From positions 1 to 39,130 of the IMG/VR virus record IMGVR_UViG_3300023223_000240: 39,130 nucleotides of DNA; one strand, written 5' to 3'. The stretch is from a virus. Position 1 is the stretch's first letter, and each line of letters starts with the position of its first letter. The notes under the pieces were generated by a model that was not told the DNA's origin, made no database searches, and worked only from the letters and a program-made list of their open reading frames with translations. Positions 1-39,130 of this stretch are shown piece by piece. Position numbers and translations under genes: made by a program.

Positions 1-144
1 TTTAAGAAGTTTGAAGATTTAGATGATAGATTTGAAATAGAAGATTATAAACAAAGATGCTTAAACGGTGAGTTTGTTTTATGGATGGGTAGGAATGGTA
101 AGGTAGCAGTAATATTAGAGGTATCAGACTACCACAAAGGCAAA
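1..144. repeat. Terminal direct repeat, left copy
   Basis: These 144 bases are identical to the last 144 bases of the window (38987-39130). The repeat lies inside a coding gene and carries no terminus-like features, so it most likely marks a circularly permuted or circular genome closed by assembly overlap. A true short terminal repeat cannot be excluded. The unique sequence is 38,986 bp. Confidence 0.97.
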
Positions 145-327
145 GAGTGTGATATAGTCACATTAGCCGGAGACGGTATTGATAGTTGGATTGATGAGTT
201 AAGTGAAATTGAGGAATGGGCCAAACGTAGTGGCTGCGATAGAATGATATTAAATGGGCGTAAAGCGTGGTTAAGAGTTTTAAAAGAGTATGAACTAAAA
301 TCTATTAAGATGGTGAAAAGATTATGA
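1..327 (+). CDS. GNAT-like virion-associated protein (3' part; gene begins at 38930)
   Basis: This is the 3' part of a gene whose ATG lies at 38930; joined across the terminal repeat it encodes 127 aa. Position 1 is codon 20. The C-terminal third has the pattern GCDRM..NGRKAWLRVLKEY.LK, which resembles the GNAT-like small proteins encoded beside podovirus tail and internal virion genes (compare T7 gp13). That resemblance is from memory of the family, and enzymatic activity is not implied. The stop overlaps the next start (ATGA at 324-327). The gene sits between the tail genes and the large presumed ejection proteins, which supports a virion or assembly role. Confidence 0.75.
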   Translation, partial: FKKFEDLDDRFEIEDYKQRCLNGEFVLWMGRNGKVAVILEVSDYHKGKECDIVTLAGDGIDSWIDELSEIEEWAKRSGCDRMILNGRKAWLRVLKEYELKSIKMVKRL

Positions 328-1130
328 CAGGTAGTGCAAAAAAGAAGACAGAAAAAAGGGAAGAAGAGTTTCAGCGTGAGCAAGTTGGAACCACTCAACA
401 ATTTGGTGTGCAAAGACAAGTGCAAACTATAGACCCTACTGCAAGGGAAGGTTTAGATTTTCTTGTTAGTTCAGCTACCGGATTAGCTGAAGCACCTTTA
501 GCCCCTGGAATTTCACCTGAAAGACAAGCTGCAATTAGTGCTGTTGGCACTGGTGGTGGTATTTCCCCTGAAGCATTAGCCACAATTAAAAACTTTGCCG
601 CCGGTGGTGGGTTTGCACCTGCTGATAGAGGCACACTTGACAGACTAAGTGGTATTGTTGGTGGGCGTGCTGCGAGTCGTGTAGCTGATTTGTTTAGCTT
701 AGGTAGTAGAGGCGGAAGCCCTGCAAGTGCAGAAGCTATTGCTCGTGGTGTTGGTGAAGCTGTAGCACCGCTAGAGTTTGGTTTTGAACAGAATGAACTA
801 CGTAGACAAGATAACGCTGCTATTCAACAATTAGGTGCGGCCTTTGGATTACAACAAATCACAAGCGCAGAAGATGCTGCTGAATTAACAAGGCAGATTG
901 AAACACTTAGGGCTGCTAATCAAATTGATGACGCGGAACGTGAGAAATTATTAGAGCCGTTTATACGCTTAGGATTGATTGAGGATGTTATCACCCCTGC
1001 TGCTAGTTTATTACCTAGAACTACAGAAGTTACAAGCGCGCAAAGAAAAGAAGCAGAGGAAACATTAGCAGGAACCTCAGCAGGCAGAACATCTGGTACA
1101 GAGTTTGGTATTAGTATACCGTTTATTTAG
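324..1130 (+). CDS. Presumed internal virion protein, 268 aa
   Basis: The protein has a lysine- and glutamate-rich start, then Gly/Ala/Gln-rich low-complexity helical sequence, with no signal peptide or membrane segment. It starts in an ATGA overlap with the gene before and is followed 8 bp later by another large protein of similar composition. I do not recognise a domain. Its position between the tail genes and a fibre-like gene, as first of three large alanine-rich proteins in a row, is where podoviruses encode ejection (pilot) proteins. The role is inferred from position and composition only. Confidence 0.6.
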   Translation: MTGSAKKKTEKREEEFQREQVGTTQQFGVQRQVQTIDPTAREGLDFLVSSATGLAEAPLAPGISPERQAAISAVGTGGGISPEALATIKNFAAGGGFAPADRGTLDRLSGIVGGRAASRVADLFSLGSRGGSPASAEAIARGVGEAVAPLEFGFEQNELRRQDNAAIQQLGAAFGLQQITSAEDAAELTRQIETLRAANQIDDAEREKLLEPFIRLGLIEDVITPAASLLPRTTEVTSAQRKEAEETLAGTSAGRTSGTEFGISIPFI

Positions 1131-1138
1131 GATAGATT

Positions 1139-2308
1139 ATGGTTAATGGTGTAAATGGTTTTGGAGTTGATCAAGAGGAAGATTTTCTTTCTCTAGCGGC
1201 TAGACCTGTTTCTTTAGATGTAGGAGGTGTGATTGATCCTTTATCTGGAACGGGACCAGAGGAACAACCAAGCAGGGTTAGGGATTTTGTTTCAAGTTTT
1301 TCTCGCCCTAATTCATTGTTTGGTGCTTTATCAAGGTCATTTGGTTTAGGTACAGAAGAAATAGCCCAAAGAAAACGGCAGCGATTAGCTGATAGGATCG
1401 CAGAGGCAGAGGGTGAAGCTAGAATTCAAGCTCTTGGTCGCGGTGCTATTGAGGCAGATGTCACAGGGAGGAAACGTTTTGTTGATAGTGGGCAACCTGT
1501 ATTTGGCGATGTGGATACTAGCGTTCCAACAGGTGCAGCAGGGAGAGATTTTGATTTATTGCTTAAAGATTTATCCCCAGAAGATGCTGAAAAAGCAGTA
1601 AGGGTTAAGTTAGGGTTAGAACCTCGTGCGATTGGTGCTGCTGCTAAGACTGTTATGATTGGTGGTGTCCCTCATAGTTTCGACCCAGTGACTAAGGAAT
1701 TTGTGCAGGCTAAGGTTAGGGGGCAAAGTGTAACAGCTAAGATGGTTGGTGCTTCTGCTGGTGAAGTCGCAGCAGGTACAGAGCGAGGTAGGGGCGCTGG
1801 TAAGCTTGTTGCTAAGACAATCGCCACAGGATCAGAGACAATAGGTAAAATTAGAGCGAATTTGCTTAATGTTGACAGGGCTATAGCTGCTATTGATCGC
1901 GGTGCGACCTCTGGTGTTATTAATAGTTTCTTCCCAAGCTTTAGGGAATCCACAATTTTACTTGAGAATGCACAAAAGAACTTAGGTCTTGATGTTGTTG
2001 GGGCTGTTACTTTTGGTGCTTTATCTAAAGGCGAATTAGATTTAGCATTACAAGCCGCTATTCCTACGGACCTACAACCCGCACCTTTAAGAGAGTTTTT
2101 AGTTAGAAGGAAGGCCGCGCAAACGAAACTATCTGATTATTACCTAGAACAAATTAATTTCTTAGATGAAGGCGGGACGGTTCCTGAGTTTTTAAGAGAT
2201 AAAAAAGGCTTAGCACCACTTCCCGCTGGTTTACCTGCTGGAACTATTGATAATGGAGACGGTACATTTACCATGTCTGATGGAACAGTAATAAGGCGTA
2301 AACAATAA
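1139..2308 (+). CDS. Presumed internal virion protein, 389 aa
   Basis: Second of three adjacent large structural-type proteins. An early basic helical stretch (IAQRKRQRLADRIAEAEGEA, about residues 75-94) is followed by Ala/Gly-rich sequence, with a short glycine-rich tail that resembles a small folded end module (IDNGDGTFTMSDGTVIRRKQ). There is no recognised catalytic motif. Its TAA overlaps the next ATG (TAATG at 2306-2310), implying translational coupling. I infer a DNA-ejection or internal virion role from gene order. Confidence 0.6.
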   Translation: MVNGVNGFGVDQEEDFLSLAARPVSLDVGGVIDPLSGTGPEEQPSRVRDFVSSFSRPNSLFGALSRSFGLGTEEIAQRKRQRLADRIAEAEGEARIQALGRGAIEADVTGRKRFVDSGQPVFGDVDTSVPTGAAGRDFDLLLKDLSPEDAEKAVRVKLGLEPRAIGAAAKTVMIGGVPHSFDPVTKEFVQAKVRGQSVTAKMVGASAGEVAAGTERGRGAGKLVAKTIATGSETIGKIRANLLNVDRAIAAIDRGATSGVINSFFPSFRESTILLENAQKNLGLDVVGAVTFGALSKGELDLALQAAIPTDLQPAPLREFLVRRKAAQTKLSDYYLEQINFLDEGGTVPEFLRDKKGLAPLPAGLPAGTIDNGDGTFTMSDGTVIRRKQ

Positions 2309-4188
2309 TGGCTCAACAAGCACCAGTAGGATTTGAAGTTGTTAAACCTCTTGAGGTGACGATCACTCGTGCCGATATTCCTAAAGACTTTGAAGAGGTT
2401 GAATTTGTGCCAACCCTTCCCGGTGAACCTTTAAAAACTAGAACCCAGAGAGATATTGAGAACGTTGAGTTTGAAGAACAAAAAAGACAACGTGAGGCTG
2501 CTAAACCAAATTTCTTTGAGAGATTAGAAAGCGCCGCAACAGAACCATTTGAAAACCTTGAAAGCGGCCTAAGATCAACCTTTGAGGGTTTAGGTATTCA
2601 ATCTGATCCGAATGACCCCCTCTTATTAAGTGCTGAGAAAACTTTTGCACAAGGTGGACTTGCATTGGGCGGGGTGGCTTTGACTACATTAGACGCAGGG
2701 ATTAACTTAATAAGTGAGGGGATTGCCTCTGCTACTGGTGCAGATCGTGCTGAGATTAAAGAAGCCCTTGATTTCGCTGGTTTGTTCTTAGGCGCTGGCC
2801 CTAGATTAGCTAGGCTTCCAAAAGCTAAAGGTGTTTTATCTGCTGACGAACAAGCAATCGTGAGTGCCCAGCGTAATCTGCCTGAAAAAGTTCCTTTAAC
2901 TAAGGCAGATGTGACACAAGACATTAACCTACAATCTACTTTAGATGATGCTAGCCAAGGTTTACTTGGTGAGAAAGCTAAAGGACTTGCTGATCAGGTT
3001 AAACTAGAACAATCCCAAGGTTTAAAAGCCAATGTTGAAGAGTTCCAAAAGGCTGTTTCAGGGCGGCAAACCGCACTACAGGCGCAAGAGGCTGGATTAG
3101 GCATTGATAGAGCTTCACAAGCTATTAAAATAGCCGCAGGAAACCAAAAGCAAGCTATTTCAGACGCTTATACACAAGCTAAATCATTGGACGCCTCTAT
3201 TGATGGTGATTTGGTAAAAGCTTTTGGGTCTGCCTCACGTAAAAAGTTATCTGACCAAGGGTTTGATATTATTGAAAGCCCACGATTAGCAAAAAGCCTT
3301 GAAGAGATTGAAGAGCTAAAACTTGTTGACGGTAAGTTGACCGAAGCCTCAGTGAAAAATCTTGAGTTATGGCGTAAGCGCGTGAATAAACGCCAGCAAT
3401 CTGTGAAGCTTTCTGACCCGTCTGAGGCGGAAGCATTAAGAACTCTTAAAAGAGACTATGATGATTTCTCAAGTCAAGCTTTGGATGAGGGTTTAATACG
3501 TGGTAATGATGAAGCTATCACAGCATGGAAGAACGCTAGAGATTTAAGGGCTGATTTTGGGCAAAGGTTCCAGACACCTAAAGTAATTGATAAGATCGTT
3601 AGAGAAAACCTAACCCAAGAAGAGACTGTAAATCTTGTTTTTGGTGGTTCCAGGATGGGCTTTAAAAATCAGGCTGGTCGAATTGCCAAAGATATGAAGA
3701 ATGTTCTTGGTGAGCAAAGCAACGCCTTCAAGTCTATGAAAGAAGAAGCGATATTAAGGCTTGTCAAAAATCAGGGTGAAACTTTCTCGGGCGCCAAATT
3801 TAATACTGCTTTTGAAAAAGCTATGGCTGATAATCCTACCCTGATGAGAGAATTATTCAATAAAGATGAAATAGCCGATCTTCGAGCGTTTGCAAAGTTT
3901 GCTAGAAATGTAACTGAGAAGAAAGCTGGCGCCACAAACCCCAGCGCAACATTTAATAAATTAGTTAGATTTGCCCAAGGAACTGGTGTAACATCTAATT
4001 TCGTTGGACGGTTTGTTGATAGTGCTTTTGGTTTCTTCTTAGACCCTGCACGTAAAGCGGCAGGAGCAAGTCGTGTAGGTGATATTATTAACTTCGGTGA
4101 TGAAATAGCAACCTTGAGAAGCGACCCAGATTTATTCAGACGTGCCATTGCAACGGCCTCTGGTGTACAATTGAGTGAGGAACAGTAA
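2308..4188 (+). CDS. Large presumed ejection / internal virion protein, 626 aa
   Basis: The longest of the three presumed ejection proteins. After a Pro/Glu-rich N-terminus there is an Ala/Gly-rich apolar stretch (about residues 110-175), then long alternating-charge helical sequence suited to coiled coil through the middle, and a final region with FVGRFVDSAFGFFLDPARKA that could insert in or lie on a membrane. Podovirus pilot proteins that form a trans-envelope channel have this character. No lytic transglycosylase motif is evident. It directly abuts the next gene (TAA then ATG with no gap). Confidence 0.6.
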   Translation: MAQQAPVGFEVVKPLEVTITRADIPKDFEEVEFVPTLPGEPLKTRTQRDIENVEFEEQKRQREAAKPNFFERLESAATEPFENLESGLRSTFEGLGIQSDPNDPLLLSAEKTFAQGGLALGGVALTTLDAGINLISEGIASATGADRAEIKEALDFAGLFLGAGPRLARLPKAKGVLSADEQAIVSAQRNLPEKVPLTKADVTQDINLQSTLDDASQGLLGEKAKGLADQVKLEQSQGLKANVEEFQKAVSGRQTALQAQEAGLGIDRASQAIKIAAGNQKQAISDAYTQAKSLDASIDGDLVKAFGSASRKKLSDQGFDIIESPRLAKSLEEIEELKLVDGKLTEASVKNLELWRKRVNKRQQSVKLSDPSEAEALRTLKRDYDDFSSQALDEGLIRGNDEAITAWKNARDLRADFGQRFQTPKVIDKIVRENLTQEETVNLVFGGSRMGFKNQAGRIAKDMKNVLGEQSNAFKSMKEEAILRLVKNQGETFSGAKFNTAFEKAMADNPTLMRELFNKDEIADLRAFAKFARNVTEKKAGATNPSATFNKLVRFAQGTGVTSNFVGRFVDSAFGFFLDPARKAAGASRVGDIINFGDEIATLRSDPDLFRRAIATASGVQLSEEQ

Positions 4189-4914
4189 ATGGCAGGTACA
4201 AAAGATTATGATGCAGTACCATCTAACAACAATTCAGCTACCCCTAATGGAGCGCCTGAAGGTATGGCTGCTGCTGACGTTAACAACGTAGAACGCGAGA
4301 TTATGGCTAATGTAAAGGCCGGACCTTATGTGGTGGCCGATTTAACAGCCTTAAAAGCCCTTGATAGCTTAAAACAAGCAACAGGCAATCAAATATCATT
4401 AACTGGCTTAGTGACTGCTGGTGTTGGTGGTGGTATTTTCTGTTATGACAGTGCATCAAGCGCAACTGCTGATGATTTAGAAGTTGTTGAACCCACAGAT
4501 AGTTTAGGACGATGGCTACGGGCAACGGGCGGATTTAATAGTACCTTTTCACCAACATTAGTAGGTTCGACAGGTGGAACCGCAACTTTGTCCACAAGTC
4601 TTGGGTCTTTTAATGTTATAGAAGGTCTGTGTTATTTTTCTCTGCGAGTTATCGCATCTAGTGTAGCGGGGTTATCGGGGGATGTTAGAATAGGCAACCT
4701 ACCTAAATCTGCGTTAGCAGTAACAGGGCGTATATCTGGTATAAGTTTTGGGTCAGTGAATAATTTCACTGCGCAAGATAGTGGTACTTTGCTGGGGACG
4801 TTTCTTAGTGGGACGGAAGTAGTATTGTCGGATAACAGTGGCGTAGCTATTCCGACAAGCAGCTTAACCAATACAACACACTTAGATTGTGTTGGCTCTT
4901 TTCAGATAGCATAG
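4189..4914 (+). CDS. Tail fibre-like protein with virion-attachment N-terminus, 241 aa
   Basis: The N-terminal 35 residues (TPNGAPEGMAAADVNNVEREIMA) follow the pattern of phage fibre and spike N-termini, where a small Pro/Gly motif precedes a helix reading NN..R..MA. Then comes VADLTALKALDS, common at the junction of spike proteins, a SLGRWLRA segment, and a beta-rich Ser/Thr/Gly region to the C-terminus. It is short for a receptor-binding fibre, so it may be an adaptor or short tail-tip protein. Position after the presumed ejection proteins and before the lysis cassette fits. Confidence 0.65.
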   Translation: MAGTKDYDAVPSNNNSATPNGAPEGMAAADVNNVEREIMANVKAGPYVVADLTALKALDSLKQATGNQISLTGLVTAGVGGGIFCYDSASSATADDLEVVEPTDSLGRWLRATGGFNSTFSPTLVGSTGGTATLSTSLGSFNVIEGLCYFSLRVIASSVAGLSGDVRIGNLPKSALAVTGRISGISFGSVNNFTAQDSGTLLGTFLSGTEVVLSDNSGVAIPTSSLTNTTHLDCVGSFQIA

Positions 4915-4990
4915 GTGAAATACTGGAACAAGACGCTTTTAAAACTGACAGTCGTTAAAGAATTTTTAAACCAACCAAAGGAGTAGTAGT

Positions 4991-5323
4991 ATGAGTACAA
5001 CAATCACACCAATCAGCGGAATGCCCGCACATGCAGAATATGGGGCTATGACTGATAGGTCAGTGGTGGAGACTATTACTTGGACTAATGGTCATGTTGA
5101 TGTAAGGATAATCCGTGAATCCAGAAAGACCATAGAGCTTAAGGATTTAAGTAAATTTAAGTCTCACAGGATTTATGGCGACGTTCAGTCTCGATCACTT
5201 GCTGTTACTGCTTGGTATGGTGATGCTATTGATATGTTTACGTCATTCAAAAGCATTGGCTCTGTTGTTTATTGTTGTAACCCTCCTGCATGTAACCCTT
5301 TAATTAATCCTTTTTGCCCATAA
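4991..5323 (+). CDS. Unknown small protein with cysteine-rich tail, 110 aa
   Basis: A good ribosome site (AAAGGAG) lies 8 bp before the ATG. The first 75 residues look like a small mixed alpha/beta domain, and the last 20 contain VVYCCNPPACNPLINPFCP with four cysteines and many prolines. I do not recognise the family. Its TAA overlaps the ATG of the membrane protein that opens the lysis cassette (5321-5325), so the two are probably coupled. Confidence 0.6.
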   Translation: MSTTITPISGMPAHAEYGAMTDRSVVETITWTNGHVDVRIIRESRKTIELKDLSKFKSHRIYGDVQSRSLAVTAWYGDAIDMFTSFKSIGSVVYCCNPPACNPLINPFCP

Positions 5324-5916
5324 TGTTGGAATTTTACTACATAGGCCCGGTAGTTTTATTGGTTGTAGCCTTTTTATCTCTGTCTATTGATTGGGCGAGG
5401 AGAGCTAGCTTAGTAGTAATTGTTTCACAAGGAATAAATATATTAGTAATGAAGTCATTGGTTGAATCGGCGTCTAATAGTAATATAATAGGTGCTTTTT
5501 TTGCTACTATAATGACTATGGTTATAACGCTTTATTGTTTAAACCATTATAAATCTTCTTCTCAAAAAATCCTTCTAAAATTAGCAACTGTGAACGCATT
5601 ATTTACAGGCGCACATATGTTGTATATTATGTCCTTCATAAAGATTATTGTTAAATCTAGCTGGTACTTGCCAATGGGGTTAGATTTTTTCTATTGGAAT
5701 TATGCTAATATACAAATTATTTTAACTCTTTATATGGTTTCTATTTTCTGGAAATCAGGAATTATGGGGCTTAGTAATGGATTTAATACCATCTTTCGAC
5801 TTAACAGAACCAGAGAACATGTTGATAATGTTTTTAGTTTTAATGGTAGTTTACTTAATAATAGTAATAGCTATTGTGAAGAAAGTAAAATTCATAAAAA
5901 AGGTATTCGGTCATGA
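5323..5916 (+). CDS. Polytopic membrane protein at head of lysis cassette, 197 aa
   Basis: I place the start at the ATG at 5323, which overlaps the previous stop, rather than at an upstream TTG (5314). Four or five hydrophobic segments are visible: about residues 5-24, 28-45, 55-75, 85-110 and 120-145. The last 45 residues are hydrophilic and overlap a second gene in another frame (from 5777). No family is recognised. It could be a holin, antiholin or superinfection-exclusion protein, but nothing in the sequence chooses between these. It ends in an ATGA overlap with the holin-like gene. Confidence 0.6.
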   Translation: MLEFYYIGPVVLLVVAFLSLSIDWARRASLVVIVSQGINILVMKSLVESASNSNIIGAFFATIMTMVITLYCLNHYKSSSQKILLKLATVNALFTGAHMLYIMSFIKIIVKSSWYLPMGLDFFYWNYANIQIILTLYMVSIFWKSGIMGLSNGFNTIFRLNRTREHVDNVFSFNGSLLNNSNSYCEESKIHKKGIRS

Positions 5917-5989
5917 TAAGCCTCCTCCAACAGACGACAGAGAATTTCGCCCAAAACGCAAAAACAGCGACCTTGACCTCTATGACTAG
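5777..5989 (+). CDS. Small single-TM protein in an overlapping frame, 70 aa
   Basis: An acidic N-terminus is followed by one strong transmembrane segment (residues 15-34, MLIMFLVLMVVYLIIVIAIV), a lysine-rich stop-transfer stretch and a proline/charged tail (KPPPTDDREFRPKRKNSDL). This is a coherent bitopic protein with a basic cytoplasmic or periplasmic tail. It overlaps the end of the 5323 gene by 140 bp and the start of the 5913 gene by 77 bp, in the third frame. A GGGG stretch 8 bp upstream could serve as ribosome site. It could be a holin partner or a short spanin-like protein. Confidence 0.55.
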   Translation: MDLIPSFDLTEPENMLIMFLVLMVVYLIIVIAIVKKVKFIKKVFGHDKPPPTDDREFRPKRKNSDLDLYD

Positions 5990-6140
5990 CGGTGTTGCTG
6001 TGTTTGGTTTAGAGTTACCTTTATTTTTACAAATAGTTGGTGTTGGTATTGCTTTTATATCTATGATTATAGGTGGGATTTATTATTATGCTATGTGGCT
6101 ACAACGCAAACGTGAACTCGATATTCTTGAAGGCAAGTAA
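5913..6140 (+). CDS. Holin-like membrane protein, 75 aa
   Basis: A polar N-terminal helix (about 25 residues) is followed by an apolar stretch (about residues 27-60, VAVFGLELPLFLQIVGVGIA then a second hydrophobic segment), then a charged tail WLQRKRELDILEGK. Length, charge distribution and location just before the endolysin fit a small holin. Its TAA overlaps the endolysin ATG (6138-6142). No sequence-level family assignment is claimed. Confidence 0.65.
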   Translation: MISLLQQTTENFAQNAKTATLTSMTSGVAVFGLELPLFLQIVGVGIAFISMIIGGIYYYAMWLQRKRELDILEGK

Positions 6141-6721
6141 TGGAATGGCAATATATAACCCCCATAATACTTATTATCCTTTCTTTTGTGGTGATAATTA
6201 TTCTTTATAAGGATAGGAAGCCTATGAATAAACAACTTCAACAATTCCAGATATTCATTGTACGCCCTACCTTAGAACACCTTGGGGAGAAATTCACCGG
6301 CTTAGCTGCTGAGAGATTAATATTAGGAACAATGCTCCAGGAATCACGCGGTAAATTCATTGACCAGATCACTGGTAAGGATGATACCACCTTTGGCCCT
6401 GCTGTTGGGTACTTCCAGATGGAAAAAGCCACACACGACGGAATTTGGTCGAACTACCTAGATTTCAGGAAAGACTTAGCATTCAGGGTTAGAAACCTTA
6501 TGGCACCCACACCCACACCATTTGAACAGCTTGCTAGTAATTTAAGATATGCCATTGCTATGTGCCGACTTAAGTATTGGAGAGCCAAAGAACCTATGCC
6601 AGATGGTGACGACCTTGAGGAACTTGCTAATTACTGGAAAGACCACTATAATACACACAAAGGTAAGGGGACCGTTGGGGAATTTTACCTTCATGCAAAA
6701 GATATAATGGAGTTGAAATAA
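6140..6721 (+). CDS. Endolysin, lysozyme/transglycosylase-like, with N-terminal membrane anchor, 193 aa
   Basis: Residues 7-23 form an uncleaved-type hydrophobic segment, so the enzyme is probably exported as a membrane-anchored or SAR-type endolysin. The domain has [12 protein letters not shown] (Glu68 the likely acid), then [18 protein letters not shown] and, near the end, [17 protein letters not shown]. This is the layout of a phage muralytic protein family with a lysozyme or soluble-transglycosylase-like core (family recalled, not searched). The alpha-helical linker at 30-50 joins anchor and enzyme. Flanking holin-like genes support the role. Confidence 0.75.
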
Positions 6722-6909
6722 TGGAATTTTTAATGAATATAGACTGGGAAGCATGGTTATTTGCATTCACTGGTTTAGTGACAGCGGCAACATACTTCAC
6801 GGCTATGACCCCATCCACATCCGACGATGCTTTTATGAATAAGATTTTAGGCGCATTAAACTGGATTGCTGGTAACTTCGGCAAGAACAAAAACGCTGAT
6901 GATAAATAA
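6721..6909 (+). CDS. Small holin-like / lysis accessory protein, 62 aa
   Basis: One moderate hydrophobic segment ([18 protein letters not shown], residues 11-29) precedes [28 protein letters not shown]. This pattern (TP..DD....K....ID..A.N.GK.K) is widespread among small phage proteins encoded next to endolysins and often labelled holin-like. It starts at the endolysin stop (TAATG) and ends in the same kind of overlap with the next gene. Function in lysis is inferred. Confidence 0.6.
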
Positions 6910-7133
6910 TGTTCTCGTGGGCAAAAATTATTGGTGGTAGTATTAAGCTATTTAATAATATAGCTGACTACTTTAAAACAAAACAAATAAGACAAGATGG
7001 TAAAAACGAGGGTAATTTAGAAGCGAGGGTTGCTCAAGATGAAAGCAAAAAACGTGCTGATAAAATATACAACCGTGATGATGATAATGTTATTAAGCGG
7101 ATGCGGGACAAAAATATTCCCTCTAAAGATTGA
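6909..7133 (+). CDS. Presumed inner spanin-like (Rz-like) partner, 74 aa
   Basis: A short apolar or amphipathic N-terminal helix (about residues 4-20) is followed by a long charged helical region (KQIRQDGKNEGNLEARVAQD and on) to the end. This is the shape of a small Rz-like protein, although the N-terminal helix is weakly hydrophobic for a true membrane anchor. The lipoprotein gene at 7039 begins inside it in another frame, which is the classic embedded Rz/Rz1 arrangement and is the main evidence for the role. Confidence 0.55.
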   Translation: MFSWAKIIGGSIKLFNNIADYFKTKQIRQDGKNEGNLEARVAQDESKKRADKIYNRDDDNVIKRMRDKNIPSKD

Positions 7134-7287
7134 TAATACCTGCTCTGTACGGCCCATAGAAGCTTATACAGACGCTATACGCATGTCTGTGGCACAATCT
7201 AATCTGAGCGATGAAATGGTTGAATGGTTGGGCGAGGATGACATATTACACACCAAGCATAATGACGTGATTAAATCTGAGTGTTGA
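7039..7287 (+). CDS. Lipoprotein, presumed outer spanin-like (Rz1-like), 82 aa
   Basis: I place the start at the ATG at 7039 (an in-frame TTG lies at 7030). Residues 1-22 are a clear lipoprotein signal: positive start, hydrophobic core and lipobox LLSGC with the acylated cysteine at 22. The mature part has two further cysteines and ends DDILHTKHNDVIKSEC, similar to short phage lipoproteins ending in an I..HN.....C pattern. It overlaps the gene at 6909 by 95 bp in another frame, as outer spanins do. It is the last gene of the late operon. Confidence 0.7.
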   Translation: MKAKNVLIKYTTVMMIMLLSGCGTKIFPLKIDNTCSVRPIEAYTDAIRMSVAQSNLSDEMVEWLGEDDILHTKHNDVIKSEC

Positions 7288-7304
7288 ATGATGGAACAAA
7301 AGAT

Positions 7305-7332
7305 TTGACCATATTAAATAACACTGTATAAT
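7305..7332 (+). promoter_or_regulatory. Sigma70-type promoter with consensus -10
   Basis: TTGACC at 7305-7310 and a perfect TATAAT at 7327-7332 are separated by 16 bp. The expected start is near 7339. There is no gene downstream on this strand before the terminator at 7371-7398, so it appears to drive a very short RNA. Confidence 0.65.
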
Positions 7333-7338
7333 ACGCTT

Positions 7339-7398
7339 ATGAGGAATTCAATCTCATCCTTTCTATAGAAGCCCTGCATTAACGTGTGGGGTTTTCTT
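7339..7398 (+). ncRNA. Candidate small RNA of about 60 nt
   Basis: The stretch between the promoter at 7305-7332 and the terminator at 7371-7398 contains a 5-bp hairpin (ATGAG 7339-7343, CTCAT 7353-7357), a short single-stranded linker, and then the terminator hairpin. No reading frame of useful length fits. Existence of the RNA is inferred from the promoter/terminator pair; no target is evident. Confidence 0.4.
7371..7398 (+). terminator. Intrinsic terminator, + strand
   Basis: GCCCTGCA (7371-7378) pairs with TGTGGGGT (7385-7392), including G-U pairs, around a 6-nt loop, and is followed by TTTTCTT. It would end both the late operon (last gene stops at 7287) and the candidate small RNA. Confidence 0.6.
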
Positions 7399-7401
7399 AT
7401 G

Positions 7402-7433
7402 AAAAAAGGCCCCGAACTTTCGAGCGAGGCCCA
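7402..7433 (-). terminator. Intrinsic terminator, - strand
   Basis: On the - strand a 7-bp stem, GGCCTCG with CGGGGCC (arms at 7425-7431 and 7408-7414), is followed by six U (A run at 7402-7407). A G-U pair that is stable only in the - strand RNA shows its direction. It closes the leftward operon whose last gene ends at 7490. Confidence 0.7.
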
Positions 7434-7489
7434 AGTACCACACCCTTACGAGAGTAGGGAGAGTGTGGGGGTAAATATTAAGTGTTAGT

Positions 7490-7855
7490 TTATTTTTTAA
7501 CCACAATAACTTTCTGGGGTTTTGATTTAGGATATTCGAACAACACTCTTTCCCAAAAATAAATGATTGTGTCGTAGTCATGAAACCCATCTTTTTTCTT
7601 TGGGTGTGATTTGGTGTATTCAATTTTGGTATTATTAGCTATGTGATTTATATACGATAATAAATGGTATTCAGAAATTCTAGCCTCGTCTAAGTCTGAT
7701 TTGGTAACAGTAAATTAAGGGTAAGGGTCGCTAAAATCAGCATCCTTAATAAAGCTAGTAATTTTATCCGCAATCTCTTGGCCGCTTTCCCCGTCTTTCT
7801 TCGCAATCTCTACGAACCTACCCTCAACAGCGTTCTTTTTAAAAAAGTTTAGCAT
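7490..7855 (-). pseudogene. Small gene interrupted by an in-frame TAA (46 + 73 codons)
   Basis: From an ATG at 7855, preceded by GGAGAATAATA, a 46-codon frame ends in TAA at 7717-7715. The very same frame then stays open for 73 more codons and stops at 7490-7492. The downstream part reads as an ordinary protein (FTVTKSDLDEARISEYHLLS near its start, KPQKVIVVKK at its end) and has no start codon of its own near the break. The upstream part alone is MLNFFKKNAVEGRFVEIAKK and on, ending DPYP. The simplest reading is a recent nonsense mutation or a base error in a 120-aa gene; programmed readthrough is possible. TAA is used as a normal stop throughout the window, so codon reassignment is unlikely. 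Confidence 0.65.
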
Positions 7856-8102
7856 TATTATTCTCCATTTTCAATATTTCAGTTCTATATTTAGTTTTAT
7901 TATCACGATGCATCTTATGCAACTGTGTGTACTTTTTATGTGCCTTCATGCCTAAATCGGCCTCGTGGATGAGTTTATTAAGTTTTCTCACCTTATCGGC
8001 CACGGATACCTGTATAGGGCTTAAGCGGCGCTTATAAGGACCAAACCCGAAAAAGCATATAATCAGAAACACAAAGACAGTTATAAATGTTGGTTCATTC
8101 AT
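7839..8102 (-). CDS. Small N-anchored membrane protein, 87 aa
   Basis: Residues 6-22 are strongly hydrophobic (FITVFVFLIICFFGFG), followed by a basic helical domain rich in Lys, His and Arg (HEADLGMKAHKKYTQLHKMH), so the topology is probably one TM with a basic cytoplasmic tail. No family is recognised. The start lies one base after the stop of the upstream gene, and the 3' end overlaps the interrupted gene by 17 bp. Confidence 0.65.
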   Translation of the reverse strand: MNEPTFITVFVFLIICFFGFGPYKRRLSPIQVSVADKVRKLNKLIHEADLGMKAHKKYTQLHKMHRDNKTKYRTEILKMENNNAKLF

Positions 8103-8103
8103 G

Positions 8104-8292
8104 TTACACCTCTATATTAATGATTTGACCCATGTCTTTGCTAACATCAATACGCCTAGCTTTAACTTGGTCCTTTTCCATAAAATCAGGCTCTGGCACT
8201 GTCTTACAATAATAATTCACGATAACCCATTTAGCAGCAGGCCATGTAAAGCACCCCATAATTATACATACAGGTAATAGCCAATAACTCAT
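8104..8292 (-). CDS. Small membrane protein, 62 aa
   Basis: I place the start at the ATG at 8292 (MSYWLLPVCIIMGCFTW), with AAGGTGGA as ribosome site, rather than an upstream TTG at 8322. One hydrophobic segment (residues 2-17) leads to a short apolar region and a charged tail. Its ATG overlaps the TGA of the 37-aa gene before it. Function is unknown; it is one of several short membrane proteins in this operon. Confidence 0.6.
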   Translation of the reverse strand: MSYWLLPVCIIMGCFTWPAAKWVIVNYYCKTVPEPDFMEKDQVKARRIDVSKDMGQIINIEV

Positions 8293-8402
8293 AATACTAT
8301 CCACCTTGCCATAGAGTAACAAGCTGCGATTGCTAAGAATATAGTTACTGAGCCATATAATATTTTAGCTGGTTTGTTTAAATTGCTCCATAATTGTGAC
8401 AT
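8289..8402 (-). CDS. Very small membrane peptide, 37 aa
   Basis: ATG at 8402 with AAGGAAG as an excellent ribosome site 4-5 nt upstream. The product (MSQLWSNLNKPAKILYGSVT then IFLAIAACYSMARWIVL) has a short polar start and one TM segment. It ends in an ATGA overlap with the next gene. The ribosome site and overlap are the main reasons for calling it real. Confidence 0.6.
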   Translation of the reverse strand: MSQLWSNLNKPAKILYGSVTIFLAIAACYSMARWIVL

Positions 8403-8426
8403 CTTACTTCCTTTCCTTGTTGGTGG

Positions 8427-9188
8427 TTAAATTGCCTCTTGCAAAATATAATTCTCAGCATTTGTAAAAATAATATCGAACAAGAAATTCTGCATTTCAT
8501 AAGTATTGTCTTTAAGTTTATGGCGCAGATGTAAATATTCCTCAAATATTGTTGCTACGACTTGTTTTGTACCCATATGAAAACATCTTTTAGCAATGTA
8601 AATTGTGTTATCTTTAGCAAGCCCCATACATAAATTACCCAAATCTTCAACAACCATAACTGGGTATTTATTTATTTGGTAACCCATACGATCTAAAATA
8701 TGAAGAGATTTATCTAATTGTGCTTTTTGTACTATAGAAAGAGAGCATGGTGTTGGCTTTAGTCTGTCAGATAAATCCCGGCATTTCTTTAATGCAGACG
8801 CATTGATATTAGCAATACCATCTGAAACAATTTCCTCCACTACTTCTATAAATTCAGCTGTGGGGATTTCGGGACGATCACAATAATTTAATTTTTTTTC
8901 AAAATTATTTTCAGCGGCGGTTAAAGCTATTCTAATTAAATCTTTTTCTTTACATCCCAACCAAGCAGAAGCTATGCGTTCTCCGACTTCCCCACAGCTG
9001 AATTTATATTCTTCTTTTCCTAAAAATACGGAAACTTCTTGTTTCTCTCTTAATAATATTGCAATAGCGTATTTCAAGCCAGTGCCGAAAAATCCAATAG
9101 GGTTGTCATTTTCTTTGACAGAGACCCCAAAAGACCTAATAAAATCCAAATCAATAATACCGTTGTTTTTAAATATAATAGTTTTCAT
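8427..9188 (-). CDS. GHKL ATPase-like protein with EExxH tail, 253 aa
   Basis: Residues 31-43 (IGFFGTGLKYAIA) resemble the glycine-rich G2 box region of GHKL (gyrase B/Hsp90/histidine kinase) ATP-binding folds, as seen in a family of phage proteins with the pattern IG.FG.G.KYA.A.LLR. The start (FKNNGIIDLDFIRSFGVS) fits the first helix of that fold. Near the C-terminus, IFEEYLHLRHKLKDNTYEMQ (residues 214-233) carries an EExxH motif with the conserved D and Q that accompany it in related phage proteins; it resembles a degenerate metallopeptidase helix. Substrate and role are unknown. It starts one base after the upstream lipoprotein stop. Confidence 0.6.
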   Translation of the reverse strand: MKTIIFKNNGIIDLDFIRSFGVSVKENDNPIGFFGTGLKYAIAILLREKQEVSVFLGKEEYKFSCGEVGERIASAWLGCKEKDLIRIALTAAENNFEKKLNYCDRPEIPTAEFIEVVEEIVSDGIANINASALKKCRDLSDRLKPTPCSLSIVQKAQLDKSLHILDRMGYQINKYPVMVVEDLGNLCMGLAKDNTIYIAKRCFHMGTKQVVATIFEEYLHLRHKLKDNTYEMQNFLFDIIFTNAENYILQEAI

Positions 9189-9189
9189 C

Positions 9190-9528
9190 TCAATTCTCCG
9201 TACATTTCATACCACGCCCTTGGCGCATATTCTCGTTAAACTTATTAGCTGCTTTTTTCTTACCGTATGGATCAAGTGAATAATCCAGGGCATAATAACT
9301 AGGACCAGCAAGTAAACAACCTAAGCCCGCTGTAAGGCCACAGGACACCCCTATAACCCCTATTGTGGTGATAGTACTCCAATTGACCCGCTTATTATAC
9401 TTAGACAGCGATTTATAGCTATCTGAGACTACTTCGGGGCAAGCTCTATTCATAGATGCCGGATCAGGGTATAAAGTCCCTCCTGAACAGGCTGTTAATA
9501 ATAAAGGAACAAATAAAATACTACGCAT
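9190..9528 (-). CDS. Lipoprotein, 112 aa
   Basis: The N-terminus MRSILFVPLLLTACSGG is a short lipoprotein signal with lipobox LLTAC (Cys14). A glycine-rich apolar segment (VIGVSCGLTAGLGCLLAGPS, residues 57-76) could insert in a membrane as a glycine-zipper hairpin; the remainder is polar and basic. AAAGGAG lies just upstream of the ATG. In a phage, such a protein could act in the envelope in superinfection exclusion or lysis control, but this is inference. Confidence 0.65.
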   Translation of the reverse strand: MRSILFVPLLLTACSGGTLYPDPASMNRACPEVVSDSYKSLSKYNKRVNWSTITTIGVIGVSCGLTAGLGCLLAGPSYYALDYSLDPYGKKKAANKFNENMRQGRGMKCTEN

Positions 9529-9554
9529 GATATTCTCCTTTGGTTAGTGGGCGT

Positions 9555-9950
9555 TTAAAGTGAAAAACCAAAAGCGATACAAGAACACCTAACATCTAGG
9601 TCTATATCATCTTTCCCTTTGACTACTTTATCACCATCAATGGCGGTTAATTCTTCGCCATCAGCTATATAATTAAAAGCCCATAATGGAATTAGTCTAG
9701 GGCCGTTTTCATCCCACATAGAAAAACCCAACAAGGTTTTTTCCATATCAGTTAATTTATTAAACTCGTCTTTTGTTACGCGTCTTTTAACTTGTGAGCG
9801 CATTGTACCTTCCTTGTCTGACCAAGCCTCGGATACATTTTTGCGAGAATACTCGTCAGACCAGTTTTCATAGGCGCAACCCATTGCTGCTGCGGTGGCA
9901 ATATTATTTCTAATACTATTTAGAAAGTCGTATGTTGATAAATCTTTCAT
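9555..9950 (-). CDS. Conserved phage hypothetical protein, 131 aa
   Basis: The C-terminal half (GPRLIPLWAFNYIADGEELT then DDIDLDVRCSCIAFGFSL) matches a pattern common in tailed phages: LIPLW, a tight loop giving 'T.IDG', and D.D.DxR..C.A.G at the very end. The N-terminal 50 residues are helical. No biochemical role is known to me. It is the first gene of the leftward operon, about 60 bp from a good promoter. Confidence 0.65.
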   Translation of the reverse strand: MKDLSTYDFLNSIRNNIATAAAMGCAYENWSDEYSRKNVSEAWSDKEGTMRSQVKRRVTKDEFNKLTDMEKTLLGFSMWDENGPRLIPLWAFNYIADGEELTAIDGDKVVKGKDDIDLDVRCSCIAFGFSL

Positions 9951-9970
9951 CTTGTTTCCTTGTTGCCCAT

Positions 9971-10055
9971 ATTAGTGGTGGGCGTTTTAGTTTTGCGTTT
10001 TAACTTATTTACACTAATACAACGAATACATTTGATTTGTCAACACTAATGTGTT
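9971..10055. promoter_or_regulatory. Candidate operator sites between divergent operons
   Basis: The element CACTAAT occurs three times: reversed at 9971-9977, forward at 10012-10018 and forward at 10044-10050. The last is part of an inverted repeat AACAC-TAAT-GTGTT (10042-10055). These sites overlap the -35 and -10 boxes of the leftward promoter and would let one repressor act on both divergent operons. Confidence 0.45.
10014..10043 (-). promoter_or_regulatory. Leftward promoter for the 9950-7490 operon
   Basis: On the - strand, a perfect TTGACA (10043-10038), an 18-bp spacer and TATTAG (10019-10014). The first gene starts at 9950. CACTAAT elements overlap both boxes, suggesting repression. 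Confidence 0.6.
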
Positions 10056-10133
10056 AGACATCTAAAAATAAAGTGATTTCAAAACTATTAAAAAGGATGA
10101 ATAAAAGTGTTTGAAAGCGAATTTAAAGGAAAA

Positions 10134-10868
10134 ATGATTGGTTATGCCCGAACATCAAGGCCTGATCAAAATCTAAATATGCAACTAAATGCTTTGAGCA
10201 AGGCTGGCATAAAAGAAGATTTTATCTTTTCAGAAAAAATATCATCACTAGCCCCAAAGCGTCCACAATATGATTTAGCTTTAAAGCGTTGTCGCGCTGG
10301 TGATTGCCTTGTTGTTTATAAGCTTGATAGATTAGGGCGCTCTGCTATGGGCCTTATTAAAACCATTGAGGATTTAAAGAATAGGGGTGTTCATTTTAAG
10401 AGCCTTACAGAGACTTTTGACACAACAACCCCCATGGGTACTGTGATGTTTGGAATATGTGCGCTGTTCGCCCAATTAGAGCGAGATACGACCAGTGAAA
10501 GAACTGTGGATGGTATTGGTGCCGCTAAAGACGATGGGCGGTATCGCACAAGGTCTGTGACGTTTGATAGGGACCAATGGAACGGGATGCTTTTAGCTTG
10601 TAAAGAAGACCCTAATATTAAAGCTAGGCCGTTAGGTGTATTGGTTGGTCTTAAATACCAAACTGTTTACAGATATATGAAATTCCTAAAAATGGGAGAG
10701 CCTTTCTACACACGCTTTCCATTCCAGAAAAAATGGGACGTTCTTAAGGCTATCAAGCTTAAAGTTACCCGTGAAATTATTTACAGAGAGTTCGAAACAG
10801 ACAAGGAAACCGTTGATAGGTTTGTGTTTGAATGTGAACGCGATGATCAGGATTGGAAACTAAAATGA
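10134..10868 (+). CDS. Serine recombinase (resolvase/invertase family), 244 aa
   Basis: I choose the ATG at 10134, preceded by AAAGGAAAA, because the product then begins MIGYARTS as in the family; an in-frame GTG at 10107 would add nine residues. The catalytic domain is residues 1-130: nucleophile Ser8 in YARTS, KLDRLGRS (residues 63-70) with the active-site arginines, and LERDTTSERT (115-124) at the start of helix E. The C-terminal 100 residues include helix-turn-helix sequence (LGVLVGLKYQTVYRYMKFL) but are longer than in simple resolvases. Roles may include genome-dimer resolution, inversion or integration; no partner site was identified. It overlaps the next gene by 4 bp. Confidence 0.85.
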   Translation: MIGYARTSRPDQNLNMQLNALSKAGIKEDFIFSEKISSLAPKRPQYDLALKRCRAGDCLVVYKLDRLGRSAMGLIKTIEDLKNRGVHFKSLTETFDTTTPMGTVMFGICALFAQLERDTTSERTVDGIGAAKDDGRYRTRSVTFDRDQWNGMLLACKEDPNIKARPLGVLVGLKYQTVYRYMKFLKMGEPFYTRFPFQKKWDVLKAIKLKVTREIIYREFETDKETVDRFVFECERDDQDWKLK

Positions 10869-11524
10869 AAGTCCTAAGCTTATTTGATTTCTCTGGTGAT
10901 ATGGTTAAGCCTTGGCGTGACGCTGGTCATGAAGTTCTGACAGTAGATATTAAAGAACACCACCTCCAAGACCACCAAACATTAGACCTTTTTTGTCAAG
11001 CTCATAGGCGAATGTTAGTGCGCTGGAAGCCAGATATTATATTTTCATTCACACCCTGTACTGACTTAGCGGTAAGCGGTGCGGCACACTTCAAATCTAA
11101 GGGGGAGAGAAACCCTGACTTTCAAGATGATGCTATGTTCCTGTTTAGAATAGCCGATAAGATGGCAGATGAGTTGAATGTCCCTTATATGGTTGAAAAC
11201 CCTGTTTCTGTGGCCTCTACAATGTGGAGAAAGCCTAACTGTTATTTTCATCCTTATGAATATGGTGGCTACTTGCCGGAAGATGACGTCCACCCGCTGT
11301 ATCCTGAATACATCGGCCCCCGTGATGCTTACCCTAAGAAGACAGGTATTTGGTCAGGTAACGGCTTTATCATGCCAGAGAAGAAGCCTGTACATTGTCC
11401 CCCAGGGTATTCAGACCAACACAAAAAGCTTGGCGGTAAATCAGAGAGAACTAAAGAAATTCGCAGCATGACCCCTAGAGGTTTTGCACAAGCGGTATTT
11501 GAAGCTAATGAAAGGAATTTTTAA
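10865..11524 (+). CDS. DNA cytosine methyltransferase-like protein, 219 aa
   Basis: The start at 10865 forms an ATGA overlap with the recombinase stop; a TTG at 10853 is less likely. Motif order is that of C5-methyltransferases: SAM-binding FDFSG (residues 7-11) with VD at 27-28, TPCTDL at 63-68 with the Pro-Cys of motif IV, and ENP at 111-113 (motif VI, usually ENV). The target-recognition domain is short and the final helix SMTPRGFAQAV resembles motif X. The Thr before PC and the small size suggest a divergent phage family, so base specificity, or even activity on DNA, is uncertain. It may protect phage DNA from restriction. Confidence 0.7.
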   Translation: MKVLSLFDFSGDMVKPWRDAGHEVLTVDIKEHHLQDHQTLDLFCQAHRRMLVRWKPDIIFSFTPCTDLAVSGAAHFKSKGERNPDFQDDAMFLFRIADKMADELNVPYMVENPVSVASTMWRKPNCYFHPYEYGGYLPEDDVHPLYPEYIGPRDAYPKKTGIWSGNGFIMPEKKPVHCPPGYSDQHKKLGGKSERTKEIRSMTPRGFAQAVFEANERNF

Positions 11525-11530
11525 ATGAGC
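11512..11530 (+). repeat. 19-bp gene-junction repeat, copy 1
   Basis: AAGGAATTTTTAAATGAGC here is identical to 14490-14508. It encodes the last residues of the upstream protein (RNF stop), the ribosome site (AAGGA) and the start ATGAGC of the next gene. Near copies lie at 11701-11719 and 14140-14155. Confidence 0.85.
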
Positions 11531-11713
11531 TATTTACAAAGTAAAGAATTTAAAGAAAGCGATGATATTCATCTTATGGTGAATGAACTTTCCGGTGGTG
11601 GTGTAGGATTTGTTGTTTTTGATCCTATTAAAAATGAACGCAAAGCAGGTATTTGTATCTCCAAGAAGGACAAACAAAACCTAATTGATTTTCTTAATGG
11701 GGAGTGTTTTTAA
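11525..11713 (+). CDS. Small protein of unknown function, 62 aa
   Basis: Starts ATGAGC within the 19-bp junction repeat and ends GECF just before the next such junction. The middle (LSGGGVGFVVFDPIKNERKA) looks like a beta-hairpin pair and the end a short helix. No family is recognised. It is the first of a run of 19 tiny coupled genes after the methyltransferase-like gene. Confidence 0.65.
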   Translation: MSYLQSKEFKESDDIHLMVNELSGGGVGFVVFDPIKNERKAGICISKKDKQNLIDFLNGECF

Positions 11714-11938
11714 ATGAGCATCGGATATTGGAGTTGCCATGATAAATGCTTTGTTTGTGATTTAGGGCAGCTTGATTGTAAGTGTAATGATGCCAAAGAA
11801 CGTCTCATCAAGGAAGTTGAGCCAATATTAAAAGCTGCTGAAAATGAAAAAGAACGTGAAGCCATTAGGAATGAATTTAATCACAACCCTTACAGCATGT
11901 CAGAGGAAATTTTCAAATTAAGGAGACAATTAAGATGA
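11714..11938 (+). CDS. Small cysteine-containing protein, 74 aa
   Basis: The first 25 residues carry C..KC..C....DCKC-type cysteines (CHDKCFVCDLGQLDCKC), a probable zinc-binding knuckle, followed by a charged helical tail rich in Glu and Lys. GGGGAG lies upstream of the ATG. The TGA overlaps the next ATG by 4 bp. Confidence 0.65.
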   Translation: MSIGYWSCHDKCFVCDLGQLDCKCNDAKERLIKEVEPILKAAENEKEREAIRNEFNHNPYSMSEEIFKLRRQLR

Positions 11939-12084
11939 GCAAAAAGAAAGATACTCCCCAATGTCCTGAGTGTGGATGTTCCTCTAATTGCTTAGAAATT
12001 GTAATCATAAAGGCTATGGAGGGGTGTGCTACCTGTAATGTTATATTGAAAGAATACAATGAATGGAGAGGTGTAAAAAAATGA
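11935..12084 (+). CDS. Mini zinc-ribbon protein, 49 aa
   Basis: ATG at 11935 in an ATGA overlap, with AAGGAGA upstream. The protein has two cysteine pairs, CPECGC near residue 10 and CATC near residue 31, spaced as in a small zinc ribbon. It stops in an ATGA overlap with the next gene. No specific family. Confidence 0.6.
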   Translation: MSKKKDTPQCPECGCSSNCLEIVIIKAMEGCATCNVILKEYNEWRGVKK

Positions 12085-12374
12085 GCCGTTGTAGCTGTAG
12101 AGAAGCAATGTGTGGATGCAACTTTGGTGTTGATGATGCACAGGTGACAGTTGAGAAAAGAAAACTGTCTGGATTAATTAACCGTTTTAGTAAAAAGCAA
12201 AAAGAAAAACTTCACGCTAATATGTCAAAAAAATCAGGTTGGGATGATCCTAACTGGACGATTGACGATATTAAAAAAGCCATGATTGCACATATTGAAA
12301 AAGGTGATCCAGTGGACGCGGCAAACTTTGCAGCGTTTTGGTTTTCCAGAACTGACGAAGGTTTCAAATCATGA
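12081..12374 (+). CDS. Conserved phage hypothetical protein, 97 aa
   Basis: I place the start at ATGAGC (12081), which overlaps the previous stop, not the in-frame ATG at 12063. A cysteine-rich N-terminus (CSCREAMCGCNFG) is followed by a helical domain ending KGDPVDAANFAAFWFSR, a pattern (KGDP.D.A.....L..R) found in many small phage proteins of unknown function. It ends in an ATGA overlap. Confidence 0.65.
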   Translation: MSRCSCREAMCGCNFGVDDAQVTVEKRKLSGLINRFSKKQKEKLHANMSKKSGWDDPNWTIDDIKKAMIAHIEKGDPVDAANFAAFWFSRTDEGFKS

Positions 12375-12628
12375 CCAATAAACAAACGAGCGATATGACA
12401 AAAGAATTAACCAAGATGATAGCAATGGCAAAAGATGGTCTTTACACCGCCGATAATTCTATCCTTTTAGGTATGGCTTTAGCTGCTCAACAAATTCAAG
12501 AACTGGAAATAGCTTTATCTCGCCAAGGTGACAATATGGCCTTTGTCTTAAATCACATGGACACAGGAACATGGGGTGAGAAATTCACAAAAGAACTTGA
12601 AGAAGATAGGAAGGTTTTGAAATCATGA
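12371..12628 (+). CDS. Small helical protein with KQTS N-terminal tag, 85 aa
   Basis: The product begins MTNKQTSDMTKE; the codons for KQTS are the start-associated motif AAACAAACGAGC (12380-12391). The rest is helical (heptad-like LGMALAAQQIQELEIALSRQ) and ends KELEEDRKVLKS, nearly the same as the end of the 14503 protein. ATGA overlaps join it to both neighbours. Confidence 0.65.
   Translation: MTNKQTSDMTKELTKMIAMAKDGLYTADNSILLGMALAAQQIQELEIALSRQGDNMAFVLNHMDTGTWGEKFTKELEEDRKVLKS
12380..12391 (+). repeat. Start-associated motif AAACAAACGAGC, first of the array
   Basis: Exact copies lie at 12380-12391, 12634-12645, 14006-14017, 14873-14884 and 15117-15128, with a shorter CACAAACGAGC at 14680-14690. 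The sister form AAACAAATGAGC, in which the ATG is itself the start codon, lies at 13386-13397, 13831-13842 and 14326-14337, and on the - strand as AAACAAATGAG at 17924-17914. All copies sit at gene starts. Confidence 0.85.
12602..12628 (+). repeat. 27-bp junction duplication, copy 1
   Basis: 25 of 27 bases match 14647-14673. It covers the C-terminal codons of one gene (E-x-R-K-x-L-K-S) and the overlapping start of the next, and leads in both places into a CAAACGAGC motif. Confidence 0.75.
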
Positions 12629-12831
12629 CCAGTAAACAAACGAGCATCATTAATTGCCCTAAATGCTTCGGTAGCGGAGCTAAGCCAACACCAGAAACAT
12701 TAACAACATATTCATGTGAGTGGTGTTCTGGAACGGGCACAGTTGATGTGGTTGGCATTTCACCAGTTGGCGAGAGTATTTTGGCAAAAGCTTTAAAACG
12801 TTCTGTCAAAGTATCGGACATTTTAGAATGA
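12625..12831 (+). CDS. DnaJ-type zinc-finger-like protein with KQTS tag, 68 aa
   Basis: Starts MTSKQTS from a second AAACAAACGAGC motif. It contains CPKCFGSGAKP and CEWCSGTGTV, two CxxCxGxG repeats like half of a DnaJ cysteine-rich domain, which bind one zinc. There is no J domain. It may be a small zinc-dependent adaptor. ATGA overlaps join it to both neighbours. Confidence 0.7.
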   Translation: MTSKQTSIINCPKCFGSGAKPTPETLTTYSCEWCSGTGTVDVVGISPVGESILAKALKRSVKVSDILE

Positions 12832-13001
12832 GTGGGTGGGCGCAGGGTGAAGAATGGCCTTGGCAACCTCATGAAGTTGAATTGTTGAAAGAACTTTATC
12901 CAAAAATAGACGTAACATTTAAAGAAGTATGTGAAAGATTATCCCGATCAAGGGGATCAGTTTCAGGCAAAGCCAGAAAGTTAGGATTGAAAAGACCATG
13001 A
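12828..13001 (+). CDS. GcrA-like helix-turn-helix protein, 57 aa
   Basis: ATG at 12828 in an ATGA overlap. The product has WPWQPHEVELLKELYP, then FKEVCERLSRSRGSVSGKAR and KLGL. This follows the N-terminal DNA-binding domain of GcrA, the alphaproteobacterial cell-cycle regulator (W....VE.L..L......I...L...R..V.GK..RLGL), without its sigma-interacting C-terminal part. It could compete for GcrA sites or act as a local regulator. The family call is by pattern, not search. Confidence 0.65.
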   Translation: MSGWAQGEEWPWQPHEVELLKELYPKIDVTFKEVCERLSRSRGSVSGKARKLGLKRP

Positions 13002-13222
13002 GCGCGAAAGAAAACAACACAATATATTGCTACCGATGTGAAGGGCGTTATGCAAAAGGTAAGAAGTGGGTTTTGGGCGTCAACACAGCTAAAGGAACCG
13101 AACCAACATCTTTCCGAAAAACATCAAACATAGAAGAAGGTAATTGCCCTTGTTGTGCCATGCGAGGCATCCAGGAGCCACCCTTATTGGAACGACCTTT
13201 TCAAAACACAGGAGTATTCTAA
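12998..13222 (+). CDS. Small zinc-binding protein, 74 aa
   Basis: ATGAGC start in an ATGA overlap. Cysteine pairs CYRC (about residue 11) and CPCC (about residue 50) flank a basic beta-like region (YAKGKKWVLGVN). This is a split zinc ribbon of unknown function. The stop TAA overlaps the next ATG. Confidence 0.6.
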   Translation: MSAKENNTIYCYRCEGRYAKGKKWVLGVNTAKGTEPTSFRKTSNIEEGNCPCCAMRGIQEPPLLERPFQNTGVF

Positions 13223-13395
13223 TGAGCATAGACAACTCAAAAATAATTGATGCTTTGAACTTTCTCAGGGACAGGCAACCATCGGTTTTAATAAGCGGTG
13301 ATGATGTGTCTTTATGTTTTGATAACAGAGATGATGCAAATCTGTGGGCCGATGAACATGTACAAAATCTTATATTTGAAGGAATAAACAAATGA
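13222..13395 (+). CDS. Small protein of unknown function, 57 aa
   Basis: I use ATGAGC at 13222 (TAATG overlap, GGAG 9 bp upstream) and reject an extension to 13144, which would run inside the previous gene. The product has an N-terminal helix and two strands (SVLISGDDVSLCFDNRDDAN), then a helix. It ends GINK with the class-B motif AAACAAATGAGC as the junction. Confidence 0.6.
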   Translation: MSIDNSKIIDALNFLRDRQPSVLISGDDVSLCFDNRDDANLWADEHVQNLIFEGINK

Positions 13396-13547
13396 GCATG
13401 ACAGAAGAAGAGAAAGACACTGTAATGGTCGCTATTTGTCACCTGAGAGGTGAAGCTTACCGCGCTGGTAAATCTGGCGAAGACCCAGAAGTAGCATACC
13501 CACGAATTAAAAAACAAGAAAATGCAATAAGGAAACTGTTAAAATGA
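13392..13547 (+). CDS. Small helical protein, 51 aa
   Basis: Starts at the ATG inside AAACAAATGAGC (13386-13397). The sequence is helical and charged (MSMTEEEKDTVMVAICHLRG and on) with no recognised domain. Its TGA overlaps the next ATG. It is called on the basis of coupling and continuous coding through the array. Confidence 0.55.
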   Translation: MSMTEEEKDTVMVAICHLRGEAYRAGKSGEDPEVAYPRIKKQENAIRKLLK

Positions 13548-13840
13548 CTGACAAACCTAAAACATTCATAACTAAGGAATGGTGCATCAATATGGCTCGT
13601 CAAGAACCTGATTTAGAAATTGGAGTTGGCGCGTCTTCTCTCAGTGAGTTTGTTGCTCGTCGTGAAATCAATAAATTTCTCGATAGTGAGTTGAAACTTA
13701 TTAAAGATTTGAAACATTGGAATGATAAAACAATTGTCCAATTAATCAGAAAGCATTGTGATCATCTTAAAGATTTAACGGATGAAGAATTAACGGATGA
13801 AGAATTAACAATTTGCATAACGTATTGGAAAAACAAATGA
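13544..13840 (+). CDS. Small acidic protein with a TDEEL tandem repeat, 98 aa
   Basis: Mostly helical. The stretch LTDEELTDEELT (about residues 77-88) comes from a perfect tandem DNA duplication of about 15 bp, a sign of slippage. The N-terminal EWCINMARQEPDLEIGVG is common in small phage proteins. It ends in the class-B motif (13831-13842), which also starts the next gene. Confidence 0.6.
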   Translation: MTDKPKTFITKEWCINMARQEPDLEIGVGASSLSEFVARREINKFLDSELKLIKDLKHWNDKTIVQLIRKHCDHLKDLTDEELTDEELTICITYWKNK

Positions 13841-14007
13841 GCAAACTTGAAAAGGTGGCAAGGTCCATTTGTCGCGCAGACATTGATGAGAAATATCCGA
13901 ACAGTTCCAATGAAGACAAAGAAGTTTCTGTGGATGAATGTTGGTGGCTATACAAAGATGAAGCCAAAGATTTTATTGAAGTGGATAGTCAACATGCCAG
14001 AAAATAA
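13837..14007 (+). CDS. Small conserved phage protein, 56 aa
   Basis: Start ATGAGC at 13837 in the class-B motif; an upstream in-frame start at 13813 would sit inside the previous gene. LEKVARSICRADIDEK followed by VDECWWLYKDEAKDFIE resembles a widespread family of tiny phage proteins whose helix starts 'EKVAR.I...' and carries a WW-x-Y stretch. Function is unknown. The stop lies within the next gene. Confidence 0.6.
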   Translation: MSKLEKVARSICRADIDEKYPNSSNEDKEVSVDECWWLYKDEAKDFIEVDSQHARK

Positions 14008-14149
14008 ACAAACGAGCCGCATAAGAAACTATTTGTCAGCCTTCTTTATCAGGTGCGCGATGTGGTCAACAACACATGGATATGTCCACGATCACCTTGA
14101 GGCGGCAAAGAACCAACAGACTATTCATAATCAATTGGAGGATTTTTAA
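13994..14149 (+). CDS. Small protein with KQTS tag, 51 aa
   Basis: The true start is probably the ATG at 13994 (MPENKQTSRIRN), 14 bp inside the previous gene; a longer form from 13847 would overlap that gene almost entirely. KQTS is encoded by AAACAAACGAGC (14006-14017). A short apolar stretch (YLSAFFIRCAMWS) is followed by a His/Asn/Gln-rich helix. It ends LEDF at a GGAGGATTTTTAAATGAGC junction. Confidence 0.55.
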   Translation: MPENKQTSRIRNYLSAFFIRCAMWSTTHGYVHDHLEAAKNQQTIHNQLEDF

Positions 14150-14335
14150 ATGAGCGATCAAAGAGGCGTGACTTGCAGCGGTTGTGGTTTTGAACATATC
14201 TCAGGAGAATTAGACCCTGATGATTTTGATGCAGACTTAATAAATTTAGGATGGATTGTGCCAGATGAAGGCATGAGGTGGGAAGGTGGAATTTATAATT
14301 GCCCATCTTGCAAATTGAAAAGGCAAAACAAATGA
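14150..14335 (+). CDS. Small zinc-ribbon protein, 61 aa
   Basis: ATGAGC start after GGAGGA. Two cysteine pairs, CSGC (residues 10-13) and CPSC (about 51-54), frame an acidic loop, as in zinc ribbons that read 'C..C.....  GW.......  ..CP.C'. Phages often encode such proteins; no defined role. It ends in the class-B motif. Confidence 0.65.
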   Translation: MSDQRGVTCSGCGFEHISGELDPDDFDADLINLGWIVPDEGMRWEGGIYNCPSCKLKRQNK

Positions 14336-14502
14336 GCGTGATTAGCGAGAACGAATTAGAAAACGCTGCCAAAGCTTTATATAAAAGCGGGTGCGCTTAT
14401 CGTGGTTGGGACAACATAGGAGAACAGGCTAAAATAGGATACCGAGTGAAAGCCTTGAAAGTTCTTCTAGCTGTTAATCCAAAACTATTAAGGAATTTTT
14501 AA
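14332..14502 (+). CDS. Small conserved phage protein, 56 aa
   Basis: ATGAGC start within AAACAAATGAGC (14326-14337). The core ENAAKALYKSGCAYRGWDNI resembles a family of short phage proteins with A.AL......  ..W.......K..YR..A. It ends LLRNF, encoded by the second perfect copy of the 19-bp junction repeat. Confidence 0.6.
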   Translation: MSVISENELENAAKALYKSGCAYRGWDNIGEQAKIGYRVKALKVLLAVNPKLLRNF

Positions 14503-14508
14503 ATGAGC
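14490..14508 (+). repeat. 19-bp gene-junction repeat, copy 2
   Basis: Identical to 11512-11530. The bases after it are also similar (CTATTTGACAAAC here, TATTTACAAAG there), so the duplicated block may once have been longer. Confidence 0.85.
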
Positions 14509-14673
14509 CTATTTGACAAACAATATTGGGTTTTGCGCCTTTTAAGATTAGCAAAGGAATGGACATTCTATGGATTTGTAGATGATGTAATTGATAACGC
14601 CATAAAAGAACAAATTAGGTGGATGGATTATACAGAAGAACTAGAAGAAGCTAGGAAGGATTTGAAATCATGA
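14503..14673 (+). CDS. Small helical protein, 56 aa
   Basis: ATGAGC at 14503 directly after the upstream TAA. The protein is helical and rich in aromatics (YWVLRLLRLAKEWTFYGFVD); its C-terminus ELEEARKDLKS copies that of the 12371 protein (ELEEDRKVLKS) through a 27-bp DNA duplication. ATGA overlap with the next gene. Confidence 0.6.
   Translation: MSLFDKQYWVLRLLRLAKEWTFYGFVDDVIDNAIKEQIRWMDYTEELEEARKDLKS
14647..14673 (+). repeat. 27-bp junction duplication, copy 2
   Basis: Partner of 12602-12628, with two mismatches. Together with the motif that follows, it suggests recombination between gene joints. Confidence 0.75.
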
Positions 14674-14873
14674 GTAGTTCACAAACGAGCGATTTATCAG
14701 AAGCAATGGCGGGTGTCCGTGGCGATAGTGGGAGACTTTCATATCGTGACCAGACTGACCTTTTAAAACGTCTTGACGACGCTGGTTTTGTAATCACCAC
14801 CAAAAAGATTATGCAAATTTATCACGAAGACCAGAGTGAAAAGGAGGATATGTCATGCGACAACACAATGTAA
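14670..14873 (+). CDS. Small protein with SQTS tag, 67 aa
   Basis: Starts MSSSQTSDLSE using a shortened form of the motif (CACAAACGAGC, 14680-14690). A predicted two-helix domain (LLKRLDDAGFVITTKKIMQI) is followed by a charged tail. It overlaps the next gene by 19 bp; that gene has its own AAGGAGG ribosome site inside this one. Confidence 0.6.
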   Translation: MSSSQTSDLSEAMAGVRGDSGRLSYRDQTDLLKRLDDAGFVITTKKIMQIYHEDQSEKEDMSCDNTM

Positions 14874-15118
14874 AACAAACGAGCCCCAAACTTACAGGTG
14901 ACTATGAGACAGATGTTAATCTTTTGATTGCAGAGAACTTAAAACTGAAAAGTCGTATGAATGAAGAAGCGACCAAACTAAATAAAGTCACTGCTAAAAT
15001 TGCCCAACAAACATTTGAAATTTGGAATGGTGATATGGACGCACTTACAGCCATTTCCATGCGTATGTGGGCGATAGGTAATAATCTTAATGAAGAGGAT
15101 ATTCCAAATGGGAAATAA
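14855..15118 (+). CDS. Coiled-coil-like small protein with KQTS tag, 87 aa
   Basis: ATG at 14855 follows a perfect AAGGAGG. It begins MRQHNVKQTSPK, with KQTS encoded by the motif at 14873-14884. Residues 20-55 are a likely coiled coil (NLLIAENLKLKSRMNEEATK). The end AISMRMWAIGNNLNEE is common in small phage proteins. It overlaps the next gene by 11 bp. Confidence 0.65.
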   Translation: MRQHNVKQTSPKLTGDYETDVNLLIAENLKLKSRMNEEATKLNKVTAKIAQQTFEIWNGDMDALTAISMRMWAIGNNLNEEDIPNGK

Positions 15119-15266
15119 ACAAACGAGCGATGGTGATTTTGTGAAAATACTTCGCCGAATATTAGAGATTGCGGACAACAAGTATCTGGTTCCAGCTATG
15201 AAAGTTGATAGGATTAAGGAATTAACTTTGGGTCAAATTGAAAAGATAAACCTTAAAAGCTTATAA
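15108..15266 (+). CDS. Small protein with KQTS tag, 52 aa; last gene of the array
   Basis: Starts MGNKQTSDGDF from the motif at 15117-15128, within the end of the previous gene. The rest is helical (FVKILRRILEIADNKYLVPA). Its TAA (15264-15266) lies 11 bp past the stop of the convergent - strand gene (15253), so the two operons overlap tail to tail by 14 bp. Confidence 0.6.
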   Translation: MGNKQTSDGDFVKILRRILEIADNKYLVPAMKVDRIKELTLGQIEKINLKSL

Positions 15267-15681
15267 TCTCTAATACAGCGTTATCTAGTTGTTCATCGGT
15301 CCAACCAGAAGGCAGGAGTTTCAAAGCTTCTGTCTTTAAGCTTTCGTAGAGCATGTTAAATTCCTCCTGGGGCATTGAATTAAAAGCCCACGATTTAGCT
15401 GTCATTATAGTATCACCATTTTTGGCAACAACAACGCTTTCTACATATCCGGCCATATATGTCAGGCCAAGCCGTAACTTTTCTGGTGTCTCAAATCTCT
15501 CTTGGCAATCAAATACAACATCCCTTAGCGCAAAAGCCTTTCTGTGGTGGGCTAAATTGCGGTCGCGGTTGCCTTTAAGTGTTACATCCTGTCCTATCCT
15601 TGTTTTCTCGAAAAACTCTCTGGCAGGTTCATTTATAGGGATAAAACCCATACCTACTTTTCTAAAGATTGGCTTTTCCAT
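15253..15681 (-). CDS. DUF1367-like phage protein, 142 aa
   Basis: The sequence has the layout of DUF1367 proteins: a start reading G.GFIPINEPAREFFEKTRIGQ, RNLAHHRKAFALRDVVFDCQ with the conserved RN..HRK, then LRLGLTYMAGYVES and a final FNSMPQEEFNMLYES stretch. These occur in phage recombination or nin-like regions; the biochemical role is not known. The start is supported by GGAG 7 bp upstream and overlaps the preceding nuclease-like gene by 20 bp. Confidence 0.7.
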   Translation of the reverse strand: MEKPIFRKVGMGFIPINEPAREFFEKTRIGQDVTLKGNRDRNLAHHRKAFALRDVVFDCQERFETPEKLRLGLTYMAGYVESVVVAKNGDTIMTAKSWAFNSMPQEEFNMLYESLKTEALKLLPSGWTDEQLDNAVLEIISF

Positions 15682-15940
15682 GACGGCTCCAATAATTTCT
15701 AATTGCTTCTGTGATTAGATTAACATCATACTCTTTCTCGAAGTTTTCAACCGTGGCATATACAGTATGGTATTCCCTATGGTGCATGTCGCACAAGGCC
15801 GCTCCCCAGTAATGATTACGTCTCTCACAGCCAGAAGGTAGGGAAACATGATGAAACACTCCTTGTATCCCACATACACAACAACCCTGACTCATTACGT
15901 CAAGGTGGAAGTCCTTTTCTTTTTTGGTTGGTTTCGTCAT
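15662..15940 (-). CDS. Ref-like / HNH-type nuclease, 92 aa
   Basis: Zinc ligands GCCVCG (residues 19-24), FHH (29-31) and ALCDMHH (48-54) match the compact HNH fold of Ref (RecA-dependent nuclease of phage P1) and its phage relatives. The opening PTKKEKDFHLDVMSQGC also fits that family. It lies in the same operon as the ERF annealing protein, as expected for a recombination enzyme. Assignment by motif; DUF968-like nucleases are the alternative. Confidence 0.65.
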   Translation of the reverse strand: MTKPTKKEKDFHLDVMSQGCCVCGIQGVFHHVSLPSGCERRNHYWGAALCDMHHREYHTVYATVENFEKEYDVNLITEAIRNYWSRHGKANL

Positions 15941-15950
15941 ATTATCTCCA

Positions 15951-15995
15951 AAGTGCCCCGGCGCAACAAGAAGGGAAAAAGCACGCCGAGGACTT
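15951..15995 (-). promoter_or_regulatory. RNA hairpin upstream of the Ref-like gene
   Basis: In the - strand RNA, AAGT+CCTCGGCG (15995-15984) pairs with CGCCGGGG+ACTT (15963-15951) with one bulged base, around a 20-nt loop containing a U-run. One pair is G-U on this strand but a C-A mismatch on the other, so it belongs to the leftward mRNA. It ends just before the ribosome site (GGAG) of the gene starting at 15940 and may control its translation or the mRNA. Confidence 0.5.
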
Positions 15996-16004
15996 GGGGG
16001 TAAA

Positions 16005-16232
16005 CTAAAATATACTATTCAATTCTTCAAAGTTTTCAATTGTTTCTTTTGTGCCATAACTAGGCAAACCAGCAAAGACTTTTTTAACTATCCCCAACTT
16101 CTTCCTTGCTCTGTCTTCTCTCTTGTAAGTATTTCTACAATCTGTACACCAGCTATGCGGCCTTCCGCTAACCCTATATGCAAATTTATGAACAGGTTTT
16201 ATCTCACCGCATTTTGTGCATGGTTTTTCCAT
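16005..16232 (-). CDS. Small zinc-binding protein, HNH-associated type, 75 aa
   Basis: The first 35 residues are CTKCGEIKPVHKF, then RPHSWCTDCRNTY, the zinc knuckle commonly found at the N-terminus of phage HNH endonucleases (C..C....  ..F.......  ..C..C....). The HNH motif itself is missing, so this is either a stand-alone zinc protein or a remnant. It follows the ERF gene. Confidence 0.6.
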   Translation of the reverse strand: MEKPCTKCGEIKPVHKFAYRVSGRPHSWCTDCRNTYKREDRARKKLGIVKKVFAGLPSYGTKETIENFEELNSIF

Positions 16233-16233
16233 A

Positions 16234-16935
16234 TCAACGGTTTTCTTGTTGATTGATTTCGTCTTGCTGTTCGAACATCATGTGTAATCTGTTGATATGA
16301 GCTTTAGTTGTTTCGCCTGATACGCAATCTGGGTTTTTAAGTTTAGCATCTGCTGGCGTGTCTAATTGAATTTGCGCCCATATAGCCTTGTTATTTTGTT
16401 TGGTAATTGCGAATTCTTCTATATTAGTACATTCATCTAAATCCTTATTGAACTGTATCACCGCGTCTGAAAATTTAGACCGTTGGATCGGCCCATTCCA
16501 TTTAGGTTTTTCTACAGTTTTTTTGTGGTCAACATTATCTCTTTCAGGATCGTCACCTGTAGCCAAACAAAACAATTGCAAGAAGGCATATTTTTTAGCA
16601 TAGGAAAAAGCCTTCCCCGGTCCTTTATCTTGCTGGTCAACCCCGTATCCAAACATAGTAACCTCTACTTTTTCTTCCGGGGCGTCCATGTTTACAAAAT
16701 CAACACGAACATCTACCTCAGTTCTATTTCCATCCTGAACACGGTTAATAACAGTTGGCACAGGCACAACACCAAACTCAACTAAATAAGGCTGCACTGC
16801 TGATGTAACAGCGTCATGAGACACAAATCTATATTGATTATTAACCTTTTTTTCTTCTTTTTGCACATAGGAAACTTTTTCCATAATAGCATTTAGGCGT
16901 TGATAAATATTCATACTTTTATTTTCTTTTGTCAT
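16234..16935 (-). CDS. erf: ERF-family single-strand annealing protein, 233 aa
   Basis: I choose the ATG at 16935 (AAAGGA upstream, ATGA overlap with the tiny gene before) over a TTG two codons earlier. The N-terminal domain has NNQYRFVSHDAVTSAVQPYL (about residues 32-51), then GYGVDQQDKGPGKAFSYAKK and YAFLQLFCLATGDDPERD (97-132), which are the recognisable ERF/Sak-type signatures. ERF proteins bind single-stranded ends and anneal homologous strands, allowing RecA-independent recombination and circularisation of phage DNA. The C-terminal 100 residues are variable. Neighbouring nuclease genes form its functional group. Confidence 0.85.
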   Translation of the reverse strand: MTKENKSMNIYQRLNAIMEKVSYVQKEEKKVNNQYRFVSHDAVTSAVQPYLVEFGVVPVPTVINRVQDGNRTEVDVRVDFVNMDAPEEKVEVTMFGYGVDQQDKGPGKAFSYAKKYAFLQLFCLATGDDPERDNVDHKKTVEKPKWNGPIQRSKFSDAVIQFNKDLDECTNIEEFAITKQNNKAIWAQIQLDTPADAKLKNPDCVSGETTKAHINRLHMMFEQQDEINQQENR

Positions 16936-17042
16936 AGCCAATATCCTTTAGATAACCATAAAATTAAACCAATCAACAAACCAATGCCAATTATTTCTAG
17001 TGCTTTTATCGCGCGTCTTCTCTGTTTGTATTTAGTGGACAT
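16932..17042 (-). CDS. Very small membrane peptide, 36 aa
   Basis: ATG at 17042, 11 bp inside the upstream gene, and a TGA that overlaps the erf start. MSTKYKQRRRAIKALEIIG is a basic start and IGIGLLIGLILWLSKGYWL one TM segment, so an N-in bitopic membrane peptide. Function is unknown. It is called because it fills the space between two genes with overlaps at both ends. Confidence 0.55.
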   Translation of the reverse strand: MSTKYKQRRRAIKALEIIGIGLLIGLILWLSKGYWL

Positions 17043-17571
17043 AACGCTTACACCCCGTTCCTATTCCGTTCACCTCGTTTAGAGAAGCAAATTCTCCAAA
17101 ATATTTCTTCGCGCCTTCGTTGTAAGCGGTAGCAGCAGCACATTTGCAGGCAAAAATACCGAGATATTTTGCTTTTCCACCTACGTAAATTTGCGCCATC
17201 CATTTATTCCTATTCTTATGCCAAACCACACCTCTAAATCCCGAACTATTATCGCGCCGAATGCCCATATTCGCATTATTTTGAGAACGAGTAGCCTCTC
17301 TAAGATTAACCCATCTATTATCATCTTTCACATTATTGATGTGATCAACGTCATTTTTTGGCGTATTCCCTGTCATAAAAAGAAACACAAGACGATGGGC
17401 ATAGTGCTTTCCTCCCTTTATAGATATACTACGATAACCATTGTCTTTAATATATCCCGCAGTACACCCGGCTTTAACCATGTTCCGGCAATCTATTTTC
17501 CAAGTGAAAACCCCCGTTTGAAGGTCGTAGCTTAGAACTGACTTGAGATGTTTTTGTGTTAATTCAGTCAT
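17032..17571 (-). CDS. HNH homing-type endonuclease with AP2 domain, 179 aa
   Basis: HNH core: AHRLVFLFMTG (residues 58-68), then DVDHINN (74-80) and NLREAT (89-94), followed by SQNNANMG. The C-terminal half (110-165: SGFRGVVWHKNRNKWMAQIY and on) is an AP2 DNA-binding domain. Such proteins are free-standing mobile endonucleases that spread at intergenic sites in phages. Its TAATG overlap with the gene before it and lack of flanking repeats show it is integrated into the operon. Confidence 0.85.
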   Translation of the reverse strand: MTELTQKHLKSVLSYDLQTGVFTWKIDCRNMVKAGCTAGYIKDNGYRSISIKGGKHYAHRLVFLFMTGNTPKNDVDHINNVKDDNRWVNLREATRSQNNANMGIRRDNSSGFRGVVWHKNRNKWMAQIYVGGKAKYLGIFACKCAAATAYNEGAKKYFGEFASLNEVNGIGTGCKRYVH

Positions 17572-17918
17572 TATCTCCCCCTAATGAAAGGTGTAGTCCC
17601 TTGAATGTTGTGATACAAAGTAGAATGCTCCCTTGGGTCCTCTGGTTCATCAGTAGCTTCCTCAAGCTTTTCAATCACCTCGGCAAGTTCGCCATCCTCA
17701 TCTATAGTATTGACGCGCTCTTTTAAATACACAAAAGTATCAGGATTAACATTTAGCTCATCACAAGCATGCCCAAAAGTTTCTTTAAAATGATAAATCC
17801 AATTAGCCAACCGCTTTGCTTTCTCTAAATCACAAAGATCATCACCTGTTGGTTGTCGTTCTAATTCTGCCCCTGCTATGGAAAGCCTAAATAGTGCTGG
17901 TTTCAAATGTGAACTCAT
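17571..17918 (-). CDS. Hypothetical protein, 115 aa
   Basis: Mostly helical with an acidic C-terminal half (DEDGELAEVIEKLEEATDEP). Start at ATGAGT within AAACAAATGAG, the same start-associated motif as in the + strand array. No family recognised. It is the gene before the AP2/HNH endonuclease, to which it is coupled by TAATG. Confidence 0.6.
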   Translation of the reverse strand: MSSHLKPALFRLSIAGAELERQPTGDDLCDLEKAKRLANWIYHFKETFGHACDELNVNPDTFVYLKERVNTIDEDGELAEVIEKLEEATDEPEDPREHSTLYHNIQGTTPFIRGR

Positions 17919-18088
17919 TTGTTTATTCCCTGTTGTGAGGTTATATACATAAGAGAAAGAATTACTGTTCTTTCAAAATGTTCCCCAGTAGCGAAAAAAA
18001 TAGCAAAATAATATATCATTGCTAATAATACAATTAGCTGACAAATATTTGAAATTTGATCCAGCCTAGATCTCCATAAATCGCTCAT
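17915..18088 (-). CDS. Small membrane protein, 57 aa
   Basis: ATG at 18088 (ATGAGC) within the end of the preceding 48-aa gene, and a TGA overlapping the next start. The sequence has one strong TM segment (ICQLIVLLAMIYYFAIFFAT, residues 15-34) and a shorter apolar stretch. Its end GINK is encoded by the AAACAAATGAG junction, as in the gene at 13222. Function unknown. Confidence 0.6.
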   Translation of the reverse strand: MSDLWRSRLDQISNICQLIVLLAMIYYFAIFFATGEHFERTVILSLMYITSQQGINK

Positions 18089-18212
18089 TATCCTTACCTT
18101 TCCTATATTCTTTTTCTGAAATAACCTGATACCCTAAATACATAAGCTTATCATATTGCTTGGGATCATCTGTTTTTGCATAATCATGTTCTTTTTTAAA
18201 GTATGCCATCAT
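18066..18212 (-). CDS. Small basic protein, 48 aa
   Basis: ATG at 18212 (or the adjacent ATG at 18209) with AAGGG upstream. MMAYFKKEHDYAKTDDPKQY then MYLGYQVISEKEYRKG looks like a compact beta/alpha peptide. The end overlaps the next gene by 23 bp. No family recognised. Confidence 0.5.
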   Translation of the reverse strand: MMAYFKKEHDYAKTDDPKQYDKLMYLGYQVISEKEYRKGKDNERFMEI

Positions 18213-18234
18213 TGTTTAATCCCTTTCTAGTATC

Positions 18235-18351
18235 CTAAGTAGGTGAGTGGAGAGTCGCCTTACTAAGAAATCGCCGTTGGTATGGTATCCAACTGGGTAC
18301 GAAAGCCAGTTCTACTAAGATTTCCTGTGTTTCAACATTGAACACATGCAC
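18235..18351 (-). CDS. Possible very small gene, GTG start, 38 aa
   Basis: A frame from GTG at 18351 gives HVFNVETQEILVELAFVPSW and then IPYQRRFLSKATLHSPT, which reads like a real protein segment. The only good ribosome-like sequence (AAGGGAG) is about 17 bp upstream, too far, and sits better with a non-standard ATT start. I list it as the only coding candidate for this 160-bp stretch; it may instead be a remnant or untranslated RNA. Confidence 0.25.
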   Translation of the reverse strand: MHVFNVETQEILVELAFVPSWIPYQRRFLSKATLHSPT

Positions 18352-18373
18352 CCACCAATTTAAAATACTCCCT

Positions 18374-18553
18374 TTAGTTTTCTAGATCGTACATTATAGC
18401 TTCGGCTTCATTGATTTTATCACGTGTCAAAAAACCAGCGGCTATTAGAATTTGTTGCACCTTGTAATTTGTGTTGTTCTGTTTAATCAAAGCTGTTATT
18501 TTATTCTCAGCTTTATCCAAATCTGCGTAGGCTTTTTCAAGTTCTTTGGTCAT
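18374..18553 (-). CDS. Small helical protein, 59 aa; first gene of the leftward operon
   Basis: ATG at 18553 with GGGAAAGAAAG upstream. The product is helical with a heptad-like start (MTKELEKAYADLDKAENKIT) and then a compact second half (QILIAAGFLTRDKINEAEAI). It could be a coiled-coil dimer. No family. The operon continues to 15253. Confidence 0.6.
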   Translation of the reverse strand: MTKELEKAYADLDKAENKITALIKQNNTNYKVQQILIAAGFLTRDKINEAEAIMYDLEN

Positions 18554-18653
18554 CTTTCTTTCCCTTCTAAAATAAGTGAGCAGTTTGAATTGACATACTC
18601 AGGTCTCAAGGGTCCTATGGTTTACCCTATACCTCCAAGGCAACTAGCACCTT

Positions 18654-18688
18654 AAAATAGAACCGAGAAAATAGAACCGAGAAAATAG
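18654..18688. repeat. 14-bp tandem repeat, 2.5 copies
   Basis: AAAATAGAACCGAG occurs at 18654-18667 and 18668-18681 and then in part (AAAATAG) at 18682-18688. Tandem sites of this kind in a divergent promoter region often bind regulators, but a simple slippage product is possible. Confidence 0.7.
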
Positions 18689-18755
18689 CGTTACGTCTAA
18701 AGCTGCTGTTTGATTACCAGTTTATCAGGTTGTAGTAATCTCAGTTCGTATTCAA

Positions 18756-18783
18756 ACCCTACCACATCATAAACATATGTCAA
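18756..18783 (-). promoter_or_regulatory. Candidate leftward early promoter
   Basis: On the - strand, TTGACA (18783-18778), a 16-bp spacer and TAGGGT (18761-18756) preceded by TGG, an extended -10. The -10 itself is weak. The first gene starts at 18553, leaving a leader of about 200 nt that includes the tandem repeat. Confidence 0.4.
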
Positions 18784-18797
18784 CATCCTTTTTCATA

Positions 18798-18826
18798 TTG
18801 ACTAATATTACTTTCCACATTACTAT
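18798..18826 (+). promoter_or_regulatory. Rightward early promoter
   Basis: TTGACT at 18798-18803, a 17-bp spacer and TACTAT at 18821-18826, about 30 bp before the start of the ribbon-helix-helix gene. Confidence 0.55.
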
Positions 18827-18857
18827 ATAAGCCAGTTGCAACAAAAGGAATTTAAAA

Positions 18858-19016
18858 ATGACAGACGAAAAACTAATCCAAACACCTGTAGGATTGACCG
18901 CAAAGCACCGCAAGCATTGTTCACGGTTTGGCAATCAATCAGCTTATATCCGCAATCTTATTGATGAAGATATTATTGAAAAAGCTAACAAAGCTAGTTT
19001 TCTAGGAGAAAAATAA
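18858..19016 (+). CDS. Ribbon-helix-helix-like regulator, 52 aa
   Basis: AAAGGA lies 8 bp before the ATG. The sequence VGLTAKHRKHCSRFGNQSAY then IRNLIDEDI follows the CopG/Arc-type RHH layout: a beta-strand reading 'V.L...', helix, N.S.Y turn, helix with I..LI. It is the first gene after the rightward promoter, next to the divergent control region, and is a good candidate for the early repressor. The strand is short, so confidence is moderate. Confidence 0.6.
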   Translation: MTDEKLIQTPVGLTAKHRKHCSRFGNQSAYIRNLIDEDIIEKANKASFLGEK

Positions 19017-19210
19017 TGCCACAGACAGATGATTATGGAAGACATGAGGTTTTACATGTAGCCGCTCTTATCAGAGATTTAATTGATAAGGAGTTGCTTG
19101 AGCATGACCAGATTAAAAATAACGAGGTGTGGAAGGGCTTAACCGAGGCCACACTTACAAACCTGCACACCTTATACAATGCAATTGGTGACGAACATTT
19201 GGAGGAATAA
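19016..19210 (+). CDS. Hypothetical protein, 64 aa
   Basis: TAATG overlap with the RHH gene. The core VLHVAALIRDLIDKELLEHD resembles part of the 20727 protein (RVAHLVRDLVDKGCI), so the two may share a small helical module. It ends EATLTNLHTLYNAIGDEHLE. No known function. Confidence 0.6.
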   Translation: MPQTDDYGRHEVLHVAALIRDLIDKELLEHDQIKNNEVWKGLTEATLTNLHTLYNAIGDEHLEE

Positions 19211-19213
19211 ATA

Positions 19214-19423
19214 ATGGAATGGCAACCAATAGAAACCGCGCCAATGGGCAAGAGTGACGATAGTTCGACTTATTTTATCGGCGCAAGACAAGATTTTTAC
19301 GGAAGGATTAATACAGCCACTTGCTACAGAAATAAAGGTGGTGCGTATGAATGGTGGGGTGGTGGATTATCGCCCACACACTGGATGCCTCTTGATAAAC
19401 TACCAGAACCAAAGAAGGGATAA
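19214..19423 (+). CDS. DUF551-like phage protein, 69 aa
   Basis: Begins MEWQPIETAPMGKSDDSSTY and ends PTHWMPLDKLPEPKKG. The W.PIETAP start and the C-terminal THWMPL.. are the signatures of DUF551-like phage proteins. These are common, non-essential small proteins in tailed phages with no established activity. Confidence 0.75.
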   Translation: MEWQPIETAPMGKSDDSSTYFIGARQDFYGRINTATCYRNKGGAYEWWGGGLSPTHWMPLDKLPEPKKG

Positions 19424-19427
19424 GAGA

Positions 19428-19625
19428 ATGAGTGATATAGTTAAACTCAGAAAACAATTAAGGGCTGCCCTTGCTGATTATATGTATTCAGAAGGTTGCT
19501 CATGTTGCCGAGATGATGAGGACCATGAAGTTAACGCTGAAAGGCTTGGTAAATTATTGAACGTTCCAAAATATTCAGATGGTAGTGGCCGTGATTTTTC
19601 AAAATATAGAAAGGAAAGCAAATGA
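19428..19625 (+). CDS. Conserved phage protein with SEGCSCC motif, 65 aa
   Basis: I take the ATG at 19428 instead of an in-frame extension to 19254 that runs through the previous gene. MYSEGCSCCRDDEDHEVNAE then RLGKLLNVPKYSDGSGRDFS is a strongly conserved phage pattern: a C.CC cluster, an H, and 'LG.LL.VP.Y.DGSG.DF...R'. The cysteines may bind metal. It ends in an ATGA overlap. Confidence 0.7.
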   Translation: MSDIVKLRKQLRAALADYMYSEGCSCCRDDEDHEVNAERLGKLLNVPKYSDGSGRDFSKYRKESK

Positions 19626-19981
19626 ATAAACTTATAAAAGCACCGTGGAGACACGATGATGAATTTAGAGCTATTAATATTTTTGATGCAGAGAACCGAA
19701 TTATAGCAATATTGCAATGTGGTTTAGGTGATGCTGTCGTAGGCGATGACGGAAAGGAAACCTGCCAAGGATTATCACATATTGGCGTTAAGGCTAACGC
19801 AGAACTAATCTGTAAAGCAGTCAATAACCATGATGCCATGCTAGAGGCTTTGAAGGCTGCTAAGTCTGAATTTGATGATGTTCTACATAATATTGAAAAA
19901 GGCAAAGTCCATTTTGATGGTGACGACTTCCACGAACGCTTGAATAAAATCAATGAGGCAATCGCAAAGGCCGCAGAATGA
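19622..19981 (+). CDS. Conserved phage hypothetical protein, 119 aa
   Basis: The N-terminal half has an APWRH...  DAENRIIAILQCG pattern and the middle ANAELICKAVNNHDAMLEAL, both common in small phage proteins. The C-terminus is a long helix. Function is unknown. It overlaps the RuvC-like gene by 4 bp. Confidence 0.65.
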   Translation: MNKLIKAPWRHDDEFRAINIFDAENRIIAILQCGLGDAVVGDDGKETCQGLSHIGVKANAELICKAVNNHDAMLEALKAAKSEFDDVLHNIEKGKVHFDGDDFHERLNKINEAIAKAAE

Positions 19982-20442
19982 TTATCGGTGTAGACCCTGG
20001 AATCACTGGTGCGATATGCTTACTAGATGGTCCTGACATTATAACATTAGTAGATATGCCTACCAAGAAAATAGTTGTAGGTAAAAAAAACCGTAACACT
20101 ATTGATCTTGTGGAACTGAAAAAGATTGTTAGGAAACTAGATGCTCCAACAGCTTATGTGGAAAAAGTGCAATCATTCCCTCAAAACGGCGGAGTGGCAA
20201 ACTTTAACTTTGGTATGGCCTATGGTCAAATATTAGGCGCACTGGCTATGCTTGGATGTAGGATTGAGTATGTGACACCACAAAAGTGGAAGAAGGCAGT
20301 GGGAGTTACCTCTGACAAGCAAACCTCTATTAATGCTTTTCACCAGATATTCCCTGATTGTGAGGATTTAGTTTATTTAAAAAAACACGATGGAAGGGCG
20401 GAGGCTGCGCTTATCGCATATTATGGTTTAAAACAATATTAA
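19978..20442 (+). CDS. RuvC-like Holliday junction resolvase, 154 aa
   Basis: The RNase H-fold landmarks are in place: GVDPGITGAI (residues 4-13) with Asp6, AYVEKVQSFPQNG (59-71) with Glu62, the RuvC-like PQKWKKAVGV, and KHDGRAEAALIAYYG (136-150) with Asp138 and Glu142. Such phage enzymes cut branched DNA made by replication and recombination before packaging. Length matches phage RuvC-like proteins. It works naturally with the ERF and HNH-type proteins of the leftward operon. Confidence 0.85.
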   Translation: MIIGVDPGITGAICLLDGPDIITLVDMPTKKIVVGKKNRNTIDLVELKKIVRKLDAPTAYVEKVQSFPQNGGVANFNFGMAYGQILGALAMLGCRIEYVTPQKWKKAVGVTSDKQTSINAFHQIFPDCEDLVYLKKHDGRAEAALIAYYGLKQY

Positions 20443-20452
20443 GGAGAGAACA

Positions 20453-20725
20453 ATGATGACAGACGAAGTCGACATAAAAGCTTTAGCTAACCTTAAAGGG
20501 TTTGGAGAAGCTGGGAAAGTTATTCGTGAAAAGATTGATCCTTATTGGGGGCTTGGTGTTAAAACTGAAACATATAAAATAACCATTACTGAAACAATAC
20601 ATGAGCATCATGAAATTACCGTTGTTGCTATGTCAGAAGCCGAAGCAGAAGAAAAAGCTTTGAAGCAATGTTGCGCGAGTGGTGATATGGAAGTAGTTGA
20701 CATAGAGATTTTAGAGGACGAATAA
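20453..20725 (+). CDS. Hypothetical protein, 90 aa
   Basis: GGAGAGAAC precedes the ATG; a second ATG follows at once (20456). The second half is a beta-strand/helix module with VVAMSEAEAEEKALKQCCAS, similar to small domains that tag or modify amide-bearing proteins, but no family is certain. Acidic overall. Confidence 0.55.
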   Translation: MMTDEVDIKALANLKGFGEAGKVIREKIDPYWGLGVKTETYKITITETIHEHHEITVVAMSEAEAEEKALKQCCASGDMEVVDIEILEDE

Positions 20726-20726
20726 A

Positions 20727-20951
20727 ATGATTGAATTCAACGAACAGGCTTTTATTAATTGGGCTAATTACGGGGTAAAGGGCAGTAAAGAGCAATATGC
20801 TGATTATCAACCTTCCCAAGTTCCTAGAGTGGCGCATTTAGTCCGTGACTTAGTTGATAAAGGTTGCATTACCACTGTAAGTAGGAAGTATCCTGATGGC
20901 AGCGGTAAGGATAAAAATGCTAAATGGAAGGCATGGGCAATTAAATGTTAA
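20727..20951 (+). CDS. Hypothetical protein, 74 aa
   Basis: Starts one base after the preceding stop. RVAHLVRDLVDKGCI resembles the core of the 19016 protein. The C-terminus has SRKYPDGSGKDKNAKWKAWA. No family. It overlaps the following gene by 7 bp. Confidence 0.55.
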   Translation: MIEFNEQAFINWANYGVKGSKEQYADYQPSQVPRVAHLVRDLVDKGCITTVSRKYPDGSGKDKNAKWKAWAIKC

Positions 20952-21151
20952 AACCCTTACCAGAAAGACGCGCAATCTTGGATGTGGATAACTTTATTGA
21001 ACAGAAGAAAAAAGAGGGTCTAACATCACACCAAGTTCTTGACGCACTGTATGTGGACGTTGACGGTTGGGAGATTGTTCGTAACGCCTTGATAGGCTAT
21101 CACATTGTTGAAAAGTTTGGGGATAACTATGAAAAACCTACCCAAGATTAA
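20945..21151 (+). CDS. Hypothetical protein, 68 aa
   Basis: A short helical protein (VDNFIEQKKKEGLTSHQVLD then ALYVDVDGWEIVRNALIGYH). Its end overlaps the start of the replication-type gene by 23 bp. No family recognised. Confidence 0.55.
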   Translation: MLKPLPERRAILDVDNFIEQKKKEGLTSHQVLDALYVDVDGWEIVRNALIGYHIVEKFGDNYEKPTQD

Positions 21152-21743
21152 AGGAAATATACCGCTGACAATAAACTTTGCTTTAGAACATGCAGGGTTA
21201 TTAATTAATGAGGTTGAGGCGGTTAAGTTCAACGAAATGCTCGTCAGTGTGTTTAATGCTGGTAAGAATGGTATTGTTGATCCTGATTTAGCCGCCAACT
21301 TTGAGGAATTTTACAAGTTGTATCCCCGTAAAATGTCCCCCAAAGCCGCACTCAAAGCATACAGGACCGCTATGAAAGAGGTCAACCATGAGACTATCAT
21401 GAAAGGATTACGGGCGCAACTCCCTGATTTAATGATTAAGTATAACACGGATAAGTCATGGGTAAAGCATCCTGAATTCTGGTTGAGTAAGGGTTGTTGG
21501 GCAGATGAAACAACAGATAAAGCCGCCCCTAATGATTTCATGACTGATGAGGAGATATTCAGTACAGAATGTGGTCAGAGAGCCTTAAAGAGGGGGTTTG
21601 GGTACGCTTTAAAGTGTTTTGTGGCCCAACATGGCAGATTACCCGATAAGGACGAAGGCAAAGCTATTGTGGATAAGCCGCTTAACAACAGTAAATTCAT
21701 GAAAGCTGAGAGTAAGAAATTAAATCATTATTTGAAGGATTAG
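21129..21743 (+). CDS. Replication-type protein (phage O/loader-like C-terminal domain), 204 aa
   Basis: I use the ATG at 21129; an upstream TTG-type start at 21105 is unlikely. FEEFYKLYPRKMSPKAALKA (about residues 58-77) and WVKHPEFWLSKGCWAD (about 108-123) form a domain typical of the C-terminal part of phage replication-initiator or helicase-loader proteins (FW..YP.K..K..A......KHP..WL....W). It sits in the early operon, but I see no DnaB or polymerase gene nearby, so the phage probably borrows the host machinery. Confidence 0.6.
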   Translation: MKNLPKIKGNIPLTINFALEHAGLLINEVEAVKFNEMLVSVFNAGKNGIVDPDLAANFEEFYKLYPRKMSPKAALKAYRTAMKEVNHETIMKGLRAQLPDLMIKYNTDKSWVKHPEFWLSKGCWADETTDKAAPNDFMTDEEIFSTECGQRALKRGFGYALKCFVAQHGRLPDKDEGKAIVDKPLNNSKFMKAESKKLNHYLKD

Positions 21744-21746
21744 ATT

Positions 21747-22076
21747 ATGCAGATTAAAGACATGACAAGAAAACAATTTGAATCTTTACCTAATCGTGAG
21801 TGGGATGAGGATATAGGATTATTTAATAGTTTTGTTATTTTGCCCACAAGACGCAAACATTGTAGTGGTTATGGAATTATGGACTTTGTGGCTTGTAGAG
21901 GGATGAAGCCTGTTTGCCGTTTGTCTGGTTGCACCGATGATTTAAATTTAATTAAAGGCAATAGGTGGAACATGGACATGCTTTTTAAAAGCAAGCTATT
22001 ACATATTTGGTGCAGAAATAAAATGAAATGCGATGAAGCTTTATCATCAATGGATATTGAGCAAATTAAAGATTAA
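21747..22076 (+). CDS. Conserved phage hypothetical protein, 109 aa
   Basis: Contains FESLPNREWDEDIG, then VILPTRRKHCSGYGIMDFVA and CRLSGCTDDLNLI, a pattern repeated in many tailed phages (LP.R.W......, ILPT....SGY..MDF.A, C.LSGC.D). Three conserved cysteines suggest a structural metal. No known function. Confidence 0.65.
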   Translation: MQIKDMTRKQFESLPNREWDEDIGLFNSFVILPTRRKHCSGYGIMDFVACRGMKPVCRLSGCTDDLNLIKGNRWNMDMLFKSKLLHIWCRNKMKCDEALSSMDIEQIKD

Positions 22077-22094
22077 CACTAGAAAGGATGAGTT

Positions 22095-22343
22095 ATGAAT
22101 ATGACAGAGAAAGTATCTAAGGCTATATGTAATGCATTAGGGGATGATTGGGACAATGCCCCTGATGAGAGCAGTAATGCTAATCTCTCTAAACAGGAAT
22201 ATAAAGAGTTTGCACAAGCAGCTATTAAAGCCATGAAAGAGCCTAGCGTCCAAATGATGAACGCAGGACATGCAGCCAAAGAAGATGGTGGTAATATGCG
22301 CTCTATTTGGAAAATGATGATATATAAAGCATTGGAGGAATGA
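22095..22343 (+). CDS. Small conserved phage protein, 82 aa
   Basis: The family pattern is KVSKAICNALGDDWDN, then EFAQAAIKAMKEPSVQMMNA and a final IWKMMIYKALEE. This is one of the very common helical proteins of phage accessory regions, function unknown. AAAGGATG lies upstream. Confidence 0.7.
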   Translation: MNMTEKVSKAICNALGDDWDNAPDESSNANLSKQEYKEFAQAAIKAMKEPSVQMMNAGHAAKEDGGNMRSIWKMMIYKALEE

Positions 22344-22346
22344 GTT

Positions 22347-22607
22347 ATGAGCACCTACACCAAAATGGATGAAACTAGAGAAAAGATTTATGAGTATCTT
22401 CAATATGACGGTAGTGATGAATTTACACAATTATGTGAAGCCCTTTGTAATTTAGTTTCTCACACCAGTGTTGCCAGTGACGAGTTTACTGAGGCTTTGT
22501 TAAAAGAATTGGATGAGTGTCTTAAAGTATATCAAGAAAACACTGAGATAGTAGAAACCGAAGAAACCACCACCATTAAAACAAAGACTGTGGAGTGGAT
22601 ATTATGA
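22347..22607 (+). CDS. Small acidic protein, 86 aa
   Basis: An N-terminal helical domain (TREKIYEYLQYDGSDEFTQL) is followed by a second helix and an acidic/Thr-rich tail (TEIVETEETTTIKTKTVEWI). No family. ATGA overlap with the following gene. Confidence 0.55.
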   Translation: MSTYTKMDETREKIYEYLQYDGSDEFTQLCEALCNLVSHTSVASDEFTEALLKELDECLKVYQENTEIVETEETTTIKTKTVEWIL

Positions 22608-23029
22608 CTAAAATCATGGTAGTTGACACGCCTGAACAACGGCTTACTGAGAGACTTAGAAGGTCACTCGATGATATTCACAGTAAACGCCTCTATGAGA
22701 TGTTAGGCTATGATGTTCTTGGCACTAGCGCAGTCCCAGCACCACAAGAACCTATAACGTGGGAGAAGCTGGAAGAAACTGTAAAAGAATTAGGAAAACC
22801 ACTTGAGTATGAACCGTTTCCTTGGCCTATGGAGATTAAAATGGATAAGCCGGATCAACCGATAAGATCACCATTTATTGCGTATGGTTATAAAGTAATG
22901 GTGAAACCAGTTTCTAATCCAAGAATACCTTATTCAAGGCACAGGTCTAAGCGAATCTATAAAAAGCTATTAAAAAGGTTTGGCCCTCAATGGTCACATC
23001 TTCCTTTCATGATAAATGCAACAGCATAA
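22604..23029 (+). CDS. Hypothetical basic protein, 141 aa
   Basis: I take the ATG at 22604 in an ATGA overlap. The N-terminal 40 residues form helices, the middle is proline-rich (EYEPFPWPMEIKMDKPDQPI) and the end is very basic with RHRSKRIYKKLLKRFGPQW. Proline plus basic ends are common in phage structural or nucleic-acid-binding proteins; no family is recognised. It is the last gene before the 506-bp gap. Confidence 0.55.
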   Translation: MTKIMVVDTPEQRLTERLRRSLDDIHSKRLYEMLGYDVLGTSAVPAPQEPITWEKLEETVKELGKPLEYEPFPWPMEIKMDKPDQPIRSPFIAYGYKVMVKPVSNPRIPYSRHRSKRIYKKLLKRFGPQWSHLPFMINATA

Positions 23030-23037
23030 AATAATAT

Positions 23038-23066
23038 TTGACTTAGCTATATCGTGAGAGTATATT
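23038..23066 (+). promoter_or_regulatory. Strong sigma70-type promoter
   Basis: TTGACT at 23038-23043, a 17-bp spacer and TATATT at 23061-23066, with the start expected near 23073. The first gene downstream starts at 23536, leaving a leader of about 460 nt. Confidence 0.65.
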
Positions 23067-23097
23067 ACACATAAGGGCGTAAAAAGCTTTGGTTTGA

Positions 23098-23313
23098 TCA
23101 CCATTGTCGCTCGCTACCCAGACAGGGCCGCCCCTTTTCTTCCTTTTTAATCTGGGCAATAGTCTGGGTTAAATGCAAAATTATATCACACATAAACAGA
23201 AACGCCTTCTCCCCATTAAATTGGTGTGCATGGGCTTTTTTGCGTGTGGTCCGTTTCTTGGTAGGGTTAGCGGTCAAAAATCCACCATCGTTAAGCGAAA
23301 CAATAAAACGCAC
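23098..23313 (-). CDS. Possible small antisense gene, GTG start, 71 aa
   Basis: The product begins MRFIVSLNDGGFLTANPTKK; a pattern of the type 'FIV....GG.LTANP' occurs at the start of small phage proteins. The rest is basic with an apolar middle. It lies opposite the leader RNA, lacks a clear ribosome site and starts with GTG, so it may be an accident of the RNA sequence on the other strand. If real, it would be the only - strand gene between 18.6 and 39.1 kb. Confidence 0.35.
   Translation of the reverse strand: MRFIVSLNDGGFLTANPTKKRTTRKKAHAHQFNGEKAFLFMCDIILHLTQTIAQIKKEEKGRPCLGSERQW
23212..23241 (+). terminator. Weak candidate terminator in the leader
   Basis: CCCAT (23212-23216) pairs with ATGGG (23230-23234), with a 13-nt loop, followed after one C by six T (23236-23241). 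If used, the promoter at 23038 would give a short RNA of about 170 nt. The stem is weak and overlaps the possible - strand gene. Confidence 0.3.
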
Positions 23314-23334
23314 AAAATTCTAAGCAATGGTTTA

Positions 23335-23490
23335 CCTTTCCATCTTAGACCTATGGTAACATAGTAAAGTCTCACATAGTTCTTGTGGGATAAACTCCAC
23401 GGGAAAGGATACGGACTATAAACAGTATTCGGGGAATATGAGTACCTGCCAGAGATGGTTCCGTTAGTTACGGAGATGGTTGTTTACCAT
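23335..23490 (+). ncRNA. Densely structured RNA region (six helices)
   Basis: Perfect short helices follow one another. P1 CCTTTCC 23335-23341 with GGAAAGG 23402-23408 encloses P2 (AGAC+CTATG 23347-23355 with CATAG 23360-23364 and GTCT 23369-23372, GTAA loop) and P3 (GTGG 23385-23388 with CCAC 23397-23400), as a three-way junction. P4 is TATTC/GAATA (23426-23438), P5 TCCGT/ACGGA (23460-23474), and P6 ATGGT/ACCAT (23476-23490). No long reading frame covers it. It sits in the leader before the gene at 23536 and is a riboswitch-like, processing or independent RNA candidate; no known class is recognised. Confidence 0.5.
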
Positions 23491-23535
23491 AGGGGAAAAG
23501 GGAGAGGTGTGACTGAAACATGAAAGGACGATAAG

Positions 23536-23769
23536 ATGACAGTATCATTAGGACAAACAAATTTAAAGATTGTGCATTATTTGGCAGATAAGCATCCAGA
23601 GTTTATTTCACCTACAGAAATTGGGGTGGAAGTTGGAGGCAAAACCAAATCAGGTTTGACACGGCACAGTGCTTGGGCATCCCCGAAGCTTAAGAAGTTA
23701 GTACGTTGGGGATATGTTGTCAGAAATTCGCGCGGACACTATAAATTCTTACACCGTGAAGATATTTAA
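23536..23769 (+). CDS. Winged-helix-like DNA-binding protein, 77 aa
   Basis: AAAGGACG precedes the ATG. LKIVHYLADKHPEFISPTEI, then GLTRHSAWASPKLKKLVRWG and YVVRNSRGHYKF resemble a small winged helix: helix, helix-turn-helix, then a beta wing. It is the first gene after the structured leader and the start of a short regulatory operon. Family not certain. Confidence 0.55.
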   Translation: MTVSLGQTNLKIVHYLADKHPEFISPTEIGVEVGGKTKSGLTRHSAWASPKLKKLVRWGYVVRNSRGHYKFLHREDI

Positions 23770-23809
23770 CGGGTGGGACAACTGTAATTAGGGATACAAA
23801 GGAAACAAG

Positions 23810-23995
23810 ATGTACATTATAAATAGTAGAGATGGAATTCGCACAGAAGTTAAAGCAAGTTATATTAGTTTAGAAGAAGGATTTGTTGTGTTTAAGGACA
23901 AGGATAATTCTGTAATTCTATGCGCGAATTTAAATGATATTCATTCAATCGTCAGTAATGACAAAAAAACTCACATTAAAACCCTTAATAACTAA
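23810..23995 (+). CDS. Small protein of unknown function, 61 aa
   Basis: Beta-rich (MYIINSRDGIRTEVKASYIS then LEEGFVVFKDKDNSVILCAN) with a short helical end. AAGGAAACAAG precedes the ATG. No family. Confidence 0.55.
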   Translation: MYIINSRDGIRTEVKASYISLEEGFVVFKDKDNSVILCANLNDIHSIVSNDKKTHIKTLNN

Positions 23996-24005
23996 GGATA
24001 AAAGA

Positions 24006-24224
24006 ATGTATGATTTTATTGGTGAGTGTGAAAAAGAAATACAGAAGATAAAAGTTGATATGCTTGTGCGCGGTATAAATGTTGATAGTCCCCCGAAGAT
24101 GTACGGCGGGTGTATGGTTTCTCGTGGCTACCAAGAACAATTTCAAAATATGCGGTTTCAGGCCATGGAAAGAACGGTAGAACACCACGCTATCGAGACT
24201 TTAAATAAACATAACGACATATAA
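24006..24224 (+). CDS. Small protein of unknown function, 72 aa
   Basis: I take the ATG at 24006 after AAGGATAAAAGA; an in-frame extension to 23934 would run inside the previous gene. MYDFIGECEKEIQKIKVDML then GCMVSRGYQEQFQNM is helical, with two cysteines. No family recognised. Confidence 0.55.
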   Translation: MYDFIGECEKEIQKIKVDMLVRGINVDSPPKMYGGCMVSRGYQEQFQNMRFQAMERTVEHHAIETLNKHNDI

Positions 24225-24234
24225 AGGAACTAAG

Positions 24235-24570
24235 ATGACACCAAAGCAAAAACAATTATTTGATTATCTTTCATTTGAGATTGAATCAACAGGAATTTGC
24301 CCAAGCTTTGAGGAAATGATGCGAGCAATGGGCTTACACTCAAAGTCTGGTGTGCATAGATTGGTTAATGCTTTGAAGAAACAGGGCTTGATTGATTTCC
24401 TACCCAGAATGTCCAGAACCATAACAATAGTAAAACCCGACGAGATTAAGCCGGACAAGATAATTGAGATTTTAAAGGCCTTACAAGAGGATATATCAAG
24501 ATTGAGCGGTAAGTGTACGAATTTAGAGGAAAAGTTAATCAGGGCTGGAATTTGCCCATTTGAAGGATAG
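24235..24570 (+). CDS. LexA-type DNA-binding domain protein, 111 aa
   Basis: The first 65 residues follow the LexA N-terminal winged helix: MTPKQKQLFDYLSFEIESTG, CPSFEEMMRAMGLHSKSGVH, RLVNALKKQGLI, then R.ITIV. LexA has a self-cleaving peptidase after this domain. Here that part is absent and replaced by a 40-aa helical tail (IIEILKALQEDISRLSGKCT), so it cannot autocleave. It is likely a repressor or competitor at LexA-like operators. Confidence 0.75.
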   Translation: MTPKQKQLFDYLSFEIESTGICPSFEEMMRAMGLHSKSGVHRLVNALKKQGLIDFLPRMSRTITIVKPDEIKPDKIIEILKALQEDISRLSGKCTNLEEKLIRAGICPFEG

Positions 24571-24574
24571 AAGA

Positions 24575-24826
24575 ATGAATGTAGGACAATTACAAAACTT
24601 AAAACAGCAAGTTCAGAAAGCTTTAGATCAAGCTGTTTATATCACAGAAATAAGAGATAGAGTTAGTAAGGGGGCGGCATGGAGTGTTTCATGGGACAAG
24701 GGCGGCGGACAAGCTAAATACATTCTTTCACCTGACCAGAAGGACATGATTGAAGAAACTATGATAAAAGACATGGAAGACGAGCTTAAAATAAGTATGG
24801 ATGGTATTAAAAAATGCACACAATAG
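24575..24826 (+). CDS. Small helical protein, 83 aa
   Basis: ATG at 24575; an upstream TTG (24560) is not preferred. MNVGQLQNLKQQVQKALDQA is a helix, then a short GG-rich turn (SWDKGGGQAKYILSPDQKDM) and a final helix. No family. It overlaps the next gene by 13 bp. Confidence 0.55.
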   Translation: MNVGQLQNLKQQVQKALDQAVYITEIRDRVSKGAAWSVSWDKGGGQAKYILSPDQKDMIEETMIKDMEDELKISMDGIKKCTQ

Positions 24827-25026
24827 AAGAAGCTAAGAAGTTATGGTGTCCACATAATCAAGCTAACTGTGTGGCTGATAAATGTTTTCACTGGCGATGG
24901 CGCGTAGACCAGAAAGAAAGAGATTATAAACGACGTGTTTCTGGTGGTGTAGAGCATATTCAACAAAGTAAATATAGGTCGCCTGATGGATTTTGCGCTT
25001 TAGAAGCATTGGAGGAACAGACATGA
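24814..25026 (+). CDS. Small cysteine-containing protein, 70 aa
   Basis: EEAKKLWCPHNQANCVADKC followed by FHWRWR resembles small phage proteins with 'EA..LWCP.......C....C..WRW', where the cysteines probably bind a metal. ATGA overlap into the next gene. Confidence 0.6.
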   Translation: MHTIEEAKKLWCPHNQANCVADKCFHWRWRVDQKERDYKRRVSGGVEHIQQSKYRSPDGFCALEALEEQT

Positions 25027-25178
25027 ACCGTGAAGAAGCAAACAACATCATTAATACAAAATCTGTCTCTAGTCCTGAGTACAAAGAGGCACAAAGGTTT
25101 TTTAATTATGAAGCCCGAAAAATAACTGATGAGGCTGCGTTAAATTTAAATAGTTACCTAAAAACAACACGTTTATGA
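25023..25178 (+). CDS. Small helical protein, 51 aa
   Basis: ATG at 25023 in an ATGA overlap with GGAGGAAC upstream. MNREEANNIINTKSVSSPEY then KEAQRFFNYEARKITDEAAL is helical. Last gene before the late promoter region. No family. Confidence 0.55.
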   Translation: MNREEANNIINTKSVSSPEYKEAQRFFNYEARKITDEAALNLNSYLKTTRL

Positions 25179-25205
25179 ATTATTTGTTAAATATACCACA
25201 ATCAA

Positions 25206-25233
25206 TTGCACTAAAGTAAATATACTATATATT
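25206..25233 (+). promoter_or_regulatory. Candidate late promoter
   Basis: TTGCAC at 25206-25211, a 16-bp spacer and TATATT at 25228-25233, in the 143-bp gap before the first virion gene (25322). The leader of about 80 nt is untranslated. Confidence 0.5.
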
Positions 25234-25321
25234 CCTTATATGGGAGGTCTTGAGTTGTTTATTGGACAAGGCCCCCATCTTACCATCAAACACTCTTGGC
25301 TTTCCGTAACAGGAGAGTTTT

Positions 25322-25591
25322 ATGGCAGATGATGATTTTTATACAGTGACCAATGTGTGGACGGCTGTTGAGGCGAATGGCGCAGATATAACAAATGGTA
25401 CTTTCTCAGTTTTTTCCTTTTCAAACAAACAAGTAGGCTTTATAAAAGACACAATCGCCCCAACTGTTGAAAATGGTGTTGCTTTTATGGATGCTCCCAA
25501 AGATTCATTAAAATATACATTAGGTGCATCAGAATTTCTTTTTGCAAAATCTAATACAGGCACTGTTAAAATCGGGGTTATACCAGCATGA
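25322..25591 (+). CDS. Small virion-type protein, 89 aa
   Basis: Beta-rich and Thr/Ala/Asn-rich (ADITNGTFSVFSFSNKQVGF then KYTLGASEFLFAKSNTGTVK), with the look of a tail accessory protein. GGAGAG lies before the ATG. The stop overlaps the next gene's start, linking it to a tail-type protein. The specific role is not known. Confidence 0.55.
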   Translation: MADDDFYTVTNVWTAVEANGADITNGTFSVFSFSNKQVGFIKDTIAPTVENGVAFMDAPKDSLKYTLGASEFLFAKSNTGTVKIGVIPA

Positions 25592-26838
25592 CCTCAAGTG
25601 ATTTCACAGACACCAATGGTACAGACCCAACTATAACAACCGGATCAGAGGGCGATCTTGTACAACTTGATGCTTCTGGAAAACTTGTACCTGCGGGTGC
25701 AACTGCTGATCCTGTCACGGGTGAGATTACTTTTGACAATGCGATTGAAGTCCCTAGCGGATCTGTGCGAGTTGGTGAAGTTTTAGAGTTGTCAGAAGGT
25801 GTTACTGATTTAGTTTTAGCGGATTTGGTCAATCAAAAATTTGGGTTTGCTGTCAATGCACCTTTTGATGACGCAATCGGAACCTCGCAACCGTTTTTTA
25901 ATAAGTTTGGACCTTCTCAAACCGTAACGCCCCAACCAATTGACACGGAAGTTATTATCACTAATCCGCTAAACTTCTCCCTAACTGGAACAGTTGTACT
26001 CCCTGACGTTAGATTAATTGATAAAGTTGTTATCAAGATGAACGGCCCCGTCACTAATTTTTCGGCAAAAATAACTGATAATGCTACAGGGTTGGCTTTG
26101 CGATACATACCGAGTAAGAAGGCTTTTAATAGTGGCGTTGGTGGGTTAAATTTGGGTGCTGGAACAAATACATTTTTCTTAGCGGCTAAGGGTACTGATA
26201 CTGCTAATAATCATTTTCTCGGGATCGTCCCGGCTCTTATTGAAAACGGTCAACAACTAGACCTTACTTTCAAAGCTGATACCATGGATATTTTGGGCAA
26301 TGTATCCGGTGACCCATTCTTTGAAGCGGAAGTGCATGATGGTCCCCCTACGGAATTGTTAAGCGAGGTTAACGATAGTTTCGACGCAAATGATGCTATT
26401 TATCCGTCTAGTAATCCCGCCGTAGCGAACTCTAGGAACGGTCATCCTATCATTGCTTTTGATGATACGGTTGCTGAAAATGTACTATTTAATTCATCAA
26501 TGGCCGCCAGTTATAATGGTAAAGACATTATTATTGATATCGATTGGGTTGCTGAAACTGCGACTACGGGCGGCGTAACATGGGGTATTGAATTTGAACG
26601 TAATGCACCGGGCGGTACTGACATTGATTCAGATTCATTTGCAGCACAACAAACCTCAACCAGTACAACTAACGGAACATCTGGAATTATCACACGAACA
26701 ACTATCACATTGACTCAAGCAGAAGCAGACGCAATAGAAGCTCTTGACCCGTATAGAATGAGGGTACAAAGGGTTGTTAGTGATGTGGGTGATGATATGA
26801 TTGGGGATGCTGAGGTTTTGAGGGTAGGGGTCAAGTAA
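25588..26838 (+). CDS. Tail-type structural protein, 416 aa
   Basis: The opening 80 residues are a Thr/Gly/Asp-rich region as at the start of phage fibre proteins. The last 120 residues (FEAEVHDGPP, then IIIDIDWVAETATTGGVTWG, DIDSDSFAA and YRMRVQRVVSDVGDDMIGDA) make up a beta domain I recognise from many phage tail proteins: 'W..E..R....  DIDSDSFA....  TSGI...  ..R.D...DD..GDAE....V'. It probably decorates the tail or binds cells. It overlaps the LamG-like gene by one base. Confidence 0.7.
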   Translation: MTSSDFTDTNGTDPTITTGSEGDLVQLDASGKLVPAGATADPVTGEITFDNAIEVPSGSVRVGEVLELSEGVTDLVLADLVNQKFGFAVNAPFDDAIGTSQPFFNKFGPSQTVTPQPIDTEVIITNPLNFSLTGTVVLPDVRLIDKVVIKMNGPVTNFSAKITDNATGLALRYIPSKKAFNSGVGGLNLGAGTNTFFLAAKGTDTANNHFLGIVPALIENGQQLDLTFKADTMDILGNVSGDPFFEAEVHDGPPTELLSEVNDSFDANDAIYPSSNPAVANSRNGHPIIAFDDTVAENVLFNSSMAASYNGKDIIIDIDWVAETATTGGVTWGIEFERNAPGGTDIDSDSFAAQQTSTSTTNGTSGIITRTTITLTQAEADAIEALDPYRMRVQRVVSDVGDDMIGDAEVLRVGVK

Positions 26839-27494
26839 TGGCTAGAAATTTTGATGATACTAACCCTGATTTTCTGGATGCGGGAAATCCTTCAACTTTA
26901 AATATTACGGGTGATGAGGTTACTTTATCCGTATGGATAAGGTTAGCGTCTAGTAGTATGGAGGGGAAAATTCTTGCCAAATGGGCGGATGTGGGTGGCA
27001 GGTTCCAATACCTTTTATCAACTGATGGCGGCGATAAGTGTTTATTCGCCATCAATGCTGCAAGTCAAAAGAATATTGTTGGAACAACGGTTTTATCTGT
27101 TGGGGTGTGGCATCATATCGCAGGGGTTTATGATGGTTCAGAAATGCGAGTTTATTGTAATGGTATAGAGGAAAATTCAATATCACAAACTGGGAATATT
27201 CCCTCTACAACTGCACTTGTTAGAATTGGTGCGGGTTCTGGCGGTTCTGGAACTGAAAACCCATTTGACGGCGATATAGGCCATTGTGCTATATGGGACG
27301 TCGCTCTAAACGAAAATGAAATTCAATCGTTAGCTGTTGGTATCAACCCGTTACAATTTCGTGAAGGGGTTGGCTATTGGCCCTTAAACGGTCAAAGTCC
27401 TGAAGCTGATGTTATCAATAGAAACAACATGACATTAAACGGTACAACGGTTGCAGATGAACCACCAATACCAAATAGCATAGTAGCACCATAA
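26838..27494 (+). CDS. LamG/concanavalin-like jelly-roll tail protein, 218 aa
   Basis: The main domain (about residues 22-170) has FTLS-type strands, the landmark V.LSVGVWHHIAGVYDGSEM and then RVYCNGIEENS and FDGDIGHCAIWDVALNENEI, the LamG_3 hallmark (H.A...DG..., ...NG..., G.I....IWD..L...EI). Such domains bind carbohydrate and are common on phage tail tips. It likely contributes to host-surface binding. The last 40 residues end IPNSIVAP. Confidence 0.85.
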   Translation: MARNFDDTNPDFLDAGNPSTLNITGDEVTLSVWIRLASSSMEGKILAKWADVGGRFQYLLSTDGGDKCLFAINAASQKNIVGTTVLSVGVWHHIAGVYDGSEMRVYCNGIEENSISQTGNIPSTTALVRIGAGSGGSGTENPFDGDIGHCAIWDVALNENEIQSLAVGINPLQFREGVGYWPLNGQSPEADVINRNNMTLNGTTVADEPPIPNSIVAP

Positions 27495-27504
27495 GGAGAA
27501 AACA

Positions 27505-27588
27505 ATGCCCAAACACACACCAGCAAAAAGACGAATAAATAGACAACGCAAACTTAAGTCGAAAAAACGCCGTATTAAGAAAAAGTAA
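27505..27588 (+). CDS. Very small, highly basic peptide, 27 aa
   Basis: AAGGAGAAAACA precedes ATG. The sequence MPKHTPAKRRINRQRKLKSK then KRRIKKK has over half Lys or Arg, and tiny basic peptides with a 'MP..TP..R..N' start are found after tail genes in other phages. It may bind nucleic acid. Called for its excellent ribosome site. Confidence 0.55.
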   Translation: MPKHTPAKRRINRQRKLKSKKRRIKKK

Positions 27589-27617
27589 TTGTCTTACAAC
27601 ATTTGAAGTGCTAAACT
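27589..27617 (+). promoter_or_regulatory. Candidate internal promoter
   Basis: TTGTCT at 27589-27594, a 17-bp spacer and TAAACT at 27612-27617. A terminator begins only 5 bp further on, so the promoter would start inside it. Low certainty. Confidence 0.35.
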
Positions 27618-27621
27618 AATG

Positions 27622-27646
27622 AGGTCGTGTAATAGCGGCCTTTTTC
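27622..27646 (+). terminator. Intrinsic terminator
   Basis: AGGTCG (27622-27627) pairs with CGGCCT (27636-27641), one G-U pair, 8-nt loop, followed by TTTTTCT. It separates the tail/fibre genes from the accessory genes, possibly with partial readthrough. Confidence 0.6.
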
Positions 27647-27659
27647 TATGGGGAACATA

Positions 27660-27833
27660 ATGCCTACTTATAATTACAAATGCCCAAGTTGCAGGAAACC
27701 GTCAACAAGGCGAGTGAGTATGTCAGAGAGAAAAACCCAGGAATGTATATGTGGTGAGTTGTTAGTTCAAGAAATCACTGCCCCAAGGGTTATAGGGGCT
27801 AACACAGGGGCTAGGAGCACCGCATATGACTGA
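27660..27833 (+). CDS. FmdB-type zinc-ribbon protein, 57 aa
   Basis: I place the start at MPTYNYKC (27660), the normal FmdB opening, rather than at 27648. Cysteines at 8, 11, 29 and 31 form a zinc ribbon (CPSC, CICG), and LLVQEITAPRVI fits the family's end. Such proteins are common in phages near packaging genes. GGGGAAC is upstream. Confidence 0.7.
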   Translation: MPTYNYKCPSCRKPSTRRVSMSERKTQECICGELLVQEITAPRVIGANTGARSTAYD

Positions 27834-28047
27834 AATTATAGTAAGAGATTACCGGGATGGCGCCAACAACGGTAGAATGTTGGCTGACGTGTGGGAAGGT
27901 AGTAAGTTTATAACCTGCCTAGCATTAACAATGTACGGAATAAAAGAATATCCTGAGGGCGGTCAATATCCTGCGGGGGTGATTAAAGCTGAAACAAAAT
28001 ATCAACATGAAGTTTATACCAAGCAATTGGAAGGTTGTCGTGGATGA
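27826..28047 (+). CDS. Hypothetical protein, 73 aa
   Basis: Beta-rich with VRDYRDGANNGRMLADVWEG then YPEGGQYPAGVIKAE. No recognised family. ATGA overlap with the next gene; it overlaps the FmdB-like gene by 8 bp. Confidence 0.55.
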   Translation: MTEIIVRDYRDGANNGRMLADVWEGSKFITCLALTMYGIKEYPEGGQYPAGVIKAETKYQHEVYTKQLEGCRG

Positions 28048-28520
28048 AAATAGCTATAGTGGGGATGGGTCCTTTCACGGAGGAAATACCAGAAGACTTT
28101 GAGATATGGGTAATAGCTTTATACATTGGTCACTTCATGAGATACGATAGGGCGTTTGAATGCCACGAACAACCACCTACTAAGGGAAGCGCGGTAGATT
28201 TTATTAAGGACCCCTGGGTTCCGTTTTACGTGCCAGAGCATCTAATACATATTTACCCAAAGGCCATACCCATGCGAACGGAACACATGGCAAAGAAATA
28301 CAAGCGAAGTTTTAGCTCAACGATAAGTTATATGCTCGCACAAGCAATTCACGAACAACCAGAGGAAATTTCCTTATTTGGGGTTAGATTGGACGCGAAA
28401 GATGAATACATAAATCAAAAGCCTAGTGCTTACTATTGGTTAGGCATTGCTAATGCGCTGGGTATTAAAACAACTGGCTTACTTACAACTGAAATGTACG
28501 GGATGAAAGAAGATGACTGA
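28044..28520 (+). CDS. Rossmann-like phage protein, 158 aa
   Basis: The ATG at 28044 is used (MKIAIVGMGPF, a Rossmann-type GxG start); a TTG at 28035 is not preferred. The rest has FEIWVIALYIGHFMRYDRAF then SFSSTISYMLAQAIHEQPEE and ISLFGVRLDAKDEYINQKPS, a pattern I know from phage proteins of this type (FE.H, ...SS..YMLA.AI..., GV.L...DEY..Q.P...YWLG.A). The role is unknown; a nucleotide-sugar or glycosyltransferase-like fold is a guess. Confidence 0.6.
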   Translation: MKIAIVGMGPFTEEIPEDFEIWVIALYIGHFMRYDRAFECHEQPPTKGSAVDFIKDPWVPFYVPEHLIHIYPKAIPMRTEHMAKKYKRSFSSTISYMLAQAIHEQPEEISLFGVRLDAKDEYINQKPSAYYWLGIANALGIKTTGLLTTEMYGMKEDD

Positions 28521-28695
28521 GTTTACAGAATGCCCTACTTGCGCAGTTAAATTAGGATCGCCTATTTTATGTGGGTCTTGTTTACATAACAGAGAGGTAA
28601 TAAGGAGACTGACAAGCAAGATTGATGATTTAGAGTTTCTTCATGGAGACACTTATAGTGCAGAAGAAGCAGCTAAGATGGGTTGCAGAGCGTAA
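28513..28695 (+). CDS. Small cysteine-rich protein, 60 aa
   Basis: ECPTCAVKLGSPILCGSCLH gives CxxC....  CxxC, a zinc ribbon, followed by a helical tail. It overlaps the previous gene by 8 bp. No family certain. Confidence 0.55.
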   Translation: MTEFTECPTCAVKLGSPILCGSCLHNREVIRRLTSKIDDLEFLHGDTYSAEEAAKMGCRA

Positions 28696-28778
28696 ATAAT
28701 GACAAATAACCTAAGCCATGCTAAGATTGCCCTTGGCAAACCTGCCCAGCAATAAGCAATAAGCAAAAGGATACTAAA

Positions 28779-29231
28779 ATGACACGATCAATTATAGGCC
28801 AAGTCTTAGGCCAAGACAATAAGACGAACAAGCTTGTATCGAGGGGGATTGATGTAACCCGCGCCGCTGTAGACGCAGAAATCACGGTAAGCGCAGAGGG
28901 CGCAACCACAGCAAATACACGAGACATCGTAGTAACGCTGTTAGATTCCGAGGGTGTAGCAATTACAGAGGTGGAAGCAATCGAACTACAGATGTTCTTA
29001 AATGCTGCTAAAACCGCATATGTAGTCACTGGTGGATCAACAGGTATTAGTGTAGGTGGTGACGGCGCCCTATTGGCATTAGTAGCAAAGAAAATATTTG
29101 TAGCCACTACGGAAGCAACAGGCATACTTGAGCTTGAATGGTTAGACACCGGTTCAGAAGCGGCGTTCTTAGGTGTTAAACTCCCTAACGGACGAATTGT
29201 AATGAGCAGTGGATTAGCAAACTCAACATAA
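28779..29231 (+). CDS. Small structural protein, 150 aa
   Basis: Beta-rich, Ala/Thr/Gly-rich with regular strands (ITVSAEGATTANTRDIVVTL and later GGSTGISVGGDGALLALVAK) and an end reading VKLPNGRIVMSSGLANST. This fits a virion accessory or decoration-type protein common in phages, with 'LPNGR.V.S' at its end. AAAGGATAC lies upstream and a strong UUCG terminator follows. Confidence 0.6.
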   Translation: MTRSIIGQVLGQDNKTNKLVSRGIDVTRAAVDAEITVSAEGATTANTRDIVVTLLDSEGVAITEVEAIELQMFLNAAKTAYVVTGGSTGISVGGDGALLALVAKKIFVATTEATGILELEWLDTGSEAAFLGVKLPNGRIVMSSGLANST

Positions 29232-29239
29232 GATAGGGT

Positions 29240-29263
29240 CGGGTGGTTCGCTGCCCGGTTTTT
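29240..29263 (+). terminator. Strong intrinsic terminator with UUCG loop
   Basis: CGGGTGG (29240-29246), TTCG loop, CTGCCCG (29251-29257), then GTTTTTC. Seven pairs including two G-U. It lies right after the gene ending at 29231. Confidence 0.75.
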
Positions 29264-29279
29264 CATAAAGGATGATAGA

Positions 29280-29459
29280 ATGACGCACACAAGAAACATA
29301 ATAGGGCAAGCTATGATCACACTTGGCAAGGAATACGCGGTAGATAAGCTTGTACCAATGACTAACCAACACTGTTTAAAGGCTGATAGTGTAAAGGTGG
29401 CGTGGGCCTATGACATTAAATGGGATGATGAGCTTAAGATGCTTACCAAGTACATGTGA
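29280..29459 (+). CDS. Small protein of unknown function, 59 aa
   Basis: AAAGGATGATAGA leads to ATG at 29280. The first residues (MTHTRNIIGQAMITLGKEYA) resemble the beginning of the 28779 protein (MTRSIIGQVLGQDN), hinting at a shared leader or a decayed relative. The second half is aromatic and charged (VKVAWAYDIKWDDELKML). No family. Confidence 0.5.
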   Translation: MTHTRNIIGQAMITLGKEYAVDKLVPMTNQHCLKADSVKVAWAYDIKWDDELKMLTKYM

Positions 29460-29532
29460 GCGCGCATAATAGAATTAATAATTTGGTGGTTTATAATAGG
29501 AATAACACCAGCAGGATTGAAGGGAGTGATTG

Positions 29533-29706
29533 ATGGAACAATATGAACCAATAAAACTAACTACTTATCATGATGGGTTTTGCATATTTAATAATCAAAA
29601 GCAGAACTTTAAATTCTCGCACCTGTTTAATCCGTATGATTGGGAAACGCCAGCAAGTAAATTAATCAAAGATATATGTAAACAGGTGGTACATGGCGAC
29701 AGCTAA
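29533..29706 (+). CDS. Small protein of unknown function, 57 aa
   Basis: AGGGAGTGATTG leads to ATG at 29533. The protein (MEQYEPIKLTTYHDGFCIFN then NQKQNFKFSHLFNPYDWETP) overlaps the small terminase by 14 bp in another frame. No family; it may serve as a translational lead-in. Confidence 0.5.
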   Translation: MEQYEPIKLTTYHDGFCIFNNQKQNFKFSHLFNPYDWETPASKLIKDICKQVVHGDS

Positions 29707-30124
29707 ACTAACAGCTAAACAAGAGAAGTTCTGCCAAGAATATATAAAGTGCGGTAATCAATCCGAAGCTTATAGATTATCTTATGAGGTAGGGGAAAAC
29801 ACTAAAGATAAAACAGTTTGGGAAGCAGCTTGTAGGGTTATGGCTGACAGCAAGGTATCTGCAAGGGTGTTTGAATTACAAGAGTTAGCACAAGAGAGAA
29901 CCTTAACTACTGTTGATAGTCTAACAATAGAACTAAATGAAGCAAAAGATTTAGCTGTTAAAACTAATCAGCCTTCTGCAATGACAGGCGCAATAATGGG
30001 TAAGGCAAAACTACATGGATTAGATATTCAAAAGATAGACATGAATTTAAATGGTGTTTTAACCATGGATAGATTATCGGATGGCCGCAAACGTGCCGCA
30101 GAACGGAATAAGCCAGAGGATTAA
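29693..30124 (+). CDS. terS: Small terminase subunit (terminase_2-like), 143 aa
   Basis: TAKQEKFCQEYIKCGNQSEA followed by ACRVMADSKVSARVFELQEL is the N-terminal pattern of the terminase_2 family: 'T.kQe.F...Y....n...Ay..' and 'A...L....V......'. These proteins form rings that recognise phage DNA and start packaging with the large subunit. The second half is a helical oligomerisation region. It overlaps the terminase large gene by one base. Confidence 0.8.
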   Translation: MATAKLTAKQEKFCQEYIKCGNQSEAYRLSYEVGENTKDKTVWEAACRVMADSKVSARVFELQELAQERTLTTVDSLTIELNEAKDLAVKTNQPSAMTGAIMGKAKLHGLDIQKIDMNLNGVLTMDRLSDGRKRAAERNKPED

Positions 30125-31590
30125 TGATAAGCTTACAAGAATACGAAAAAGACCTAGCAGAACAAGTATCAGAGTTTTATGATGATCCTTTAGGGTTTGT
30201 ATTGTTTGCGTTTCCTTGGGGTGAAGGTGCATTAAAGGATATTGAAGGGCCTAGAAAATGGCAGTGGGAATTCCTGGAGGCATGGGGAGAAGAGATTAAA
30301 GATCGTGGGTTTGACGGTTTACACCCTGTAACACCTATTCAATTCAGTTTTGCTTCTGGTCACGGTATTGGTAAAAGCGCTTTGTCTGCAATGATAACAT
30401 TATTCATTATGTCCACAAGACCACATTCAAAAGGCGTTGTTACAGCCACGACAAGTCCACAACTTAAAACAAAGACATGGGCAGAGCTTGGTAAATGGCA
30501 CAAGATGTGTGTTACTTCGCACTGGTTTAAAATGAATTCAGGTCATGGTAATATGAATATCGTGCATGTACAGTTTCCTGAGACATGGCGGGTAGATGCT
30601 CAAACTTCTAAAGAAGAGAACAGTGAAAGCTTCGCTGGCTTACATGCGGCTAATTCTACCCCATGGTATTTGTTTGATGAGGCTAGTGGTGTTCCTGATA
30701 AGATTTATGAGGTTTCAGAGGGCGGCTTGACTGACGGAGAGGCCATGAGGTTTCTTTTTGGTAATCCCACAAAGAATACAGGTTTCTTTAAAAGAACATT
30801 CGGCTCACTACGTCATAGGTTTAAGACTATGCAGATTGATAGCCGTGAGGTTTATGGAACCAATAAAGAACTATTCAAATCATGGGCTGATGATTATGGT
30901 GAGGATAGTGATTTTTTTAGGATAAGGGTTAAGGGCCAATTCCCAAGGGCCAGTTCATTACAATTCATAGGAACGGATGTAGCAGAGGGAGCAGCACAAC
31001 GCGAAGAGTTTAGCGATAGTAAAGCTCCTATTGTTCTAGGTGTTGATGTTGCTAGATTTGGTGACGATGCTAGTGTAATTTATGTTAGGCAAGGTCGGGA
31101 TGCTAGATCACACGGGTATCAAATGTTCAGGGAATTAGATAGTATTCAACTAGCCGCTAGAGTAGCCGAGAAGATCAAAGAGTTAAAACCTGTTAAAGTA
31201 TTTGTTGATGGTACTGGTGGTTATGGTAGCGGTGTTGTTGACCAATTAAAGGCAAACGGGTATAGTAGCCTCGTTGAAGATGTTCAATTTGGCTCTAAAG
31301 CTCTTGATGCTGATATTTATTTTAATAAGCGCGCAGAGATGTACGGGTTAACAAAGAAGTTTTTGGAAACTGGATTAATCCCAGATGACCAGGATTTAAT
31401 AAATGATCTATGTGGTGTTGAGTATGGATTTGCTAGAGAGAATAAGATACAACTTGAGAAAAAAGAAGACATGAAGAAACGCGGGTTAGCCTCACCAGAT
31501 ATTGCGGACGCTTTAGCTTTAACATTTGCTTTCCCCGTTCCTTTAAGAAGATCAGTGCCGAGACAACAAAGAAAAGTATTTGTACCATGA
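30124..31590 (+). CDS. terL: Large terminase subunit, 488 aa
   Basis: The ATPase has Walker A SGHGIGKSA (residues 78-86), Walker B WYLFDEASG (181-189) with the catalytic Glu186, and a coupling motif LFGNPTKNTG (211-220). The nuclease domain shows VDVARFGDDASV (307-318) with Asp308, VFVDGTGGYG (359-368) with Asp362, and SPDIADALALTF (457-468) with Asp459/Asp462, the RNase H-fold metal sites. It pumps DNA into the prohead through the portal and cuts the concatemer. The length is typical of podovirus large terminases. Confidence 0.9.
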   Translation: MISLQEYEKDLAEQVSEFYDDPLGFVLFAFPWGEGALKDIEGPRKWQWEFLEAWGEEIKDRGFDGLHPVTPIQFSFASGHGIGKSALSAMITLFIMSTRPHSKGVVTATTSPQLKTKTWAELGKWHKMCVTSHWFKMNSGHGNMNIVHVQFPETWRVDAQTSKEENSESFAGLHAANSTPWYLFDEASGVPDKIYEVSEGGLTDGEAMRFLFGNPTKNTGFFKRTFGSLRHRFKTMQIDSREVYGTNKELFKSWADDYGEDSDFFRIRVKGQFPRASSLQFIGTDVAEGAAQREEFSDSKAPIVLGVDVARFGDDASVIYVRQGRDARSHGYQMFRELDSIQLAARVAEKIKELKPVKVFVDGTGGYGSGVVDQLKANGYSSLVEDVQFGSKALDADIYFNKRAEMYGLTKKFLETGLIPDDQDLINDLCGVEYGFARENKIQLEKKEDMKKRGLASPDIADALALTFAFPVPLRRSVPRQQRKVFVP

Positions 31591-33785
31591 CAATATCAGA
31601 CAGTGAGATTTTAAATTTAGTACGTGCGGAGGCAGCCAATACAATCGGAACCTCTGACAGTGATAGTCAATTAGGACAGGATAGATCAAAGTCCATTGAT
31701 TATTATCATGGTAAAATGACTGATGCTCCACACGAAGCTGGTTGGTCAGGTGTTACAACAAGAGACGCTTTCTTAACTGTTGAATCGGCCCTTCCAGATA
31801 TTATTGAGATATTTGAATCCACCGAAGACATCATGGAATTTCGCCCAGAGAGCGAAGAAGATGTAGACAAGGCGCGCCAAGAAACTGATGTTGTTAACTC
31901 TATTTATAACGTGGATAACCCCGGCTTTATCAATACATACACATATTTTAAAGATGCTTTAATGGTCAAGAACGGCTTTATGATGGCTTCTTGGGTTGAT
32001 AGTGAAGAAGACACAGAAGAACATTACTTTGAGCAATCAGATGAAGACTTAGCTTTGTTAGAGGCTGAGGAAGATATTGAAGTTATCGAGACCGAGACGG
32101 AAACAAAGACTATTGAACTAGGTGAGGGCTTGCCGGATGTCCAAGTTAAAACTCACATGGTTATTACCAAGAGAACCAAAGACACATCAAAAGTAGTTGT
32201 TCAAGCGTTGCCTCCTGAGGAAGTCGCTGTAAGCCGTGATACGATAGACCTGCAAAAAACTGCTTTAGTTAGACATGAACCCAAAACAACCACGCGGTCA
32301 GATTTGCTTGAGATGGGTATTGATGCTGATAAGGTCGGACAATTACGCAGGGTTGATGAACAAGATAGTGAAGAAGAGATTGCTCGGGACACATTGGACC
32401 AAGACGACATTAGAGATAGTTCTACCAATACACCAATGCAGAAGGTTGATATTGCTAACAATTATATTCGTATGGATGCTAGGGGTAACGGACGCGCCGA
32501 ACTATGGCAGGTAATGACAGGTAATGATGATAGTATCTTATTGTTTAAAACTAGGTTGTCTCGTGTTCCTATTTCCACATTAACACCCACACTTGAGCCC
32601 CACCAACTATTTGGTATTTCATTAATCGACCAAGTGATGGACTTACAAAGGATCACAACATTCTTTACAAGGGCTGCTATTGATAACGCTGCGGCATTGA
32701 ATAACCAGAGACCGATCACAAATATAGAGCAACTTGCAGATAGTACATTGGATGATATCCTAACCAATAGCCCTAGTTCTCCTATTTTGGTAAAAGGTGA
32801 CGCAAGGTCTGCTTTACAATATGCTCCTAACAATATTATTGCCGGTGATATGATTGGATTGATCGGGTACTTTGATAAGGTACGTGAGGAAAGAACAGGT
32901 ATTCAGCGTAGTGGTCAAGCTATGGACCCTGATGCAATTAGTAAAGACGTTACAGCCACAGAGTTTGCCGGACAACGTGCAGACGCCTTAAAAGCCATTA
33001 AGTTAATCGCTCGTATCTTTGCAGAAACAGGCATGAAAGATGTAATGATAAACATTCACCATGCTGCACAAGCGCACTCAGGTAATAAGAAGCGTTCCTT
33101 TAGATTAAATGGTAAGTTTGTCCAGGTTAACCCAAGGGAATGGAAAACACGTTCTGACATGACTGTTAATGTTGGCTTAGGCACTGGCACTAAAGCTGAG
33201 CAAATCACACAGCTAGGTAATATCTTAGTACAGCAAAAAGAAGCCTATGCACTTCAAGGTAATGTAGATGTACCGGGCGGTTTAGTTACACTCTCCCAAA
33301 TTAGGCACACTATGGGCAGGATTATCGAGTTGATGGGCTTCAAAGATGCTGATGCTTTCTTTAATGAGATTGATGACGAACAACAAGCTGCTAGAACAGA
33401 AGAAGCTGCTAATGAAGACGCACCACAAGACCCAGCTATACTTAAAATACAAACTGATGCTGCTAATGATGCAGAGAAAAACCAAATTGAGCGTGAGAAG
33501 AATATTATGAATGCTCAGATTGAACAGAGTGATAATGATTTAGATCGTCAAGTTAAGATATTCCAGATTGTCCAAGAGTTACAATTGAAAGCAGAAGGGC
33601 AAGATGCAGAGATTGAATTAAATACTGCTGCCTTAGCTTTAAAAACCCAACTAGAGAATGATAAGCTAGACCTAGCTGCCGAAACAACAGGTACACAGAT
33701 GGGTATTGATGCTGCTAAAGGTTTGGAAGATTTATCACTTGATGTAACACCAACGGTCAGAGTAGGAGGCGATATTGCCGGATAA
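31587..33785 (+). CDS. Portal protein (P22-like, long form), 732 aa
   Basis: The 12-mer vertex through which DNA enters. N-terminal IDYYHGKMTDAPHEAGWSGV, then LTVESALPDIIEIFESTEDI and a VKNGFMMASW stretch are the landmarks of long portals of P22-type podoviruses. The middle has VDIANNYIRMDARGNG and PHQLFGISLIDQVMDLQRI, both typical, and the C-terminal third is a long coiled-coil region (IQTDAANDAEKNQIEREKNI). It follows the terminase by an ATGA overlap, as usual. Confidence 0.85.
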   Translation: MTISDSEILNLVRAEAANTIGTSDSDSQLGQDRSKSIDYYHGKMTDAPHEAGWSGVTTRDAFLTVESALPDIIEIFESTEDIMEFRPESEEDVDKARQETDVVNSIYNVDNPGFINTYTYFKDALMVKNGFMMASWVDSEEDTEEHYFEQSDEDLALLEAEEDIEVIETETETKTIELGEGLPDVQVKTHMVITKRTKDTSKVVVQALPPEEVAVSRDTIDLQKTALVRHEPKTTTRSDLLEMGIDADKVGQLRRVDEQDSEEEIARDTLDQDDIRDSSTNTPMQKVDIANNYIRMDARGNGRAELWQVMTGNDDSILLFKTRLSRVPISTLTPTLEPHQLFGISLIDQVMDLQRITTFFTRAAIDNAAALNNQRPITNIEQLADSTLDDILTNSPSSPILVKGDARSALQYAPNNIIAGDMIGLIGYFDKVREERTGIQRSGQAMDPDAISKDVTATEFAGQRADALKAIKLIARIFAETGMKDVMINIHHAAQAHSGNKKRSFRLNGKFVQVNPREWKTRSDMTVNVGLGTGTKAEQITQLGNILVQQKEAYALQGNVDVPGGLVTLSQIRHTMGRIIELMGFKDADAFFNEIDDEQQAARTEEAANEDAPQDPAILKIQTDAANDAEKNQIEREKNIMNAQIEQSDNDLDRQVKIFQIVQELQLKAEGQDAEIELNTAALALKTQLENDKLDLAAETTGTQMGIDAAKGLEDLSLDVTPTVRVGGDIAG

Positions 33786-34065
33786 TAACGTACATGACAT
33801 TCTAGATAACGGCCGTAAAGCTCAAGTTGAATTACCTATGGTTCAAGAGGCTATGCTTGAAATGAGAAACGGCGTAGTGGATAAATTATTGAAAGCCAAA
33901 GGTGACCAAGAACGTAAAAATCTTGTGGAGTCTTTACAAATCGGAAAAGAGGTAGTAGAATACCTCATATTAACTATTCAAAAGGCTGACCATGCCAAGA
34001 ATAAGCTTGATGATATTCAACATATCGGACAGAAAAAAAATATTATTGGTAAGTGGAAACCTTAA
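33775..34065 (+). CDS. Small structural accessory protein with TTG start, 96 aa
   Basis: A perfect AGGAGG lies 6 bp before TTG at 33775, within the end of the portal gene. No ATG gives a better start (the next, 22 codons in, has no ribosome site). The product is helical (QVELPMVQEAMLEMRNGVVD then QKADHAKNKLDDIQHIGQKK). It sits between portal and scaffold, and such small helical proteins often help assembly. No family is certain. Confidence 0.65.
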   Translation: MPDNNVHDILDNGRKAQVELPMVQEAMLEMRNGVVDKLLKAKGDQERKNLVESLQIGKEVVEYLILTIQKADHAKNKLDDIQHIGQKKNIIGKWKP

Positions 34066-34071
34066 GGAGAT

Positions 34072-34992
34072 ATGATGGATACTCTGACAGCACAGGACGC
34101 TGTTTCTCAACTAACAGAAGAGATGACAGCCGCAACTGATGATGATCAACAAACCGAAACTGCACCAATAGCAGAAGAGGAAAATACCGAAGACTTAGAT
34201 TTATCTAATGATAACGGTGAGGCGATAGAAACGGATGACAGTCCCGCAATTGATGCGCCTAGCTCATGGTCGAAAGACGACGCAGAACATTTCTCAACAC
34301 TTCCACCCGAAGTACAGCAACGTATAGCTAATCGGGAACGTGATAGAGATTTAAACATTAGGCAAAGTCAGGACCAGAACGCAGACGAACGTAAAGCTTT
34401 AAAGGCTGATCGTGAATCTGTTAACCAGCAGAAAGCAGATTTTCTGGAAAGTTTTGAGGTTTACGGACCAAAGAAACCATCCCTTGATATGTTAGACGAA
34501 GAATCTGATGCTTACGACGAGCGCGCTTATCATACACAAAACAACAAGTATGTTAAGGGCAAAGAGCAAGCCGACCAGGTACGCGCTGAGTTAAAAGCAG
34601 ACGATGTTAAGGCCCAAGACGAATGGGCTGCAAATGAACTAACAACATACAAGAAGATACTGCCTGAGTTTGTTGATCCTAAAAAGGGCCAAACGTACCG
34701 AAATGAGTTAGCTGAGTACGGTGCTAAAGCCATGGGGATCACTATTGAAGAGATTGCTAAAGTCTTTCCAACAACTCCGGCAAGTCAGATGCTAATGATG
34801 GATAAGGCTAGGAAATACGATGCCGCGATAGCTAAACAAAAAGCTGGCGGTCATACACCGAAACCTAAATCATTAAAGGGTGGAAATTCTAATCCTTCTA
34901 AACCTGTTAAAAAGAACCTTAATGACGCTGCTGCTAATTATAAGAAAAACCCAACAAAAGAAAACGCTAGTATATTGTTTGGGATTAATTAG
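34072..34992 (+). CDS. Scaffolding protein-like, 306 aa
   Basis: Acidic N-terminal tail (EEENTEDLDLSNDNGEAIET), then APSSWSKDDAEHFSTLPPEV and QQRIANRERDRDLNIRQ, a pattern I know from phage scaffolds, long helical regions, and a lysine-rich C-terminus (GHTPKPKSLKGGNSNPSKPV) suited to binding the capsid. It sits directly before the major capsid gene, as scaffolds do. The Met at 34072 or the next Met 34075 could be the start (AAGGAG upstream). Confidence 0.75.
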   Translation: MMDTLTAQDAVSQLTEEMTAATDDDQQTETAPIAEEENTEDLDLSNDNGEAIETDDSPAIDAPSSWSKDDAEHFSTLPPEVQQRIANRERDRDLNIRQSQDQNADERKALKADRESVNQQKADFLESFEVYGPKKPSLDMLDEESDAYDERAYHTQNNKYVKGKEQADQVRAELKADDVKAQDEWAANELTTYKKILPEFVDPKKGQTYRNELAEYGAKAMGITIEEIAKVFPTTPASQMLMMDKARKYDAAIAKQKAGGHTPKPKSLKGGNSNPSKPVKKNLNDAAANYKKNPTKENASILFGIN

Positions 34993-35003
34993 AGGCTAAT
35001 ACA

Positions 35004-35972
35004 ATGGCTGTCGAAACAAACACTAACTTAACTTTTGCCACAATTGGCATCAGGGAAGATTTGGCTGAGAAGATTTATCTTGTCGCCGCAGAAGATACCC
35101 CGTTTACTTCAAACATCGGTACAACTTCCGCAACCGCAACTTTCCACGAATGGCAAACCCACGCTTTAGCAAGTGCTATTGACACTAACGCTGTGTTAGA
35201 GGGTGATGACTCCACAATTGATGCTGCTACTCGTACGGTTCGTGTAGGTAACCGCACACAGATTTCAGATAAAACTGCTTCTGTGTCAGGAACCAACCAG
35301 GCTGTAGATCAAGCAGGTCGTTCAAGTGAAATGGCTTTCCAACTTGTAACTAAAGGTACTGAGCTTGCTCGTGATATTGAGAAGCAAATGCTTTCCAATA
35401 AAGCGTCTGTTGCTGGTACTGCAACCTTGGCCCGTCAATCCGCCGGTATGCTAGCTTGGCTAGAAACTAATACGGAACGTGGTGTAGGTGGTTCTGATGG
35501 TGGTTTTAGTTCTGGTGTAGTATCTGCCGCAACAAACGGCACACTACGCAACTTCACCGAAACATTATTGAAAGCTGCTCAACAATCAGCATTTAGTAAT
35601 GGTGGTAAACCAACGCAGCTTTATATGGATGGTGTCTTAAAACAAACCTTCTCAACATTTGGCGGGATTTCCGCTACTCGTGTTAATACAACACAAGATG
35701 CACAAGCAATGACATCTATCATTGGTGCTGCTGATGTATATGTTGGTGACTTTGGTGTTCTGACAGCAATCCCACATCCTTACGGCACAACTGGCCGTGA
35801 TGTGATCGGTGTTGATACATCAATGGTTGCTAAATCTATTCTACGCGCAATGGCTTCAATGGAGCTTGCTAAGAATGGTGATGCTGAGCGCCGCTTGCTT
35901 AACGAAGAGTATTGCTTAGAAGTTAAAAACGAGGCTGCACACTTTGTTGTAGCAGATGTTGATGCCCCATAA
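35004..35972 (+). CDS. Major capsid protein, DUF5309/SU10-type, 322 aa
   Basis: The first 130 residues contain LAEKIYLVAAEDTPFTSNIG, then HEWQTHALASAIDTNAVLEG, NRTQISDKTASVSGTNQAVD and ARDIEKQMLSNKASVAGTA, which match the DUF5309 type of HK97-fold capsid protein from podo- and siphoviruses. The region ARQSAGMLAWLETN is also characteristic. It is a single-protein shell building block. A UUCG hairpin follows at 35979. Confidence 0.85.
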   Translation: MAVETNTNLTFATIGIREDLAEKIYLVAAEDTPFTSNIGTTSATATFHEWQTHALASAIDTNAVLEGDDSTIDAATRTVRVGNRTQISDKTASVSGTNQAVDQAGRSSEMAFQLVTKGTELARDIEKQMLSNKASVAGTATLARQSAGMLAWLETNTERGVGGSDGGFSSGVVSAATNGTLRNFTETLLKAAQQSAFSNGGKPTQLYMDGVLKQTFSTFGGISATRVNTTQDAQAMTSIIGAADVYVGDFGVLTAIPHPYGTTGRDVIGVDTSMVAKSILRAMASMELAKNGDAERRLLNEEYCLEVKNEAAHFVVADVDAP

Positions 35973-35978
35973 ATGATT

Positions 35979-36000
35979 AGGGGCTTCGGCCCCTTCTCTT
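35979..36000 (+). terminator. UUCG hairpin, probably partial terminator, after the capsid gene
   Basis: AGGGGC (35979-35984), TTCG loop, GCCCCT (35989-35994), followed by the mixed TCTCTT. Because the U-tract is interrupted, some transcripts could read through to the tail genes, giving more capsid mRNA than tail mRNA. Confidence 0.65.
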
Positions 36001-36018
36001 AACCTAAAGGAAACTACA

Positions 36019-36282
36019 ATGGCTAAAGCCAAAAAAGAACTAACAGAAGCAGAATTAGTTGCTGAAAAGTTTAAGAAGAAAATCGCAAATATGAAAAAAG
36101 CATGTAATGACCTTGAGGTTGTTGTGCAATGTGTTTGTGATAATGTTCATCTAGGAGAAGGTAAGGACAAGCTAACCGCTGAGCAAAACTCGCAAGGTAA
36201 CTGGAAGAATGGTGGTGTTGCTATTGTTTCCAAGAAAGATGCTAAAGTTCTTGTTGAAAATGAACAATGTGAAATTCTATGA
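36019..36282 (+). CDS. Small structural-region protein, 87 aa
   Basis: A basic helical N-terminus (AKAKKELTEAELVAEKFKKK) is followed by a beta-rich domain (VVVQCVCDNVHLGEGKDKLT and GVAIVSKKDAKVLVENEQCE). Small proteins between capsid and adaptor genes often reinforce the head-tail joint. AAAGGAAACTACA precedes the ATG. Family not certain. Confidence 0.55.
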   Translation: MAKAKKELTEAELVAEKFKKKIANMKKACNDLEVVVQCVCDNVHLGEGKDKLTAEQNSQGNWKNGGVAIVSKKDAKVLVENEQCEIL

Positions 36283-36605
36283 GTGAAACGCGCCTCATAA
36301 GACAAAGCAGAGGCATCAATACTTATATGACTGTTAATGGTAATGAGACCACTATTACTAAGAAGCAAATTATTGAAGGCCATTTAGCGGTTAATAGGGC
36401 ACTTGCTATCGCTAATGGTAAGAGAATGAAAAGTGATTATTGTAACCCCGTTGCTAGCATACCTGCTATTTTACAGGTTAAATGGTTGAATGAAGAGGGT
36501 TGGAATTCTGATCACTTACATGACCCAGACGTTCAAAAGAAACTAAAAGCTAAACTTAATTCAAATGAATACATGTACTTGAGAACAAGTGAGATTATTT
36601 TCTAA
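36279..36605 (+). CDS. Hypothetical structural-region protein, 108 aa
   Basis: ATGA overlap. It has LAVNRALAIANGKRMKSDY then PAILQVKWLNEEGWNSDHLH, and ends MYLRTSEIIF. A pattern 'W.......D.....LL..KLN..D...LRT' near the end is common in phage proteins of this position. No function. Confidence 0.6.
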   Translation: MSETRLIRQSRGINTYMTVNGNETTITKKQIIEGHLAVNRALAIANGKRMKSDYCNPVASIPAILQVKWLNEEGWNSDHLHDPDVQKKLKAKLNSNEYMYLRTSEIIF

Positions 36606-37231
36606 TGGCCCGTATTACTGATTTACCGACATTAATTACAGAAGTTAAGTTATGGATCAATGATTCAGGAACAACTGATGATACTGTTAAGGGTTGGGTA
36701 CAGCTATTTGAAAGTCGAGCGCGCCGGGTTTTAGCTCAATTAGATAATGAAGTCACTGTGACCTCCGTTCCTTCAAGTGAGCTTGACGCGCTACCAACTG
36801 GATTTAACGGCCTTAGAGAGGCTTATGTTGTTGGAAGCCCTAACAAGCCATTAACATTGATTAGCCCAGCGCAAATGACTAGACATGGAAACCTAACGGG
36901 TAATCCTGTGTTCTTTAGCATAGAAGCGGGTAATTTCAGGTTTAATCCTACTGCATCTGGTGAAACAGTCACTTATACTTACTTTAGAAAGCTTGATGAT
37001 CTTACTGATGGTTCACCAACTAACTATTTAATTCTTGAATACCCCGATGTTTATCTAGCTGGTACGCTAACGGTTGCTGAAAAGTTTTTAAGGGATGATG
37101 TTGACGCTCAGCAGTTCAAGAATATTGTTGATGAGTGGTTTGATGAAATGGAAGATCAAGATAAACGTCGTAAGATTGCCGGACAGAAAAAACGTGTCGG
37201 TCAAAATCCATCATTGGGGAATCTAGTATGA
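36605..37231 (+). CDS. Head-tail adaptor protein (tail tube A / gp4-like), 208 aa
   Basis: An N-terminal helical bundle of LPTLITEVKLWINDSGTTDD then VQLFESRARRVLAQLDNEVT and a beta region with PTGFNGLREAYVVGSPNKPL and FFSIEAGNFRFNPTASGETV is the layout of adaptors that sit below the portal in podoviruses, known in P22 as gp4 and in T7 as gp11. It is joined to the tail protein by an ATGA overlap. The assignment is by pattern and gene order. Confidence 0.7.
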   Translation: MARITDLPTLITEVKLWINDSGTTDDTVKGWVQLFESRARRVLAQLDNEVTVTSVPSSELDALPTGFNGLREAYVVGSPNKPLTLISPAQMTRHGNLTGNPVFFSIEAGNFRFNPTASGETVTYTYFRKLDDLTDGSPTNYLILEYPDVYLAGTLTVAEKFLRDDVDAQQFKNIVDEWFDEMEDQDKRRKIAGQKKRVGQNPSLGNLV

Positions 37232-38691
37232 TACCTTTTGGACCATGGCTACCTGATAGACCTAATTTATTAAACCCCGGCGCGACTGTGGCTTTAAACG
37301 TTGTCCCTATGCCTGGAGGTTATGGACCGTTTCAAGGAGGTACTGTTGTTTCTAATGCTTTGACAAGTGCGTGTAAAGGGGCCGCTTCTTTTAAACAAGT
37401 TGATGGTTCTAGCTTTAATTTCGCTGGTGATAGCACAACCCTCTATACGTTGAACGGTACAAGCTGGGATGATATAGGGGCTAAGGTTTATAATGTTGCT
37501 TTTTTCAATCAATGGAAATTTGCGCAGTTTGGTACTTTAATTCTTGCTGTTAATGGTAGTGATAAAATACAAAAGATACGAGCCGGAACAGAAAGTGTAT
37601 TTACAGAGATTACTGGCACGGACACGCCAAGCCCTGAATTTATAACCGTTGTGAAAGAATTTGTTGTTGTCGGACCTATTACTATTTCAAACGAAATCAA
37701 CATCCAATGGTCAGCAAGAAATGACGCGACTAGCTGGACAATAGGAACTAACAGCGCGAGTACGCAACCTTTGTTTGAGGGCGGCCCACTTCAAGGTATG
37801 ACAGGGGGAGACTTTGGAACGATCCTGCAAGAGTTTGCTATTACTAGAATGAACTTTGTGGGTGGTGATTTAATCTTTACCTTTGATGTTATTGAGGGCG
37901 CTAAAGGGTGCTTGGTTCCCGGGTCAATTATTCAATGGGGCGCAATTACTTATTATTGGTCAGAAGATGGGGTAGAGGCTTTTAATAGAACCGGTGGGCC
38001 TAATATTGGCACTGGTAAGGTAAATGAAACTCTTCTTAAAAGATTAGATATGACCAAACTTCATTTGGTAACAGCTACGGTTGATCCATTAAGACGTTTA
38101 ATTATTTGGTCATATCCAACACAGAGCGACGGGAATAGACTATTAATTTATAATATTGGAGAAAAAAGATTTTCTGATGTTGCTCTAGAAATTCAAGTTT
38201 TAGTGTCTTCAAAAACTGTTGCTGTTAGTATTGATGATATTGCTGGCTCAATTGATGACGTGCCTCTAACAGGGTTTCCGGGAGTAACAAGTTTAGATGA
38301 TGCCGCTTTATTCGGTGGTATTAGGCAATTGTCAGCTTTTGATACGGATAATAAGTTAGCAACTTTAAACGGTGATGCTTTAGCAGCGACCTTAGAGACA
38401 GGTGAGTTTATCTTAGGTGCAGATGGCGCACTAGTAAGTGAGAATAAAAAAGTACACATAAGACGTTTACGAGGCGCAATTGATGGCATCCACACTTTAA
38501 AAGTTAAACAAAGAAGTAAATTACAAGAACCACCTGTTGATGAAACAGGAACACTTCAAGATGATGGTTCTTATCCTGTGCTAGCGAATAATAGGTATCA
38601 ATCTTTTGAAATGGAAACGTTAGCCGCTGCTGATTGGACTTTTACACAAGGCATAGACATAGAAGAAGCTACTAAGGGTGGGAAGAGGTAG
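37228..38691 (+). CDS. Tail nozzle/hub-like protein (P22 gp10-like), 487 aa
   Basis: MIPFGPWLPDRPNLLNPGAT then ALNVVPMPGGYGPFQGGTVV is the very common start of podovirus tail-hub proteins. The repeats KGAASFKQVDGSSFNFAGDS and YTLNGTSWDDIG build a beta-propeller-like body, and the end (EMETLAAADWTFTQGIDIEE) is a final blade. It closes the tail below the adaptor. ATGA overlap with it. Confidence 0.75.
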   Translation: MIPFGPWLPDRPNLLNPGATVALNVVPMPGGYGPFQGGTVVSNALTSACKGAASFKQVDGSSFNFAGDSTTLYTLNGTSWDDIGAKVYNVAFFNQWKFAQFGTLILAVNGSDKIQKIRAGTESVFTEITGTDTPSPEFITVVKEFVVVGPITISNEINIQWSARNDATSWTIGTNSASTQPLFEGGPLQGMTGGDFGTILQEFAITRMNFVGGDLIFTFDVIEGAKGCLVPGSIIQWGAITYYWSEDGVEAFNRTGGPNIGTGKVNETLLKRLDMTKLHLVTATVDPLRRLIIWSYPTQSDGNRLLIYNIGEKRFSDVALEIQVLVSSKTVAVSIDDIAGSIDDVPLTGFPGVTSLDDAALFGGIRQLSAFDTDNKLATLNGDALAATLETGEFILGADGALVSENKKVHIRRLRGAIDGIHTLKVKQRSKLQEPPVDETGTLQDDGSYPVLANNRYQSFEMETLAAADWTFTQGIDIEEATKGGKR

Positions 38692-38693
38692 AA

Positions 38694-38930
38694 ATGGCAG
38701 CTAGTTTAGAAAGACCATCAATTCCTAAAACTATTAGTGATGATCCAGAGGATTTAAAAGCTTGGATTTATGAAGTTGCGCGGTGGATTGAACTAGCTAA
38801 TGCGCAGGGTTTTGACTTAAAAGGAAATGTGGTCGAAGGGGAGATTTTTTTAAATGATTTGCCTGTTGTGGGAACAGGAACAAGCGGGACGTTATGGAAT
38901 GATGCAAACACTATTAAGATTGTTCCATAA
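38694..38930 (+). CDS. Small tail-type protein, 78 aa
   Basis: A helical start (LERPSIPKTISDDPEDLKAW) is followed by a Gly/Thr-rich end with LNDLPVVGTGTSGTLWNDAN and TIKIVP. Phages often carry LP.......G.LW.D......V. motifs at the end of small tail proteins. No biochemical role. The stop overlaps the next ATG. Confidence 0.65.
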   Translation: MAASLERPSIPKTISDDPEDLKAWIYEVARWIELANAQGFDLKGNVVEGEIFLNDLPVVGTGTSGTLWNDANTIKIVP

Positions 38931-39130
38931 TGCCTGGAATACCTATTGAGAATATAGAAACTATCTGGCCTATGGCCGCTGAGCATTTTAAGAAGTTTGA
39001 AGATTTAGATGATAGATTTGAAATAGAAGATTATAAACAAAGATGCTTAAACGGTGAGTTTGTTTTATGGATGGGTAGGAATGGTAAGGTAGCAGTAATA
39101 TTAGAGGTATCAGACTACCACAAAGGCAAA
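38930..39130 (+). CDS. GNAT-like virion-associated protein (5' part; continues at 1-327)
   Basis: ATG at 38930 in a TAATG overlap. The opening MPGIPIENIETIWPMAAEHF leads directly into the frame that starts at position 1, codon 20. The gene is intact once the repeat is closed (127 aa), which is the best evidence that the molecule is circular or permuted. Confidence 0.8.
   Translation, partial: MPGIPIENIETIWPMAAEHFKKFEDLDDRFEIEDYKQRCLNGEFVLWMGRNGKVAVILEVSDYHKGK
38987..39130. repeat. Terminal direct repeat, right copy
   Basis: Exact copy of 1-144; see the left copy. Confidence 0.97.

Follow-up and report, generated by a model that had tools for sequence, protein, structure and literature searches.

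Very few RNA elements with a role in transcription control or as modules have been described in phages, and their short length and fast change make further examples hard to spot. The put elements of phage HK022 (putL and putR) are protein-independent processive antitermination RNAs that suppress pausing and termination through the beta' zinc-binding domain. The EAR element of Bacillus exopolysaccharide operons is a gene-independent structured RNA found in or before a long operon, and the lambda pR' leader, with tR' and Q, lies between the replication and late genes and contains no ORF. GOLLD and ROOL are large phage noncoding RNAs that were orphans without known function when described and that have Rfam families. 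The put RNA is about 70 nt long with two stem-loops, and transcription reaches putR some 270 nt after its start site (PMC9378689).

The locus described here lies in virus record IMGVR_UViG_3300023223_000240, and the window that we analyzed is this entire record of 39,130 bases. The RNA sits in a 506-base non-coding gap (23030-23535), with the replication genes before it and, after it, more rightward genes, a set of small ones that leads on to the virion genes. Besides the genes listed below, the window encodes an Erf-type annealing protein, a RuvC-like resolvase, a serine recombinase, and many small unknowns. The nearest terminases, at 75-77% identity, are found in viral contig L001 and in two genome bins (L107 and L108) labelled Emcibacteraceae and Alphaproteobacteria, which makes an alphaproteobacterial host likely.

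Among the known systems, put serves as the precedent: both it and the RNA here are structured nascent phage RNAs heading a long rightward operon independently of the genes below, and putR's ~270 nt from the start compares with ~260 nt here, provided that 23038-23066 is the promoter. Unlike put, the RNA in our window is 186 nt long with basal helices of 13 and 10 bp and four branches, and the likeness is one of analogy, not membership. EAR belongs to Bacillota and differs in structure (compared by description only), with no Rfam match at the phage region. The lambda pR' leader shares the genome place, the position behind a promoter-like site, and the absence of an ORF, whereas at our locus no Q-like gene was recognized beside the RNA and the conserved part is a structured RNA rather than a Q-binding site in promoter DNA, the promoter-like site itself being unconserved. 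GOLLD and ROOL are likewise orphan structured phage RNAs, but they are far larger and, unlike the RNA here, are matched by Rfam. The features are as follows, where L160 is a second phage contig carrying a homologue.

21105-21743: replication-initiation-like protein
23038-23066, + strand: promoter-like TTGACT-17-TATATT, identified by consensus match alone; unconserved in L160
23290-23538, + strand: 249-base conserved module that matches L160 at 90% identity and closes with the next gene's start codon
23290-23328, + strand: A-rich conserved lead-in with little structure, AAACAATAAAACGCACAAAATTCTAAGC
23329-23514, + strand: predicted closed structured RNA domain, 186 nt
23329-23341, + strand: 5' strand of the outer helix, pairing with 23501-23514 (bulged base 23510; 13 bp including G-U)
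23342-23349, + strand: 5' side of the internal loop, AUCUUAGA (AUCAUAGA in L160)
23350-23359, + strand: 5' strand of the inner closing helix, CCUAUGGUAA, perfect 10 bp with 23484-23493
23368-23417, + strand: long arm
23368-23372/23413-23417, + strand: lower stem of the long arm
23373-23379/23406-23412, + strand: 7x7 internal loop of the long arm
23380-23389/23396-23405, + strand: upper stem of the long arm, loop AUAAAC
23426-23444, + strand: hairpin 2, UAUUCG/UGAGUA or alternatively UAUUC-GGG-GAAUA
23448-23459, + strand: hairpin 3, GCCA-GAGA-UGGU
23460-23474, + strand: hairpin 4, UCCGU-UAGUU-ACGGA
23480-23483, + strand: unpaired variable junction segment, net 5-6 bases longer in L160
23484-23493, + strand: 3' strand of the inner closing helix, UUACCAUAGG
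23494-23500, + strand: 3' side of the internal loop, GGAAAAG
23501-23514, + strand: 3' strand of the outer helix
23515-23538, + strand: unpaired tail with Shine-Dalgarno (SD) GAAAGG at 23522-23527 and start codon at 23536-23538
24235-24570: LexA-type DNA-binding domain (PF01726, E 1e-14), 111 residues, peptidase part absent
30124-31590: terminase large subunit
31587-33785: portal protein
35004-35972: major head protein

The preliminary description had placed a densely folded RNA region at 23335-23490, and this stretch does fold better than shuffled sequence on the + strand (z -2.4; 2/200 shuffles). Its borders, however, cut through the structure, as folding with flanks adds an outer 13-bp helix between 23329-23341 and 23501-23514. 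With the borders set at 23329-23514, the + strand reaches a minimum free energy of -62.0 against -46.9 +/- 4.1 for shuffles, lower than all 200 of them, although the z-score of -3.7 is flattered by borders that were picked after the fold was seen. The minus strand of the domain gives z -1.6; folded as DNA, the + strand gives -1.5 and the other strand -1.8. In an unbiased sliding scan of 150-nt windows on both strands (n=1560), 23301-23450 and 23351-23500 on the + strand (z -3.1) rank 14th and 16th; the folding energy here is unusual, yet not unique within this genome, and because of these ranks it is by itself no proof of function. The strongest local folding in the window is found elsewhere, at 8851-9000 (z -5.1 on the + strand and -4.4 on the - strand), inside the minus-strand ORF 8427-9188.

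The predicted domain consists of two stacked basal helices, a long arm, and three hairpins, an architecture for which we see moderate support. The strongest inverted repeat of the region, CCTATGGTAA at 23350-23359 with TTACCATAGG at 23484-23493, supplies ten perfect pairs; pair probabilities in both basal helices are mostly near 1, and G-U pairs account for 11 of the 56 pairs in the window fold. This layout departs from the six helices drawn earlier, of which the hairpins are present as sequence while the 13-bp and 10-bp closing helices had been overlooked. In particular, the three-way junction proposed there is not supported: its 7-bp closing helix (23335-23341/23402-23408) is an exact inverted repeat, but enforcing it costs 18 kcal/mol (-44.0 vs -62.0), and of the seven pairs L160 breaks two, 23335-23408 and 23340-23403. 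The small GUAA-loop hairpin is a possible alternative fold of 23350-23359, whereas its strand CCUAUGGUAACAUAG forms the 5' half of the 10-bp helix with UUACCAUAGG in the predicted structure. The direct repeat GAGATGGTT is present, at 23452 and 23473.

Scanning viral contigs for the long arm's apical part, TGTGGGATAAACTCCACR, returned one contig with a true homologue, L160, whose positions 10998-11188 are matched by the single-sequence model R1 with 191.6 bits (E about 5e-47). DNA identity is 90% across 23290-23538, with no confident alignment beyond either side, so that the module is flanked by non-homologous sequence; elsewhere, aligned stretches of the two phages are mostly 65-83% identical. 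Within the module, the 24-base tail (23515-23538) is 100% identical. The module occupies the equivalent place in both phages, between a replication-initiation-like gene (21105-21743 in the window and 8873-9577 in L160) and a gene of the 25322 type, and it is followed in both by small genes and then the virion block. The promoter-like site upstream is not shared by L160, and the 77-residue ORF at 23536 is swapped there for an unrelated ORF of 88 residues. Since flanks and downstream gene are unrelated, the RNA is an independent module that is kept while its neighbors are exchanged, and the specific partnership with a "regulatory operon" at 23536 that had been proposed falls away. The PF01726 protein at 24235-24570, within the small-gene set behind the RNA, is likely a regulator. 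In L001, which shares the late genes and whose terminase is 75% identical, the corresponding place holds other genes and gave no RNA match.

Several further observations concern the surroundings of the module in the two phages. Short gene junctions at 23764-23790, 24198-24238, and 22078-22098, each reaching from a stop codon to the following SD or start, are near-identical in L160 while the adjoining genes are unrelated, a pattern suggestive of gene cassettes being exchanged at boundaries that are conserved. TTTAACGGGTGGGACAACTGTAA follows the first gene in both phages, and the conserved 27-base patch after that gene (23764-23790) occurs once in the window. A second conserved intergenic stretch, 25149-25325 (76% with L160), carries a promoter-like TTGCAC-16-TATATT that is possibly the promoter of the virion genes. 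At 27505-27588 lies an unlisted 27-residue peptide, MPKHTPAKRRINRQRKLKSKKRRIKKK, which is 59% Lys/Arg/His, is conserved in L160 (13633) and L001 (6827, 36 residues), and could bind RNA or DNA; a terminator-like hairpin with a T run stands after it, ahead of the gene at 27648. Finally, the L160 intergenic region that holds the homologue also contains, just upstream of it, a tRNA-like sequence at 10623-10712 that scores 32.2 bits, above the Rfam tRNA threshold. Viewed over 10576-10712 (GTAGCTCAGTTGGTAGAGC ... GGTTCAAATCC), it has an over-long anticodon loop and a poor T stem, fails ARAGORN, and overlaps weakly with the Y-RNA-like YrlA model (19.7 bits, under the cut-off). No such sequence was found in the window.

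The changes between the two phages are consistent with the predicted fold. L160 departs from the window at eleven of the domain's 186 positions. In the fold predicted for the window sequence by itself, seven of these are unpaired and two others hit end pairs, both missing from the two-sequence consensus. Positions 23382 and 23403, which are partners in the long arm, have changed together from C-G to A-U, a compensatory change, and neither phage loses any of the 53 consensus pairs. When the changes are placed at random on like bases, equally few broken pairs arise in 3.8% of trials and a compensated pair turns up in 8.6%, with the two coinciding in 0.8% (P = 0.04 for stem avoidance alone and 0.008 jointly). 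The covariation count carries no statistical weight because there are just two sequences, 90% alike, and a row-shuffling control yields one covarying pair half the time. Folded alone, the L160 domain forms the same basal helices (z -4.1 on the + strand), although a good fold is likewise predicted for its minus strand (z -3.0). Overall, the homologue lends the fold moderate support, which comes from the placement of the changes.

Searches for relatives place the domain outside the described families. Rfam 15 at gathering thresholds, with its riboswitches, group I introns, ribozymes, and phage RNAs, gave no match over the whole window, a permissive scan of 23030-23540 returned one chance lncRNA match (E 0.85) outside the domain, and neither ARAGORN nor Rfam found a tRNA or tmRNA at the domain. 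Named phages and plasmids held nothing similar by blastn. Among viral contigs, the pattern AAGGATACN5ATAAACAG has 25 matches, none similar outside the pattern; ACCTGCCAGAGATGGTT was found in L160 and five contigs without further similarity, and ATAGGGGAAAAGGGAG in L160 and seven others, where the model did not match the pattern site significantly (a weak 56-nt match in L174, away from the pattern with E 0.11, was disregarded). The RNA models R1 and R2 found nothing further in the contig loci they were run against. Roughly 1,450 proteobacterial genomes were also covered, taken from the order, class, and phylum of an Emcibacteraceae bin or from the class to which a Paraglaciecola bin belongs; under strict filters and without a positive control, the covariance-model search of these genomes was empty. 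BLAST against 32 genomes of the host-like family gave just two sub-threshold 23-base matches, and no copy was seen among about 1,490 bacterial genomes in all. As for the neighboring proteins, those of the ORFs at 23536 and 22595 have no relatives in viral contigs, while the 25322 protein has relatives only in L001 and L160. A protein-coding block can be rejected, in keeping with the earlier reading that no protein frame explains the region: all six frames contain stops, 1-base indels separate the homologues at two places, and the longer insertion (net 5-6 bases) does not combine with these to a multiple of three. The domain is a candidate new RNA family known from two phages, although structured RNAs in phage leaders are as such a known kind. 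With the Rfam result, the conserved homologue, the RNA-strand-specific folding, and the structure-consistent changes, the preliminary description was right that a real, unrecognized RNA of an undescribed class lies in this leader, and wrong in the structure it drew and the operon it linked to it.

What such an RNA might do is best approached through the outputs that a leader could have. A leader sensing a ligand or protein and switching translation or termination, as a riboswitch or autoregulatory leader would and as had been suggested earlier, is favored by an SD directly downstream, 7 nt from the outer helix, by CCUUUC in the 5' strand of that helix, which is able to pair with the SD GAAAGG, and by CCUAUG, which has two mutually exclusive pairings. 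We nevertheless consider it improbable. The SD is predicted to be open in both phages whether the outer helix is formed or blocked, which rules out SD sequestration for the predicted ensemble, and a 6-nt anti-SD match of this kind arises in 17% of shuffles. No conserved terminator was found inside or right after the domain, the sole terminator-like hairpin (23459-23475) having lost its T-rich tail in L160. Because neither conserved expression platform of a riboswitch or attenuator, terminator or SD-sequestering helix, is visible, an ordinary riboswitch is argued against, and a switch dedicated to the first gene is unlikely since that gene differs between the phages. Pairing over the start codon (CATCTTA/TAAGATG, 23341-23347/23532-23538) was also considered and is weakened by an uncompensated U -> A in L160. 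A role as a 5' stabilizer that shields the operon mRNA from RNases or keeps the leader open for ribosomes would suit a stable closed structure adjoining an open ribosome-binding site regardless of gene identity, but the many unchanged loop positions go beyond the needs of a mere stabilizing hairpin, and we give this reading a slightly smaller chance still.

The readings that dispense with a leader differ widely in their chances. A stand-alone RNA acting in trans as a decoy, sponge, or RNP component, with host RNases cutting at the outer helix, ranks close behind the elongation model set out below and is nearly as likely, though still doubtful: the domain is self-contained and closed with both ends paired, its flanks and neighboring genes are not conserved, and the tRNA-like sequence in L160 may mark the region as a spot for RNA genes. 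It lacks, however, a conserved promoter or terminator of its own, and a released RNA would have no need for full identity along the single-stranded tail that takes in the SD and the start codon. A replication origin or single-strand initiation site in the DNA would account for a conserved non-coding block that adjoins the replication module and has an A-rich flank (23290-23328); the RNA-specific folding signal, with its share of G-U pairs and its weak z-scores as DNA, and the absence of a cumulative GC-skew turn near 23.3 kb make this very unlikely. Least probable of all is chance folding of recently shared functionless DNA. Other 150-nt windows, mostly genic, have better z-scores, and two sequences so alike leave little room for covariation, but the block stands at 90% identity against the lower values typical elsewhere, its flanks are not confidently alignable, and the changes avoid stems with or without compensation counted.

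The reading that we tentatively prefer, at a probability of roughly 0.36, is an orphan structured leader RNA that acts on its own transcript, most plausibly on elongation in the manner of put. The RNA would be transcribed from an upstream promoter and would fold during transcription into a closed domain of ~186 nt, leaving the ribosome-binding site of the next gene open. Because the same module precedes unrelated first genes in two phages, it would most likely act in cis on the whole transcript rather than as a one-gene switch. The nascent RNA may stay with RNA polymerase or recruit a factor, with the elongation complex as the target, and transcription would then continue through the long downstream operon by put-like processive antitermination. 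A nascent RNA acting on RNA polymerase fits the gene independence, the lack of a visible output device, and the place at the head of the rightward block behind the replication genes. Against this elongation model stand the small basis of two homologues, 90% alike, with one covarying pair, and the example of L001, which does without the RNA at the corresponding place. The promoter is a further difficulty: the TTGACT-17-TATATT site, previously called strong, is present with 10/12 consensus matches and lies about 260 nt upstream of the domain, but such sites number three against 2.4 expected in shuffles, and it is not conserved in L160. More specifically, we could be dealing with a new phage RNA class, in two related environmental phages whose hosts are probably Alphaproteobacteria, which alone modifies the elongation complex at the early-to-late junction and replaces a Q- or N-type protein, although this fuller proposal seems unlikely at present.

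Two sequences are too few to settle function. What the comparison provides is a gene-independent RNA module with clean bounds and base-level definition, for which a homologue and a covariance model are at hand, and it gives a handle for finding further members in environmental viromes. If the fuller proposal is true, the module would be the second protein-free antitermination RNA in phages, structurally unrelated to the first.
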